Assembly (NCBI RefSeq): GCF_016429285.1
Contig: NZ_JAELUI010000027.1
Coordinates: forward strand, 1 to 47,829
Origin: Ralstonia sp. ASV6
GTDB lineage: Bacteria > Pseudomonadota > Gammaproteobacteria > Burkholderiales > Burkholderiaceae
Direction: 5' to 3'
DNA length: 47,829 nt
Positions 1-47,829 of this stretch are shown here, one piece after another. Made by a program: the position numbers and the translations under genes. Below the pieces are notes generated by a model. It did no database searches. It saw only the letters and a list, made by a program, of their open reading frames with translations, and was not told the origin of the DNA. Within the stretch, counting starts at the first letter, position 1; every line of letters begins with the position of its first letter.

Positions 1-805
1 TGAGCGGGAAATCCATCACAGGCGCCGCAAACACAGGCACACCGAAGAAGTGCAGGACGCCATTGCGGCCGGTGCCAACCTGGCGATCGCTGTCGATGTC
101 GATGCGGCTTGCGCTGAAGTACCAGTCGACGTTGTCTGGCGAACACGTGGTGTACGTGCCGTGCGTGATGCGGGTGTTGTCCTTGTCGATGAAATCGATG
201 CGATCTGCGTTGCCGCGACCGCCCGTCGTGTGGAACTCATACGACGGTGTGCTCATGGTGCCTTCGTTGGCGGTCACCTTGAGCTTGGCGTCCGGTCCGG
301 TGACCAGCGTACCGCCCTTGAACAGCCGCACATTGCCGGTGGCGGTGGCGACGTCGGTATCCTGGTTGTAGTCGAGCGTGTCGCCCTTCACCACCGTGCC
401 GTTGCGGCGCAACTCACCGTGGCCGCGCAGATGCACGTCTTCATTGGTGCGGCCGTCCATCTTGTCGGCCGCGGTGAACGTGGGGACGGTGTTGTCCTGA
501 CGCTGGACCGGCTCGGCCATCTTGGGCACCAGCGGGCTGCCGCCGGGCGTTGCCGGGCCTGAGATGGCCAGCGCCGTCACGGAAGACTCAGACGACGTTG
601 CCACAGGCGCCGATTGCGCGGCGTCCTGGCTCTGCGCTGCGGACGTCGCCGCCCAGACCCCAGCCACGGCGAACACCAGCGGCCGCAGTGCCAGCGCGCT
701 GCGCCGGTTTGCGGCCCCGCGTTCAGCCCTGTCGGCGCCCCGCTCGTCGGGCTTGGCAACAGCAGTGCGCTGCCGGGTCTTCCTGGCTCGGTTCGGTTCG
801 GTCAT
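1..805 (-). CDS. lptD: LPS-assembly outer-membrane protein LptD, N-terminal part (cut by left edge)
   Basis: LptD forms the outer-membrane barrel that, with LptE, inserts lipopolysaccharide into the outer leaflet. The frame starts at ATG 805 and stays open through base 1, giving 268 codons of an expected 750 or more; the barrel lies outside the window. Residues 1-37 are basic and precede a hydrophobic signal segment ending near AATSAAQSQ. A typical OstA/LptA-like periplasmic domain follows, with LDYNQDTDVATATGNV and a TCSPDNVDWYF stretch holding one of the conserved cysteines. It is divergent from amgK, as lptD often is in Pseudomonas and Burkholderiaceae. The start gives an unusually long charged region before the signal sequence, but no later Met precedes the hydrophobic core. 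I am confident of the identity and less sure of the start. Confidence 0.9.
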   Translation of the reverse strand, partial: MTEPNRARKTRQRTAVAKPDERGADRAERGAANRRSALALRPLVFAVAGVWAATSAAQSQDAAQSAPVATSSESSVTALAISGPATPGGSPLVPKMAEPVQRQDNTVPTFTAADKMDGRTNEDVHLRGHGELRRNGTVVKGDTLDYNQDTDVATATGNVRLFKGGTLVTGPDAKLKVTANEGTMSTPSYEFHTTGGRGNADRIDFIDKDNTRITHGTYTTCSPDNVDWYFSASRIDIDSDRQVGTGRNGVLHFFGVPVFAAPVMDFPL

Positions 806-980
806 GCAAGTCGGAAACTGGGCACGCGCCGGGCAAGTGGGCGCCGGGCGCGCAGGCACATCATCGGTCGGTGTTTTGCCGCTCCGGGCCGGCCAGACGG
901 GGCTGGCGCTCGCTCGCGACGAAACTCGGTCGGGTATTATACGGGGCTTCTTTCCTGCCTCATTCCAGCATTCCCTCAGC

Positions 981-2054
981 ATGGCTTCGACCCCTGGCGC
1001 CGCCACCGGCGCAACCGACGCGCGTCTCGACCAACTGCGCGACTGGCTCAGCACTTTGCCCGCTGCCCACGGGCTGCACATCGATACGCTGCGCCCTGCC
1101 TCGGCCGATGCCAGCTTCCGTCGTTACTTCCGAGTAGATGGCGCAGTCAATAGCCAACCTGGCACCCTCATCTTGATGGATGCCCCTCCACCGCAGGAAG
1201 ACTGCCGCCCGTTCGTCCACGTGGCCGGCCTGCTGAACGGCGCCGGCGTGCACGCGCCGCAGGTGCTGGAACAGGACATCGCCCACGGCTTCCTGCTACT
1301 GACCGACCTCGGCCCGCAAACCTATCTGCAATCGCTGCGCGAGCGCAATTTCGATCTCACCTACGCCAATACGCTGTTTCGCCCGGCGATCCACACCCTG
1401 GTGCGCTGGCAATCGGCCTCGCGCGAAGGCGAACTGCCGCCGTACGACGAAGCGCTGCTGCGCCGCGAGCTGTCGTTGTTCCCCGACTGGTACATCGACC
1501 GCCACCTGCAGCGCCCGCTCGACGCGGCCCAGCGTGAATCGCTCGACAAGGTCTTCAAGCTGCTGGTCGACAGTGCCCTGGCCCAACCGCGCGTGTACGT
1601 GCACCGTGATTACATGCCGCGCAACCTGATGATCAACGCGGCCGACCCGTCGCGGCCGGGTGTGCTGGACTTCCAGGACGCGGTCTATGGCCCGATCACG
1701 TACGACGCTGCCTCGCTGCTGCGCGATGCCTTCCTGTCGTGGGAAGAAGAAGAGGAGCTCGACTGGGCCGTGCGCTACTGGGAAGCCGCCCGCAAAGCCG
1801 GCCTGCCGGTGGATGAGGACTTCGGCGAGTTCTACCGTGCACTCGAATGGATGGGCGCGCAGCGTCACCTGAAGGTGGCCGGCATCTTCGCGCGCCTGTG
1901 CTACCGCGATGGCAAGACCGGCTACGTGGAAGACACCCCCCGCTTCATCGCCTACCTGCGCCGCGTTTGCGGCCGCTACAACGCGCTGGCCCCGCTCGCC
2001 CGTCTGCTCGATCAGCTCGAAGATCGCGCCCAGCAGATCGGCTACACGTTCTGA
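981..2054 (+). CDS. amgK: N-acetylmuramate/N-acetylglucosamine 1-kinase (AmgK-type phosphotransferase)
   Basis: AmgK phosphorylates MurNAc (and GlcNAc) at C1 in the cytoplasm. This is the first step of the recycling route that reaches UDP-MurNAc without MurA and MurB. The 357-residue product has the aminoglycoside phosphotransferase fold signatures: the catalytic loop VYVHRDYMPRNLMI (His208-Asp210, Asn215) and the metal-binding segment GVLDFQDAVYG (Asp230/Asp233). The ATG at 981 was chosen because homology begins soon after it; the open frame extends upstream without recognisable sequence. Downstream come azlC, azlD and murU on the same strand with almost no gaps. The partner murU and the divergent lptD make AmgK more likely than a generic choline or aminoglycoside kinase. 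Confidence 0.88.
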   Translation: MASTPGAATGATDARLDQLRDWLSTLPAAHGLHIDTLRPASADASFRRYFRVDGAVNSQPGTLILMDAPPPQEDCRPFVHVAGLLNGAGVHAPQVLEQDIAHGFLLLTDLGPQTYLQSLRERNFDLTYANTLFRPAIHTLVRWQSASREGELPPYDEALLRRELSLFPDWYIDRHLQRPLDAAQRESLDKVFKLLVDSALAQPRVYVHRDYMPRNLMINAADPSRPGVLDFQDAVYGPITYDAASLLRDAFLSWEEEEELDWAVRYWEAARKAGLPVDEDFGEFYRALEWMGAQRHLKVAGIFARLCYRDGKTGYVEDTPRFIAYLRRVCGRYNALAPLARLLDQLEDRAQQIGYTF

Positions 2055-2060
2055 TTGCCA

Positions 2061-2798
2061 ATGGCCTCTCCACGCGCTGCTGAATTCCGCGCCGGCGTTC
2101 TCGCACTCGCCCCGATGCTGCTGGGCGTGGTGCCGTTCGGCCTGATCTACGGCGTGCTGGCCACGTCTGCCGGCATGCCCGCGTGGCTTGCAGTGGCGAT
2201 GAGCGCCATCGTGTTCGGGGGCGCCTCGCAGATGATCCTGGTGCAGCTATGGGCCGGCGGCGCGCCCGCGCTGGTCATTGCGGCGACCGTGTCGATGGTG
2301 AATCTGCGGCATGCGCTGTACTCGGCCAGCATTGCCCCCGCGCTGGCGCATCTGCCGCGCCGCTGGAAATGGCTGATCGCCTATCTGCTGACAGACGAGG
2401 CTTTCGCCGCCATGAACCGCCGCGTCGTCAATGCACGTTCCAACGCAAACTCGGGTACGGAAGAGACAACCTACCGCCACTGGTACTTTCTCGGCGCCGG
2501 TGTGGCGCTGTGGACGAGCTGGCAGGCATCTACCATCGTCGGCGTGATGCTCGGTGCGCAGGTGCCGACCACCTGGCCGCTCGATTTCTTCCTGCCGCTC
2601 ACGTTCATCGCCATCGTGGTGCCGTCGCTGCGCACGCGCGCCCAACTGGCCGCTGCGCTCACCGGGGCTGCACTGGCGGTGGCATGGACGGGCTGGCCGC
2701 ACAAGCTGGGGCTGATGGGCGCAGCGTGCGTCGGCATTGCCATCGGCGCAATTGTCGAGCGATTGCTCACCCGACCGAAGACGGAGGCCGCGGCATGA
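2061..2798 (+). CDS. azlC: AzlC family branched-chain amino acid exporter, large subunit
   Basis: AzlC with AzlD forms an inner-membrane exporter of branched-chain amino acids and their analogues. The product is about 245 residues with several hydrophobic segments. It has the family opening FRAGVLALAPMLLGVVPFGL and the FGGASQMILVQLW region, followed by a segment starting ATVSMVNLRHALYSA that is typical of AzlC. ATG 2061 is preferred; an in-frame TTG lies six bases upstream. The gene follows the amgK stop by six bases and overlaps azlD by four (ATGA), so it is almost certainly cotranscribed with both. The pair sits inside a peptidoglycan recycling operon, which is noted as a finding. Confidence 0.9.
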   Translation: MASPRAAEFRAGVLALAPMLLGVVPFGLIYGVLATSAGMPAWLAVAMSAIVFGGASQMILVQLWAGGAPALVIAATVSMVNLRHALYSASIAPALAHLPRRWKWLIAYLLTDEAFAAMNRRVVNARSNANSGTEETTYRHWYFLGAGVALWTSWQASTIVGVMLGAQVPTTWPLDFFLPLTFIAIVVPSLRTRAQLAAALTGAALAVAWTGWPHKLGLMGAACVGIAIGAIVERLLTRPKTEAAA

Positions 2799-3121
2799 AG
2801 GCACTCATCCTCTTCGGCGTGCTGCTGATTTCCGGCGCTGCCACCTACCTGATCCGCCTGTCGTTCATCGCGCTGGAAGGGCGCATGAACCTGCCGATGT
2901 GGTTCCGCAGCGCCCTGCCGTACGTGCCAGCCGCCATGCTGACCGCGCTGATCGCACCTGACCTGCTGATGCGCCACGGCGCGCTGGCGGTGTCGGTCGA
3001 CAACCCGCGCCTGATCGCCGGCATCGTCGCCATCGTCATCGCACGCCTCACCAAGAGCGCGATGTGGACCATCGTCGGCGGTATGGCTGTGCTGCTGATT
3101 CTCTTGAAGGTGATGGCTTGA
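2795..3121 (+). CDS. azlD: AzlD family branched-chain amino acid exporter, small subunit
   Basis: AzlD is the small membrane partner of AzlC. The 108-residue product matches the family's usual length of about 100-110. It has three to four hydrophobic helices, the early motif TYLIRLSFIALEGR, the proline-bearing segment ALPYVPAAMLTALIAPDLL, and a helix ending at LLILLKVMA. The ATG overlaps the azlC stop (ATGA) and is preceded by a GGAGG-like site inside azlC. Its stop overlaps the proposed TTG start of murU, so all four genes of this group are translationally coupled. Confidence 0.88.
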   Translation: MKALILFGVLLISGAATYLIRLSFIALEGRMNLPMWFRSALPYVPAAMLTALIAPDLLMRHGALAVSVDNPRLIAGIVAIVIARLTKSAMWTIVGGMAVLLILLKVMA

Positions 3122-3837
3122 GTTCCACGATAAAGGCCATGATTTTTGCGGCGGGCCGCGGTGATCGCATGCGGCCGCTGACAGACCACACGCCCAAGCC
3201 CCTGCTGAAGGTTGGCGGCAAACCGTTGATCGTCTGGCAGATCGAGCGTCTGGCGGCAGCGGGTGTGCGCGACATCGTCATCAACCATGCCTGGCTGGGT
3301 GCGCAGATTGAAGCCGCGCTCGGCGACGGCAGCGCCTGGGGCGTACGCCTTACCTATTCGCCGGAAAGCGAAGCGCTGGAGACAGCAGGCGGTGTCGCCC
3401 AGGCCATGCCGTTGCTGCGTGCCGGTGACGGCCACAGCGTGTTCATCGCCATCAGCGGCGACGTGTTCTGCGACTACGACTACGCCGCGCTGCGCGAGCG
3501 CGCGAGCGCCATGGCTGCGCAGCATGCGCCGGGCATGCACCTCGTGATGGTGCCGAACCCGCCCTATCATCTGCGTGGTGACTTTGCCTTGGCTGATGAC
3601 GGCGTGCTTCACGTCGATGGCACGCAACGGCTCACGTTCGGCAACATCGGCCTGTACGACACGCGCCTGTTTGCCGGCATCGGGCCCGGCACGCGCCTGG
3701 CGATGACACCGCTATACCACCAGGCCATTGCAGAAGGCCGCGCCACCGGCGAGCGCTTCGATGGCCGCTGGGAAAACGTCGGCACCCCAGCCCAACTGGC
3801 TGCGCTGGACGCCGAACTGCGGTCACAGACAGCCTAG
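3118..3837 (+). CDS. murU: N-acetylmuramate alpha-1-phosphate uridylyltransferase
   Basis: MurU transfers UMP to MurNAc-1-phosphate, giving UDP-MurNAc, and completes the AmgK recycling route. The product has the nucleotidyltransferase opening AMIFAAGRGDRMRPLT, in which GRGDRMRP binds the nucleotide phosphates, followed by TPKPLLKVGGKPLI with the conserved lysine. It also has the metal-binding ISGDVFCDYDY region and a C-terminal RWENVGTPAQL. The start is ambiguous. TTG 3118 overlaps the azlD stop and restores the residues normally before the AMI motif (239 aa), whereas ATG 3139 would begin within that motif. Its stop codon directly abuts the stop of the convergent GGDEF/EAL gene. Confidence 0.85.
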   Translation: MSSTIKAMIFAAGRGDRMRPLTDHTPKPLLKVGGKPLIVWQIERLAAAGVRDIVINHAWLGAQIEAALGDGSAWGVRLTYSPESEALETAGGVAQAMPLLRAGDGHSVFIAISGDVFCDYDYAALRERASAMAAQHAPGMHLVMVPNPPYHLRGDFALADDGVLHVDGTQRLTFGNIGLYDTRLFAGIGPGTRLAMTPLYHQAIAEGRATGERFDGRWENVGTPAQLAALDAELRSQTA

Positions 3838-5898
3838 TCAGCCCGACGCCGACGCGCTTAATGATTCGGCCGTCATCGGGCGGCCCAGCAGATAGCCCTG
3901 CAGCGAATCACACCCAAGCCGCGTGAGAAACGCCTGCTGCTCGGCCGTCTCTACCCCCTCGGCGACGATACGCAGGTTCAGCGTCTGGCCCAGCGCCACG
4001 ATGGCCGACACGATGGCCGCGTCCTCCGTGTCGTGCGCCAGGTCGCGCACAAAGCCGCGGTCGATCTTCAGCTCGCTGGCCGGCAAGCGCTTGAGGTACA
4101 GCAGGCTGGAATACCCGGTGCCGAAATCGTCGATGGAGATGCGCACGCCCATGGCGTCTAGCTGCTGCAGGATGCGCAGGCTGGCATCAGCATCGCGCAT
4201 GGCGGTCGACTCGGTAATCTCCAGCATCAAGCAGTGCGGTTCGAGCGCGTGGCGCGCCAGCGCATCTCGCACCGTGTCGATGAGCGCCGCGTGGGCAAAC
4301 TGCAGCGCAGAGAGATTGACGGCGACACTCCACGTGGTATGCCCTTCGCTGCGCCACTGCGCCATCTGGCGGCAGGCTTCGTTCAGCACCCAGGCGCCGA
4401 GCGGCACGATCAGGCCGGTCTTTTCGGCCAGCGGGATGAAGTCGTTGGCCGGCAACAATCCGCGCACCGGATGCTGCCAGCGCACCAACGCCTCCACGCC
4501 AGCAATGGGGCCGTCGGGGGCATGAAACTTCGGCTGGTAGTGCAGCACGAGCTCGTTGCGTTCGATCGCCAGGCGCAGGTCCTGCACAAGCTGCAATTGC
4601 TTGTGCACGTTGGCGTTCATCGACGGCTCAAAAAAGCAGTAGGCGTTCCGGCCCAGGCCCTTGGCGTGGTACATGGCCGCATCGGCATTGGTGAGCAGAT
4701 CATGCTGGTTGCCGCCGTCGCCAGGGTACATGGCGATGCCGATGCTGGTCGACACACGTAGCTCATGCCCGCCCGCCATGAAGGGCTCGCGTACCACATC
4801 CAGCAGTGCATCTGCCAGCGACCCGGCGTCTTGCGGATCATCCACATAGGCGAGCACGACAAACTCGTCACCGCCCACGCGTGCCACGGTGTCCTGCTGG
4901 CGCACACGCGTAACGATGCGCTGTGCCACATCAATCAGCAGCAGATCCCCAACGTGGTGGCCGTAGACATCGTTGATGGCCTTGAATCCATCCAGATCCA
5001 TGAACATCAGCGCAAAGCGGCGCTTCTCGCGATCGGCCGTGCGGATCGCCTGGTTCAGGCGGTCTTCCAGCAGCATGCGGTTGGAAAGCTTGGTCAAATT
5101 GTCATGCAGCGCCAGATAGGCCAGTTCCTGGTTGGCCTGGGCAAGCGAAGTGGCCAGCACGGCGGTACGCGCTTCCATGCGCATGTCCAGCACGGAAGTG
5201 GTCAACGCAATGGCCAGCACTGCCAGCGTCACGATGATGATGACCAACGCCAGCCACTCGGCGCTCACCCCGGTGTGGGCTGCACCGCATACGCTGGCGT
5301 AGGGGAATGCGGCGGCGGCCATGCCGGTGTAGTGCATGCCGACAATGGCGACGCCCATCACCACCGCTGCGCCTGCACGCAATGCCCGCACCCGATGCGA
5401 TTGGCGACGCAGGCGGAACGCGATCCACAGCGCCGCGCCCGATGCCAGCACGGCAATCACCACCGACAGTGCAAACGTGGCTGGGTCGTAATGGATGCCC
5501 GGCATCATGCGCAACGCCGCCATACCGGTGTAGTGCATGCCGGCCACGCCAGCGCCCATCAGCAGCGCGCCGCCAACCAGGCGCCGCCACGGAAGCTCGC
5601 TCCGGCTGACCAGCCACAGCGCAAACGCTGACGCCGCAATCGCAATGGCAAGCGAGGCCAGCGTGATCCACACGTCATAGCCAAGGGGAATCGGCAAGCT
5701 GAACGCCAGCATGCCGATGAAGTGCATTGCCCATACACCCACCCCCATGGCTGACGCCCCACCTACCAGCCACCAGAATGCCGCGCGGCCCTGTGCGGTT
5801 ACCACGCGTCCGGCCATATCCAGCGCCGTATAAGACGCCAGGATGGCCACGAGGAGGGAAAGGAGGACAAGTAGGGGGTTGTAGCTGCTGACGAGCAT
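3838..5898 (-). CDS. MHYT-sensor diguanylate cyclase/phosphodiesterase (MHYT-GGDEF-EAL)
   Basis: This is a membrane-bound cyclic-di-GMP turnover protein of 686 residues. The N-terminal 235 residues form seven hydrophobic helices with three MHYT-type motifs: MHFIGM near 59, MHYTGM near 121 and MHYTGM near 188. Such motifs are proposed to bind copper and sense a diatomic gas. The cyclase domain has an intact GGDEF at 342-346, with the product-inhibition site RQQD at 333-336, exactly five residues before it. The phosphodiesterase domain starts with an intact EAL at 469-471 and retains DDFGTGYSSL. Both activities are therefore possible from the motifs. ATG 5898 was chosen over an upstream frame extension because an AGGAGA site precedes it and homology begins there. 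Confidence 0.92.
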   Translation of the reverse strand: MLVSSYNPLLVLLSLLVAILASYTALDMAGRVVTAQGRAAFWWLVGGASAMGVGVWAMHFIGMLAFSLPIPLGYDVWITLASLAIAIAASAFALWLVSRSELPWRRLVGGALLMGAGVAGMHYTGMAALRMMPGIHYDPATFALSVVIAVLASGAALWIAFRLRRQSHRVRALRAGAAVVMGVAIVGMHYTGMAAAAFPYASVCGAAHTGVSAEWLALVIIIVTLAVLAIALTTSVLDMRMEARTAVLATSLAQANQELAYLALHDNLTKLSNRMLLEDRLNQAIRTADREKRRFALMFMDLDGFKAINDVYGHHVGDLLLIDVAQRIVTRVRQQDTVARVGGDEFVVLAYVDDPQDAGSLADALLDVVREPFMAGGHELRVSTSIGIAMYPGDGGNQHDLLTNADAAMYHAKGLGRNAYCFFEPSMNANVHKQLQLVQDLRLAIERNELVLHYQPKFHAPDGPIAGVEALVRWQHPVRGLLPANDFIPLAEKTGLIVPLGAWVLNEACRQMAQWRSEGHTTWSVAVNLSALQFAHAALIDTVRDALARHALEPHCLMLEITESTAMRDADASLRILQQLDAMGVRISIDDFGTGYSSLLYLKRLPASELKIDRGFVRDLAHDTEDAAIVSAIVALGQTLNLRIVAEGVETAEQQAFLTRLGCDSLQGYLLGRPMTAESLSASASG

Positions 5899-6117
5899 CA
5901 GTTCTCCTGGGCAGGCCGATGCAATACGGCCGTTCCATAGCGGGCAGACGTCGCAACCGGGGGGGGCAACACACAGACGTCTATCGACCATGCTGGCCCC
6001 AGACTTTAGAGGACGGCCCCGCACGTCACAATTTTCTTTGCAATTGAGGTGGCACCGGATGGCACAACAAGGGCGGCGTTACAATCGACGCATCCTTTTG
6101 CTGCCGGAATCCACGTC

Positions 6118-7494
6118 ATGTCCGCCACTGAACTCGCCTTCCTCCAGACCTATCGCCAGCGCCGCGAGCGCGTCGCGCAGTGGCTGCGCGCGGCGGGTGG
6201 CGGTGTGGCCATCGTGCCGACCGCGCCGGAAGCCATGCGCAACCGCGACAGCGATTACCCCTATCGGCACGACAGCTATTTCTACTACCTGACCGGCTTC
6301 ACGGAGCCCGAAGCGGTGCTCGCCATCATCGCACCGGCTGGTGAGGGCCCCACGCGCAGCGTGCTGTTCTGCCGCCCCAAGCATGAAGAGCGCGAGATCT
6401 GGGACGGTTTCCGCTTCGGCCCCGAAGCGGCCAAGGAAGCCTTCGGCCTGGACGCCGCGCATTCGGTCGAAGACATCGACGCAACCCTGCCGGGGCTACT
6501 CGCCAACGCCGCAGCCGTGGCCTACCCGCTGGCCGAAAGCGGCACGTTCGACCGCCGCATGCGCCGCTGGCTCGACGCCGTGCGCATGCAAGGCCGCGCA
6601 GGCGTGTCGTCGCCGCATCAGGCGCTCGACGTGCGCGCCATTCTGGATGAACTGCGCCTGTTCAAGGACCCGGGTGAACTCGACATCATGCGCCGCGCCG
6701 GGCGCATCTCAGCCGGGGCACACGTGCGCGCCATGCAAGCCTCGCGCGCCGGCCTGCGTGAATACCACCTCGAAGCCGAGCTGCTCTATGAATTCCGCCG
6801 CCACGGCGCACAGAGCGTCGCCTACAACTCCATCGTCGCCACCGGCCCGAACGCGTGCGTGCTGCACTACCGCGCTGGCAATGCGGAACTGCGCGACGGC
6901 GATCTCTGCCTGATCGACGCTGGCTGCGAGTTGGACGGCTACGCGTCGGACATCACGCGCACTTTCCCCGTCAACGGCCGCTTCACCGGCCCGCAGCGCG
7001 AACTGTATGAACTCGTGGTCGCCGCACAGGAAGCCGCCATTGCCGAGACGCGCCCCGGCGTGCCGTACAACGTGCCGCACGACGCCGCCACGCGCGTGCT
7101 GGCGCAGGGCATGCTCGATACCGGTCTGTTGGATGCAAACCAAGTCGGCACCCTCGACGACGTGCTCGCCGGCGGCCAGTACCGCCAGTTCTACATGCAC
7201 CGTACCGGCCACTGGCTCGGCATGGATGTGCATGACGTAGGCGAATACCGTACGCCTGGCGCCGCACCTGCGCAGGGTGAACGCCCGTGGCGACCGCTGG
7301 AGCCCGGCATGGTGCTGACCGTCGAGCCCGGCATCTACGTGCGCCCCGCCGCGGGTGTGCCCGAGCAGTACTGGCACATCGGCATCCGCATCGAAGACGA
7401 TGCCATCGTCACGCCCAACGGCTGCGAGATCATCACGCGCGACGTACCAGTGGCCGCGGATGAAATCGAAGCGGTGATGCGAGGCCGGCAATGA
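6118..7494 (+). CDS. pepP: Xaa-Pro aminopeptidase (M24B)
   Basis: PepP is a cytoplasmic dimanganese enzyme that removes an N-terminal residue preceding proline. The 458-residue product has an N-terminal creatinase-like domain, including YPYRHDSYFYYLTGF, and a C-terminal pita-bread domain. The five expected ligands are present: Asp267 (CLIDAGCELDG), Asp278 (SDITRTFPV), His365 (HRTGHWLGMDVHD), Glu403 (LTVEPGIYV) and Glu426 (IRIEDDAIV). ATG 6118 is chosen because the conserved sequence starts there. The stop overlaps the ubiH start by four bases. The pepP-ubiH pairing is also seen in gammaproteobacteria, which supports both calls. Confidence 0.95.
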   Translation: MSATELAFLQTYRQRRERVAQWLRAAGGGVAIVPTAPEAMRNRDSDYPYRHDSYFYYLTGFTEPEAVLAIIAPAGEGPTRSVLFCRPKHEEREIWDGFRFGPEAAKEAFGLDAAHSVEDIDATLPGLLANAAAVAYPLAESGTFDRRMRRWLDAVRMQGRAGVSSPHQALDVRAILDELRLFKDPGELDIMRRAGRISAGAHVRAMQASRAGLREYHLEAELLYEFRRHGAQSVAYNSIVATGPNACVLHYRAGNAELRDGDLCLIDAGCELDGYASDITRTFPVNGRFTGPQRELYELVVAAQEAAIAETRPGVPYNVPHDAATRVLAQGMLDTGLLDANQVGTLDDVLAGGQYRQFYMHRTGHWLGMDVHDVGEYRTPGAAPAQGERPWRPLEPGMVLTVEPGIYVRPAAGVPEQYWHIGIRIEDDAIVTPNGCEIITRDVPVAADEIEAVMRGRQ

Positions 7495-8717
7495 CGGACG
7501 CATCCGCGACCGCGCCGGACTTCGATGTCGCCATCGTCGGCGCCGGGCCGGTGGGGCTGGCGCTGGCCAACTGGCTGCTGCGCGATACCGACTGGCGCAT
7601 CGCCCTGTTCGATGCGCGCGACGCCGAAGCGGCGGCGCGTGACCCGCGCGCGCTGGCACTGTCGCACGGCTCACGCGTGCTGCTGCAGGAAATTGGCGGC
7701 TGGCCAGCACGCGCCACGCCCATTACGCATATCCATGTCTCGCAGCGCGGCCACTTTGGGCAAGCCCATATCCGCCGCGAAGACTACGACGTCCCCGCGC
7801 TTGGTCACGTCGTGCAATACGGCGACCTGAGCACCGCGCTCAACACCGCGTTGGCCACGCAGATGCAGCGTTACCCGAACCGCCTCACACGCTATGACCA
7901 CACGCCGGTCGAGCGCGTAGAGCAACTGCCGCGCGCCGACGGCACCATCGCTCCGGCACGTGTGCGGGCATTGCGCGAAGGGCGCCATCCACTTGCCATC
8001 GAAACCGAAGTCGTCGTGCAAGCCGAAGGCGGCCTGTTTGACGATGCGCGCAAGCAGGCCGGCGGACTCTCGCACGCACGCCGGCGCGACTACGGCCAGA
8101 CCGCCATCGTCGCGCATGTCCGCTGCTCGGCGCCGCTGGAAGGCTGGGCCTGGGAACGCTTCACCAACGAGGGCCCGCTCGCGCTACTACCGCAGGACGA
8201 CGCCCAGGGCCCGGGCTACGCGCTGGTCTGGTGCTGCTCGCCCGACGAGGCGCGCCGCCGCGCCGGTTTGCCGGAAGACACCTTCCTCACAGAATTGAGC
8301 ACCGCCTTTGGCGACCGCATGGGCCACTTCACACAGGTCGGCCCGCGCCACACCTTCGCGCTCGGCCTGCATGCCCAGCGCATCCCCGTCGACCGCCGCG
8401 TCGCCGCCATCGGCAACGCCGCGCAGACCATTCACCCGGTCGCCGGCCAGGGCTTCAACCTAGGGCTGCGCGATGCGTTCGAGATGGCACGTGCGCTGCG
8501 CGATGGGGCAACGCCCGCCGCACTGGCGCGCTTTGCCCGCGAACGCGCATTCGACCGCGCCGTGACCATCGGCCTGACCGATCTGCTGCCGCGCGCGTTT
8601 GCGGTGCCGGGCCGGCCGTTTGGCCACCTGCGCGGCGCGGCGCTCACGCTGCTGGAATGCCTGCCGCCGCTCAAGCACGGGCTGGCACGGCAGATGATGT
8701 TCGGGCAGCGGGGCTAG
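7491..8717 (+). CDS. ubiH: Ubiquinone biosynthesis flavin hydroxylase (UbiH/UbiF family)
   Basis: This FAD-dependent monooxygenase hydroxylates the ring of a ubiquinone precursor. The 408-residue product has the N-terminal Rossmann motif FDVAIVGAGPVGLALANWLL (GAGPVG at 17-22). It also has a late flavin-binding motif, AIGNAAQTIHPVAGQGFNLG, typical of the UbiH/UbiF/UbiI group. The four-base overlap with pepP implies translational coupling. UbiH, UbiF and UbiI are hard to separate from motifs alone. I chose UbiH from the pepP context. Confidence 0.85.
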   Translation: MTDASATAPDFDVAIVGAGPVGLALANWLLRDTDWRIALFDARDAEAAARDPRALALSHGSRVLLQEIGGWPARATPITHIHVSQRGHFGQAHIRREDYDVPALGHVVQYGDLSTALNTALATQMQRYPNRLTRYDHTPVERVEQLPRADGTIAPARVRALREGRHPLAIETEVVVQAEGGLFDDARKQAGGLSHARRRDYGQTAIVAHVRCSAPLEGWAWERFTNEGPLALLPQDDAQGPGYALVWCCSPDEARRRAGLPEDTFLTELSTAFGDRMGHFTQVGPRHTFALGLHAQRIPVDRRVAAIGNAAQTIHPVAGQGFNLGLRDAFEMARALRDGATPAALARFARERAFDRAVTIGLTDLLPRAFAVPGRPFGHLRGAALTLLECLPPLKHGLARQMMFGQRG

Positions 8718-8720
8718 CGC

Positions 8721-9986
8721 GTGAACCCACCCCGTGCCGGAGATCGCCCACACGCAACCGTGGTGGGCGCCGGCATTGTCGGTACTGCATGCGCGTTGCA
8801 GCTGCAGCGCGACGGCTACCAAGTCACCTTGCTGGATCAGGCCGGCGTGGGCGAAGGTTGCTCATTCGGCAACGCAGGTTGCCTGAGCGTGGCCTCGGTT
8901 GTGCCGATGGCGCTGCCGGGCATGCTCAAGCAGGTACCGAAATGGCTGGCCGACCCGATGGGGCCGCTGACCGTACGCTGGCCATACCTGCCACGCGCAC
9001 TGCCCTGGCTATTGCAATGGGTACGCGCGGGCAACGAGGCACAAGCCCGCGCGACAGCAGCGCCACTGGCGAACCTCTTTGGCGCGACCTTTCCCGGCTA
9101 TCGCGGCCTGCTCGACGCCGCGCAATATGACGGGCTGATCCGCCAGTCGGGCCATCTGTATGTATGGCGCACGCTGGCGCGTTCGTCGGGCGACCGGCTG
9201 GCGCAGTCGATTCGCGACACGACGGGCGTGCGCTCGCAAGCGCTGAGCGCAGGCGAGACCCGCGAACTGGAACCCTCGCTGGCGCCCGACATTCAATCGG
9301 GCCTGCTGCTGCCCGACAACGGCTTCACGTGCAATCCGGAACGGCTGGTCAAAACGCTGGCGGCCAACTTTGTGGCGGCGGGCGGCACGGTCCTGCGGCG
9401 CAAGGTGCTGGATTTCGAGTTTGGCGAGCATGGCCCCAAGCGGCTGTACACGGATTGCGGCACGCTGTCCGTTTCCACGCTCATCCTCTGTGCGGGAGCC
9501 TGGTCGATGCGGCTGGGCGCCAGGCTCACGCGCATTCGTGTCCCGCTGGATACCGAGCGCGGCTATCACACTACGCTGTCTGCGCCCACCGTACAGCCCT
9601 CGCGACCGATCATGGACTGCGAACGCAAATTCATCGCCACGCCCATGGAAGGCGGCCTGCGGATTGCGGGCACAGTGGAGATCGGCGGGCTGGATGCCCC
9701 GCCCGACTACCGGCGCGCCAACATCCTGAAGCGACAGGGCCAGCAGCTCTTCCCCGGCCTCGCGTTTGCCGAGGATAGCGCCTGGATGGGCCATCGGCCA
9801 TCCCTGCCGGACAGCCTGCCCTTGATTGATCGCTCGGAGCGATACCGCAACGTTTTCTTCGCCTTTGGCCACGGCCATCTCGGCATGACTGGTGCCCCCG
9901 GCACGGCACGGCTGATCGCCGATCTGGTGGCCGGACGCGCCCCGTTCATCGACGCTGGCCCCTATAGCCTGCAGCGGTTCCGGTAA
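8721..9986 (+). CDS. FAD-dependent D-amino-acid dehydrogenase-like oxidoreductase (DAO family)
   Basis: This is a 421-residue flavoprotein of the DadA/DAO group, which deaminates D-amino acids or related amines and passes electrons to the respiratory chain. A dinucleotide-binding motif (TVVGAGIVGTACALQLQ) lies near the N-terminus. The C-terminal flavin motif FFAFGHGHLGMTGAPGTARL is typical of DadA relatives, as is the substrate-domain stretch LLPDNGFTCNPERL. Translation is proposed from GTG 8721, three bases after the ubiH stop, so it is probably cotranscribed with ubiH. Substrate specificity cannot be read from the sequence, and no alanine racemase gene is adjacent, so I give no symbol. Confidence 0.82.
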   Translation: MNPPRAGDRPHATVVGAGIVGTACALQLQRDGYQVTLLDQAGVGEGCSFGNAGCLSVASVVPMALPGMLKQVPKWLADPMGPLTVRWPYLPRALPWLLQWVRAGNEAQARATAAPLANLFGATFPGYRGLLDAAQYDGLIRQSGHLYVWRTLARSSGDRLAQSIRDTTGVRSQALSAGETRELEPSLAPDIQSGLLLPDNGFTCNPERLVKTLAANFVAAGGTVLRRKVLDFEFGEHGPKRLYTDCGTLSVSTLILCAGAWSMRLGARLTRIRVPLDTERGYHTTLSAPTVQPSRPIMDCERKFIATPMEGGLRIAGTVEIGGLDAPPDYRRANILKRQGQQLFPGLAFAEDSAWMGHRPSLPDSLPLIDRSERYRNVFFAFGHGHLGMTGAPGTARLIADLVAGRAPFIDAGPYSLQRFR

Positions 9987-10047
9987 CGATTGCCACGACA
10001 GCGACGCCCGTGCCAACCGCACCGCCGCATAGTTTGTGCACAACATT

Positions 10048-10076
10048 TAGGCAATTCGGCCGTTTGGCGGTAAAAT
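10048..10076 (+). promoter_or_regulatory. Candidate sigma-70 promoter of the dusB-fis operon with GC-rich discriminator
   Basis: A -35-like TAGGCA (10048-10053) and a -10 TAAAAT (10071-10076) are separated by 17 bases. The -10 is followed by CCCGACCTCGC, a very GC-rich discriminator. In E. coli the dusB-fis promoter is repressed by ppGpp/DksA through such a discriminator, so growth-rate control is plausible here. The start codon of dusB is about 107 bases downstream. Confidence 0.45.
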
Positions 10077-10182
10077 CCCGACCTCGCATTTTCACCCCCG
10101 TCGCTCCGCCCAACGTGTCCACCGACCCGGGCGGAAGGGGCTGTTTTTTCGTTTCTCCATCCCTAGCCACGCATCGCGCACC

Positions 10183-11253
10183 GTGCAGATCGGACCGCAT
10201 ACCCTCCGCAACAACCTGTTCGTCGCCCCCATGGCGGGTGTGACGGACCGCCCGTTCCGCCAGCTCTGCAAGCGGCTTGGCGCGGGCTATGCGGTGTCCG
10301 AGATGGTCGCGTCGAACGCGCAGCTCTGGAAAAGCGAAAAAACCATGCGGCGCGCCAACCACACGGGCGAAGTCGAACCGATCTCCGTGCAGATTGCTGG
10401 CGCCGAACCGATGATGATGGCCGAAGCCGCGCGCTACAACGTCGACCGCGGCGCGCAGATCATCGACATCAACATGGGCTGCCCGGCCAAGAAGGTGTGC
10501 AATGTGGCCGCCGGCTCCGCCCTGCTGCAGAACGAGCCGCTGGTCCAGCGCATCGTCGAGGCGGTGGTCGGTGCCGTGGGCGACCGCGTGCCGGTCACGC
10601 TCAAGATCCGCACTGGCTGGGATCGCGAACACCGCAACGCGCTCAGCGTGGCGCGTATCGCGCAGGATGCCGGTATCAGCATGCTGACCGTGCACGGCCG
10701 CACCCGTGCGGACCTGTACCACGGCGATGCGGAGTACGACACCATCGCCGCGGTCAAGGCATCGGTGCGCATTCCAGTGGTCGCCAACGGCGACATCACC
10801 ACGCCGGCCAAGGCCAAGCACGTGCTGGCGGTGACCGGCGCCGATGCCATCATGATCGGCCGCGCGGCGCAGGGGCGCCCGTGGCTGTTCCGCGAGATCG
10901 AACACTTCCTGCAATCCGGCACGCTGCTGCCGGCGCCGGAGGTGGAAGAAATTCGCGGCATCATGAACACGCACCTGGAAGAGCACTACGCGTTCTACGG
11001 CGAATACACCGGCGCGCGCACCGCACGCAAGCACATCGCCTGGTACACGCGCGGGTTGGCGGGGGCCAACCTGTTCCGCCACCGCATGAACACGATCGAA
11101 GACACTGCGGCACAGCTTGCTGCCGTCAACGCGTTCTTCGACGAACAGCGCGCGCTGTCCGACCGTCTGGTCTACGAAGACCAGCACACCGCCGACAGCG
11201 AGCGCCCCACGACGGGCAACAACGACAACAACAAGGAACCGCTTGCCGCATGA
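10183..11253 (+). CDS. dusB: tRNA-dihydrouridine synthase B
   Basis: DusB is an FMN enzyme that reduces specific D-loop uridines of tRNA to dihydrouridine. The 356-residue product opens with MQIGPHTLRNNLFVAPMAGV, very close to the family start, so the GTG at 10183 is the likely initiation codon. The catalytic cysteine lies in NMGCPAKKV (Cys100), and VTLKIRTGWD, GRTR and ANGDI follow as expected of the TIM barrel. A hydrophilic tail rich in Asp and Asn ends the protein. The stop overlaps the fis start (ATGA). The dusB-fis arrangement is conserved across proteobacteria. Confidence 0.96.
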   Translation: MQIGPHTLRNNLFVAPMAGVTDRPFRQLCKRLGAGYAVSEMVASNAQLWKSEKTMRRANHTGEVEPISVQIAGAEPMMMAEAARYNVDRGAQIIDINMGCPAKKVCNVAAGSALLQNEPLVQRIVEAVVGAVGDRVPVTLKIRTGWDREHRNALSVARIAQDAGISMLTVHGRTRADLYHGDAEYDTIAAVKASVRIPVVANGDITTPAKAKHVLAVTGADAIMIGRAAQGRPWLFREIEHFLQSGTLLPAPEVEEIRGIMNTHLEEHYAFYGEYTGARTARKHIAWYTRGLAGANLFRHRMNTIEDTAAQLAAVNAFFDEQRALSDRLVYEDQHTADSERPTTGNNDNNKEPLAA

Positions 11254-11483
11254 GCCGCAACCCGATCGAACGCTGCATCCGCGACAGCCTGGATACGTAC
11301 TACCGCGACCTGGATGGCGAGAACCCGTCCAACGTCTACGACATGGTGCTGCAGGCCATTGAACGGCCGCTGTTGGAAACCGTGATGGAATGGGCCTCCA
11401 ACAACCAGTCGCAGGCCGCCGATTACCTCGGCATCAACCGCAACACGCTGCGCAAAAAGTTGCAACAGCACGGGTTGCTGTGA
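11250..11483 (+). CDS. fis: Fis family nucleoid-associated DNA-binding protein
   Basis: Fis is a small homodimeric DNA-bending protein acting in nucleoid structure, rRNA transcription and recombination. The 77-residue product is shorter than the 98-residue E. coli protein, as is usual for betaproteobacterial versions. It retains the helix-turn-helix in its C-terminal half: SQAADYLGINRNTLRKKLQQ. The central LLETVMEWASNNQ helix is also recognisable. It overlaps dusB by four bases and precedes purH by 87 bases. Confidence 0.94.
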   Translation: MSRNPIERCIRDSLDTYYRDLDGENPSNVYDMVLQAIERPLLETVMEWASNNQSQAADYLGINRNTLRKKLQQHGLL

Positions 11484-11570
11484 CCTGGCTGAGATAGCGT
11501 TCAGGCTTCGAACCGATTTCCTTTCTGACGGCATCGCAAGGTGCCACTTTCGCCCAACGGCGTTCCCACC

Positions 11571-13145
11571 ATGATCCAGCAAGCCCTGCTTTCCGTTTCC
11601 GACAAGACCGGCATCGTCGACTTTGCCCGCGCCCTGCACGCGCGCGGCGTCAAGCTCCTCTCCACCGGCGGCACCGCCAAGCTGCTGGCCGAATCGGGCC
11701 TGCCCGTGACGGAAGTGGCGGACTACACCGGCTTTCCGGAAATGCTCGATGGCCGCATCAAGACGCTGCACCCGAAGGTGCACGGCGGCATCCTGGCCCG
11801 CCGCGACCTGCCCGAGCACATGGCTGCGCTGGCTGAACACAGCATCCCGACCATCGACCTGCTGGTGGTGAACCTGTACCCGTTCCAGCAGACGGTGGCC
11901 AAGGACGAATGCACGCTGGCTGACGCCATCGAGAACATCGACATCGGCGGCCCGACCATGCTGCGTTCCGCTGCCAAGAACCACCGCGACGTGACCGTCA
12001 TCGTTGACCCGGCCGACTACGCCACCGTACTGGCCGAGATGCAGGCCAACAACAACACGGTCGGTTACGAAACCAACTTCATGCTGGCCAAGAAGGTGTT
12101 CGCGCACACCGCACAGTACGACGGCGCCATCACCAACTACCTGACCAGCCTGGGCGCCGACAAGTCGCACAGCACGCGCAGCGCCTATCCGCAAACGCTG
12201 AACCTGGCTTTCGACAAGGTGCAGGAAATGCGCTACGGCGAGAACCCGCACCAGTCGGCCGCCTTCTACCGTGACCTCAAGGCCACGGACGGCGCGCTGG
12301 CTGCGTACAAGCAACTGCAGGGCAAAGAGCTGTCGTACAACAACATCGCCGACGCCGATGCCGCGTGGGAATGCGTGAAGTCGTTCGACCCGGCCAAGGG
12401 TGCCGCGTGCGTCATCATCAAGCACGCCAACCCGTGCGGCGTGGCCATCGGCGGCACCGCGCAAGAAGCGTACGAAAAGGCCTTCAAGACGGATTCGACC
12501 TCGGCTTTCGGCGGCATCATCGCCTTCAACGTGCCGCTGGACGAAGCAGCCGCGCAAATCGTTGCCAAGCAGTTTGTGGAAGTGCTGATCGCCCCGGGCT
12601 TCTCGGAAGGCGCGCGTGCCGTGTTCGCGGCCAAGCAGAACGTGCGCGTGCTGGAGATCCCGCTCGGCAAGGGCGTGAACGCGTACGACTTCAAGCGCGT
12701 TGGCGGCGGTCTGCTGGTGCAGAGCCCGGACGCCAAGAACGTGCAGCCGAGCGAGCTGCGCGTGGTGACCAAGCGCCACCCGACCCCGAAGGAAATGGAC
12801 GACCTGATGTTCGCCTGGCGCGTCGCCAAGTTCGTCAAGTCGAACGCCATCGTGTTCTGCGGCGGCGGCATGACGCTGGGCGTGGGCGCCGGCCAGATGA
12901 GCCGTGTGGACTCCGCCCGCATCGCCAACATCAAGGCGCAGAACGCCGGCCTCACGCTGGCAGGTTCGGCGGTGGCGTCGGATGCGTTCTTCCCGTTCCG
13001 TGATGGTCTGGACGTGGTGGTCGATGCCGGCGCCTCGTGCGTGATCCAGCCGGGCGGCTCGGTGCGCGACGATGAAGTGATCGCCGCTGCCGACGAGCGC
13101 AACGTGGCGATGATCTTTACGGGCACGCGTCACTTCCGCCACTAA
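11571..13145 (+). CDS. purH: Bifunctional AICAR formyltransferase/IMP cyclohydrolase
   Basis: PurH catalyses the last two steps of de novo purine synthesis, converting AICAR to IMP. The 524-residue length is normal for the family. The N-terminal IMP cyclohydrolase (MGS-like) domain begins [20 protein letters not shown] and includes [11 protein letters not shown]. The formyltransferase domain has the catalytic Lys-His pair in [11 protein letters not shown] near residue 284, and the protein ends with an arginine- and histidine-rich tail. ATG 11571 is preferred to the in-frame GTG 11541 because conserved sequence starts there. A long palindrome begins at its stop codon. Confidence 0.97.
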
Positions 13146-13260
13146 GAAACGCGCTTAAACCGATTCTGGCGGCCCAGCGCCGCCTTGCCGTACCGATATG
13201 TACTGTCTGCGGCGGCGCTGAACCACCAGAACCGCTTCGCTTCGGTTTAAGCACGTTTCT
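13145..13260. repeat. Long imperfect palindrome abutting the purH stop
   Basis: The left arm spans 13145-13184 and the right arm 13211-13260. The reverse complement of the right arm matches the left at all but three positions, apart from a 10-base insertion (around 13232-13241). The shared ends read AGAAACG and GCTTAAACCGA, and the inner part is GGCGGCGCTG against CAGCGCCGCC. The 26-base loop contains GTACCGATATGTAC. No T-run follows directly, so it is not a simple terminator. It may be a repeated intergenic element or an RNA-stabilising hairpin for purH. Confidence 0.75.
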
Positions 13261-13280
13261 CTCAAGAATGACCGATCAAC

Positions 13281-13320
13281 GGGGCAAGGCGTAAACTGGC
13301 GCCTTGCCCCGTTTTTCTTT
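13281..13320 (+). terminator. Rho-independent terminator after purH
   Basis: A perfect 11-bp stem (GGGGCAAGGCG at 13281-13291 with CGCCTTGCCCC at 13300-13310) closes an 8-base loop. It is followed by GTTTTTCTTT. It ends the dusB-fis-purH transcription unit before ruvC. Confidence 0.9.
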
Positions 13321-13340
13321 GGCTCCTCACTCACGCTTGC

Positions 13341-13886
13341 ATGCGCATCCTCGGCATCGACCCCGGCCTTCGCACAACCGGCTTTGGCGTACTTGAACGG
13401 CACGGCCATAAGCTCGTCTACGTGGCCTCGGGCACGATCAAGAGCAACGGCAATGCCGACCTGCCCAGCCGGCTGAAGACGCTGTACGACGGCGTATCGG
13501 AACTGGTGAGCACGTACCGGCCCGACTGCGCGTCCATCGAGAAGGTGTTCGTCAACGTCAACCCGCAGTCGACGCTGTTGCTGGGCCAGGCACGCGGCGC
13601 GGTGATCTGCGGGTTGATGAGCGGCAACCTGCCGGTGTTCGAATACACCGCGCTGCAACTCAAGCAGGCCGTGGTCGGCTACGGCCGCGCCAACAAAGAC
13701 CAGGTGCAGGAGATGGTCGTGCGCCTGCTCAACCTCGAAGGCAAACCCGGCTCGGATGCCTCCGACGCACTCGGCGTGGCGATCTGCCACGCACACGGCG
13801 GCGAGACCCTTGCCGCCATGGCCGGGCTGGCGCCGCAGCTTGCGCAAAAGGGCCTGCGCGTACGGCGCGGCCGTCTGGTCGGCTGA
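13341..13886 (+). CDS. ruvC: Holliday junction endodeoxyribonuclease RuvC
   Basis: RuvC is the dimeric resolvase that cuts Holliday junctions driven by RuvAB. The 181-residue product begins [20 protein letters not shown]. The four acidic catalytic residues are in place: Asp7, Glu67 in [10 protein letters not shown], and Asp139/Asp142 in [16 protein letters not shown]. The start lies just downstream of the purH terminator. In most relatives ruvC is followed directly by ruvA, but here a lipoprotein gene lies between them. Confidence 0.96.
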
Positions 13887-13965
13887 CAGGATTCTCAAAG
13901 CCTGCGGGTAGCTCCCTCGCGGCCCCGCGACTACCATGCGGTGAGTCCGTTTCCGGGAGCCCCCG

Positions 13966-15114
13966 ATGCTGCGTCGCCTTACCCTGTTGAGCCCGCTTGC
14001 CCTGACTGCAGTCGTTGCGTTGTCCGCCTGCCGGATGGAATACAACCACGGTGGCAACAACGGCGGCGGCGGAGGCGACACCACGCCCATCACCACCATT
14101 CAGGTCATCGGCCACCGGGGCGCCTCCGCACTGCGGCCCGAACACACACTGGCGTCGTACCAGAAGGCCATCGACGATGGCGCCGACGTCATCGAACCGG
14201 ATCTCGTCTCGACCAAGGACGGCGTGCTGGTGGCGCGGCATGAGAACGAGATCTCCGGCACCACCAACGTGGCCGACGTCGCTGCGTTTGCTGGCCGCAA
14301 GACTACCAAGACGATCGACGGCCAGAGCGTGACCGGCTGGTTCACGGAAGACTTCACCCTCAGCGAATTGAAGACGCTGCGCGCGCGGGAGCGCATTCCC
14401 AGCATCCGCCCGAACAACACGGCCTACAACGACCAGTTCGCCATCCCCACGCTCGACGAGATCGTTGCGCTGGCGCGGGACCAATCCGCGAGGCTTGGCC
14501 GCAACATCGCCATCTATCCGGAAACCAAGCACCCGACATACTTCCAGTCGATCGGCCTGCCGCTGGAAGACAAGCTGATCGACGGCCTGCGCCGCGATGC
14601 CTTCACGGCCAGCCGCACCACGGTCTATATCCAGTCGTTCGAAGTCGCCAACCTCAAGGCCATCCGCAACAGGATCGGCGGCAGCCAGCCCAACTGGCGG
14701 CTCGTGCAACTGATGGGCACATCCAGCCGACAGCCCTACGACTTTGTCGTCGCCAAGGACAGCCGCAGCTTCGGCGACATGATGACCAGCCGAGGCATGC
14801 GCGACATTGCCGCGTATGCCAACGGCGTGGGCCCGGACAAGAGCAGCATCATGGGGCTGGATGCCAACGGCAAGCTGACCGCCCCGACCGACCTGATCCG
14901 CAACGCGCACAACGCTGGTCTGGTCGTTCACCCGTACACCTTCCGGCCAGAGAACACCTTCCTGCCGCCATCCTTGCGCAGTGGTGCGGACAACACGCGC
15001 AACGTGAACGGCTCGATCCAGGAAATCCAGGCCTTCCTGCGTGCAGGGGTCGATGGCTTCTTCACCGACGATCCGGCCATCGGGCGACAGGCCGTATCGA
15101 CATTCAAGCGCTAA
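13966..15114 (+). CDS. Lipoprotein glycerophosphodiester phosphodiesterase (GlpQ-like)
   Basis: This enzyme hydrolyses deacylated phospholipids to glycerol-3-phosphate and an alcohol. The 382-residue product has a lipoprotein signal with the lipobox LSAC (Cys22), so it is probably a periplasm-facing lipoprotein, and a glycine-rich linker at about 29-37. The GDPD barrel begins [18 protein letters not shown] with His50 and Arg51. Glu77/Asp79 follow in [16 protein letters not shown], and the second catalytic His is His92 in VARHENEIS. The catalytic set looks intact, and the C-terminal [12 protein letters not shown] is typical. It sits between ruvC and ruvA on the same strand, an unusual position. 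Confidence 0.9.
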
Positions 15115-15175
15115 GGCATTTGCGCGACCCGGCATCGGCTACACTGCGTCCCGTTTTGGAGGAGGAACCCCACCC

Positions 15176-15757
15176 ATGATCGGACGCATTGCCGGGACGC
15201 TGATCGAAAAGAACCCGCCGCACCTGCTGGTCGATTGCCACGGCGTCGGCTATGAGATCGACGTGCCGATGAGCACGTTCTACAACCTGCCCGCCACCGG
15301 CGAGAAGGTCGTGCTGCTCGTCCAGCAGATCGTGCGCGAGGATGCGCACCTGCTCTATGGTTTCGGCACCGCCGCCGAACGCGAGACCTTCCGCCAGCTC
15401 ATCAAGATCTCGGGCATCGGTGCGCGGATTGCACTGGCGGTGCTATCAGGCATGTCGGTGGCTGAACTTGCACAAGCCGTGACGCTGCAGGAGGCCGGGC
15501 GGCTGACACGCATCCCGGGCATCGGCAAGAAGACCGCTGAGCGCCTGCTGCTCGAACTCAAGGGCAAGCTCGGCGCGGACCTGGGTACGGTTCCAGGCGG
15601 CCCCGCCGTGTCGGACGATGCGGTGGACGTGCTCAACGCCCTGCTGGCGCTGGGGTATTCCGACAAGGAAGCCGCGCTGGCCATCAAGCAAGTGCCGGCC
15701 GGCACGGGCGTGTCCGAAGGCATCAAGCTGGCGCTCAAAGCCCTCTCAAAAGGCTGA
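15176..15757 (+). CDS. ruvA: Holliday junction DNA helicase subunit RuvA
   Basis: RuvA tetramers bind four-way junctions and load RuvB. The 193-residue product starts [20 protein letters not shown], the classic domain I opening. Domain II helix-hairpin-helix motifs are at [19 protein letters not shown] and [22 protein letters not shown]-terminal domain III, connected by a flexible linker, contacts RuvB ([16 protein letters not shown]). ATG 15176 is preceded by an excellent GGAGGAGG site, so the longer open frame upstream is not used. Confidence 0.97.
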
Positions 15758-15810
15758 AGCCCGGGCGGTAGCGAGGCGGTAGAATGGCCCGTCCGCGCCG
15801 CCCTCCCGTC

Positions 15811-16872
15811 ATGATCGAAACCGACAAGCTCGCCGCCAAGGCCGTCTCTGCTGAGCGCATCATCTCAGCGTCCCCCGCCTCCCCCAACGAGGAGGCCTTC
15901 GAGCGCGCGTTGCGCCCCAAACTGCTCGACGAATACGTCGGCCAGGAAAAGGTGCGCGGCCAGCTCGACATCTTCATGACGGCGGCCAAGAACCGCAGCG
16001 AGGCGCTCGACCACGTGCTGCTGTTCGGCCCGCCGGGCCTGGGCAAGACAACGCTGGCGCACATCATTGCGCGCGAGATGGGCGTCAACCTGCGCCAGAC
16101 CTCCGGCCCCGTGCTGGAGCGCCCAGGCGACCTGGCCGCGCTGCTCACCAACCTCGAAGCCAACGACGTCCTCTTCATCGACGAGATCCACCGACTCTCG
16201 CCCGTGGTGGAGGAAATCCTGTACCCGGCGCTGGAGGACTACCAGATCGACATCATGATCGGCGAGGGCCCGGCGGCGCGCTCGGTCAAGCTCGATCTGC
16301 AGCCGTTCACCCTGGTGGGCGCCACCACGCGCGCCGGCATGCTGACCAACCCGCTGCGCGACCGCTTCGGTATCGTCGCGCGGCTGGAGTTCTATACGCC
16401 CGCCGAGCTGGCAAAGATCGTCACGCGCTCGTCGGGCCTGCTGAACGCGCACATCGTGGACGAAGGTGCGCTGGAGATCGCCAAGCGCTCACGCGGCACG
16501 CCCCGTATCGCCAACCGCCTGCTGCGCCGCGTGCGCGACTACGCCGAGGTGAAGGCCGATGGCGTGATCACCCGTGAGGTGGCCGACGCCGCGCTGGCGA
16601 TGCTCGATGTGGATGCGGTCGGCTTTGACCTGATGGACCGCAAACTGCTCGAAGCGATCCTGCACAAGTTCAACGGCGGGCCGGTCGGCATCGACAACCT
16701 TGCCGCCGCCATTGGCGAAGAGCGCGACACGATTGAAGACGTGCTGGAGCCGTACCTGATCCAGCAGGGCTACCTGCAGCGCACGCCGCGCGGGCGCATG
16801 GCCACCGCCTCGGCGTACCAGCACTTTGGGCTGGGCGCCCCCAAGGGCGACCTCTGGGACGGCAACAACTAA
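15811..16872 (+). CDS. ruvB: Holliday junction DNA helicase ATPase RuvB
   Basis: RuvB is the hexameric AAA+ motor of branch migration. The 353-residue product has Walker A GPPGLGKT at 73-80, Walker [10 protein letters not shown], the sensor segment [18 protein letters not shown] with its arginine finger, and the C-terminal winged helix ending with [12 protein letters not shown] 15811 ([10 protein letters not shown]) is preferred because relatives begin with this sequence; an in-frame ATG at 15784 would add nine residues. A TAGAAT hexamer at 15780-15785 might be a -10 box for a separate promoter. The gap from ruvA is 53 bases. Confidence 0.96.
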
Positions 16873-16892
16873 CAGCCTGCCTCATACCCGCC

Positions 16893-17603
16893 ATGACCAC
16901 CCCAAGTCCTCAGCGCAACTTCCGCTACTACGACTTCGTCATGGCCGCCTTCGTGACGGTGCTGCTGTGCTCGAACCTGATCGGCGCGGCCAAGGCGGCG
17001 CAAGTCACGCTGCCGATCATCGGGCCCGTCACGTTTGGCGCGGGCGTGCTGTTCTTCCCCATCTCGTACATCTTCGGCGACATCCTCACCGAGGTGTACG
17101 GCTACGGCCGCGACCGGCGCGTGGTGTGGGCCGGCTTTGCTGCGCTGATCTTCGCGTCGTTCATGGCACTGGTGGTACTGGCCTTGCCCGTGGCGCCGTT
17201 CATGGCCGACTACCAGAAGAGCCTGAATGACGTGTTCGGCAACACCCCGCGTATCGTCGCGGGATCGCTCATCGCGTTCTGGTGCGGCAGCTTCACCAAC
17301 AGCTACACGCTGGCGAAGATGAAGATCTGGAGCAACGGGAAATGGCTGTGGACGCGCATCGTGGGCTCCACGATGGCGGGTGAGGCGGTCGACTCTTCGC
17401 TGTTCTACGTGATCGCCTTCTACGGCATCTGGCCCCACGAGCAGGTGCTGCGCGTGGCCATCGCGCAATACATCCTCAAGACCGGCTGGGAAATCGTGGC
17501 CATGCCGCTCACCTACCGCGTCGTCGCCTTCCTCAAGCGCGCCGAAAACGAGGACTACTACGACCGCGACACCAACTTCACACCGTTCCGGCTGAAGGTG
17601 TAG
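16893..17603 (+). CDS. Queuosine precursor transporter (YhhQ/QPTR family, DUF165)
   Basis: This family imports queuosine precursors such as preQ0 and preQ1 across the inner membrane. The 236-residue product has six or so hydrophobic helices. Hallmarks are LCSNLIGAAKAA, FPISYIFGDILTEVYGYGR, FWCGSFTNSYTLAKMKI and GSTMAGEAVDSSLFYVIAF, the last two being the most conserved parts of the family. It follows ruvB by 20 bases and may be cotranscribed. The preQ0/preQ1 function is known for E. coli YhhQ and transferred here by family resemblance. Confidence 0.9.
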   Translation: MTTPSPQRNFRYYDFVMAAFVTVLLCSNLIGAAKAAQVTLPIIGPVTFGAGVLFFPISYIFGDILTEVYGYGRDRRVVWAGFAALIFASFMALVVLALPVAPFMADYQKSLNDVFGNTPRIVAGSLIAFWCGSFTNSYTLAKMKIWSNGKWLWTRIVGSTMAGEAVDSSLFYVIAFYGIWPHEQVLRVAIAQYILKTGWEIVAMPLTYRVVAFLKRAENEDYYDRDTNFTPFRLKV

Positions 17604-17668
17604 CGCGTCACGCGCTCAAACCCGCGCTTGCGCTTCAAAGCCCGAGAGCCCGAGAGCCCGGTATTCAG

Positions 17669-17943
17669 TGTTTTGAACGCACCGCGCCGGGTTCGGGACT
17701 CGGCGATCGAGGTTCTGAACTCCGATGTCTCAGGTTCCAGACCCCGCAGTTGAGGTTCTGAACCCCACATGCGGCGATCTGAACGCTACGCTCAAGGTTC
17801 TGAACGCGATGTTTGCGGTTCTGAACTCGGGTCGGTCACGTTCCGGACACCGCATTTGGGGTTTAGCACGCTGCAATTGAGGTTCTGAACCCGATGTTTG
17901 AGGTCCCACACTCCACGCTCCGGGTTCTGAACCCAGCCGGCAG
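17669..17943. repeat. Array of 13 degenerate 21-bp units with palindromic core GTTCTGAAC
   Basis: Units begin at 17669, 17690, 17711, 17733, 17754, 17775, 17796, 17817, 17839, 17860, 17881, 17902 and 17923. Spacing is 21 bases except for two steps of 22. The best core is GGTTCTGAAC, exact in units 3, 5, 7, 8, 11 and 13 and degenerate in the others. The remaining 11 bases per unit are loosely alike, for example CCGATGTTTGA. The array fills almost the whole gap between the convergent stops of the transporter and the phosphoglycerate mutase gene. Frame changes at the 22-base steps argue against a coding role. Confidence 0.9.
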
Positions 17944-17950
17944 CGCAGCG

Positions 17951-18631
17951 CTAGGGCACGCGGCGGTCGACTTCGTCGAGCACCAGCAAATCCAGGTGCG
18001 CGACATCCCCCCACTGCAGCACGGTCAGTTGATGACCATCGGATGAGAGCCGGTTGATGCTGGCGTTGCGCAGCTCATGCTGGCGCGGCTCGGTGAGTGT
18101 CATGGCGTTGGCGTGACGGTACAGGCAATCGAGCACGCCGCCGTGGCTGACCAGCGCGATGCGCTCGCCGGGGTGGCGGCGAATCAGGCGCAGGGCGGTT
18201 TCCACCGCACGTTCGTGGAACCCCATGAGCGTCTCGCCGCCGGGGGGCGCAAAGTCTGGCACGCGCTCCTGCCACGCGGCGAATTCGCCGGGGTGCTTTT
18301 CAGCGACTTCGGCGTAGGTCAGGCCTTCGAACTCACCGTAGCAGCGCTCACGCAAGCCGGCGTCATCGCGCACGGTCACGCCAACTTCATCCGCCAGCGC
18401 CTGCGCGGTCTGCTTGGCACGCGAGAGATCGCTCGCATACACGGCATCAAACCGCTCGCGCGCAAGCGCGCGGCCCAGCTGCGTGGCCTGCTCCAGCCCC
18501 TGCGTGTTCAGCGGCACGTCGAGCTGGCCCTGCAGACGGCGCTCACGGTTCCAGTCGGTCTCGCCGTGGCGGACCAGCACGATGTGGGTGATCTGCGGCA
18601 ACGGCATGGGGATGGCAGCGGCGCGTGGCAT
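17951..18631 (-). CDS. Histidine phosphatase (phosphoglycerate mutase) family protein
   Basis: This is a cofactor-dependent phosphoglycerate mutase-like enzyme of 226 residues. The catalytic phosphohistidine motif is VLVRHGETDWN near the N-terminus. An arginine in SDLSRAKQTAQ, the acid in LRERCYGEFEGLTYAE and the second histidine in ALVSHGGVLDCL complete the active site. The size and the RLQGQLDVPLN motif resemble GpmB and CobC-type phosphatases, so the true substrate may not be phosphoglycerate. ATG 18631 is preferred over GTG 18634. It lies 27 bases downstream of dtd on the same strand. Confidence 0.88.
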   Translation of the reverse strand: MPRAAAIPMPLPQITHIVLVRHGETDWNRERRLQGQLDVPLNTQGLEQATQLGRALARERFDAVYASDLSRAKQTAQALADEVGVTVRDDAGLRERCYGEFEGLTYAEVAEKHPGEFAAWQERVPDFAPPGGETLMGFHERAVETALRLIRRHPGERIALVSHGGVLDCLYRHANAMTLTEPRQHELRNASINRLSSDGHQLTVLQWGDVAHLDLLVLDEVDRRVP

Positions 18632-18658
18632 CACGGGTTCCAGAGCAAGTCAGAAAGG

Positions 18659-19192
18659 TCAGACAGATTGGGCGGCAGATTTGCCGGCTGATTTGGCAGC
18701 TTCAGGCTCGGCCTTCTTGCTGACAGGTGCGGCTTGCGGCGCCACCTGCAGCCAGAACGTGACCGGGCCATCGTTGACGAGCGACACCTGCATATCCGCG
18801 CCAAACTCGCCGGTGGCGACGATGGGATGCTGTGCCCGCGCCCGCGCCACGAAATGCTCATACAGGCGGCGGCCATCTTCTGGTGCTGCCGCCGGCGTAA
18901 AGCTCGGGCGCGTGCCGGACTTGGTATCGGCCGCCAGCGTGAACTGCGACACCACGAGCAAGCCGCCTGCCTGCCCGTTGCCATCCATGTTGCGCACCGG
19001 CAGGTTCATCTTGCCCTGTGCATCGGAGAACACGCGATAGTTCAGCAGCTTCTCCAGCAAGCGATCGGCTTCGGCGGCAGTGTCACCGCGTTCGGCACAC
19101 ACGAGCGCGAGCAGCCCCGGGCCGATCTCGCCGACCACGCGGCCGTCCACCCGCACCGCTGCCTGCGAGACGCGCTGGATCAGTCCAATCAC
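18659..19192 (-). CDS. dtd: D-aminoacyl-tRNA deacylase
   Basis: DTD hydrolyses D-aminoacyl-tRNAs such as D-Tyr-tRNA and glycyl-tRNA(Ala), guarding translation. The product begins [17 protein letters not shown], as in all DTDs. It carries the catalytic SQFTLAADT motif, and its cross-subunit Gly-Pro motif region reads [14 protein letters not shown]. At 177 residues it exceeds the usual 145-150. The excess is a C-terminal Ala/Lys/Ser-rich tail after residue 150. Its start overlaps the tyrS stop by four bases, a sensible pairing because tyrosyl-tRNA synthetase is a main source of D-Tyr-tRNA. Confidence 0.95.
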
Positions 19193-20460
19193 GCCAGCAC
19201 CACGCGTGCAAAACGACGCTTGCCGACCTGCACGACAAACGTGCCGGCTTCGATCTTCAAACCCTTGTCGCTAATGACGGTGCCGTCGATCTTCACGCCG
19301 CCCTGCTCGATGTTGCGGTTGGCTTCCGACGTGGACGGGCACAAGCCGGCCTGCTTGAGCAGTTGCGCGATGCCCAGCGGTGCACCCGACAGCTCGATCT
19401 GCGGAATGTCGTCCGGCACACCGCCGCGTGCGCGGTGGTTGAAGTCTTCCAATGCGCGCTCGGCGTCGGCCTGGCTGTGGAAGCGCGCAACGATCTCCTG
19501 CGCCAGCAGCACCTTGCAATCGCGCGGGTTGCGGCCCAGCGCGATCTCTTGCTTCATCAGGTCGATCTCGGCCAGCGGGCGGAATGACAGCAGCGTGTAG
19601 TACGTCCACATCAGGTCGTCGGAGATGCTCATCAGCTTGCCGAACATGTCGCTCGGCGCCTCGCTGATACCAACGTAATTGCCCTTGGACTTGGACATCT
19701 TCTCCACACCGTCCAGGCCGACCAGCAGCGGCATGGTCAAGATGCACTGCGGCTCCTGGCCGTATTCCTTCTGCAGCTCGCGGCCGACCAGCAGGTTGAA
19801 TTTCTGATCGGTGCCGCCCAGCTCCAGGTCAGACTTGAGCGCGACCGAGTCGTAGCCTTGCATCAGCGGGTAGAGAAATTCGTGCACCGAGATGGGCACG
19901 CCGGCCTTATAGCGCTTGGTGAAGTCGTCGCGCTCCATCATGCGGGCCACGGTGTACTTGGCGGCAAGCTGGATCATGCCGCGCGCGCCCAGCGGATCGC
20001 TCCACTCGCTGTTGTAGCGGATCTCGGTCTTGCTCGGGTCCAGCACCATGCTGGCCTGACGGTAGTAGGTCTGCGCGTTGGCTTCGATCTGCTCGCGCGT
20101 GAGCGGTGGGCGCGTTGCGTTGCGGCCGGACGGGTCACCGATCGTCGAGGTGAAATCGCCAATCAGGAAGATCACCTGATGGCCCAGGTCCTGCAGCTGG
20201 CGCATCTTGTTGAGCACCACCGTATGGCCGATGTGGATGTCCGGTGCGGTCGGGTCCAGGCCCAACTTGATACGCAGCGGCACGCCGGTGGCGGCGCTCT
20301 TGGCCAGCTTCTGCTCCCATTCGGCAGCAACCAGCAGTTCGTCGCAGCCGCGCAGCGACACTTCCATCGCGTGCGCCACCTCCGGTGTGATCGGATACTT
20401 CGGCGTGGCCGGCACGGCGTGTTCAGAAGCAGGAACGGTGGAGGCGTCAGATGCGGTCAT
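19189..20460 (-). CDS. tyrS: Tyrosyl-tRNA synthetase
   Basis: TyrRS attaches tyrosine to tRNA(Tyr). The 423-residue product belongs to the class I synthetases, with HIGH in [16 protein letters not shown] and KMSKS in [17 protein letters not shown]-terminal S4 RNA-binding domain includes [13 protein letters not shown]. The tyrosine-pocket region [20 protein letters not shown] is present. ATG 20460 was preferred to an upstream in-frame start that adds nine hydrophobic residues. The stop overlaps dtd. anmK is divergent, 219 bases away. Confidence 0.96.
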
Positions 20461-20679
20461 GGCAAAAAGAAAGGTCACCGCGCCCACCGAGAAACTCAGC
20501 AGCGCGGACGAGAAACAACAATCGGGAAACCAGTGCGTGCGCGATGGCCGACATCCGTGCAGAAAGCGTCAGCCGCGCAATCCCGCGATTTTACCGTGAT
20601 GCGCACTCCCGCCCAACGGATGCCTTCCAGCCGGCCTCCTCAGCCCCCGCCCCGTGCCCCCGCTGGTATGCTCACGCGC

Positions 20680-21828
20680 ATGACAAGCGCCTCCCATTCC
20701 CACAGCGAGCTCTACATCGGCCTGATGTCCGGCACCAGCCTGGACGGCGTCGATGGTGTACTGGTTGATTTCTCCGGTGCCCACCCGGTACTGGTGGCCG
20801 ATGCTTACGCGCCCTTCCCGCCGGAGTTGCGCCATGCATTCCTCAATCTGCAGCACGCCGGTCACGACGAGATTCATCGCGAAGCCCTGGCCGCCAACGC
20901 GCTCGCCAGCCTGTATGCAGAATGCGTCGAGCAACTGCTGAGGAAGAGCGGTTGTATCCGCCGTGAAATCCGCGCCATTGGCGCACACGGCCAGACCATC
21001 CGCCATCAGCCGGGCGCGCACGATGGCCTTGGTTACACGCGCCAGACACAGCATGCAGCTGTGTTGGCCGAGCACACCGGCATCGATGTCATTGCCGATT
21101 TCCGCAGCCGTGATGTGGCTGCCGGTGGCCAGGGTGCACCGCTGGTGCCCGCCGTCCACCGGGCGCTGTTTGGCCTGCAAGATGCATGGCGCGTGGTCTG
21201 CAACATCGGCGGCATCGCCAACCTGACGGTGCTGCCGCCGCAGGCATCGGACGCACGCGACACGGTGCTCGGCTTCGATTGCGGCCCCGGCAACGCCCTG
21301 CTTGATCACTGGGTCCACACGCACCATGGGCACACCTTTGACCGTGACGGCGCCTGGGCTCGCACCGGCCATGTCGATGACGCCCTGCTCGCCCGACTAC
21401 GCGCCGAGCCTTTCTTCGACCTGCCACCGCCCAAGAGCACCGGCCGCGATCTGTTCAACCCTGCTTGGCTGAAATACCGCGCGGGTGAAGCGCTGGACCG
21501 CCTGCGTCCCCAAGTCGTGCAAGCGACCCTGCTGGCACTGACCACCGACACCATTGCCGATGCGGTTCGCCGCTATGCGCCCCAGGCGAACTCCCTCGTG
21601 GTCTGTGGTGGTGGCGCGCGCAACAGCGCCTTGATGGATCGGCTTGCTGCGCAGTTGCCCGGCGTCGACGTTGCCCCTAGCGACCAATTCGGCGTACCCG
21701 CCAATCAGGTAGAAGCGCTCGCCTTCGCCTGGCTGGCCCGTCAGTGCGTGCGCCGCGAGCCGGGCAATCTGCACCATGCGACCGGCGCTTCAGGGCCGCG
21801 CGTGCTCGGCACGATCTATCCTGCCTGA
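20680..21828 (+). CDS. anmK: Anhydro-N-acetylmuramic acid kinase
   Basis: AnmK opens and phosphorylates 1,6-anhydro-MurNAc recovered from cell-wall turnover, giving MurNAc-6-phosphate. The 382-residue product has the phosphate-binding GLMSGTSLDGVDGVLVDF, the substrate loop IGAHGQTIRHQPG, the catalytic region FRSRDVAAGGQGAPLVP and the nucleotide-binding CGGGARNSALMDRL. The start is ATG 20680; ATG 20668, four codons upstream, overlaps a TATGCT that may be a -10. Together with amgK and murU in this window it covers much of MurNAc salvage. A bidirectional terminator follows. Confidence 0.95.
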   Translation: MTSASHSHSELYIGLMSGTSLDGVDGVLVDFSGAHPVLVADAYAPFPPELRHAFLNLQHAGHDEIHREALAANALASLYAECVEQLLRKSGCIRREIRAIGAHGQTIRHQPGAHDGLGYTRQTQHAAVLAEHTGIDVIADFRSRDVAAGGQGAPLVPAVHRALFGLQDAWRVVCNIGGIANLTVLPPQASDARDTVLGFDCGPGNALLDHWVHTHHGHTFDRDGAWARTGHVDDALLARLRAEPFFDLPPPKSTGRDLFNPAWLKYRAGEALDRLRPQVVQATLLALTTDTIADAVRRYAPQANSLVVCGGGARNSALMDRLAAQLPGVDVAPSDQFGVPANQVEALAFAWLARQCVRREPGNLHHATGASGPRVLGTIYPA

Positions 21829-21849
21829 AACGTCACCAGACTCACGGGC

Positions 21850-21882
21850 AAAAAAAAAGCGCACCGAAGTGCGCTTTTTTTT
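21850..21882. terminator. Bidirectional terminator between anmK and erpA
   Basis: GCGCAC (21859-21864) pairs with GTGCGC (21869-21874) around a CGAA loop. It is flanked by A8 on the left and T8 on the right, so it works for anmK on plus and erpA on minus. Confidence 0.9.
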
Positions 21883-21896
21883 GCGGCGATACCGCG

Positions 21897-22271
21897 TCAG
21901 ACCGAGAACGACGAGCCACAACCGCAGGTGGTCGAAGCATTCGGGTTCTTGATGACGAATTGCGCGCCGTTGATGTCTTCCTTGTAGTCGATCTCGGCGC
22001 CCACCAGGTACTGGTAGCTCATCGAGTCAATCAGTAGCGTCACGCCATTCTTAACCATGGCCGTGTCATCTTCGTTGGTGTCTTCGTCAAAGGTGAAGCC
22101 GTACTGGAAGCCCGAGCACCCGCCGCCCTGCACGAATACGCGCAGCTTCAGCTCCGGGTTGCCTTCTTCTTCGATCAGTTGCTTGACCTTGTCCGCAGCG
22201 CTGTCGGTAAAGACCAGCGGAGCCGGAACCTCGTTCACATCGGGCGTGGCTGCCTGCGCGACTGCGTTCAT
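21897..22271 (-). CDS. erpA: Iron-sulfur cluster insertion protein ErpA
   Basis: ErpA is an A-type carrier delivering Fe-S clusters to apoproteins such as IspG/H and respiratory enzymes. The 124-residue product has the three invariant cysteines: Cys52 in [13 protein letters not shown], and Cys116/Cys118 in [14 protein letters not shown]. The acidic loop DEDTNEDD is typical of ErpA rather than IscA. ATG 22271 is preceded by AGGAGA with ideal spacing, so the longer frame is not used. Confidence 0.95.
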
Positions 22272-22409
22272 GAAAATCTCCTGTGGGAACGTCTCAAAAC
22301 TTGCCTCTATTTTAAGCGCAAGCTGCAAATCGTGCCGAAGCCCCGGGTTTCAAGAGGATATTGTGCGGTGCGCCAGCAACGGCAGGACAGCCAACACCAC
22401 ACCAAGTGA

Positions 22410-22814
22410 TCAGTCCTGGTTGGACGCAAGCTTGAGATTGGGCAGCAGCTTCACATCGCCGGGCGCCGAGTGCGCCAGCGTGCCCATGACAACGGCACCC
22501 TGATGCATCTCCAGCGCCGCATATTGCACATTGCCTTCGATGCGCGCCTTGGGCTGCAACTCCAGCAGTTCCGCCACATGCACCGGACCGACCACCGTGC
22601 CGTTCAGAATCAGGTGACCGACATGCACCTCGCCCTCGATGCGCGCGGTATCCGTGATGACCAGCATGCTGGGCTTGTCCGGATCACCGTAGACGTTGCC
22701 TTTGATCTGGCCGTCGATCCGCAAGCCACCCGAAAAGCGCAGATCCCCCTCCAGCTTGGTGTGGGCGCCCAGCAGCGTTTCAATTGCCAGCCCCTTCTTC
22801 TTGCCAAACAGCAT
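22410..22814 (-). CDS. Bactofilin (BacA/CcmA family cytoskeletal protein)
   Basis: Bactofilins are small proteins that polymerise into non-polar filaments acting in cell shape and polar organisation, and they often direct cell-wall enzymes. The 134-residue product has the family's right-handed beta-helix core of short repeats, for example IDGQIKGNV, IEGEVHVGHLILNGTVVG and ARIEGNVQYAALEMHQGAVVMG. A short N-terminal LFGKKKG likely contacts the membrane. ATG 22814 has an AGAGGAG site. It follows the coiled-coil membrane protein gene by 41 bases on the same strand, so the two are probably expressed together. Confidence 0.93.
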   Translation of the reverse strand: MLFGKKKGLAIETLLGAHTKLEGDLRFSGGLRIDGQIKGNVYGDPDKPSMLVITDTARIEGEVHVGHLILNGTVVGPVHVAELLELQPKARIEGNVQYAALEMHQGAVVMGTLAHSAPGDVKLLPNLKLASNQD

Positions 22815-22855
22815 CGTCGACTCCTCTTTGTACGGATCCGACAGGCCCCCGCCCG

Positions 22856-23626
22856 TCAGATGGAAAAACTCTGGCTCGCCTTGATCTTGCCGTTCTGCAA
22901 CACCTTCACCATGACCGACTTCACCGTGGTGCCTGGCGGGACATCCACCCAGCCTTCCAAGCGCTGGTAGTGCGTGAGCTTGACGCGCGTGGCCGCTGTG
23001 GATGCAGGGGCCGAAGCCGCCGTAGCGGCCGCCGCACCGGGGAAATCGATCGTAGCAGGTTTGCCTGCCTGCACCACATTCAGCGTGAGCGCCAGTTGCC
23101 CCTCGAATTCAGAGACCGGTGCGAACGCCTTGCCGCCGCCCTGCATCAGCAAAACGCGGAAATGCATGCGCGTCGGCTGCGCTTCATCCGGGGCGATCCG
23201 GAAGCTGCGCACGTAGATGCCGGCGGAATTGGTGGGTGCGGGCAGCAGGCTGTCGAAGAAGGCCAGATCCTCCTTCAACTGTGCGTTCTCGGCTTCCAGC
23301 GCCTTGAGCTGCTCGGCCATTTGCGTCTGCGCGCCCTCGGCCATGCCGACGCGCGACTCCGCAGTGCCCGCAGCCGCGGCAAGCTTGTCCCGCTCGGCCT
23401 GCACCGCTGTCAGCTTGGCAGTCAGCTCACGATTCATGGCGCGCAGGTCGCTGTCATGCGGGCCGGTCAGGCGGCGACCTTCTTCGAAAGCCCAGAGCGC
23501 CGCTGCGGCAGCCAAACCGATCACCACCGCAATCAGCAGCACCGTTACCGGCCACGGCAGGCGCGAGCGCACCGTGACGTTCGGGGCGAGCACGGAAGCG
23601 CGACGCAGCAGGCGACGCGCCTTCAT
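22856..23626 (-). CDS. Single-pass membrane protein with coiled coil (DUF6776-like)
   Basis: I recognise no known function. The 256-residue product has a basic cytoplasmic N-terminus, one transmembrane helix (WPVTVLLIAVVIGLAAAAAL, about residues 25-44) and a predicted coiled coil (about 60-120) rich in Ala, Glu and Lys. A beta-rich periplasmic C-terminal domain includes SAGIYVRSFRIAPDE and LEGWVDVPPGTTVKSVMVKV. The shape resembles proteins annotated DUF6776 beside bactofilin genes in betaproteobacteria. By position it may anchor or guide the downstream bactofilin; this is inference. Confidence 0.72.
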   Translation of the reverse strand: MKARRLLRRASVLAPNVTVRSRLPWPVTVLLIAVVIGLAAAAALWAFEEGRRLTGPHDSDLRAMNRELTAKLTAVQAERDKLAAAAGTAESRVGMAEGAQTQMAEQLKALEAENAQLKEDLAFFDSLLPAPTNSAGIYVRSFRIAPDEAQPTRMHFRVLLMQGGGKAFAPVSEFEGQLALTLNVVQAGKPATIDFPGAAAATAASAPASTAATRVKLTHYQRLEGWVDVPPGTTVKSVMVKVLQNGKIKASQSFSI

Positions 23627-23805
23627 GCGGCCGCCCCTCGATTCGCGCTGCGAATCAGAATCGGCTTAGAGCAAATTGCGGATTGCATCATACGGACCAA
23701 ACGCAAACGAAACGTGAATTGTAGTCTCGGCGACATGTCGGAGCTGTTGCAAAGGGTAAGCGAGGCGTCTGACAGATCACACCGTTTGAGTGGAGCGCTC
23801 AAAAC

Positions 23806-23835
23806 AAAAAACCACACCCGAGGGTGTGGTTTTTT
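23806..23835 (-). terminator. Terminator after rpsI (bidirectional shape)
   Basis: CCACACCC (23812-23819) pairs with GGGTGTGG (23822-23829) and is flanked by A6 and T6. It lies 21 bases beyond the rpsI stop. Confidence 0.9.
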
Positions 23836-23856
23836 GCTGAAGCAGTGAGAAGCGGA

Positions 23857-24249
23857 TTAACGCTTCGAGAACTGCTTGGCGCGGCGGGCCTTGCGCAGAC
23901 CGACCTTCTTACGCTCGACTTCACGTGCATCGCGCGTCACCAGACCTGCCTTCGACAGGGTCGGCTTGAGCGTTGCATCGTAGTCGATCAGGGCGCGGGT
24001 GATGCCGTGGCGCACGGCACCGGCTTGGCCGGTTTCACCGCCGCCGACCACGTTGACCTTGATGTCGAACGTAGCTGCGTGGTTGGTCAGTTCCAGCGGT
24101 TGACGCACGATCATCAGCGAGGTTTCACGAGCGAAGTACTCGTTGATGGCCTTGCCGTTGACGATGATGTCGCCCTTGCCGGACTTGATGAAGACACGTG
24201 CCACAGCGCTCTTGCGGCGGCCGGTACCATAGTTCCAATTACCGATCAT
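23857..24249 (-). CDS. rpsI: 30S ribosomal protein S9
   Basis: S9 is a small-subunit protein whose C-terminal tail reaches the P-site tRNA. The 130-residue product has the typical [15 protein letters not shown] opening, [19 protein letters not shown], and the basic tail [14 protein letters not shown] ending in the conserved Lys-Arg. It follows rplM by 12 bases, the standard rplM-rpsI operon. Confidence 0.98.
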
Positions 24250-24261
24250 GGATGTGGCCCC

Positions 24262-24690
24262 TTAGATTTCCAGCGCTTTCGGCTGTTGAGCTTCGTGCGG
24301 ATGCGAGCCTTCGGCGTAAACCTTCAGCTTCTTGATCATCGCGTAGCCCAGCGGACCCTTCGGCAGCATGCCCTTCACAGCCTTTTCCAGGGCACGGCCC
24401 GGGAAACGCTGCTGCATCTTGCCAAACGTCGTTTCGTAGATACCGCCCGGGTAACCCGAGTGGCGATAGTATTTCTTGTCGGTCGTCTTGGCGCCCGTCA
24501 CGCGCAGCTTGGCTGCGTTGATGACGATGATGAAATCGCCCGTGTCGACGTGCGGAGTGAATTCAGGCTTGTGCTTGCCGCGCAGTCGGTGTGCCACTTC
24601 GCTGGCGACACGCCCGAGGACCTTGTCCGTCGCGTCAATCACGAACCAATCGCGCTTCACCTCATGGGGCTTTGCGGAAAAGGTCTTCAT
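24262..24690 (-). CDS. rplM: 50S ribosomal protein L13
   Basis: L13 is an early assembly protein of the large subunit. The 142-residue product matches the family length. It contains [48 protein letters not shown] and [22 protein letters not shown] 24690 ([11 protein letters not shown]) is the normal start; the open frame upstream has no family resemblance. It is first in the rplM-rpsI operon. A likely promoter is about 180 bases upstream. Confidence 0.98.
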
Positions 24691-24871
24691 GATTTTTCCA
24701 AAATTTTGAGTCAGTGCCCGAGTGGACCCGTATCGTGCGTAACAACTCATGAACGGATCGTCTTGCGGACGCCTGCGCAACCTTATGCAAGGTCATCGCC
24801 GGCCCGCCTTCCCGCTTGTTGGTGCGGGCTCTCCAAGTTTCTTTCCCGCGGGCAATCCGGAAAAGATTTCG

Positions 24872-24901
24872 ATTGTACCTCGCAAGCAACCCTTGACACA
24901 A
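24872..24901 (-). promoter_or_regulatory. Candidate promoter of rplM-rpsI
   Basis: On the minus strand TTGTGT (24901-24896) and TACAAT (24877-24872) are 18 bases apart. They lie just downstream of the 24933-24960 terminator, so rplM-rpsI would be separately started and carry a leader of about 175 bases. Confidence 0.45.
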
Positions 24902-24932
24902 GGAAAAAGGCACGCTCCACCCACAGCGGACG

Positions 24933-24960
24933 AAAAAAAACCCAAGCCGTTGAGCTTGGG
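24933..24960 (-). terminator. Strong minus-strand rho-independent terminator upstream of rplM
   Basis: On the minus strand CCCAAGC pairs with GCTTGGG around CTCAACG-like loop bases and is followed by T8 (the A8 at 24933-24940). The stem is at 24941-24947 and 24954-24960. No protein gene on the minus strand ends here, so it implies a short non-coding transcript or an attenuator. Confidence 0.8.
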
Positions 24961-25046
24961 TTTGAATCCACCAAAGGAGGAGGGTGGAGGAGACACCTGC
25001 TGATCGTTGACTTGGTGGGTTGCACCGCATCAGTCGATCCAATGGG
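24933..25046 (-). ncRNA. Candidate small RNA with anti-Shine-Dalgarno loop
   Basis: A consensus-like promoter, about 110 bases and a strong terminator define the unit. Predicted structure, 5' to 3': stem-loop 1 pairs GATCGACT (25039-25032) with AGT-CAA-CGATC (25012-25002); stem-loop 2 pairs TCCACC (24988-24983) with GGTGGA (24972-24967) and presents the loop CUCCUCCUUU; stem-loop 3 is the terminator. A second UCUCCUCC lies just before stem-loop 2. The loop contains CCUCCUUU, the same string as the 16S rRNA 3' tail, so base pairing to ribosome-binding sites is a plausible mode of action. C-rich loop RNAs of this design are known in alpha- and betaproteobacteria. An attenuated leader for rplM is the alternative. 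Confidence 0.55.
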
Positions 25047-25050
25047 TGCA

Positions 25051-25078
25051 ATTATACCCATTTCTGGGGCACTCGCAA
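25051..25078 (-). promoter_or_regulatory. Sigma-70 promoter of the candidate small RNA
   Basis: On the minus strand TTGCGA (25078-25073) and a perfect TATAAT (25056-25051) are separated by 16 bases. A second TATAAT lies farther upstream at 25126-25121 with a poor -35. Confidence 0.6.
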
Positions 25079-25083
25079 GATAA

Positions 25084-25123
25084 TTTGCACTACGAAATCG
25101 CATTTCGTAATGCAAAATGCATT
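25084..25123. promoter_or_regulatory. Strong dyad, candidate operator upstream of the small RNA promoter
   Basis: TTTGCACTACGAAAT (25084-25098) and ATTTCGTAATGCAAA (25102-25116) form a 15-bp inverted repeat with one mismatch and a CGC spacer. A second dyad, AATGCA-AAA-TGCATT (25109-25123), overlaps it. The site ends six bases from the -35 box. I do not recognise the cognate regulator. The tract is much more AT-rich than its surroundings. Confidence 0.6.
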
Positions 25124-25171
25124 ATAAAGCGTACACAGAGAGATCGACCTATTTAAAATCAAATACTTAGG

Positions 25172-25194
25172 AAAAATCACCCGCTCTGCGGGTG
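25172..25194 (-). terminator. Hairpin with minus-strand T-run in the osmC-like upstream region
   Basis: CACCCGC (25178-25184) and GCGGGTG (25188-25194) form a perfect 7-bp stem with a 3-base loop. On the minus strand it is followed by ATTTTT. I see no gene ending there. The rest of the gap up to 25376 holds a TACAAT (25327-25332) that may serve the osmC-like gene. Confidence 0.4.
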
Positions 25195-25376
25195 TTGCTC
25201 ACTAGAAACTTTCCTCCAATTTCGGCCCAACTCAGGTGCATGAGCAACGGGTTGCACCTTTTCATGCGGGTGTTACTGTCAAGGGGAGTTCACCCTAGGG
25301 TACCGACGCGGGTTCACCACGGTGGCTACAATGTGGTCTTTCGGCAGCACTCGCCGATACGGCACAAGGATTCGAC

Positions 25377-25802
25377 ATGGAATGCACAGTGAGCTGGACC
25401 GGCCCGGACGGCATGGCCTTTTTGGCGGAAACCGGCAGTGGCCATCTCGTCACAATGGATGGCGCGCCGGACGGCGGCGGCCGCAACCTGGCGCCACGCC
25501 CGATGGAAATGGTGCTGCTGGGTACCGGCGGCTGCACCGCCTATGACGTGGTGCTGATCCTCAAGCGCGGCCGCCAGGACGTACAGGGCTGCAGCGTCAA
25601 GCTGCACGCCGACCGCGCCGAGACCGACCCGAAGATCTTCACGCGTATCCACTTCACCTTTACGGTGACGGGGCGCAACCTCAAGCGGGAAACTGTGGAG
25701 CGCGCAGTCCAGCTCTCGCACGAGAAGTACTGCTCGGCGTCGATCATGCTGGCCAAGACGGCCGAGATCACGCACTCGCTGGAACTGATCGAACTGGCCT
25801 GA
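25377..25802 (+). CDS. OsmC family protein (YhfA-like)
   Basis: OsmC-type proteins are small cysteine-based peroxidases or their non-peroxidase relatives. The 141-residue product has the family core: APRPMEMVLLGTGGCTAYDVVLILK with the first cysteine, and HEKYCSASIMLAKTAEITHS with the second. This matches the YhfA-type subgroup rather than classical OsmC or Ohr. ATG 25377 is preceded by ACAAGGA. The gene is alone on the plus strand between two minus-strand non-coding RNAs. Confidence 0.9.
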   Translation: MECTVSWTGPDGMAFLAETGSGHLVTMDGAPDGGGRNLAPRPMEMVLLGTGGCTAYDVVLILKRGRQDVQGCSVKLHADRAETDPKIFTRIHFTFTVTGRNLKRETVERAVQLSHEKYCSASIMLAKTAEITHSLELIELA

Positions 25803-25830
25803 TTGATGGCCAATCCGGCTGAAGGGAAAA

Positions 25831-26172
25831 GCGAAGCGAACCGATAAGCCGGATTCTGTGCGCCGCGCGGCCGAAACCAGCGGCGTGACAACCATTCCTC
25901 TAGACCGGCTGTTGCCAGCCGGCTCAAGCTCCCTACCCGCAGACTCAGCGAGCCGCTTCATCGCCTGCTTACTTGGGATTGCTCCGGGTGGAGGTTACCG
26001 CGTTTCACCCTTCGCCCTGGCCGAAGCCTGGGCGAAGACTCGTCTCTGTGGCCCTATTCCGCACGTCACCGTGGATGGTCGTTAGCCATCACCCTGCTCT
26101 ATGGAGTCCGGACTTTCCTCCCCTTCCACGCGCACGAGGCGGCGGAAGCAGCGGTTGTCTGGTCCGCTTCGC
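25831..26172 (-). ncRNA. rnpB: RNase P RNA (bacterial type A)
   Basis: RnpB is the catalytic RNA that trims tRNA 5' leaders. On the minus strand the 5' region reads GCGAAGCGGACCAGACAACC, and its first eight bases pair with CGCTTCGC at the 3' end to make helix P1. GAGGAAAGTCCGGACTCC (conserved region I, near 26103-26122) is present, as is AGAGGAATGGTTGTCACG (near 25886-25903). The characteristic 3' ACAGAATCCGGCTTATCGG lies at about 25840-25858. Ends are set from P1 pairing and may be off by a few bases. TAGACT at 26186-26181 may be its -10. Confidence 0.95.
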
Positions 26173-26189
26173 GAGGCGCGAGTCTAGCA

Positions 26190-26996
26190 TCATTCAACGC
26201 TGACGGATTTGACTGTCGCCCGGCGGCCTGGGCGAAACACCGCCGCATCCAAGTAGAAGCTGGCGTCTTCGTTGGCTTCGCACCAGCCGGGGATGCCCAT
26301 GACCGGCAGCGGGCGAAAATCGCGTGGTTTCAACTCGGAGTTCAGCAGCATGTCCGCCAGCGCGGCATCGAGCGACGCCCAATCCTCCGGCAGGGTGACC
26401 ACATGCACCGGCCACGCATGTGCGGTGATCGACTTGTATGGCGTGACCAGCTTCTCCAACAGCGCGTGACCGAATGGCAACACCGCGCACGCGGCACCCC
26501 ACGCTGCCCTGCCCTCCACGAACAGGCCACGCCAGTCGAAGCCGGTCAGGCTACGCTCGGGCGCATTGTCGGTATGCAGAAAGATGAGGGCGTTCTCGTC
26601 GAACAAGGTGGCGGCATCACGCACCGTACCGCGCGCGGCGCTGATGCCGTCCCGCGCAATCGCCCGCGCTTGTCGCGCGTTGAGCGCCGCCTTGGCGCGC
26701 GGCCAGTGCAGCCAGATCAGCGCGTTGAAAAAGTCGTGCAGGTTATCCCGCGTGGGCACACAGCCCGTGGCGGCGATGTGCGCCTCGTAGGCGGTGCCCG
26801 GTGGCAGCGCATCTTGCGGGATGAAGCGCAGCGCATGGCCAGCTGACGTCCGAATCGCTTGCGTAGCCAGGTGCGCGTTCAGTGCAGCACGCAGATCGGC
26901 GCCCTGTTCGACTGCATGTGCAATCGGGGCGCCGATGTGCGCGAGTGGCGCGAACGCGGGGTGCGTCCAATCAATCGCGCCCAAGCCTTCGATCAC
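26190..26996 (-). CDS. DUF3025-type conserved protein
   Basis: The function is unknown. The 268-residue product resembles proteins annotated DUF3025, common beside pyrC in betaproteobacteria. Conspicuous stretches are CVPTRDNLHDFFNALIWLHW, with an Asn-Leu-His-Asp core, RSLTGFDWRGLFVEGR and VMGIPGWCEANEDASFYLD, which suggest an enzyme. GTG 26996 (or the adjacent TTG 26999) is chosen, 13 bases after the pyrC stop; the longer open frame overlaps pyrC in another frame and is rich in Arg and Ser, unlike real protein. Its stop lies about 18 bases upstream of rnpB. Confidence 0.78.
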   Translation of the reverse strand: MIEGLGAIDWTHPAFAPLAHIGAPIAHAVEQGADLRAALNAHLATQAIRTSAGHALRFIPQDALPPGTAYEAHIAATGCVPTRDNLHDFFNALIWLHWPRAKAALNARQARAIARDGISAARGTVRDAATLFDENALIFLHTDNAPERSLTGFDWRGLFVEGRAAWGAACAVLPFGHALLEKLVTPYKSITAHAWPVHVVTLPEDWASLDAALADMLLNSELKPRDFRPLPVMGIPGWCEANEDASFYLDAAVFRPGRRATVKSVSVE

Positions 26997-27009
26997 CAAC
27001 GCAGACCGC

Positions 27010-28044
27010 TCAGACCGACTTCCAGCGCAGCATCTCGCCGCCGCGCAGCGGCACCAGCGTCTGCTCTCCGAACGGCACTTCAGCGGGGAGTTGCCATTGC
27101 GAACGCGTGAGCGTGAGCGTGCCGGCGTTGCGCGGCAGGCCGTAGAAGTCCGGACCATGCAGGCTGGCGAAACCTTCGAGCTTGTCGAGTGCGTTGGCGT
27201 CTTCAAATGCCTCGGTGTAGAGCTCCATGGCGTGCAGTGCGGTGTAGCAGCCGGCGCAGCCGCAGGCGTGCTCCTTCACCCCCTTCGCGTGCGGTGCGCT
27301 GTCGGTGCCGAGGAAGAAGCGCGGGTGGCCCGACGTAGCGGCTGCGACCAGCGCCAGGCGGTGCGTCTCTCGCTTGAGCACCGGCAGGCAGTAGTAATGC
27401 GGGCGAATGCCACCGACGAACAACGCGTTGCGGTTGTACAGCAGGTGGTGCGCGGTAATGGTCGCACCAACCGGGCCTTCCGCGTCGCGTACGTACTCGG
27501 CAGCCTGCTTGGTCGTGATGTGCTCGAACACGACCTTCAGTTCGGGGAAGTCACGGCGCAGCGGAAGCATCACGGTGTCGATGAAAACGGCTTCGCGGTC
27601 GAAGATGTCGACGGTGGGGTCGGTCACCTCGCCGTGCACCAGCAGCGGCATGCCGACTTCCTGCATCGCTTCGAGCGTCTTGGCGCAGCGGCGCAGGTCA
27701 GTCACGCCGGCGTCGCTGTTGGTGGTGGCGCCGGCCGGGTAGAGCTTCACGCCGTGGATGAAGCCGCTGGCCTTCGCCTCGCGAATCACCTCGGGCGAGG
27801 TGTTGTCGGTCAGGTACAGCGTCATCAGCGGCTCGAACTGCGTGCCAGCGGGCAGCGCAGCGAGGATGCGGTCACGGTACGCACGTGCCTGCGCGGTGGT
27901 CGTCACCGGCGGCTTGAGGTTCGGCATGATGATCGCCCGGCCGAACTGGCGCGCGGTGTCCCCCACCACGTCGGCGAGCGCGTCGCCGTCGCGCAGGTGC
28001 AGGTGCCAGTCATCGGGGCGGACGATAGTGAGAGTGTCGGTCAT
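27010..28044 (-). CDS. pyrC: Dihydroorotase (class II, PyrC)
   Basis: PyrC closes carbamoyl-aspartate to dihydroorotate in pyrimidine synthesis. The 344-residue product has the zinc-binding [10 protein letters not shown] near the N-terminus. [20 protein letters not shown], the [12 protein letters not shown] segment (its lysine bridges the two zincs), HGEVTD and [20 protein letters not shown] are the usual E. coli-type motifs. The length fits the class II enzyme. It is followed by the DUF3025 gene on the same strand. Confidence 0.97.
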
Positions 28045-28112
28045 GATGCGTAGGAGATCGGTCAGCGGAAAACGAAAGCGAAACTCAGAGAATAAATCAG
28101 TGCAACCGGGCC

Positions 28113-29204
28113 TTACGCCAGCGCCTCGGCAATCGCGCGGCCCAGATCAACGGTACTTGCCGTGCCGCCAATGTCGCGCGTGAGCGGCGCATGGCCTGGG
28201 CCGGCTACCAGCACGCGCTCGATGGCGGCCAGTACTGCTGCGCCCGCCTCGGGCTGGCCGAGGTGCTCGAGCATCATCGCTGCGCACCAGATCTGGCCGA
28301 TTGGGTTGGCAATGCCTTGACCCGCGATGTCCGGCGCAGAACCGTGCACTGGCTCGAACAGGCTCGGATAGGTGCGGTCCGGGTTGATGTTGCCCGACGG
28401 GGCAATCGCAATGGTGCCGGTGCAGGCGGGCCCCAGGTCCGAGAGGATGTCGCCAAACAGGTTGCTGGCGACCACCACATCGAACATCTCCGGCTTCTGC
28501 ACAAAGTGCGCGGTCAGGATGTCGATGTGAAACTTGTCGACGTTGACCTCCGGGTACTGCTTGGCCATCGCCTCCACGCGCTCGTCCCAGTACGGCATGG
28601 TGATGGAGATGCCGTTGGACTTGGTGGCCGACGTCAGGTGCTTTGCTGGGCGGCGCTGGGCCAGATCGAAGGCGAACTTGAGGATGCGGTCGACGCCGGT
28701 GCGGCTCATGACCGTTTCCTGGATGACGATCTCGCGCTCGGTGCCGCCGTACATGCGGCCGCCGACGCTGGAATATTCGCCTTCCGTGTTCTCGCGCACC
28801 ACGTAAAAATCGATCTCACCGGGCGCGCGGGGCTGGCCATTGCGATCGACCAGCGGGCTACGGATGCCGGGCATCAGGCGTACCGGACGCAGGTTTACAT
28901 ACTGGTCGAAGCCGCGCCGGAACTGCAGGAGAGAACCCCATAGCGAGATGTGGTCGGGTACCGTATCGGGCCAGCCGACGGCGCCGAAGAAGATGGCGTC
29001 ATAGCCGCGCAGGGTGTCAAACCAGTCGTCGGGCAGCATCTTGCCGTGGCACGCGTAGTAGTCGCAGCTGGCAAAGTCGAAGTGATCGGTCTGCAACGCA
29101 AAGCCGAATTTGCGCGCCGCAGCATCCAGCACGCGCAGGCCCTCGGGGACGACTTCCTTGCCGATGCCGTCTCCGGGGATCACGGCAATGCGATATGAAT
29201 TCAT
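28113..29204 (-). CDS. Tartrate dehydrogenase/D-malate dehydrogenase (decarboxylating)
   Basis: This NAD-dependent beta-decarboxylating dehydrogenase acts on D-malate or tartrate. The 363-residue product begins [20 protein letters not shown]. It contains [18 protein letters not shown] and [15 protein letters not shown], typical of the TtuC/DmlA group, [20 protein letters not shown], and the metal-binding [13 protein letters not shown]. LeuB is excluded because the substrate loop is of the DmlA type. No LysR regulator adjoins it, so the physiological substrate is unclear. ATG 29204 was chosen because the family sequence starts there. Confidence 0.88.
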
Positions 29205-29282
29205 GGGAATGGGATCCGGTTGTGGCGGCAGTCGGGATGCTACGTTTGGTGGCGAATCTGTCTGCGTGCGGCGTAAGCGCAA

Positions 29283-29347
29283 CGGCCGGCAGGCTCAGCG
29301 GGGTGCCATGAAGGTCAAGTCGCTTGGCACCCCTGTCGGCCGGCAGG
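29283..29347 (+). repeat. Structured leader with nested inverted repeat
   Basis: GGGGTGCC (29300-29307) pairs with GGCACCCC (29326-29333). The hairpin is flanked by two copies of CGGCCGGCAGG (about 29284 and 29338), whose CGGCCG parts can pair too. It lies about 40 bases before the amidotransferase start and is followed by an AT-rich TATTTTATT stretch. Confidence 0.45.
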
Positions 29348-29387
29348 ATAATGGCTATTTTATTGCATCCGACTTTTCTTCCCCACC

Positions 29388-30218
29388 ATGTGCCAGCTGC
29401 TAGGCATGAACTGCGCCGAACCGACCGATGTGACGTTCTCGTTCACCGGGTTCGCCGCGCGCGGTGGCGTGACTGACCACCATGCCGACGGTTTCGGCGT
29501 CGCGTTCTTCGAAGACAAGGCCTGCCGCCTCTTCATCGACAACCAGTCGGCCGGCACCTCGCCGGTTGCCGATCTGGTCAAGCGTTACCCGATCAAGTCC
29601 AAGAACGTCATCTCGCACATCCGCAAGGCCACGCAGGGGACAGTGCGGCTGGAGAACTGCCACCCGTTCATGCGCGAGCTGTGGGGGCGGCACTGGATCT
29701 TCGCCCACAACGGTGATCTGAAGAACTTCTCGCCGTTCCTCTCCGGCGTCTACCAGCCCGTGGGCGACACCGACAGCGAACTCGCCTTCTGCTTCATCAT
29801 GCAGGCGCTGCGCAAGCGCTTTCCGGGTTCGCAGCCGCCGCTCAACGAGCTGTTCTACGCACTGTCCGACATCACCAAGGAAATCACCCGCTACGGCGTG
29901 TTCAACTTCCTGCTGTGCAACGGGCAGGCGCAGTTCGCGCATTGCTCAACACGGCTGTATTACATCGTGCGGCAGTGGCCATTCTCGACGGCGCACCTGA
30001 TCGACGCCGACATGACGATCGACTTCGCCAAGTACACGACGCCCGCCGACCGCGTCGCCGTCATCGCCACGGCACCGCTGACCGACAACGAGGTCTGGAC
30101 CCAGTTCGTGCCGGGCGAGCTGCTGATGTTCGAAAATGGCCAGGCCACCATGGCCACCAAGGTGCCGATTCCAGAGGCGGTGCAGATTGCCAACGCCGCC
30201 AACACGGCCTGCACCTGA
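29388..30218 (+). CDS. Class II glutamine amidotransferase domain protein (YafJ-like)
   Basis: This protein carries an N-terminal nucleophile glutaminase domain that frees ammonia from glutamine. The 276-residue product starts MCQLLGMNCAEPTDVTFSF; Cys2 becomes the catalytic N-terminal residue. ADGFGVAFFEDK, VISHIRKATQGTV, NCHPFMRELWGRHWIFAHNG (glutamine-binding) and GDTDSELAFCFIM follow the GATase II plan. There is no synthase domain, as in YafJ, so the ammonia acceptor is unknown. A terminator follows immediately. Confidence 0.9.
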   Translation: MCQLLGMNCAEPTDVTFSFTGFAARGGVTDHHADGFGVAFFEDKACRLFIDNQSAGTSPVADLVKRYPIKSKNVISHIRKATQGTVRLENCHPFMRELWGRHWIFAHNGDLKNFSPFLSGVYQPVGDTDSELAFCFIMQALRKRFPGSQPPLNELFYALSDITKEITRYGVFNFLLCNGQAQFAHCSTRLYYIVRQWPFSTAHLIDADMTIDFAKYTTPADRVAVIATAPLTDNEVWTQFVPGELLMFENGQATMATKVPIPEAVQIANAANTACT

Positions 30219-30235
30219 CACGACCGTCGCCCAAC

Positions 30236-30265
30236 AAAAAGCCGCTCCCGAGAGAGCGGCTTTTT
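30236..30265. terminator. Bidirectional terminator after the amidotransferase gene
   Basis: GCCGCTC (30241-30247) pairs with GAGCGGC (30254-30260), flanked by A5 and T5. It ends the plus-strand gene and could also stop read-through from gltL. Confidence 0.88.
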
Positions 30266-30286
30266 GTTTGCCTGGAACCTGGCGTT

Positions 30287-30409
30287 GGAACCTGTTCACG
30301 ATCCGTAGCGAGCGGCCCGAGGTTGGTTCGAGAAGCGCGGCCGTACATGTGTACGGCGAGCATCGCAGGACCAAGATCGGAACGCGCAGTAGGATCGTGG
30401 ACTGGTTCC
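30287..30409. repeat. Long imperfect palindrome abutting the gltL stop
   Basis: The outer arms at 30287-30304 and 30392-30409 are inverted repeats of 18 bases with two mismatches (GGAACC-GT-CACGATCC core). The exact midpoint is the palindrome CCGTACATGTGTACGG (30341-30356). The left half contains CCGTAGCGAGCGG (30303-30315). It closely parallels the element after purH in layout and motifs. The right arm ends at the gltL stop codon. Confidence 0.7.
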
Positions 30410-31143
30410 TAGTGCGACAGGATCTTCGACAGGAACTGCTTGGCGCGGTCGGAACGTGCATCGATGTTGCCGAAGAACTCTTCCTTCTCGCAGTCTTCAA
30501 CAATGCGGCCCTGATCCATGAAGATCACGCGGTTGGCAACCTTGCGGGCGAAACCCATTTCGTGGGTCACGCACATCATGGTCATGCCTTCCTTGGCCAG
30601 TTCCACCATCACGTCGAGCACTTCGTTGACCATTTCCGGGTCCAGCGCGGAGGTCGGCTCGTCGAACAGCATGCAGATCGGGTCCATCGACAGTGCACGG
30701 GCGATGGCCACACGCTGCTGCTGACCGCCCGACAGTTGGCCGGGGTACTTGGCAGCGTGCGCCTTCAGGCCCACGCGATCCAAGTACTTCAGGCCCTTGG
30801 CCATTGCCTCTTCCTTGGAGCGGCCCAGCACCTTTTGCTGCGCGATCGTCAGGTTTTCGGTAATCGACAGGTGCGGGAACAGTTCGAAGTTCTGGAACAC
30901 CATGCCCACGCGCGAACGCAGCTTCGGCAGGTTCGTGCCGCGGGCGCCCACCGAGGTACCGTCGACGAAGATCTCGCCCTTCTGGAACGGCTCAAGCGCG
31001 TTGACGGTCTTGATGAGCGTGGACTTGCCCGAACCCGACGGGCCGCACACCACCACCACCTCGCTCTTCTTCACGCTGGTGGTGCAGTCGGTCAGCACCT
31101 GGAAGGCGCCATACCACTTGGAAACGTTCTTGATCTCGATCAT
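30409..31143 (-). CDS. gltL: Glutamate/aspartate ABC importer ATP-binding protein
   Basis: GltL powers uptake of glutamate and aspartate through GltJK. The 244-residue product has Walker [11 protein letters not shown], the signature [15 protein letters not shown], Walker [15 protein letters not shown] and the switch histidine in [11 protein letters not shown]. These are typical of polar amino acid transporters. ATG 31143 is preceded by AAGGTG and overlaps the gltK stop by four bases. It is the last gene of gltIJKL. Confidence 0.95.
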
Positions 31144-31823
31144 TGGGTCACCTTCTTCTGAAGTCGCTTCACCAGCACGGAGGCGCCGAAGCAGATCACG
31201 AAATAGCACAAGCCGGCAAACAGCAGCAGTTCGACGATGCGGCCGTCGCGCTCACCAATGTTGTATGCCTGCGTAAAGAAGTCCGACAGCGCACTCACAT
31301 ACACCAGCGACGTATCCTGGAACAGGACGATGGCCTGCGTGAGCAGCAGCGGAATCATGTTGCGGAATGCCTGCGGCAGGATCACCAGGCGCATGGCCTG
31401 GCCGTACGTCATGCCCATCGCGTAGGCCGCGAACATCTGTCCGCGCGACACGCTCTGGATACCGGCGCGGATGATCTCCGAGTAGTACGCCGCCTCGAAC
31501 AATGCGAAAGCAACCAGCGCGGACGTCATGCGCATGTCGGTGGCCGGCGACAGATTGAAGATCTTCTGCAGCACCTGCGGCACGATCAGGAAGAACCACA
31601 GCAGCACCATCACCAGGGGAATGGAACGGAAGAGGTTCACGTACGCCTGACCGAACCACTGCAGCGGCTTGACGCCCGACAGGCGCATCATTGCCAGCAG
31701 CGTGCCCCAGACGATGCCGACCAGGATGGCCGTGCCCGTGATCTCGAGCGAGAGGACCATCCCCTCGCCGAGCACGCGCATGTTGTCGGCGTTGATGGAC
31801 GAGAAATCGAAGTGATAAGCCAT
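31140..31823 (-). CDS. gltK: Glutamate/aspartate ABC importer permease GltK
   Basis: GltK is one of two inner-membrane permeases of the glutamate/aspartate importer. The 227-residue product has about five transmembrane helices and the permease coupling motif region around [20 protein letters not shown], which contacts the ATPase. The [18 protein letters not shown] motif is typical of HisMQ-type permeases. It overlaps gltL and follows gltJ by 18 bases. Confidence 0.94.
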
Positions 31824-31841
31824 GAAGTGTCGTCGCTCCGA

Positions 31842-32570
31842 TTACTTGCCACCGATAAAGCCAGGCAGCCGGGAACGTGCTTCCACCCAGCGCATCAGGC
31901 CCATTACGGTCAGGTTGATCAGCATGTACATCAGCGTCACGGCGATGAACGATTCGTAGGGCTGCGCGGTGTAGTCCACCAGTTGCCGCCCTTGCGCCGC
32001 CAGCTCCAGCAGACCGATGGTCGACGCCACGGCCGAGTTCTTGAAGATGTTCAAGAACTCGGAAGTCAGCGGCGGCACGATGATGCGGAACGACATCGGC
32101 AGCATCACGTAGCGATACGTCTGTGCCAGTGTGAAGCCCATCGCCAGACCGGCGTTGCGTTGGCCGCGCGGCAGCGAGTTGATACCCGAGCGCACCTGTT
32201 CACACACACGTGCCGCGGTAAAGGTACCCAGGCACAGCATCGCGCACAGGAACATCGACGTATTGGGGTTCATCTGCTTGATGTAATCGCCGCCCGGCAC
32301 GAGTTCGGGCATGACGAAGTACCAGATGAACAATTGCACGATCAACGGGATGTTGCGGAACAGCTCCACATACGCGGCGGCAAGACCCGACAACCACTTG
32401 TTCGGCACGGTGCGCAGCACGCCCAGCAAGGAGCCGATGACGAGCGCGATGATCCAGGAGGAGAGACCGAGCACGACGGTGGTCTTCAACCCCGCCAGCA
32501 GCCAGTCGAGATAGGTCTGATTCTGGGCGGCTTCCGTAAAGAAGACGCCCCAGTTCCAGTGGTAATTCAT
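31842..32570 (-). CDS. gltJ: Glutamate/aspartate ABC importer permease GltJ
   Basis: GltJ pairs with GltK. The 242-residue product begins MNYHWNWGVFFTEAAQNQTY, as in E. coli GltJ. It has ELFRNIPLIVQLFIWYFVMP and the coupling loop TAARVCEQVRSGINSLPRGQ. Hydrophobic helices span the rest. Its start is separated from the gltI stop by 99 bases holding a strong hairpin. Confidence 0.94.
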   Translation of the reverse strand: MNYHWNWGVFFTEAAQNQTYLDWLLAGLKTTVVLGLSSWIIALVIGSLLGVLRTVPNKWLSGLAAAYVELFRNIPLIVQLFIWYFVMPELVPGGDYIKQMNPNTSMFLCAMLCLGTFTAARVCEQVRSGINSLPRGQRNAGLAMGFTLAQTYRYVMLPMSFRIIVPPLTSEFLNIFKNSAVASTIGLLELAAQGRQLVDYTAQPYESFIAVTLMYMLINLTVMGLMRWVEARSRLPGFIGGK

Positions 32571-32576
32571 GATGGT

Positions 32577-32664
32577 TCCCTCAAAAAGAAACGGAAGGGA
32601 GAGGACCTGTTAACCGGCCTTTGCCTTCCGTTTCGATGATGCTTGAGTCAGGCCCGTTGAGGGA
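32577..32664. repeat. Intercistronic hairpin between gltI and gltJ
   Basis: AAACGGAAGG (32589-32598) pairs perfectly with CCTTCCGTTT (32624-32633). The pair is enclosed by an outer one, TCCCTCAA (32577-32584) with TTGAGGGA (32657-32664). Such hairpins behind periplasmic binding protein genes commonly protect the upstream mRNA and let the binding protein exceed the permeases. The outer arm overlaps the gltJ ribosome-binding region. Confidence 0.65.
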
Positions 32665-32669
32665 GCCGA

Positions 32670-33566
32670 TCAGTCAAGAGCCTTGTCGTTCGGGTTCTTG
32701 ATCAGCGCCTTCATGTCATCCGACAGCGGGAAGTCCATGTTCACGCCCTTCGGCGGAACCGGCTGCGTGAACCACTTCGTGTACAGCGCGTTGATCTCGC
32801 CCGACTTCATCAGACCGGCGATGGTCTTGTCGGCAATCGCCTTGAAGGGAGCGTCGTCCTTGCGCACCATGCAGCCGTAGGCCTCGCGCGATTGCGGCTT
32901 GGCCACGACAACCCAATCCGACGGGTTCTTGGCCTTGGCGCGCTCGCCGTACAGCAGTGCGTCGTCCATCATGAACGCGACAGCACGACCCGATTCCAGC
33001 GTCAGGAACGACTGACCGTGGTCCTTGGTGCTGATGATGTTCATGCCGAGCTGCTTGTCGTCGTTGTACTTGCGCAGCAGACGCTCCGACGTCGTACCGG
33101 CAGTGGTCACAACGTTCTTGCCCTTCAGGTCTGCCCAGTCCTTGATGCCCGAATCCTTCTTCACCATGATGCGGGTGCCGATGACGAAGATTGTGTCGGT
33201 AAACGAGGCTTGCTTCTGGCGCTCGAGGTTGTTCGTGGTCGAACCGCACTCAATGTCGATGGTGCCGTTCTGCAGCAGCGTGATGCGGTTCTGCGAGGTG
33301 ATCGGAATTTCCTTGACCTGCAGATCCTTCAGCTTGAGCTGGTCTTTCACGGCCTCGACGATCTTCTGGTTGATGTCGTACGAATAGCCAATCGTACGGA
33401 CGCCACCAACGTTGTAGCTGAACGGGATGGACGAATCGCGTACGCCCAGCGTGATGGTGCCGGTGTCCTTGATCTTCTTGAGCGTACCAGTCAGCTCTTG
33501 CGCGTGGGCAGCGCTGCTCAACACACCAACGGCTGCAAGCACGGTTGCCAGCTTCGCGAGGTTCAT
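32670..33566 (-). CDS. gltI: Glutamate/aspartate periplasmic binding protein
   Basis: GltI captures glutamate and aspartate in the periplasm for GltJKL. The 298-residue precursor has a signal peptide (MNLAKLATVLAAVGVLSSAA, cleavage probably after AHA at 22). The SBP_bac_3 domain follows: TLKKIKDTGTITLGVRDSSI, the ligand-site IECGSTTNNLERQKQASFTD, and a C-terminal FTQPVPPKGVNMDFPLSD that is highly typical of GltI. ATG 33566 has AGGAGAC upstream. It is first in the operon. A perfect dyad lies 166 bases upstream. Confidence 0.96.
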   Translation of the reverse strand: MNLAKLATVLAAVGVLSSAAHAQELTGTLKKIKDTGTITLGVRDSSIPFSYNVGGVRTIGYSYDINQKIVEAVKDQLKLKDLQVKEIPITSQNRITLLQNGTIDIECGSTTNNLERQKQASFTDTIFVIGTRIMVKKDSGIKDWADLKGKNVVTTAGTTSERLLRKYNDDKQLGMNIISTKDHGQSFLTLESGRAVAFMMDDALLYGERAKAKNPSDWVVVAKPQSREAYGCMVRKDDAPFKAIADKTIAGLMKSGEINALYTKWFTQPVPPKGVNMDFPLSDDMKALIKNPNDKALD

Positions 33567-33731
33567 GAAAGTCTCCTTTTGACCATGAAAGAGAAAGACG
33601 GGACTGTACCAAAAAACATTTGGCGACAGTATTGGTGTTGCCACTAAATCGTTGAATCCAACGGGATTTTTTCCTCTGGCAAACGGCCTGCCGCAACAGT
33701 ATTTTCCAAGCAACCGGACACCTTACATTGT

Positions 33732-33755
33732 GCTTTTCCGGAAATCCGGAAAAGC
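33732..33755. promoter_or_regulatory. Perfect dyad upstream of gltI, possible operator
   Basis: GCTTTTCCGG (33732-33741) and CCGGAAAAGC (33746-33755) are perfect inverted repeats with an AAAT spacer. The site is 166 bases upstream of gltI in a 524-base gap (33567-34090) with no gene. The same gap holds another hairpin, GAAGGGCG with CGCCCTTC (33911-33936). I found no convincing -35/-10 pair for gltI. Confidence 0.45.
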
Positions 33756-34012
33756 TGCGCAGCATCGGCTACGGAATCGCTCTGCTCAATCGGCACGCAT
33801 GCACGATGGCTTGAGCGGATCACCGCCAACTACTCAAAGAAAAACCAAGGGGAAATAAAGCCCGCTCGATGTGCGCTCTCTGTCGCTTACACGAACCCGA
33901 CTTGAGGATGGAAGGGCGACAGTGTTGCCGCCCTTCTCGTGGTGCGGTGCCCCGGAACGTTATGGTTCGTTCTATGCAGCACCGGCTTTCTTCAACCGTC
34001 GCGCATGACCGC

Positions 34013-34094
34013 CTGATCGGCAGCGACGCGATAGACCGGAGCAGCGCCCTGTTGGAGCACCGCGCCGGTATTTGACCGACGCGTCGCCGATCAG
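34013..34094. repeat. Long hairpin spanning the gdhA stop codon
   Basis: CTGATCGGCAGCGACGCG (34013-34030) is the inverted repeat of CGCGTCGCCGATCAG (34080-34094), apart from a 3-base bulge. An inner pair ACCGG/CCGGT extends it. The right arm includes the gdhA stop. No T-run follows on the minus strand, so termination by it alone is unlikely. Confidence 0.6.
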
Positions 34095-35392
34095 GGGTAC
34101 AGACCGCGCTCTTGGCGGGCCTGCAGAATCCGCGTGCAGGCGATGATGAACGCCGCCGTACGCAGAGTGACCTTGTTGTCCTGCGAAACTTGCCAGACAC
34201 CACGGAAGGCGTCTTGCATGATCCGTACCAGGCGCTGGTTGATCTCGTCTTCGGTCCAGAAGAAGCTCGAGAAATCCTGCACCCACTCGAAATAGCTGAC
34301 CGTCACGCCGCCGGCGTTGGCGATCACGTCCGGGCACACCAGGATGCCCTTGTCGCGCAGGATGTCGTCGGCCTCGGGCGTCGTGGGGCCGTTTGCACCT
34401 TCCACGACAATCTTTGCCTTGATATGGGGCGCGTTCTTGGCGGTGATCTGGCCTTCCAGTGCAGCCGGGATCAGGAATTCGCAATCCAGTGCCCAGAAAT
34501 CGTCTTGCGAGACGGTCTCTGCAGCAAAGCCGGCCACGCTGCCGTTGTGGTCGACGTGCGTGATCAGCGCGTCGACATCCAGGCCGCTGCCGTTGAACAC
34601 GATGCCCTTGTGATCCTGCACGGCGATGACCTTCGCGCCGGCGTCATGGAACAACTTGGCGGCCACGCTACCCACGTTGCCGAAGCCCTGCACCACCACG
34701 CGTGCGCCCTTGACATCAATGCCGAGGTTGCGTGCGGCTTCGCTGCCAACCACGAACACACCGCGGCCGGTGGCTTCACGACGGCCCAGGCTACCGCCCA
34801 GTGCGATCGGCTTGCCGGTCACCACGCCGGTGGCGGTGGAGCCTTCGTTCATGGAATACGTGTCCATCATCCACGCCATGATCTGCGCGTTGGTGTTCAC
34901 GTCCGGTGCCGGGATGTCCTTGTTCGGGCCGATGATGATGCCGATCTCGCTGGTGTAGCGACGGGTCAGGCGTTCCAGCTCACCGGAAGACAGCTTGCGC
35001 GGGTCGACACGAATGCCGCCCTTGGCGCCGCCGTACGGCACGTTCACAGCCGCGTTCTTCACCGACATCCATGCAGACAGTGCCATCACTTCCGACAGCG
35101 TCACGTCCTGGTGGAAACGCACGCCACCCTTGCCCGGGCCGCGCGACGTGTTGTGCTGCACGCGATAACCCTCGAAGTGGGCAATGCTGCCGTCATCCAT
35201 CTGGATGGGCACATCGACGATCAGGGCGCGCTTGGGGCGCTTGAGGGTTTCAACCCAGCGTGCCAGCGAGCCGAGGTAGGGGGTGACCCGGTCGACCTGC
35301 TGCAGATAGATGCCCCACGGGCCGAGGTTGTCGGCCGGTAGATAGGACGGGATGGCGTGCTGAAGTGTCGTCGGAGAAGCGACATTGGACAT
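34091..35392 (-). CDS. gdhA: Glutamate dehydrogenase
   Basis: GdhA interconverts glutamate with 2-oxoglutarate and ammonia. The 433-residue product is of the hexameric, roughly 430-residue group that includes NAD-dependent enzymes. The catalytic lysine region is [37 protein letters not shown] binds substrate, and the Rossmann motif is [20 protein letters not shown] 35392 has AGGAAG upstream. It lies beside gltIJKL, giving uptake and metabolism of glutamate together. A LysR gene is upstream on the same strand. Confidence 0.95.
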
Positions 35393-35555
35393 GGTGTCTT
35401 CCTTTTTTGGACCTCGGTAAGGCCCCTCGTTTGGGAATATGCGGTCCCACAAAATGCCCGCCAGCTTAGGGACCGCCCAGAACGAAATCCAATGCCGTTT
35501 TTACATCGGGTTATGCATCAGGCGCATAACCCTACGCACCAATGCGATACCTCAT

Positions 35556-36500
35556 TCAGCCCACGAGCGCACTCCACAGCGTGTCGATCAGTTCCCGTTT
35601 GCGCTTGGATTGCGGGTGGCGGCGATCATGCGCGCCGTTCTGCGGGTGCTCGCGGTACAGCCGGATCTCCATCTCGATCGACAGCGTGCCACCGCCCTTG
35701 CCTTCAGCGCGCACAAGCCGCCCGGCAGCGACATCGTCACGCACCGCGCTCTCCGGCAGGAAGGCAACGCCGTGGCCCGCCAGCGCCATCACCTTGAGCG
35801 CCTCGGCCATATCGGTCTCGTAGCACTTATCGAGCAGCGGTGCCACCGGCGAGTTCTCCAGCAGCACATCGACCATGCGGCCCAGGAAGGCATTCGGCGT
35901 GTAGCTGAGGTAGGGAATCGGCTTGCGCGCTGCAGGCACCAGCCGGTAGATCGGGCGGCCGTTTGCGTCCGGCTTCGAGAACGGCGACAGCCGCTCGGTG
36001 CCCAGTACCAGCATGTCGTAGCGCGTTGGGTCGAGCTGGATCATCTGGCGTGCATGGTGATAGACCATGACGAGATCGCAGCCGCCCTCCACCAGCGTCA
36101 TCACCGCATCGTGCACGTTGAGCGCACGCAGGCGGCACTGCAGCTTGCCAACCTTCTCCTCCACTTGTGCCAGCCACCCTGGAAAGAACGTGAGCGACAG
36201 CGTGTGCGGCACAGCAAAGTCGATGGTCGACGCGCTGGCCGGACGCTGGCCCCGCATCAATGCACGCGTCTCACTCACCTGCGCGAGCATCGCCAGGGCC
36301 TGCTCGTAGAAGACCTCGCCCGCGGGCGTGAGGCGCGTGGGATAGCTTGATCGGTCGATCAATTCATTGCCCAGCCATGCTTCGAGCGACTGGATACGCC
36401 GGGAGAATGCTGGCTGCGTGACGTGCCGCAACTCCGCCGAGCGCGAAAAACTGCGTGTTTCCGCCAGGCTGATGAAGTCTTCCAGCCATTTGAGTTCCAT
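35556..36500 (-). CDS. LysR family transcriptional regulator
   Basis: This is a DNA-binding regulator of 314 residues. The winged helix-turn-helix spans about residues 1-60 (MELKWLEDFISLAETRSFSR; HVTQPAFSRRIQSLE). The effector domain includes IDFAVPHTLSLTFFPGWLAQ and the region ending HGVAFLPESAVRDDVAAGRL. It lies 163 bases upstream of gdhA and 120 bases downstream of the deaminase gene, on the same strand as both, so its target cannot be fixed by divergence. gdhA is one candidate and the transporter-deaminase cluster the other. Confidence 0.9.
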   Translation of the reverse strand: MELKWLEDFISLAETRSFSRSAELRHVTQPAFSRRIQSLEAWLGNELIDRSSYPTRLTPAGEVFYEQALAMLAQVSETRALMRGQRPASASTIDFAVPHTLSLTFFPGWLAQVEEKVGKLQCRLRALNVHDAVMTLVEGGCDLVMVYHHARQMIQLDPTRYDMLVLGTERLSPFSKPDANGRPIYRLVPAARKPIPYLSYTPNAFLGRMVDVLLENSPVAPLLDKCYETDMAEALKVMALAGHGVAFLPESAVRDDVAAGRLVRAEGKGGGTLSIEMEIRLYREHPQNGAHDRRHPQSKRKRELIDTLWSALVG

Positions 36501-36620
36501 CGCCTTGAATCCCCTTCCCCGCGGTGTCGATGGCGCCAGGGGCCGCCCGCGCACTGGCGGACGCACCCCGTTCGGGCGCCTGCTGGAAGGACATTTTAAG
36601 CGCTGCCGACACCGGCAGCC

Positions 36621-38075
36621 TCAGGCACGCATCCTTTCGGCGCGCTGTACAAGCTGTTCGACCGCCGCGCGGGCCTGTACCCCCAGCAATACAAGATCAA
36701 CACCGGGGATCGCATCCTCCTCCACAACAACACGCCCGCCCACCAGCAAAGCGCGCAGGCTCGGCCGTCCGCCACTGGCCACCGGTGCGATGGCCGGGTC
36801 ATGCAGACCGAAGTAGCGAGGATCGTCGAGCCGATAGATTGCGAGGTCGGCGCTTTGGCCCTGCGCGACGGTGCCAACGCCTTCCAGCCCGAGCACGTTG
36901 GCGCCACCGGCTGTTCCCCAGCGCACGACGTCTTCGATACGAGCGGCATCCGCACCGCCTTCCGCACTGCCGCCCTCCGCTTGGGCGCGCGCCTGCTCGC
37001 CGCGACGCGCGCGCTGCATCAACCAAGCGGCATGGGCTTCGGAAATCATGTCGGCCGCCTCGTTGGAAGCGGCCCCATCCACACCGATCGACACAGGCAT
37101 ACCCGCTGCCTCCAGCGCTGGAATATTGGCAATGCCGCTGCCAAGCCGGCCGTTGCTTTGCGGGCAGTGCGCGATCCCGGTGCCGGTCTCGCCCAGCGCA
37201 TGGATTTCCGAGGGCCCCAGTTTGACCAGATGGGCGAACCAGACATCCGGGCCGAGCCACTCATGCTCACCACAGAATGCCACCGGCGTGGTGTCGTGCA
37301 GTGCGAGGGCCACGTTCTGGTACTCCACCGTTTCTGACAGATGACTGTGCAGTCGAATACCAAGCCGACGCGCGGTGCGGGCGCATGTGCGCAACTCCTC
37401 GGGCGACATCGAATACAGCGGTGTCGTCGGCGCCATCACAACGCGGCGCATGGCATTGGGGCCAACCTGGTGGTAGCGCGCGACCAACCGCTCGCAGTCA
37501 GCCAAGTACGTGTCGAGCGGCTCCGGGCGCAGCGCTTGTGGCAAGGCACTCTCCAGACCACGCGTGCGCGTTGCGCCACCGCGGCACAGGACGAAACGCA
37601 AACCCAGTGCTTCAGCCTCTTCAAACAGGATGGCTGAGCTGTCGAACGGCATGCCTGGGTAGTAGAGATAGTTATGGTCGGCCACCGTTGCGCAGCCGCT
37701 ACGCACCAGCTCGATCAAGCCGATGCGGGCAGCCAGACGAAAGGTCTCCTCGTCGAAGGCGGCGCGAAAGCGGTACGGCGTGGCACCCAGCCAGGGAGTG
37801 AGCGTCAGATTCAGTCCCTGTGGCTCGCCTTTCAGCAACGACTGGAACAGGTGATGATGCGTGTTGATCCACGCGGGATACACCACGCAATCGGTCGCAT
37901 CCATGACGCGCTCACCGGGCCGTGGCGGCAGACGGCCAATGGCTTCGATCATGCCGCCGGCGATGCGAATGTCCGGTCCGGCAATGCGCTCGGCGTGACC
38001 GGCGCGCATGTCCTGCCCCGTGAGGATGGCCGCCGCGTTGCGGATCAGGAGCGAGGGTTCAATGGCGGGTGTCAT
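36621..38075 (-). CDS. Amidohydrolase, guanine/8-oxoguanine deaminase-like
   Basis: This metal-dependent hydrolase probably deaminates a heterocyclic base. The 484-residue product has HxH in AWINTHHHLFQSL (His73, His75), a metal/general-base region RLHSHLSETVEY, FAHLVKLGPSEI, HCPQSNGRLGSGIANI, and the late aspartate in VSIGVDGAASNEAADMISE. The GVDGAASNE sequence and overall length match proteins called 8-oxoguanine deaminase or hydroxydechloroatrazine ethylaminohydrolase. Near residue 380 there is an Ala/Gly/Glu-rich insertion. It overlaps the permease gene by four bases, so the base is likely imported by the neighbouring ABC system. Exact substrate unknown. Confidence 0.82.
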   Translation of the reverse strand: MTPAIEPSLLIRNAAAILTGQDMRAGHAERIAGPDIRIAGGMIEAIGRLPPRPGERVMDATDCVVYPAWINTHHHLFQSLLKGEPQGLNLTLTPWLGATPYRFRAAFDEETFRLAARIGLIELVRSGCATVADHNYLYYPGMPFDSSAILFEEAEALGLRFVLCRGGATRTRGLESALPQALRPEPLDTYLADCERLVARYHQVGPNAMRRVVMAPTTPLYSMSPEELRTCARTARRLGIRLHSHLSETVEYQNVALALHDTTPVAFCGEHEWLGPDVWFAHLVKLGPSEIHALGETGTGIAHCPQSNGRLGSGIANIPALEAAGMPVSIGVDGAASNEAADMISEAHAAWLMQRARRGEQARAQAEGGSAEGGADAARIEDVVRWGTAGGANVLGLEGVGTVAQGQSADLAIYRLDDPRYFGLHDPAIAPVASGGRPSLRALLVGGRVVVEEDAIPGVDLVLLGVQARAAVEQLVQRAERMRA

Positions 38076-38866
38076 GCGACCTCGCTTTCATGCCAGTGCG
38101 ACAGCACCATTCGCGACAGCGCAACCATGATCGCGAACAGCGCAATGCCGGTCAGCGTAATCAGAAAGAGCGCGGCAAACAGGCGCGGGATGTTCAATGA
38201 AAACCCCGCTTGCAGGATCTGGTAGGCCAGCCCCGCACCTGTACCACCGGTACCCGCCACAAACTCCGCGACCACGGCGCCGATCAGCGACAGCCCGCAC
38301 GAAATGCGCAAACCGCCAAAGAAGTATGGCAATGCACTCGGAATGCGCAGTCGCACGAGCGTATCCCATCGGCTCGCCCGATTGATGCGAAACAGGTTGG
38401 CCAGCCCGGGGTTGACGCTGCGCAAACCGAGCACCGTGTTCGAGATGATCGGGAACACCGCTACCAGCGTTGCACAGATGACAAGTGCAAGCGTCGGCTC
38501 CTTGACCCAGATGATGATCAGCGGCGCGATGGCCACGACTGGCGTGACCTGCAGCAGAATCGCATACGGAAACAAGCTGGCTTCGATCAACCGGCTCTGC
38601 ACGAACAGGAACGCCGCCGCCGTGCCACATGCCACCGCCAACGCGAATGCCAGCAGCGTGATCTGCAGCGTCACCCATAACGAACCGGCCAGCAGCGACC
38701 AGTCTTCGATCAGTGTCTTGCCGATTGCTACCGGAGAAGGCACGAGATAGGGCGGCACATCAAATGCCACGCAAACGGCCTGCCAGGCAAGCAGCAGCAC
38801 AATACCCACCGCAAGCGGCGCGGCCACCCGCTGTACGGCGGGTCGGGACAATAGTGGAGGATGCAT
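38072..38866 (-). CDS. ABC transporter permease (SsuC/TauC/ThiX type)
   Basis: This inner-membrane permease is 264 residues long. It has hydrophobic helices, VPPYLVPSPVAIGKTLIEDW near the start and the ATPase-coupling segment LGLRSVNPGLANLFRINRAS. The closing helix GIALFAIMVALSRMVLSHW is usual for BPD-type permeases that work with NMT1/SsuA-like binding proteins. ATG 38866 has AGGAG at good spacing. The stop overlaps the deaminase start and its frame begins just after the ATPase gene ends, so the genes form one operon. Confidence 0.88.
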   Translation of the reverse strand: MHPPLLSRPAVQRVAAPLAVGIVLLLAWQAVCVAFDVPPYLVPSPVAIGKTLIEDWSLLAGSLWVTLQITLLAFALAVACGTAAAFLFVQSRLIEASLFPYAILLQVTPVVAIAPLIIIWVKEPTLALVICATLVAVFPIISNTVLGLRSVNPGLANLFRINRASRWDTLVRLRIPSALPYFFGGLRISCGLSLIGAVVAEFVAGTGGTGAGLAYQILQAGFSLNIPRLFAALFLITLTGIALFAIMVALSRMVLSHWHESEVA

Positions 38867-38880
38867 GATGAACTCCTGGG

Positions 38881-39756
38881 TCAATCGATGACAGGTGCGC
38901 CTGTGTTGGCCTGCGTGAGCAATGCCGACAACTGCGCGCAGTACTGCATGAACATCGGCGACACGCGAAACGCTTCATCGCGCACGGTCGGCCCTTCGAT
39001 CGGCACATCGGCGATCACGCGGCCGGGGCGCGCCGCCATCACGATCACGCGGCTCGACAGATAAACCGCCTCGTAGATGCTGTGCGTAACGAACACCACC
39101 GTGAGCCCCCGCTCGGCCCACAACGCGCGCAAATCGGCATCGAGCTTGTTGCGAGTGAATTCATCAAGCGCGCCAAATGGCTCGTCCATCAGCAGCAGGT
39201 CCGGATGCGTAGCCAGGGCTCGCGCAATCGATACACGCATCTGCATGCCGCCTGACAGCTCGCGCGGATACACCTGCCCGAATTGACCGAGCCCAACCAG
39301 CGACAGCGCGCGCCGCACACGCTCATCGGCTTCCGGGCGCGGCATGCGGGCGAGGTCGAGAGGCAGACGGGCGTTCTCGACCACCTTGGCCCACGGCATC
39401 AGCGTGGCCTCCTGGAACACCATCGCCAGCGTGCGGCCCGGTGTGCCGACACCAGCGGCAAGTGTGGGCCCGCCCCACCAACGCACGTGACCGGCCGATG
39501 GTTGCTCCAACCCGGCAAACAGCTTGAGCAGCGTGCTCTTGCCGCAGCCGGATGGCCCGAGCAACGAAACGAACTCGCCCGGCTGGATGGCAAGCTTCAC
39601 GCGCTCAAGAGCCACGGTACCGTTTGGATAGGTCTTCTCGACCTGGTTGGCAAACAGCGCCGGCGCATCGCTACTGCGCATGCCATCAAGCGGTGGTTGG
39701 CCGCCGCCAAGCGGTACGGGCGCACCCGTCCGGTTGCTACGAGAGACGAGCGACAT
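38881..39756 (-). CDS. ABC transporter ATP-binding protein (SsuB/TauB/ThiZ type)
   Basis: This ATPase of 291 residues energises the neighbouring permease. Walker A is LLGPSGCGKSTLLKLFAGLE, the Q-loop VFQEATLMPW, the signature LSGGMQMRVSIARALATHPD, Walker B LLLMDEPFGALDE and the H-loop FVTHSIYEAVYLSSR. This set is typical of the nitrate/sulfonate/taurine/pyrimidine group. An extra 30-residue hydrophilic N-terminus precedes the domain. ATG 39756 is preceded by AAGGGGG. Confidence 0.9.
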   Translation of the reverse strand: MSLVSRSNRTGAPVPLGGGQPPLDGMRSSDAPALFANQVEKTYPNGTVALERVKLAIQPGEFVSLLGPSGCGKSTLLKLFAGLEQPSAGHVRWWGGPTLAAGVGTPGRTLAMVFQEATLMPWAKVVENARLPLDLARMPRPEADERVRRALSLVGLGQFGQVYPRELSGGMQMRVSIARALATHPDLLLMDEPFGALDEFTRNKLDADLRALWAERGLTVVFVTHSIYEAVYLSSRVIVMAARPGRVIADVPIEGPTVRDEAFRVSPMFMQYCAQLSALLTQANTGAPVID

Positions 39757-39810
39757 GGGGACCCCCTTGGCCAAATCGTGGTTGCGCTTTGTTCGTGGCA
39801 GTGATGGCGT

Positions 39811-40794
39811 TCAAGGCATCACCTTCAGGTCTTTGACGAATTGCGTGGTGTAAGCCCGCTTCCAATCCACGTCGGCTTTCAGCAAGCCCGCACTCACCAT
39901 GAAGTCGCGCGTTTGCTTCCAGCGTGCGTCGGTCATGACACCAATGCCCAGCGTGACCGCATCGCCACCCGTAATCATGCGGAATTGCTTGAGCTTCTCC
40001 AGCCCATAGGCGAGCTGGTCATCGTGCATGTTGGGATTGTCGTGCTTGATGAGCGCATTGGCCGGCGCAGGGTCGGCCAGGTAACTCTTCCAGCCCTCCA
40101 TCGATGCGCGCACGAAGCGGGCGACCAGGTCGGGCTTGTCTTTGACGGTTTTGTCCATCGCCACGATGGTGGTGCCGTACGGCGGGTAGCCGTCATCGGC
40201 AAACAGGAAGAAATGCGTCTTCGCCCCGGCCTTGTCGGCGCTGAACAACTCAGACGACGCATAGGCTTGCTGCGCGGATTTCGGATCGGCAAGAAAGGGT
40301 TGCAGATTGAACGTGTAGACGCGCGACTGCGCTTCGTCCAGCTTGTACTTGCCCTTTAGCCACGGCCACCACGTCGTACGTCCGGAGGTGGAGACAAGGA
40401 CGCTTCGCCCCCTGAGATCGGCCAGGCTCTTGACGTCCTCGTGGGTCATCATGCCCTGCGGGTCGGCTTGCATGGAAGCGCCCACCGTGGTGACGGGCAC
40501 GCCCTGCTCAACGCTCTTGAGCACCTGCAGGTCATAACCCATGAGGAAATCTGCCTGCCCGCTGGTCAGGATCTGCATACCGTTGACCTGCGGCCCGCCC
40601 ATGCGTATCTGCACGTCAAGCCCGTACTTTTTGTAGAGGCCGGTGGCAACGGCCTGATAGAAGCCGCCATGTTCGGCCTGGGCATACCAGGAGGTGAGAA
40701 AGACGACCTTATCCAGTGCAAACGCACTGGCAGAGCAGAAGAAGGTGGCGATGGCAGCCAGCCCGAAAAGGCGGCGAAGGAGGCGAGGTTTCAT
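39811..40794 (-). CDS. NMT1/THI5-like periplasmic substrate-binding protein
   Basis: This is the solute receptor of the ABC system. The 327-residue precursor has a signal peptide ending near ASAFA|LDK. The domain opens KVVFLTSWYAQAEHGGFYQA, a strong match to NMT1/THI5-like proteins (ThiY type), which bind pyrimidine precursors and related heterocycles. GLDVQIRMGGPQVNGMQIL and the hinge region follow. It is first in the operon: binding protein, ATPase, permease, deaminase. The ligand is unknown, but the class suits a nucleobase-like compound. Confidence 0.87.
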   Translation of the reverse strand: MKPRLLRRLFGLAAIATFFCSASAFALDKVVFLTSWYAQAEHGGFYQAVATGLYKKYGLDVQIRMGGPQVNGMQILTSGQADFLMGYDLQVLKSVEQGVPVTTVGASMQADPQGMMTHEDVKSLADLRGRSVLVSTSGRTTWWPWLKGKYKLDEAQSRVYTFNLQPFLADPKSAQQAYASSELFSADKAGAKTHFFLFADDGYPPYGTTIVAMDKTVKDKPDLVARFVRASMEGWKSYLADPAPANALIKHDNPNMHDDQLAYGLEKLKQFRMITGGDAVTLGIGVMTDARWKQTRDFMVSAGLLKADVDWKRAYTTQFVKDLKVMP

Positions 40795-40932
40795 GGCGGG
40801 GCGCGGTTTGAGCTGTCGTTCAACACGCCTGCAGCTACGCCATCATGAGAGCCCATGCGGTTCGATGGAGGCCGGGCATTGCGTCATGAAGGCACGGCCA
40901 TGCGCCGGACAACCGGACGCGCAGGCGCGGCT

Positions 40933-41272
40933 TTCAAGAGCAATTTCCGGCTGCTGCGTTGATCGTGCGAAGTGCCGGAGGGCACCTCTCACAGCAGTGA
41001 ACGCTTCTACTCTCGCCTCGTGTTTTGCAACTTTCATACCATCCGCCACAGCGTCATGCAGATACGCATGCGCACGGTATCGACACGCCAGCGCTGTGCA
41101 TGGCGTGCGCATCGAAGGTGCGCGCGAACCCTCTATGGTGCATACGAAAGCAAGCCACGGCCTGCAGCTTGCGCCCTTGGGCGTTGGCCTGAACCTTGCG
41201 TGATTCCCTGCAAGAGTAGAAGCGTTCAGCAGCCGTGCGCAGCGTGCCGGCTGGCCGGGAATTGCTCTTGAA
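40933..41272. repeat. 340-bp element with two pairs of inverted repeats (MITE-like)
   Basis: Outer pair: TTCAAGAGCAATTTCCGGC (40933-40951) against 41254-41272, 19 bases with one mismatch. Inner pair: TGAACGCTTCTACTCTCGC (40998-41016) against 41210-41228, 19 bases with one mismatch. About 193 bases lie between the inner arms, with further short dyads. The sequence between outer and inner arms differs in length on the two sides (46 and 25 bases). I see no transposase and no clear target-site duplication. It fills most of the 609-base gap (40795-41403) between the importer and the oxygenase gene. Confidence 0.7.
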
Positions 41273-41403
41273 GTCGGAACAGGCCGAGCCGCAAGGGTTG
41301 GCCTGTGTACCGTTTGGAACTTCAAGACACTGCCATCGCTTTTGCGCTTGGTCTTGCGGCTCCTGGTCCGACATTCATCGACCTTCTTTCGCATGGAGTC
41401 CAC

Positions 41404-42411
41404 ATGACCACGCTCGCCACCTCCTCCTACACGCTCACCGAGCTCGACAAGGAAGCCCGCATGGGCGGATTGGGTTCGGAAACCGATTCGCGTGAAATCC
41501 ACCGCATCGACCTTTCCGATTTCGATGCGCGCCGCGCACAGATCACCAACGCGTTGTGGGTCGCCGCCACCGATGTCGGCTTCTTCCAGCTCGTCAATCA
41601 TGGGATCGACCTGGCGCAGGTACACGGTGCATTCGAGATGGCACAACGCTTCTTCGCGCTGCCAGATGGCGTCAAGGCGCAGTACCCGCTGCAGCGTGCG
41701 CTGAATAGTGGTTGGGAAAGCCGCGCACAGGTGCGCCCGTCCACTGGCACCCAGGATCAGAAAGAGTCTTACCAGATCACGCTACCGCACATGACCCCGC
41801 TATGGCCGAGCGAAGACGAGTTGCCCGGTTTCCGCGCGGCCATGCTGGCGTTCGAGGCGCAGTGTTGGCAACTGGGCATGCGCGTGCTGTCGTGCTTTGC
41901 CGACAAGCTCGGATTTGACGCGGATTTCTTTACGCGCGCACACGACCCATCGAGCCCGACCTATCAGAGCACATTGCGGCTGCTGCACTACTTTCCGACC
42001 GATCCGTCCATGCCGAGCGGCCTCTGGCGCGCCGGCGCACACACAGATTTCGATTGCCTGACGCTGCTGTTCCAGCGTACCGGCCAGGGTGGCCTGCAAT
42101 TGTGTCCGGGCAAGGAAATGCAAGGCGAGGCATGGACCAGCATCGAACCGGCGGACGATGTCATCACCTGCAATATCGGCGACATGCTGATGCGGTGGAG
42201 CGACGACCGACTGCCGTCGAACTTCCATCGGGTGCGCAACCCATTGCCGCACGAGTACCAGGGTTCGCGCTACAGCCTTGCTTTCTTCTGTCAGGCCAAC
42301 CGTGACGTAATGATCGAAAGCCCGTCCGGCAAGTACGTGCCGATCAGCGCGGAGGACTACCTGCGCCAGCGTGTCGCCGCCAACTTCCACGCGGTAGCGC
42401 AGGCCATGTAG
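41404..42411 (+). CDS. 2-oxoglutarate/Fe(II)-dependent oxygenase, isopenicillin N synthase-like
   Basis: This is a DIOX_N/2OG-Fe(II) oxygenase of 335 residues. The N-terminal domain has IHRIDLSDF and TDVGFFQLVNHGIDL. Iron ligands are His213 and Asp215 in GAHTDFDCLTLLFQ and His275 in PSNFHRVRNPLP. The 2-oxoglutarate site is Arg289 with Ser291 in RYSLAFF. The cofactor set is complete. The same fold family includes fungal thymine 7-hydroxylase. ATG 41404 is preceded by GGAGTCCAC. It faces away from the importer-deaminase operon, which suggests but does not prove a common pathway. Confidence 0.9.
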   Translation: MTTLATSSYTLTELDKEARMGGLGSETDSREIHRIDLSDFDARRAQITNALWVAATDVGFFQLVNHGIDLAQVHGAFEMAQRFFALPDGVKAQYPLQRALNSGWESRAQVRPSTGTQDQKESYQITLPHMTPLWPSEDELPGFRAAMLAFEAQCWQLGMRVLSCFADKLGFDADFFTRAHDPSSPTYQSTLRLLHYFPTDPSMPSGLWRAGAHTDFDCLTLLFQRTGQGGLQLCPGKEMQGEAWTSIEPADDVITCNIGDMLMRWSDDRLPSNFHRVRNPLPHEYQGSRYSLAFFCQANRDVMIESPSGKYVPISAEDYLRQRVAANFHAVAQAM

Positions 42412-42414
42412 CCG

Positions 42415-44238
42415 TCAGATGGCCGCTTCCTGTTCGCGCTCGGGCTCGCGCGCCTGCATGCGCCACATCTGCGCGTAACGCCCTTCGGCGCGCAGCAGTT
42501 GTTCATGCGTGCCACGCTCGATGATGCGGCCGTGCTCCATCACCAGGATCTGGTGCGCGCCCACGATGGTGGACAGGCGGTGCGCGATGACCAGCGTGGT
42601 GTGATTCTGCGCCAGGCGCATCAGCTCTTCCTGGATGGCGTGCTCGGTGCGCGAGTCGAGCGCCGAAGTGGCCTCGTCGAACACCAGAATCGGCGGACGC
42701 TTGAGCAGCGTCCGCGCGATCGCCACGCGCTGCTTCTCGCCACCGGAGAGCTTCAGCCCACGCTCACCGACCTGTGTGTCGTAGCCATCAGGCAGCGATT
42801 CGACAAAGTGGTGGATCTGCGCGGCGCGGGCGGCTTCGATCACCTCTTCGCGTGTCGCCTCGGGGCGGCCGTAGGCGATGTTGTAGTAGATGCTGTCGTT
42901 GAAGAGCACCGTGTCTTGCGGAACGATGCCGATGGCTGCACGCACGCTCGCTTGCGTAACGTCGCGCAAGTCCTGGCCGTCGATTTCAATGGCGCCGGAT
43001 TTGACGTCGTAGAAGCGGAACAGCAAGCGCGCGAGTGTCGACTTGCCCGAGCCACTTTGTCCGACGACCGCCGTGGTCGTGCCTGCAGGAATGGTGAAGT
43101 CGACATCAAACAGGATCTGGCGCTTGGCCTCGTAGCTGAAGTCCACATGCGCGAACCGCACCTCACCAGCGTGGACAGCCAGCGGTTGGGCATCCGGCTT
43201 GTCGGCCACCTCGCGATTGGTTTGCAGCAGGTGGAACATGCGGTCCATGTCGGTCACCGCCTGCTTCAGCTCACGGTAGATCACACCCAGGAAATTGAGC
43301 GGAATGTAGATCTGCAGCATCAGCGTGTTGACCAGCACGAGGTCGCCCAGCGTCATGTGCCCAGCCGCTACACCCTGCGTGGCGCGATACAGGATCAGGA
43401 TCAGCGCAGTGGCCACGATGACCTGCTGACCAAAGTTCAGCAGCGACAGCGAGCTCTGCGAGCGAATGGCGGCAGCGCGGTACTTCTGCAAGTTTTCGTC
43501 GTAGCGGCGCGCTTCGTACTCTTCGTTGCCGAAGTACTTGACCGTCTCGAAGTTCAGCAGCGAATCGATCGCCTTCTGATTGGCGCGCGAGTCCAGCTCG
43601 TTCATCTTGCGGCGGAAGTGCGTGCGCCAGTTCGTTACCGTCACCGTAAAGACGATGTAGCTGACCAGCGCGCAGAACGTGATGAGCGCGAACCACACGT
43701 CGTACTTCACAAAGAAGTACGTGATGACAAGGCCCACTTCCACCAGCGTCGGCAAGATGCTGTAGAGCGAATACGAGATCAGCGACTGGATACCGCGCGT
43801 ACCACGCTCGATGTCGCGGCTCATGCCGCCGGTCTGGCGCTCCAGGTGAAAGCGCAGCGACAGCGCATGCAGATGCCGGAACACCTGGAGCGCGAGCGTG
43901 CGCACCGAGCTCTCCGTCACCTTCGCAAAGAGAATTTCACGCAGCTCAGAGAACAGCGACGTCGACAGCCGCAGCAGCCCATACCCGATGATGATGCCTA
44001 CCGGCACGACCAGCAGCGCGCGCGGGTCCGAAAGCGATACGTTCATCGCATCGATCAGCCGCTTCATGACCATCGGCACGCCAAGGTTGGCGACCTTGGC
44101 CGCGATCAGAAACGTCAGCGCAAACCCGACACGCCACTTGTAGGCCAACAGGTACGGCAGCAGGCTCTTGATGGTGCGCCAGTCACCGCGGTTACCCCCG
44201 GGCGGAGGCGGTTCGGAAGAGGCGGGGAAGCGGCGCAT
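42415..44238 (-). CDS. ATM1/HMT1-type ABC exporter (fused permease and ATPase)
   Basis: This half-transporter of 607 residues resembles bacterial Atm1 proteins and mitochondrial ABCB7, which export glutathione-type thiols or metal conjugates. Six transmembrane helices fill about residues 30-330, including RQTGGMSRDIERGTRGIQS, which is diagnostic of the ATM1 group, and LLNFETVKYFGNEEYEARRY. The ATPase has [38 protein letters not shown] and LVFDEATSALD. ATG 44238 is preferred to GTG 44277, although neither has a clear ribosome-binding site. The thioesterase gene is divergent. Confidence 0.9.
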   Translation of the reverse strand: MRRFPASSEPPPPGGNRGDWRTIKSLLPYLLAYKWRVGFALTFLIAAKVANLGVPMVMKRLIDAMNVSLSDPRALLVVPVGIIIGYGLLRLSTSLFSELREILFAKVTESSVRTLALQVFRHLHALSLRFHLERQTGGMSRDIERGTRGIQSLISYSLYSILPTLVEVGLVITYFFVKYDVWFALITFCALVSYIVFTVTVTNWRTHFRRKMNELDSRANQKAIDSLLNFETVKYFGNEEYEARRYDENLQKYRAAAIRSQSSLSLLNFGQQVIVATALILILYRATQGVAAGHMTLGDLVLVNTLMLQIYIPLNFLGVIYRELKQAVTDMDRMFHLLQTNREVADKPDAQPLAVHAGEVRFAHVDFSYEAKRQILFDVDFTIPAGTTTAVVGQSGSGKSTLARLLFRFYDVKSGAIEIDGQDLRDVTQASVRAAIGIVPQDTVLFNDSIYYNIAYGRPEATREEVIEAARAAQIHHFVESLPDGYDTQVGERGLKLSGGEKQRVAIARTLLKRPPILVFDEATSALDSRTEHAIQEELMRLAQNHTTLVIAHRLSTIVGAHQILVMEHGRIIERGTHEQLLRAEGRYAQMWRMQAREPEREQEAAI

Positions 44239-44347
44239 GTGCGGTGCAATAAAATGGCGGATTGTGTATTCTCCCACCGATCACCTGCGTACGCCCCGCA
44301 CCCGCTGGTGGGTACTTCTCTCCGCTTCAATGCTGCCCTGCATCATC

Positions 44348-44767
44348 ATGTCCGATACCCAAGCCTCCACTGAAACCGTCAAGCTGCCCGCCGGCAAGCA
44401 ACCCGCTGTGCGTGTCATGCCGATGCCGTCCGACGCCAACGTGCACGGCGACGTGTTCGGCGGCTGGATCATGTCGCAGGTCGACATTGCCGGGTCGATT
44501 CCGGCGGTGGTGCGTGCCAACGGGCGCGTGGCGACGATTGCGGTCAACTCGTTCGTCTTCAAGCAGCCCGTGTACGTAGGCGACCTGGTGAGCTTCTATG
44601 CCGAGGTGGTCAAGACTGGCCGCACTTCCATCACCGTGGATGTCGAGGTCTATGCGCAGCGCATGGGCACCAACGGCCGCCACGCCACCGTCAAGGTCAC
44701 GGAAGCCACCCTCACCTACGTCGCCACCGACGAGACCCGCAAACCGCGCGTGCTGCCGCAGCAGTAA
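44348..44767 (+). CDS. Acyl-CoA thioesterase (YciA-like hotdog fold)
   Basis: This enzyme hydrolyses acyl-CoA thioesters. The 139-residue product has a single hotdog domain with PSDANVHGDVFGGWIMSQVD, holding the catalytic Asp and the helix of the fold, and ATIAVNSFVFKQPVYVGDL. These are hallmarks of YciA and related acyl-CoA hydrolases. ATG 44348 is chosen; ATG 44330 is six codons upstream and in frame. A terminator follows. Confidence 0.92.
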   Translation: MSDTQASTETVKLPAGKQPAVRVMPMPSDANVHGDVFGGWIMSQVDIAGSIPAVVRANGRVATIAVNSFVFKQPVYVGDLVSFYAEVVKTGRTSITVDVEVYAQRMGTNGRHATVKVTEATLTYVATDETRKPRVLPQQ

Positions 44768-44786
44768 ATCGCAGCCTTGAATAAAA

Positions 44787-44814
44787 GAACCCGGCCTAGG
44801 CCGGGTTTTCTTTT
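44787..44814. terminator. Bidirectional terminator between thioesterase and enoyl-CoA hydratase genes
   Basis: AACCCGGCC (44787-44795) pairs with GGCCGGGTT (44798-44806), followed by TTTTCTTTTG and preceded by TAAAAGAA. It serves both convergent genes. Confidence 0.9.
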
Positions 44815-44831
44815 GCGTTGAAGCAGCGTGC

Positions 44832-45596
44832 TCAGTTGAACTTGGAGAAGTCCGGACGGCGCTTCTCGAAAAATGCCGTGAACGCCTCACGCGCTTCCGG
44901 CGCACGCAGCATCTCGCCGAACTGCTTGCCTTCCAGCGACATGCGCGCGGCAATCTGCGGCATGGCACCTTCTTTCATCAGCCGCTTGGTGGCGCGCAGC
45001 GAAGCCGGTGGCAGCAACGTCAGCTTGCGCGCCTGCGTACGCACGAAGGCATCGAGTTCACCCGCCGGCAACACGCGATTCACCAAGCCCAGTTCGCGCG
45101 CTTCCTGTGCATCGAATGGCTCACCAAACAGCAGCTTGTCGGCCGCGCGGTGATAGCCGGCCAGTTGCGGCAGCAGTAGGCTCGACGCTGCCTCCGGGCA
45201 CAGCCCCAGTTGCGCGAACGGCATCGACAGCTTGGCCGTCTCCGAGGCATAGACGAGGTCACAATGCAGCAGCATCGTCGTGCCCACACCAACCGCCGCA
45301 CCGCTCACCGAAGCAATCAACGGCTTGGTCGCCGTGCTGATTGCCTTCAGGAACTGGTGCACCGGGGCGCTTTCATCCTTGGGCGGATGCTTCATGAAGT
45401 CTTCAAGATCGTTGCCAGCCGTGAAGACGCTTTCGTGGCCCGCCAGCACGATCACGCGGATGGCGGGATCGGTCTCGGCGGCCACCAGTGCATCCGCCAG
45501 CGTCTGGTACATCGCAGCGGTGATGGCGTTCTTGCGGTCCAGACGGTCGAAAGTGAGCGTCAGGACGCCGTCTGCGGTTTCGGTACGAATCGACAT
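44832..45596 (-). CDS. Enoyl-CoA hydratase/isomerase family protein
   Basis: This is a crotonase-fold enzyme of 254 residues. It has the CoA and oxyanion-hole segments VIVLAGHESVFTAGNDLEDF and PLIASVSGAAVGVGTTMLLH. The catalytic acid region FAQLGLCPEAASSLLLPQLA carries one Glu at the hydratase position. The AGNDL in place of the common AGADL, and the C-terminal FFEKRRPDFSKF, resemble hydratases annotated as PaaG or 2-enoyl isomerase types. The substrate cannot be set. It lies downstream of the DegV-like gene on the same strand, 27 bases away. Confidence 0.9.
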   Translation of the reverse strand: MSIRTETADGVLTLTFDRLDRKNAITAAMYQTLADALVAAETDPAIRVIVLAGHESVFTAGNDLEDFMKHPPKDESAPVHQFLKAISTATKPLIASVSGAAVGVGTTMLLHCDLVYASETAKLSMPFAQLGLCPEAASSLLLPQLAGYHRAADKLLFGEPFDAQEARELGLVNRVLPAGELDAFVRTQARKLTLLPPASLRATKRLMKEGAMPQIAARMSLEGKQFGEMLRAPEAREAFTAFFEKRRPDFSKFN

Positions 45597-45623
45597 GAAA
45601 ACTCCAAGGTAAAACCCGTGCCG

Positions 45624-46586
45624 CTAGATTGGCACAGGGGAATCCGATAAATAACCGACGGAGAACGCGTTGGCCCCAACGTTCAACGCCACGGTCAGGC
45701 TCATCGGCGCGAGCAGCACTTCCACGCCGTGATCCTGTGCGGTTCGCATCAACGCTTGCACCGGCTCCATGCGGCGCACGTTGTCGAGCGAACCGGAATA
45801 CGTGATCGCCACCACGGGCGTGGCCAGACGCTCCTCGGCGATCATGGTTTCGGTGTGCGCGAGCAGGCGGCGAATCCCTTCATCAGAGCCGCGCACCTTG
45901 GCAATGGCTTCGGTCTCGCCGCGATGCATATGGATGAGCGGGCGCACATTGAACGCCGTGCCCATCATGTAGCGCCCCCAGGTGATGCTCTTCTCGCCCT
46001 TTTGCTTGGCACGTGTGTACATGTACAGCAACTCGTCCGGCACGAGATAGACGTGCGAGGCATCGCGCAGGCGGTTCTCGATCACATGCACCACATCGCG
46101 CACTTCGGCGCCTTCGCGCAGCATGCGTGCGGCCTCGTGCACCATCAGCGCCTGGCCAGGGCCAATGGCGCCGGTGTCCACCACCGTCAGCTCGAACAGA
46201 CCCGAGCGGCCGGCATCCTTGCGCGGCTTGAAGCTCTTGGCCGTGGTGCCTACCACTGCGCCAGTGGCGTGGCTATAGAAATGGCTGCGTGAGCTGGCAA
46301 TCGTCAGCAGCAAAGCGCGATCGTGTTGGGTGACCACGTGCTTGAGCAGGTAGTCTTCAATCTCGCGCTCAAGCAGCGGGATCGACTCGGCATAGTGGTC
46401 TTGCTTATCAACGAGGTACTTGCGGTAGAGCTGCGGCAGTGCCACCTCGTCGCGTCGGTCTTCCACGAAGATATCGCCCGCACGGATGCGGAACGGCACC
46501 ACGCCCAGACCCAGTTGATCGATCATCGAGCGCGGCATGTCGCATGCCGCGTCGGTCAACACGATTGTGTCGCTGATGTTGCCCAT
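45624..46586 (-). CDS. DegV family fatty-acid-binding protein
   Basis: DegV proteins bind fatty acids; in Gram-positive bacteria they present them to the FakA kinase. The 320-residue product opens IVLTDAACDMPRSMIDQLGL, followed by VVPFRIRAGDIFVEDRRDE, and ends ALNVGANAFSVGYLSDSP. At 320 residues it is longer than the usual 280, with an extra segment around SFKPRKDAGRSG. No fakA-like gene is near. ATG 46586 has an AGAGGAGGG site. It lies between lipid-related genes (hydratase, thiolase). Confidence 0.85.
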   Translation of the reverse strand: MGNISDTIVLTDAACDMPRSMIDQLGLGVVPFRIRAGDIFVEDRRDEVALPQLYRKYLVDKQDHYAESIPLLEREIEDYLLKHVVTQHDRALLLTIASSRSHFYSHATGAVVGTTAKSFKPRKDAGRSGLFELTVVDTGAIGPGQALMVHEAARMLREGAEVRDVVHVIENRLRDASHVYLVPDELLYMYTRAKQKGEKSITWGRYMMGTAFNVRPLIHMHRGETEAIAKVRGSDEGIRRLLAHTETMIAEERLATPVVAITYSGSLDNVRRMEPVQALMRTAQDHGVEVLLAPMSLTVALNVGANAFSVGYLSDSPVPI

Positions 46587-46811
46587 CGCGCGCCCTCCTC
46601 TTGGTGCACCGCCGGTGACCCGGTGGTGTGTCTCCTCTGTCGCGGAATCGTGGCTCCGCTTCTGTCGCGTGCCCACTGGCGTGGGCCGCATTCTTCGGCG
46701 CGCTTGTTCTGTATTGCTGTGCGCGCCTGCGCAACTATGCGTGGTGAGACGGGCGATATCAAGCAGGGGAAGGCCCTAAAGAGCGGCCTGAGCCTTCCCC
46801 CTCACGTGGGG

Positions 46812-47829
46812 TCACATGCGTTCGAAAATGCCCGCAGCACCCATGCCGGTGCCGACGCACATCGTCACCATGCCGTACTTCAGGTTGCGACGGCGCAGGC
46901 CGTGCACAACGGTCGCGGCGCGGATGGCACCGGTCGCGCCCAGCGGGTGACCCAGCGCAATCGCGCCGCCCAGCGGGTTGATCTTGCTGGTGTCCAGGCC
47001 CAGGTCCTGAATCACAGCCAACGACTGCGCGGCAAACGCTTCATTCAACTCGATCCAGTCGATCTGATCTTGCGTCAGGCCGCCAGCCTTCAGTGCGGCA
47101 GGAATGGCCTCCTTCGGGCCGATCCCCATGATCTCCGGCGGCACACCGCGCACCGCAAACGACACGAAGCGCGCCAGCGGCGTCAGGTTGAATTGCTTGA
47201 GGATCTTCTCCGACACCAGGATCAGCGCGCCCGAGCCATCCGACGTCTGCGAGCTGTTGCCCGCCGTCACGCTGCCCTTGTTCGCGAACACGGCACGCAG
47301 CTTGCCCAGGCCCTCAACCGAAGTATCGGCACGCGGGCCTTCGTCCAGCGACATGGTGCGCGTCTTGATGTCCACAGCGCCCGTGCCCAGGTTCGGGAAC
47401 TTCTCGATGATCTCGATCGGGGTGATCTCGTCCTTGAACTCACCGGCCTGCTGCGCCGCCAGCGCCTTCTGGTGCGACAGCAGCGAGAAGGCGTCTTGCG
47501 CCTCGCGCGAGATCTTCCATTGCTGGGCGACCTTCTCCGCCGTCAGGCCCATGCCATAGGCAATGCCGACGTTCTCGTCACGCGTGAAGATCTCCGGCGA
47601 CATCGACGGCGAGTTGCCCATCATCGGCACCATGCTCATCGATTCGACACCGGCGGCGATCATCACATCGGATTCACCCACGCGGATGCGGTCAGCCGCC
47701 ATGGCCACGGCCGTCAGGCCCGAGGCGCAGAAGCGGTTGACGGTCACGCCGCCCACCGTGTTCGGCAGGCCCGCCAGCAGCGCACCGATACGCGCCACGT
47801 TCAGGCCCTGCTGCGCTTCGGGAATCGCA
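46812..47829 (-). CDS. Acetyl-CoA acyltransferase/thiolase, N-terminus beyond right edge
   Basis: Thiolase cleaves 3-ketoacyl-CoA in fatty-acid breakdown, or condenses acetyl-CoA. The frame is open to base 47829 (339 codons visible), so roughly 50-60 N-terminal residues are missing. The nucleophile cysteine is in VNRFCASGLTAVAMA, the histidine in GGAIALGHPLGATGAIRA and the second cysteine in VTMCVGTGMGAAG. PEAQQGLNVARIGALLAGLP suggests the FadA-type 3-ketoacyl-CoA thiolase. An inverted repeat just past the stop (46766-46774 with 46792-46800) lacks a T-run. The gap to the DegV gene (46587-46811) holds nothing else I can name. Confidence 0.92.
   Translation of the reverse strand, partial: AIPEAQQGLNVARIGALLAGLPNTVGGVTVNRFCASGLTAVAMAADRIRVGESDVMIAAGVESMSMVPMMGNSPSMSPEIFTRDENVGIAYGMGLTAEKVAQQWKISREAQDAFSLLSHQKALAAQQAGEFKDEITPIEIIEKFPNLGTGAVDIKTRTMSLDEGPRADTSVEGLGKLRAVFANKGSVTAGNSSQTSDGSGALILVSEKILKQFNLTPLARFVSFAVRGVPPEIMGIGPKEAIPAALKAGGLTQDQIDWIELNEAFAAQSLAVIQDLGLDTSKINPLGGAIALGHPLGATGAIRAATVVHGLRRRNLKYGMVTMCVGTGMGAAGIFERM

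Follow-up and report, generated by a model that had tools for sequence, protein, structure and literature searches.

The window, the whole stretch of 47,829 nucleotides that was analysed, carries a small RNA (sRNA) locus on its minus strand, in which a promoter, a leader hairpin, the element UGUCUCCUCC, a hairpin with a CUCCUCCUUU loop and a terminator follow one another. The sigma-70-type promoter TTGCGA-16-TATAAT (25078..25051, a consensus match) and a strong intrinsic terminator (24932..24963, with a hairpin at 24963..24938 followed by a U run) bracket about 110 bases, as the original prediction had said, and both lie on the minus strand. Transcription would start near 25044, and the leader hairpin (25002..25039, minus strand, drawn from folding and a comparison of 16 Ralstonia sequences) would belong to a precursor. 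The conserved UGUCUCCUCC seed (24995..24986, minus strand) is complementary to Shine-Dalgarno sequences of the GGAGGAGAC type, and the mature RNA presumably has its 5' end near this element (24995). Folding places a central hairpin, UCCACC/GGUGGA, at 24967..24988 on the same strand, with CUCCUCCUUU in its loop (24982..24973). An imperfect palindrome, TTTGCATTACGAAATGCGATTTCGTAGTGCAAA, stands 5' of the sRNA -35 (25084..25116, minus strand), and similar sequence occupies the same place in other genera. Several mechanically called open reading frames cross the sRNA stretch, and support as a gene was found for none of them. Outside the sRNA, on the minus strand, lie its neighbours rplM (ribosomal protein L13, 24262..24690, Pfam PF00572) and rpsI (ribosomal protein S9, 23857..24249, Pfam PF00380), preceded by a separate promoter-like site, GTGTCA-16-TACAAT (24899..24872, minus strand, by consensus match only), which follows the sRNA terminator, precedes rplM and is conserved within the genus. 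R. pickettii SSH4 has an rplM with 99% identity to that of the window, and the genome was accordingly taken as a Ralstonia. Upstream of the sRNA are an OsmC-like gene (25377-25799, plus strand) and a class A RNase P RNA (25829-26170, minus strand, Rfam). Elsewhere in the window, two matches to the xanthine (NMT1) riboswitch stand back to back (40933-41017, minus strand, and 41209-41272, plus strand; Rfam), flanked by a minus-strand and a plus-strand ORF that resemble a substrate-binding protein and a 2OG-Fe(II) oxygenase, respectively.

The 113 nt sRNA folded at -38.1 kcal/mol, compared with -27.4 kcal/mol (SD 3.4) for dinucleotide shuffles (z = -3.2), and none of the 200 shuffles folded as well. 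The 241-base sRNA stretch was held by 16/16 genomes of the genus at 86-100% identity, and the 16 Ralstonia sequences showed no variable column from UGUCUCCUCC to the 5' arm of the terminator. Together with the Rfam match described below, these results bear out the expectations that the locus has structure beyond chance and that its stems and loop are conserved in close relatives. Two CU-rich elements had been described as well; the one in the loop was recovered as CUCCUCCUUU, whereas the one preceding the stem is present with its last UCC taken into the central stem in the centroid fold. Of the three stems proposed for covariation, two showed compensated changes. The leader hairpin was kept in the 16 Ralstonia sequences, with one compensated change and two broken cells, and 20 precursors from outside Ralstonia displayed compensated changes at two leader pairs and one terminator pair, while five of the six central-stem pairs were invariant among these 20; because its pairs hardly vary, covariation of the central stem is a weak test. 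The leaders of Ralstonia and of the other genera were folded separately, the MAFFT alignment between them being poor.

Membership and distribution of the RNA family

The sRNA is not a new type of RNA. It is a member of Rfam family RF02278 (Betaproteobacteria toxic small RNA, also described as double-hairpin RNA), whose covariance model matched 24932..24995 on the minus strand over model positions 1-64 of 64 with 70.9 bits (gathering score 50, E = 2e-12), and the hallmarks of that family, a UGUCUCC seed, a CU-rich hairpin and an intrinsic terminator, are all present in the window copy. RF02278 was detected in 48/60 genomes of the window's taxonomic family, with up to 7 copies each, and in none of 14 control genomes; at the level of the order, 129/200 genomes had a match at E 0.001 and 74/200 exceeded the curated cut-off, again with 0/14 controls. 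Three order-level genomes of one taxonomic family (G077, G125 and G231 of f7) hold eight or nine matches each, a local expansion. The genome of the window has a second copy on another contig (C171, 54.9 bits). For the analyses below, 121 copies from the window's taxonomic family were used (111 above the RF02278 cut-off and 10 below it, weaker matches being left out).

An rplM-linked copy, on the same strand and within 1100 bases upstream, was present in 42 of the 59 genomes of the taxonomic family that have rplM (two of these copies scored below the Rfam cut-off), and rplM followed in the same orientation at 14/27 RF02278 loci outside that family. At named loci, the core stands before rplM in Burkholderia, Paraburkholderia, Cupriavidus, Pandoraea, Caballeronia and Herbaspirillum, and a leader hairpin 5' of the core is present in many rplM-linked copies. 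The gene BCAL3348 of B. cenocepacia J2315 is, we assume, rplM. In B. cenocepacia, the interval from BCAL3348a to BCAL3349 contains ncS27 (PMC4603805), which is one of four double-hairpin RNAs of this species (ncS03, ncS05, ncS27 and ncS62) assigned to RF02278 (PMC4603805, PMC5688073), with which the window copy shares the UGUCUCCUCC seed, the CU-rich hairpin and the terminator. Like NcS27, the window copy has a leader hairpin and precedes an rplM of the same orientation, so that the rplM-linked copies share both place and leader architecture. Differential RNA-Seq in B. cenocepacia revealed a site at which processing gives a short form (PMC5688073), and the putative cut of NcS27 is CGA/AUG (PMC7377471). 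At this cut point, CCGAATGTCTCC is found in the rplM-linked B. aenigmatica copy (L054); the window copy, with a Ralstonia leader sequence and a lost PhaR half-site (see below), differs from NcS27 in that the CGA/AUG cut sequence before the core was not found and GCAGGTGTCTCC stands there instead, a comparison that bears on the cut sequence and not on descent. Given the rplM synteny across genera and CCGAATGTCTCC at the cut point in B. aenigmatica, we regard the window copy as very probably the orthologue of Burkholderia NcS27, as judged from sequence, and by analogy its leader is probably cut off by processing as in NcS27.

The original prediction had put its emphasis on the identity of the loop with the anti-Shine-Dalgarno tail of 16S rRNA. 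The 16S-like CCUCCUUU was found in 64/208 copies, compared with GUCUCCUCC within the first 16 nt in 202/208 and a second CUCC further on in 182/208. On this count the emphasis does not hold: 16S-tail identity was rejected as the key feature, and judging from these copies the match of the loop is incidental.

Predicted targets

Genes whose ribosome-binding sites could pair with the seed were sought in the window's own genome with a 9-nt pattern, since the perfect 11-nt target TGGAGGAGACA before ATG occurred at one place, where 2 nt separate it from the start codon of a periplasmic binding protein of the sugar type. The pattern GGAGGAGAC-N1-9-ATG was found at 14 distinct places versus 7 for the permuted control GGAGGCAGA-N1-9-ATG, which are small numbers set against one permuted control. 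Twelve ORFs of more than 100 aa stood behind the pattern (2/14 places with ORFs below 50 aa were left out), and by Pfam 10/12 belonged to uptake or carbon catabolism: seven to uptake (two periplasmic binding proteins, three MFS carriers, a porin and a CitMHS-type citrate transporter) and three resembling carbon catabolism (PaaG, acetoacetate-CoA ligase and an acyl-CoA ligase of the AMP-binding type), the remaining two being a DUF2957 protein and one without a Pfam match. The five control ORFs of 71 aa or more (2/7 places with ORFs below 60 aa were left out and one ORF of 71 aa was kept) were a DUF1801 protein, a short-chain dehydrogenase, an acetyltransferase, a Ysc84 protein and one without a match. 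The Fisher P value for this bias was 0.04 when uptake alone was counted and 0.003 when catabolism was counted with it; requiring 100 aa of target and control ORFs alike gave 0.09 and 0.008, respectively, and classing the short-chain dehydrogenase of the control as catabolic gave 0.03. The predicted targets of the sRNA in its own genome would thus be mostly uptake and carbon-catabolism genes.

Ribosome-binding sites figure in the published work on the family. In B. cenocepacia, overexpression of NcS27 attenuates growth, and cells grow faster when an RNA complementary to its CU-rich end (the reverse complement) is expressed (PMC5688073), and the effects of NcS27 are reported to depend on the substrate (a 2019 study, as described in a review). 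S17 of Bordetella pertussis resembles the window sRNA in that a long form gives rise to a short one with the same CU-rich 5' end, that it represses at ribosome-binding sites and that its predicted targets are rich in transporters; BP2158 is a direct target of repression by S17S, and transporters are numerous among the candidate targets. It differs in its place in the genome, between BP3151 and coq7, and in an expression tied to the Bvg+ mode (PMC11722255). With members from Burkholderia and Bordetella described as expressed, processed and regulatory, the reading of the locus as a stand-alone sRNA that could pair with many ribosome-binding sites is supported.

PhaR-type sites upstream of RF02278 copies

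Many RF02278 copies are preceded by TTGC-N3-GCA-N-CA or TTGC-N3-GCACAA, and in many stand-alone copies the site lies at -34/-35 before UGUCUCC, together with a TATAGT-like -10. Read on the opposite strand, this site, TTGC-N3-GCA..., gives TG[N]TGC[N]3GCAA, the consensus for PhbF/PhaR, a repressor that responds to PHB; this consensus was obtained with MEME from twelve pha promoter regions and is supported by a footprint on phbF (PMC3206438); the PhaR operator of R. eutropha is given as YTKNTGCRNYGCANMAR (PMC12849132). Perfect TTGCN3GCANCA sites occurred within 140 nt upstream of 38 of the 121 copies, compared with 0.19 in shuffles, and the next 260 nt upstream of the same copies held one site on the sRNA strand. 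Perfect sites were rarer in rplM-linked copies (5/42) than in the others (33/79). Outside the window's taxonomic family, the site was perfect at 11/27 loci versus 0.06 in shuffles, and had at most one mismatch at 23/27 loci versus 1.04 in shuffles (maximum 4). Phasin promoters contained a site matching at 8 or 9 of 9 positions in 27/30 cases and a perfect one in 9/30 (over 435 bases, on either strand and with no shuffle control). A matrix that started from the published PhbF/PhaR consensus and was refined on 23 of these 30 phasin loci (threshold 11.7) flagged 78/208 sRNA promoters, compared with 2.15 in shuffles. Across the window's own genome, a PhaR-type site combined with a -10 occurred at 4 places and at 4 in the reversed control, so this pattern alone defines no regulon. 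One of these four matches (L315, contig C271:3844-3871, minus strand), with TTGCGACGCATCA as site and -10, lies some 90 bases ahead of a gene for isocitrate lyase (Pfam ICL); the reversed control likewise gave four.

The occurrence of the site was then compared with that of PhaR itself (PF07879), which was present in 50/69 order-level genomes among the matches listed (87 loci, further copies from the same genome and weaker matches being left out). Among these matches and outside the window's taxonomic family, a site with at most one mismatch preceded the sRNA in 38/50 genomes with PhaR and 1/19 without (Fisher P = 7e-8), a perfect site in 29/50 and 0/19 order-level genomes, respectively, and the phasin-based matrix flagged 28/63 loci of PhaR-containing and 0/24 of PhaR-less genomes; twelve of the 50 PhaR-containing genomes in this set were without the site. 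Counted by taxonomic family among the matches listed, with families of both states entered on both sides, the site was present in 15/18 with PhaR versus 1/8 without (Fisher P = 0.001). As the PhaR-less families may be one clade, these cases are not independent events. Inside the window's taxonomic family, 38/44 genomes with PhaR and 2/4 without had the site (Fisher P = 0.12), one of the two exceptions being a genome that is 83% complete (G053) and the other having its match at -132 (G001), and the matrix flagged 3/7 loci of PhaR-less genomes. PhaR operator sequences are thus enriched at promoters of the RNA family and co-occur with PhaR, in statistics that ignore phylogeny, and we consider it likely, from these sequence patterns, that many RF02278 promoters across the Burkholderiales carry a PhaR operator.

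The window copy, the second copy and the phasin 3' UTR

The PhaR operator is absent from the -35 of the window's own copy, where the aligned stretch TTGCGAGTGCCCC scored -8.8 against the threshold of 11.7. At this position the PhaR half-site of other genera is replaced by TGCCCCA, and in the 16 Ralstonia copies TTGCG is followed by two bases that vary and then by TGCCCCA or a close variant of it. The matrix did flag the window copy, at 12.3, by a weak match, GTGCAACCCACCA, inside the leader, which we did not count as a PhaR site because the A of its GCA triplet, an otherwise fixed base of the site, varies within the genus. The rplM-linked copy of the window possibly obeys something else, for example a regulator of the palindrome at 25116..25084. 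Sequence similar to this palindrome, CATTACGAAATGCGATTTCGTAGTGCAAA (25084-25116), also precedes copies linked to rplM in Burkholderia, Paraburkholderia and Pandoraea, and the second Ralstonia copy carries TTACGTAGTTCTACGTTA in its place.

The second copy had a perfect PhaR-type site in 4/4 Ralstonia genomes examined. A further element, UGUCUCCUCGG, was found in the phasin 3' UTR at 7/30 phasin loci (4/4 Ralstonia genomes, two Cupriavidus-like and one other), followed by a hairpin and a terminator in all six of these loci that were folded; an eighth match at a phasin locus (L135) is a different sequence. In the window's own genome the element lies 155 nt past the phasin stop (L141, contig C312), the other loci being L139, L140, L144, L145, L134 and L129. 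With its hairpin and terminator, it resembles an additional sRNA of this family, encoded within the mRNA of a PHB granule protein.

Discussion

Family membership, synteny, site enrichment, PhaR co-occurrence and the target list all come from sequence comparison, and taken as a whole they are best explained, in our judgement with good probability, by an NcS27-type anti-Shine-Dalgarno sRNA under PhaR control at the level of the RNA family. A precursor of about 113 nt would be transcribed from its own promoter to the intrinsic terminator, and removal of the leader hairpin would leave a mature RNA starting near UGUCUCCUCC. The seed GUCUCCUCC and the CUCC loop would pair with Shine-Dalgarno sequences of the GGAGGAGAC type and block translation, mainly of mRNAs for uptake and carbon catabolism. 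The family promoters would be operators of PhaR, a repressor that leaves the DNA as PHB granules form; as PHB forms and PhaR leaves, the sRNA would rise and nutrient uptake would fall. Because the window copy lost its PhaR site at -35, we place PhaR control in this genome on the second copy (contig C171) and perhaps on the UGUCUCCUC element in the phasin 3' UTR.

Another account, to which we give a minor share of the probability, is that the RNA is a metabolic sRNA as published, and that the element common to the promoters is either the site of a different regulator or an extended -35, with PhaR uninvolved. The TTGC half of the site does overlap the -35, the window copy is without a good site there, the 12 PhaR-containing order-level genomes without a site (among the matches listed) fit this account, there is a second palindrome further upstream, and an upstream motif shared by three homologues is mentioned in PMC5688073 (supplementary figure). 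However, the distal GCANCA half does not correspond to any sigma-70 element, the whole site fits both the footprinted PhbF consensus (PMC3206438) and the phasin promoters of the same genomes, the site tracks PhaR across families among the matches listed, and PhaR binds the promoter of an analogous sRNA, MmgR, in an electrophoretic mobility shift assay (EMSA; PMC12542648). It is improbable that the RNA is a general translation brake or toxin that titrates Shine-Dalgarno sequences or ribosomes with no choice of target, an idea that draws on the family name, on the finding that cloned copies are toxic to E. coli (Kimelman 2012, as cited in PMC4603805 and PMC5688073) and on the slower growth under NcS27 overexpression (PMC5688073); only a minority of copies share the loop identity with the 16S tail, the predicted targets are functionally biased, the effects of NcS27 depend on the substrate (as reviewed), and the impairment described in the S17 work with E. 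coli was only modest and came later (PMC11722255). The other reading offered by the original prediction, that the hairpins form an attenuated rplM-rpsI leader in which r-protein or ribosome status decides passage of the terminator, has the frequent rplM linkage in its favour and was rejected as very improbable because a separate promoter-like site follows the terminator (24899..24872, a consensus match kept in the genus) and 79/121 copies, of which a genome may have up to 7, are not beside rplM, and published RF02278 members are free small RNAs.

For the preferred reading, an RNA under PhaR control that blocks uptake and catabolism genes, MmgR (alpha-r8) of S. meliloti would by analogy be a close precedent in another RNA class. 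This sRNA is repressed by AniA/PhaR through a promoter dyad and tied to PHB metabolism (PMC8401924, PMC12542648), and AniA/PhaR shifts its promoter in EMSA (PMC12542648); its published targets are phasins, in contrast to the uptake and catabolism genes predicted for RF02278. Alpha-r8/MmgR was not among the four Rfam matches in the window, MmgR being another RNA family. MmgR has CCUCCUCCC loops. The PhaR/PhbF regulon of Herbaspirillum and Cupriavidus is the other point of comparison: its TG[N]TGC[N]3GCAA or YTKNTGCRNYGCANMAR sequence fits many RF02278 promoters, while the targets named in the accessible text of PMC3206438 and PMC12849132 are pha/PHB genes, with no sRNA named there. In our literature search, with most subscription papers and all supplements outside it, we found no paper that connects RF02278, NcS27 or other double-hairpin RNAs to PhaR or to PHB, and the link of the PhaR operator to RF02278 is apparently unreported. 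We propose, as the probable though conditional reading of these sequence data, that the double-hairpin anti-Shine-Dalgarno family is the RNA arm of PHB sensing, that the rplM-linked copy of Ralstonia and Cupriavidus-like genomes lost the operator while a further UGUCUCCUC lies in the major phasin 3' UTR, and that rhizobial MmgR is an independent or ancient parallel.

If this is true, the PhaR operator would answer what controls these sRNAs in B. cenocepacia, where their regulation was called unknown (PMC5688073), and it would fit published data in which ncS03, ncS05 and ncS27 increased in medium with glucose (8.0-, 6.9- and 4.3-fold, respectively; PMC5688073). RNAs labelled toxic would become a feedback from carbon storage to nutrient uptake, and PHB metabolism, whose post-transcriptional layer a 2021 review called undeciphered for Cupriavidus necator (PMC8401924), would gain such a layer.
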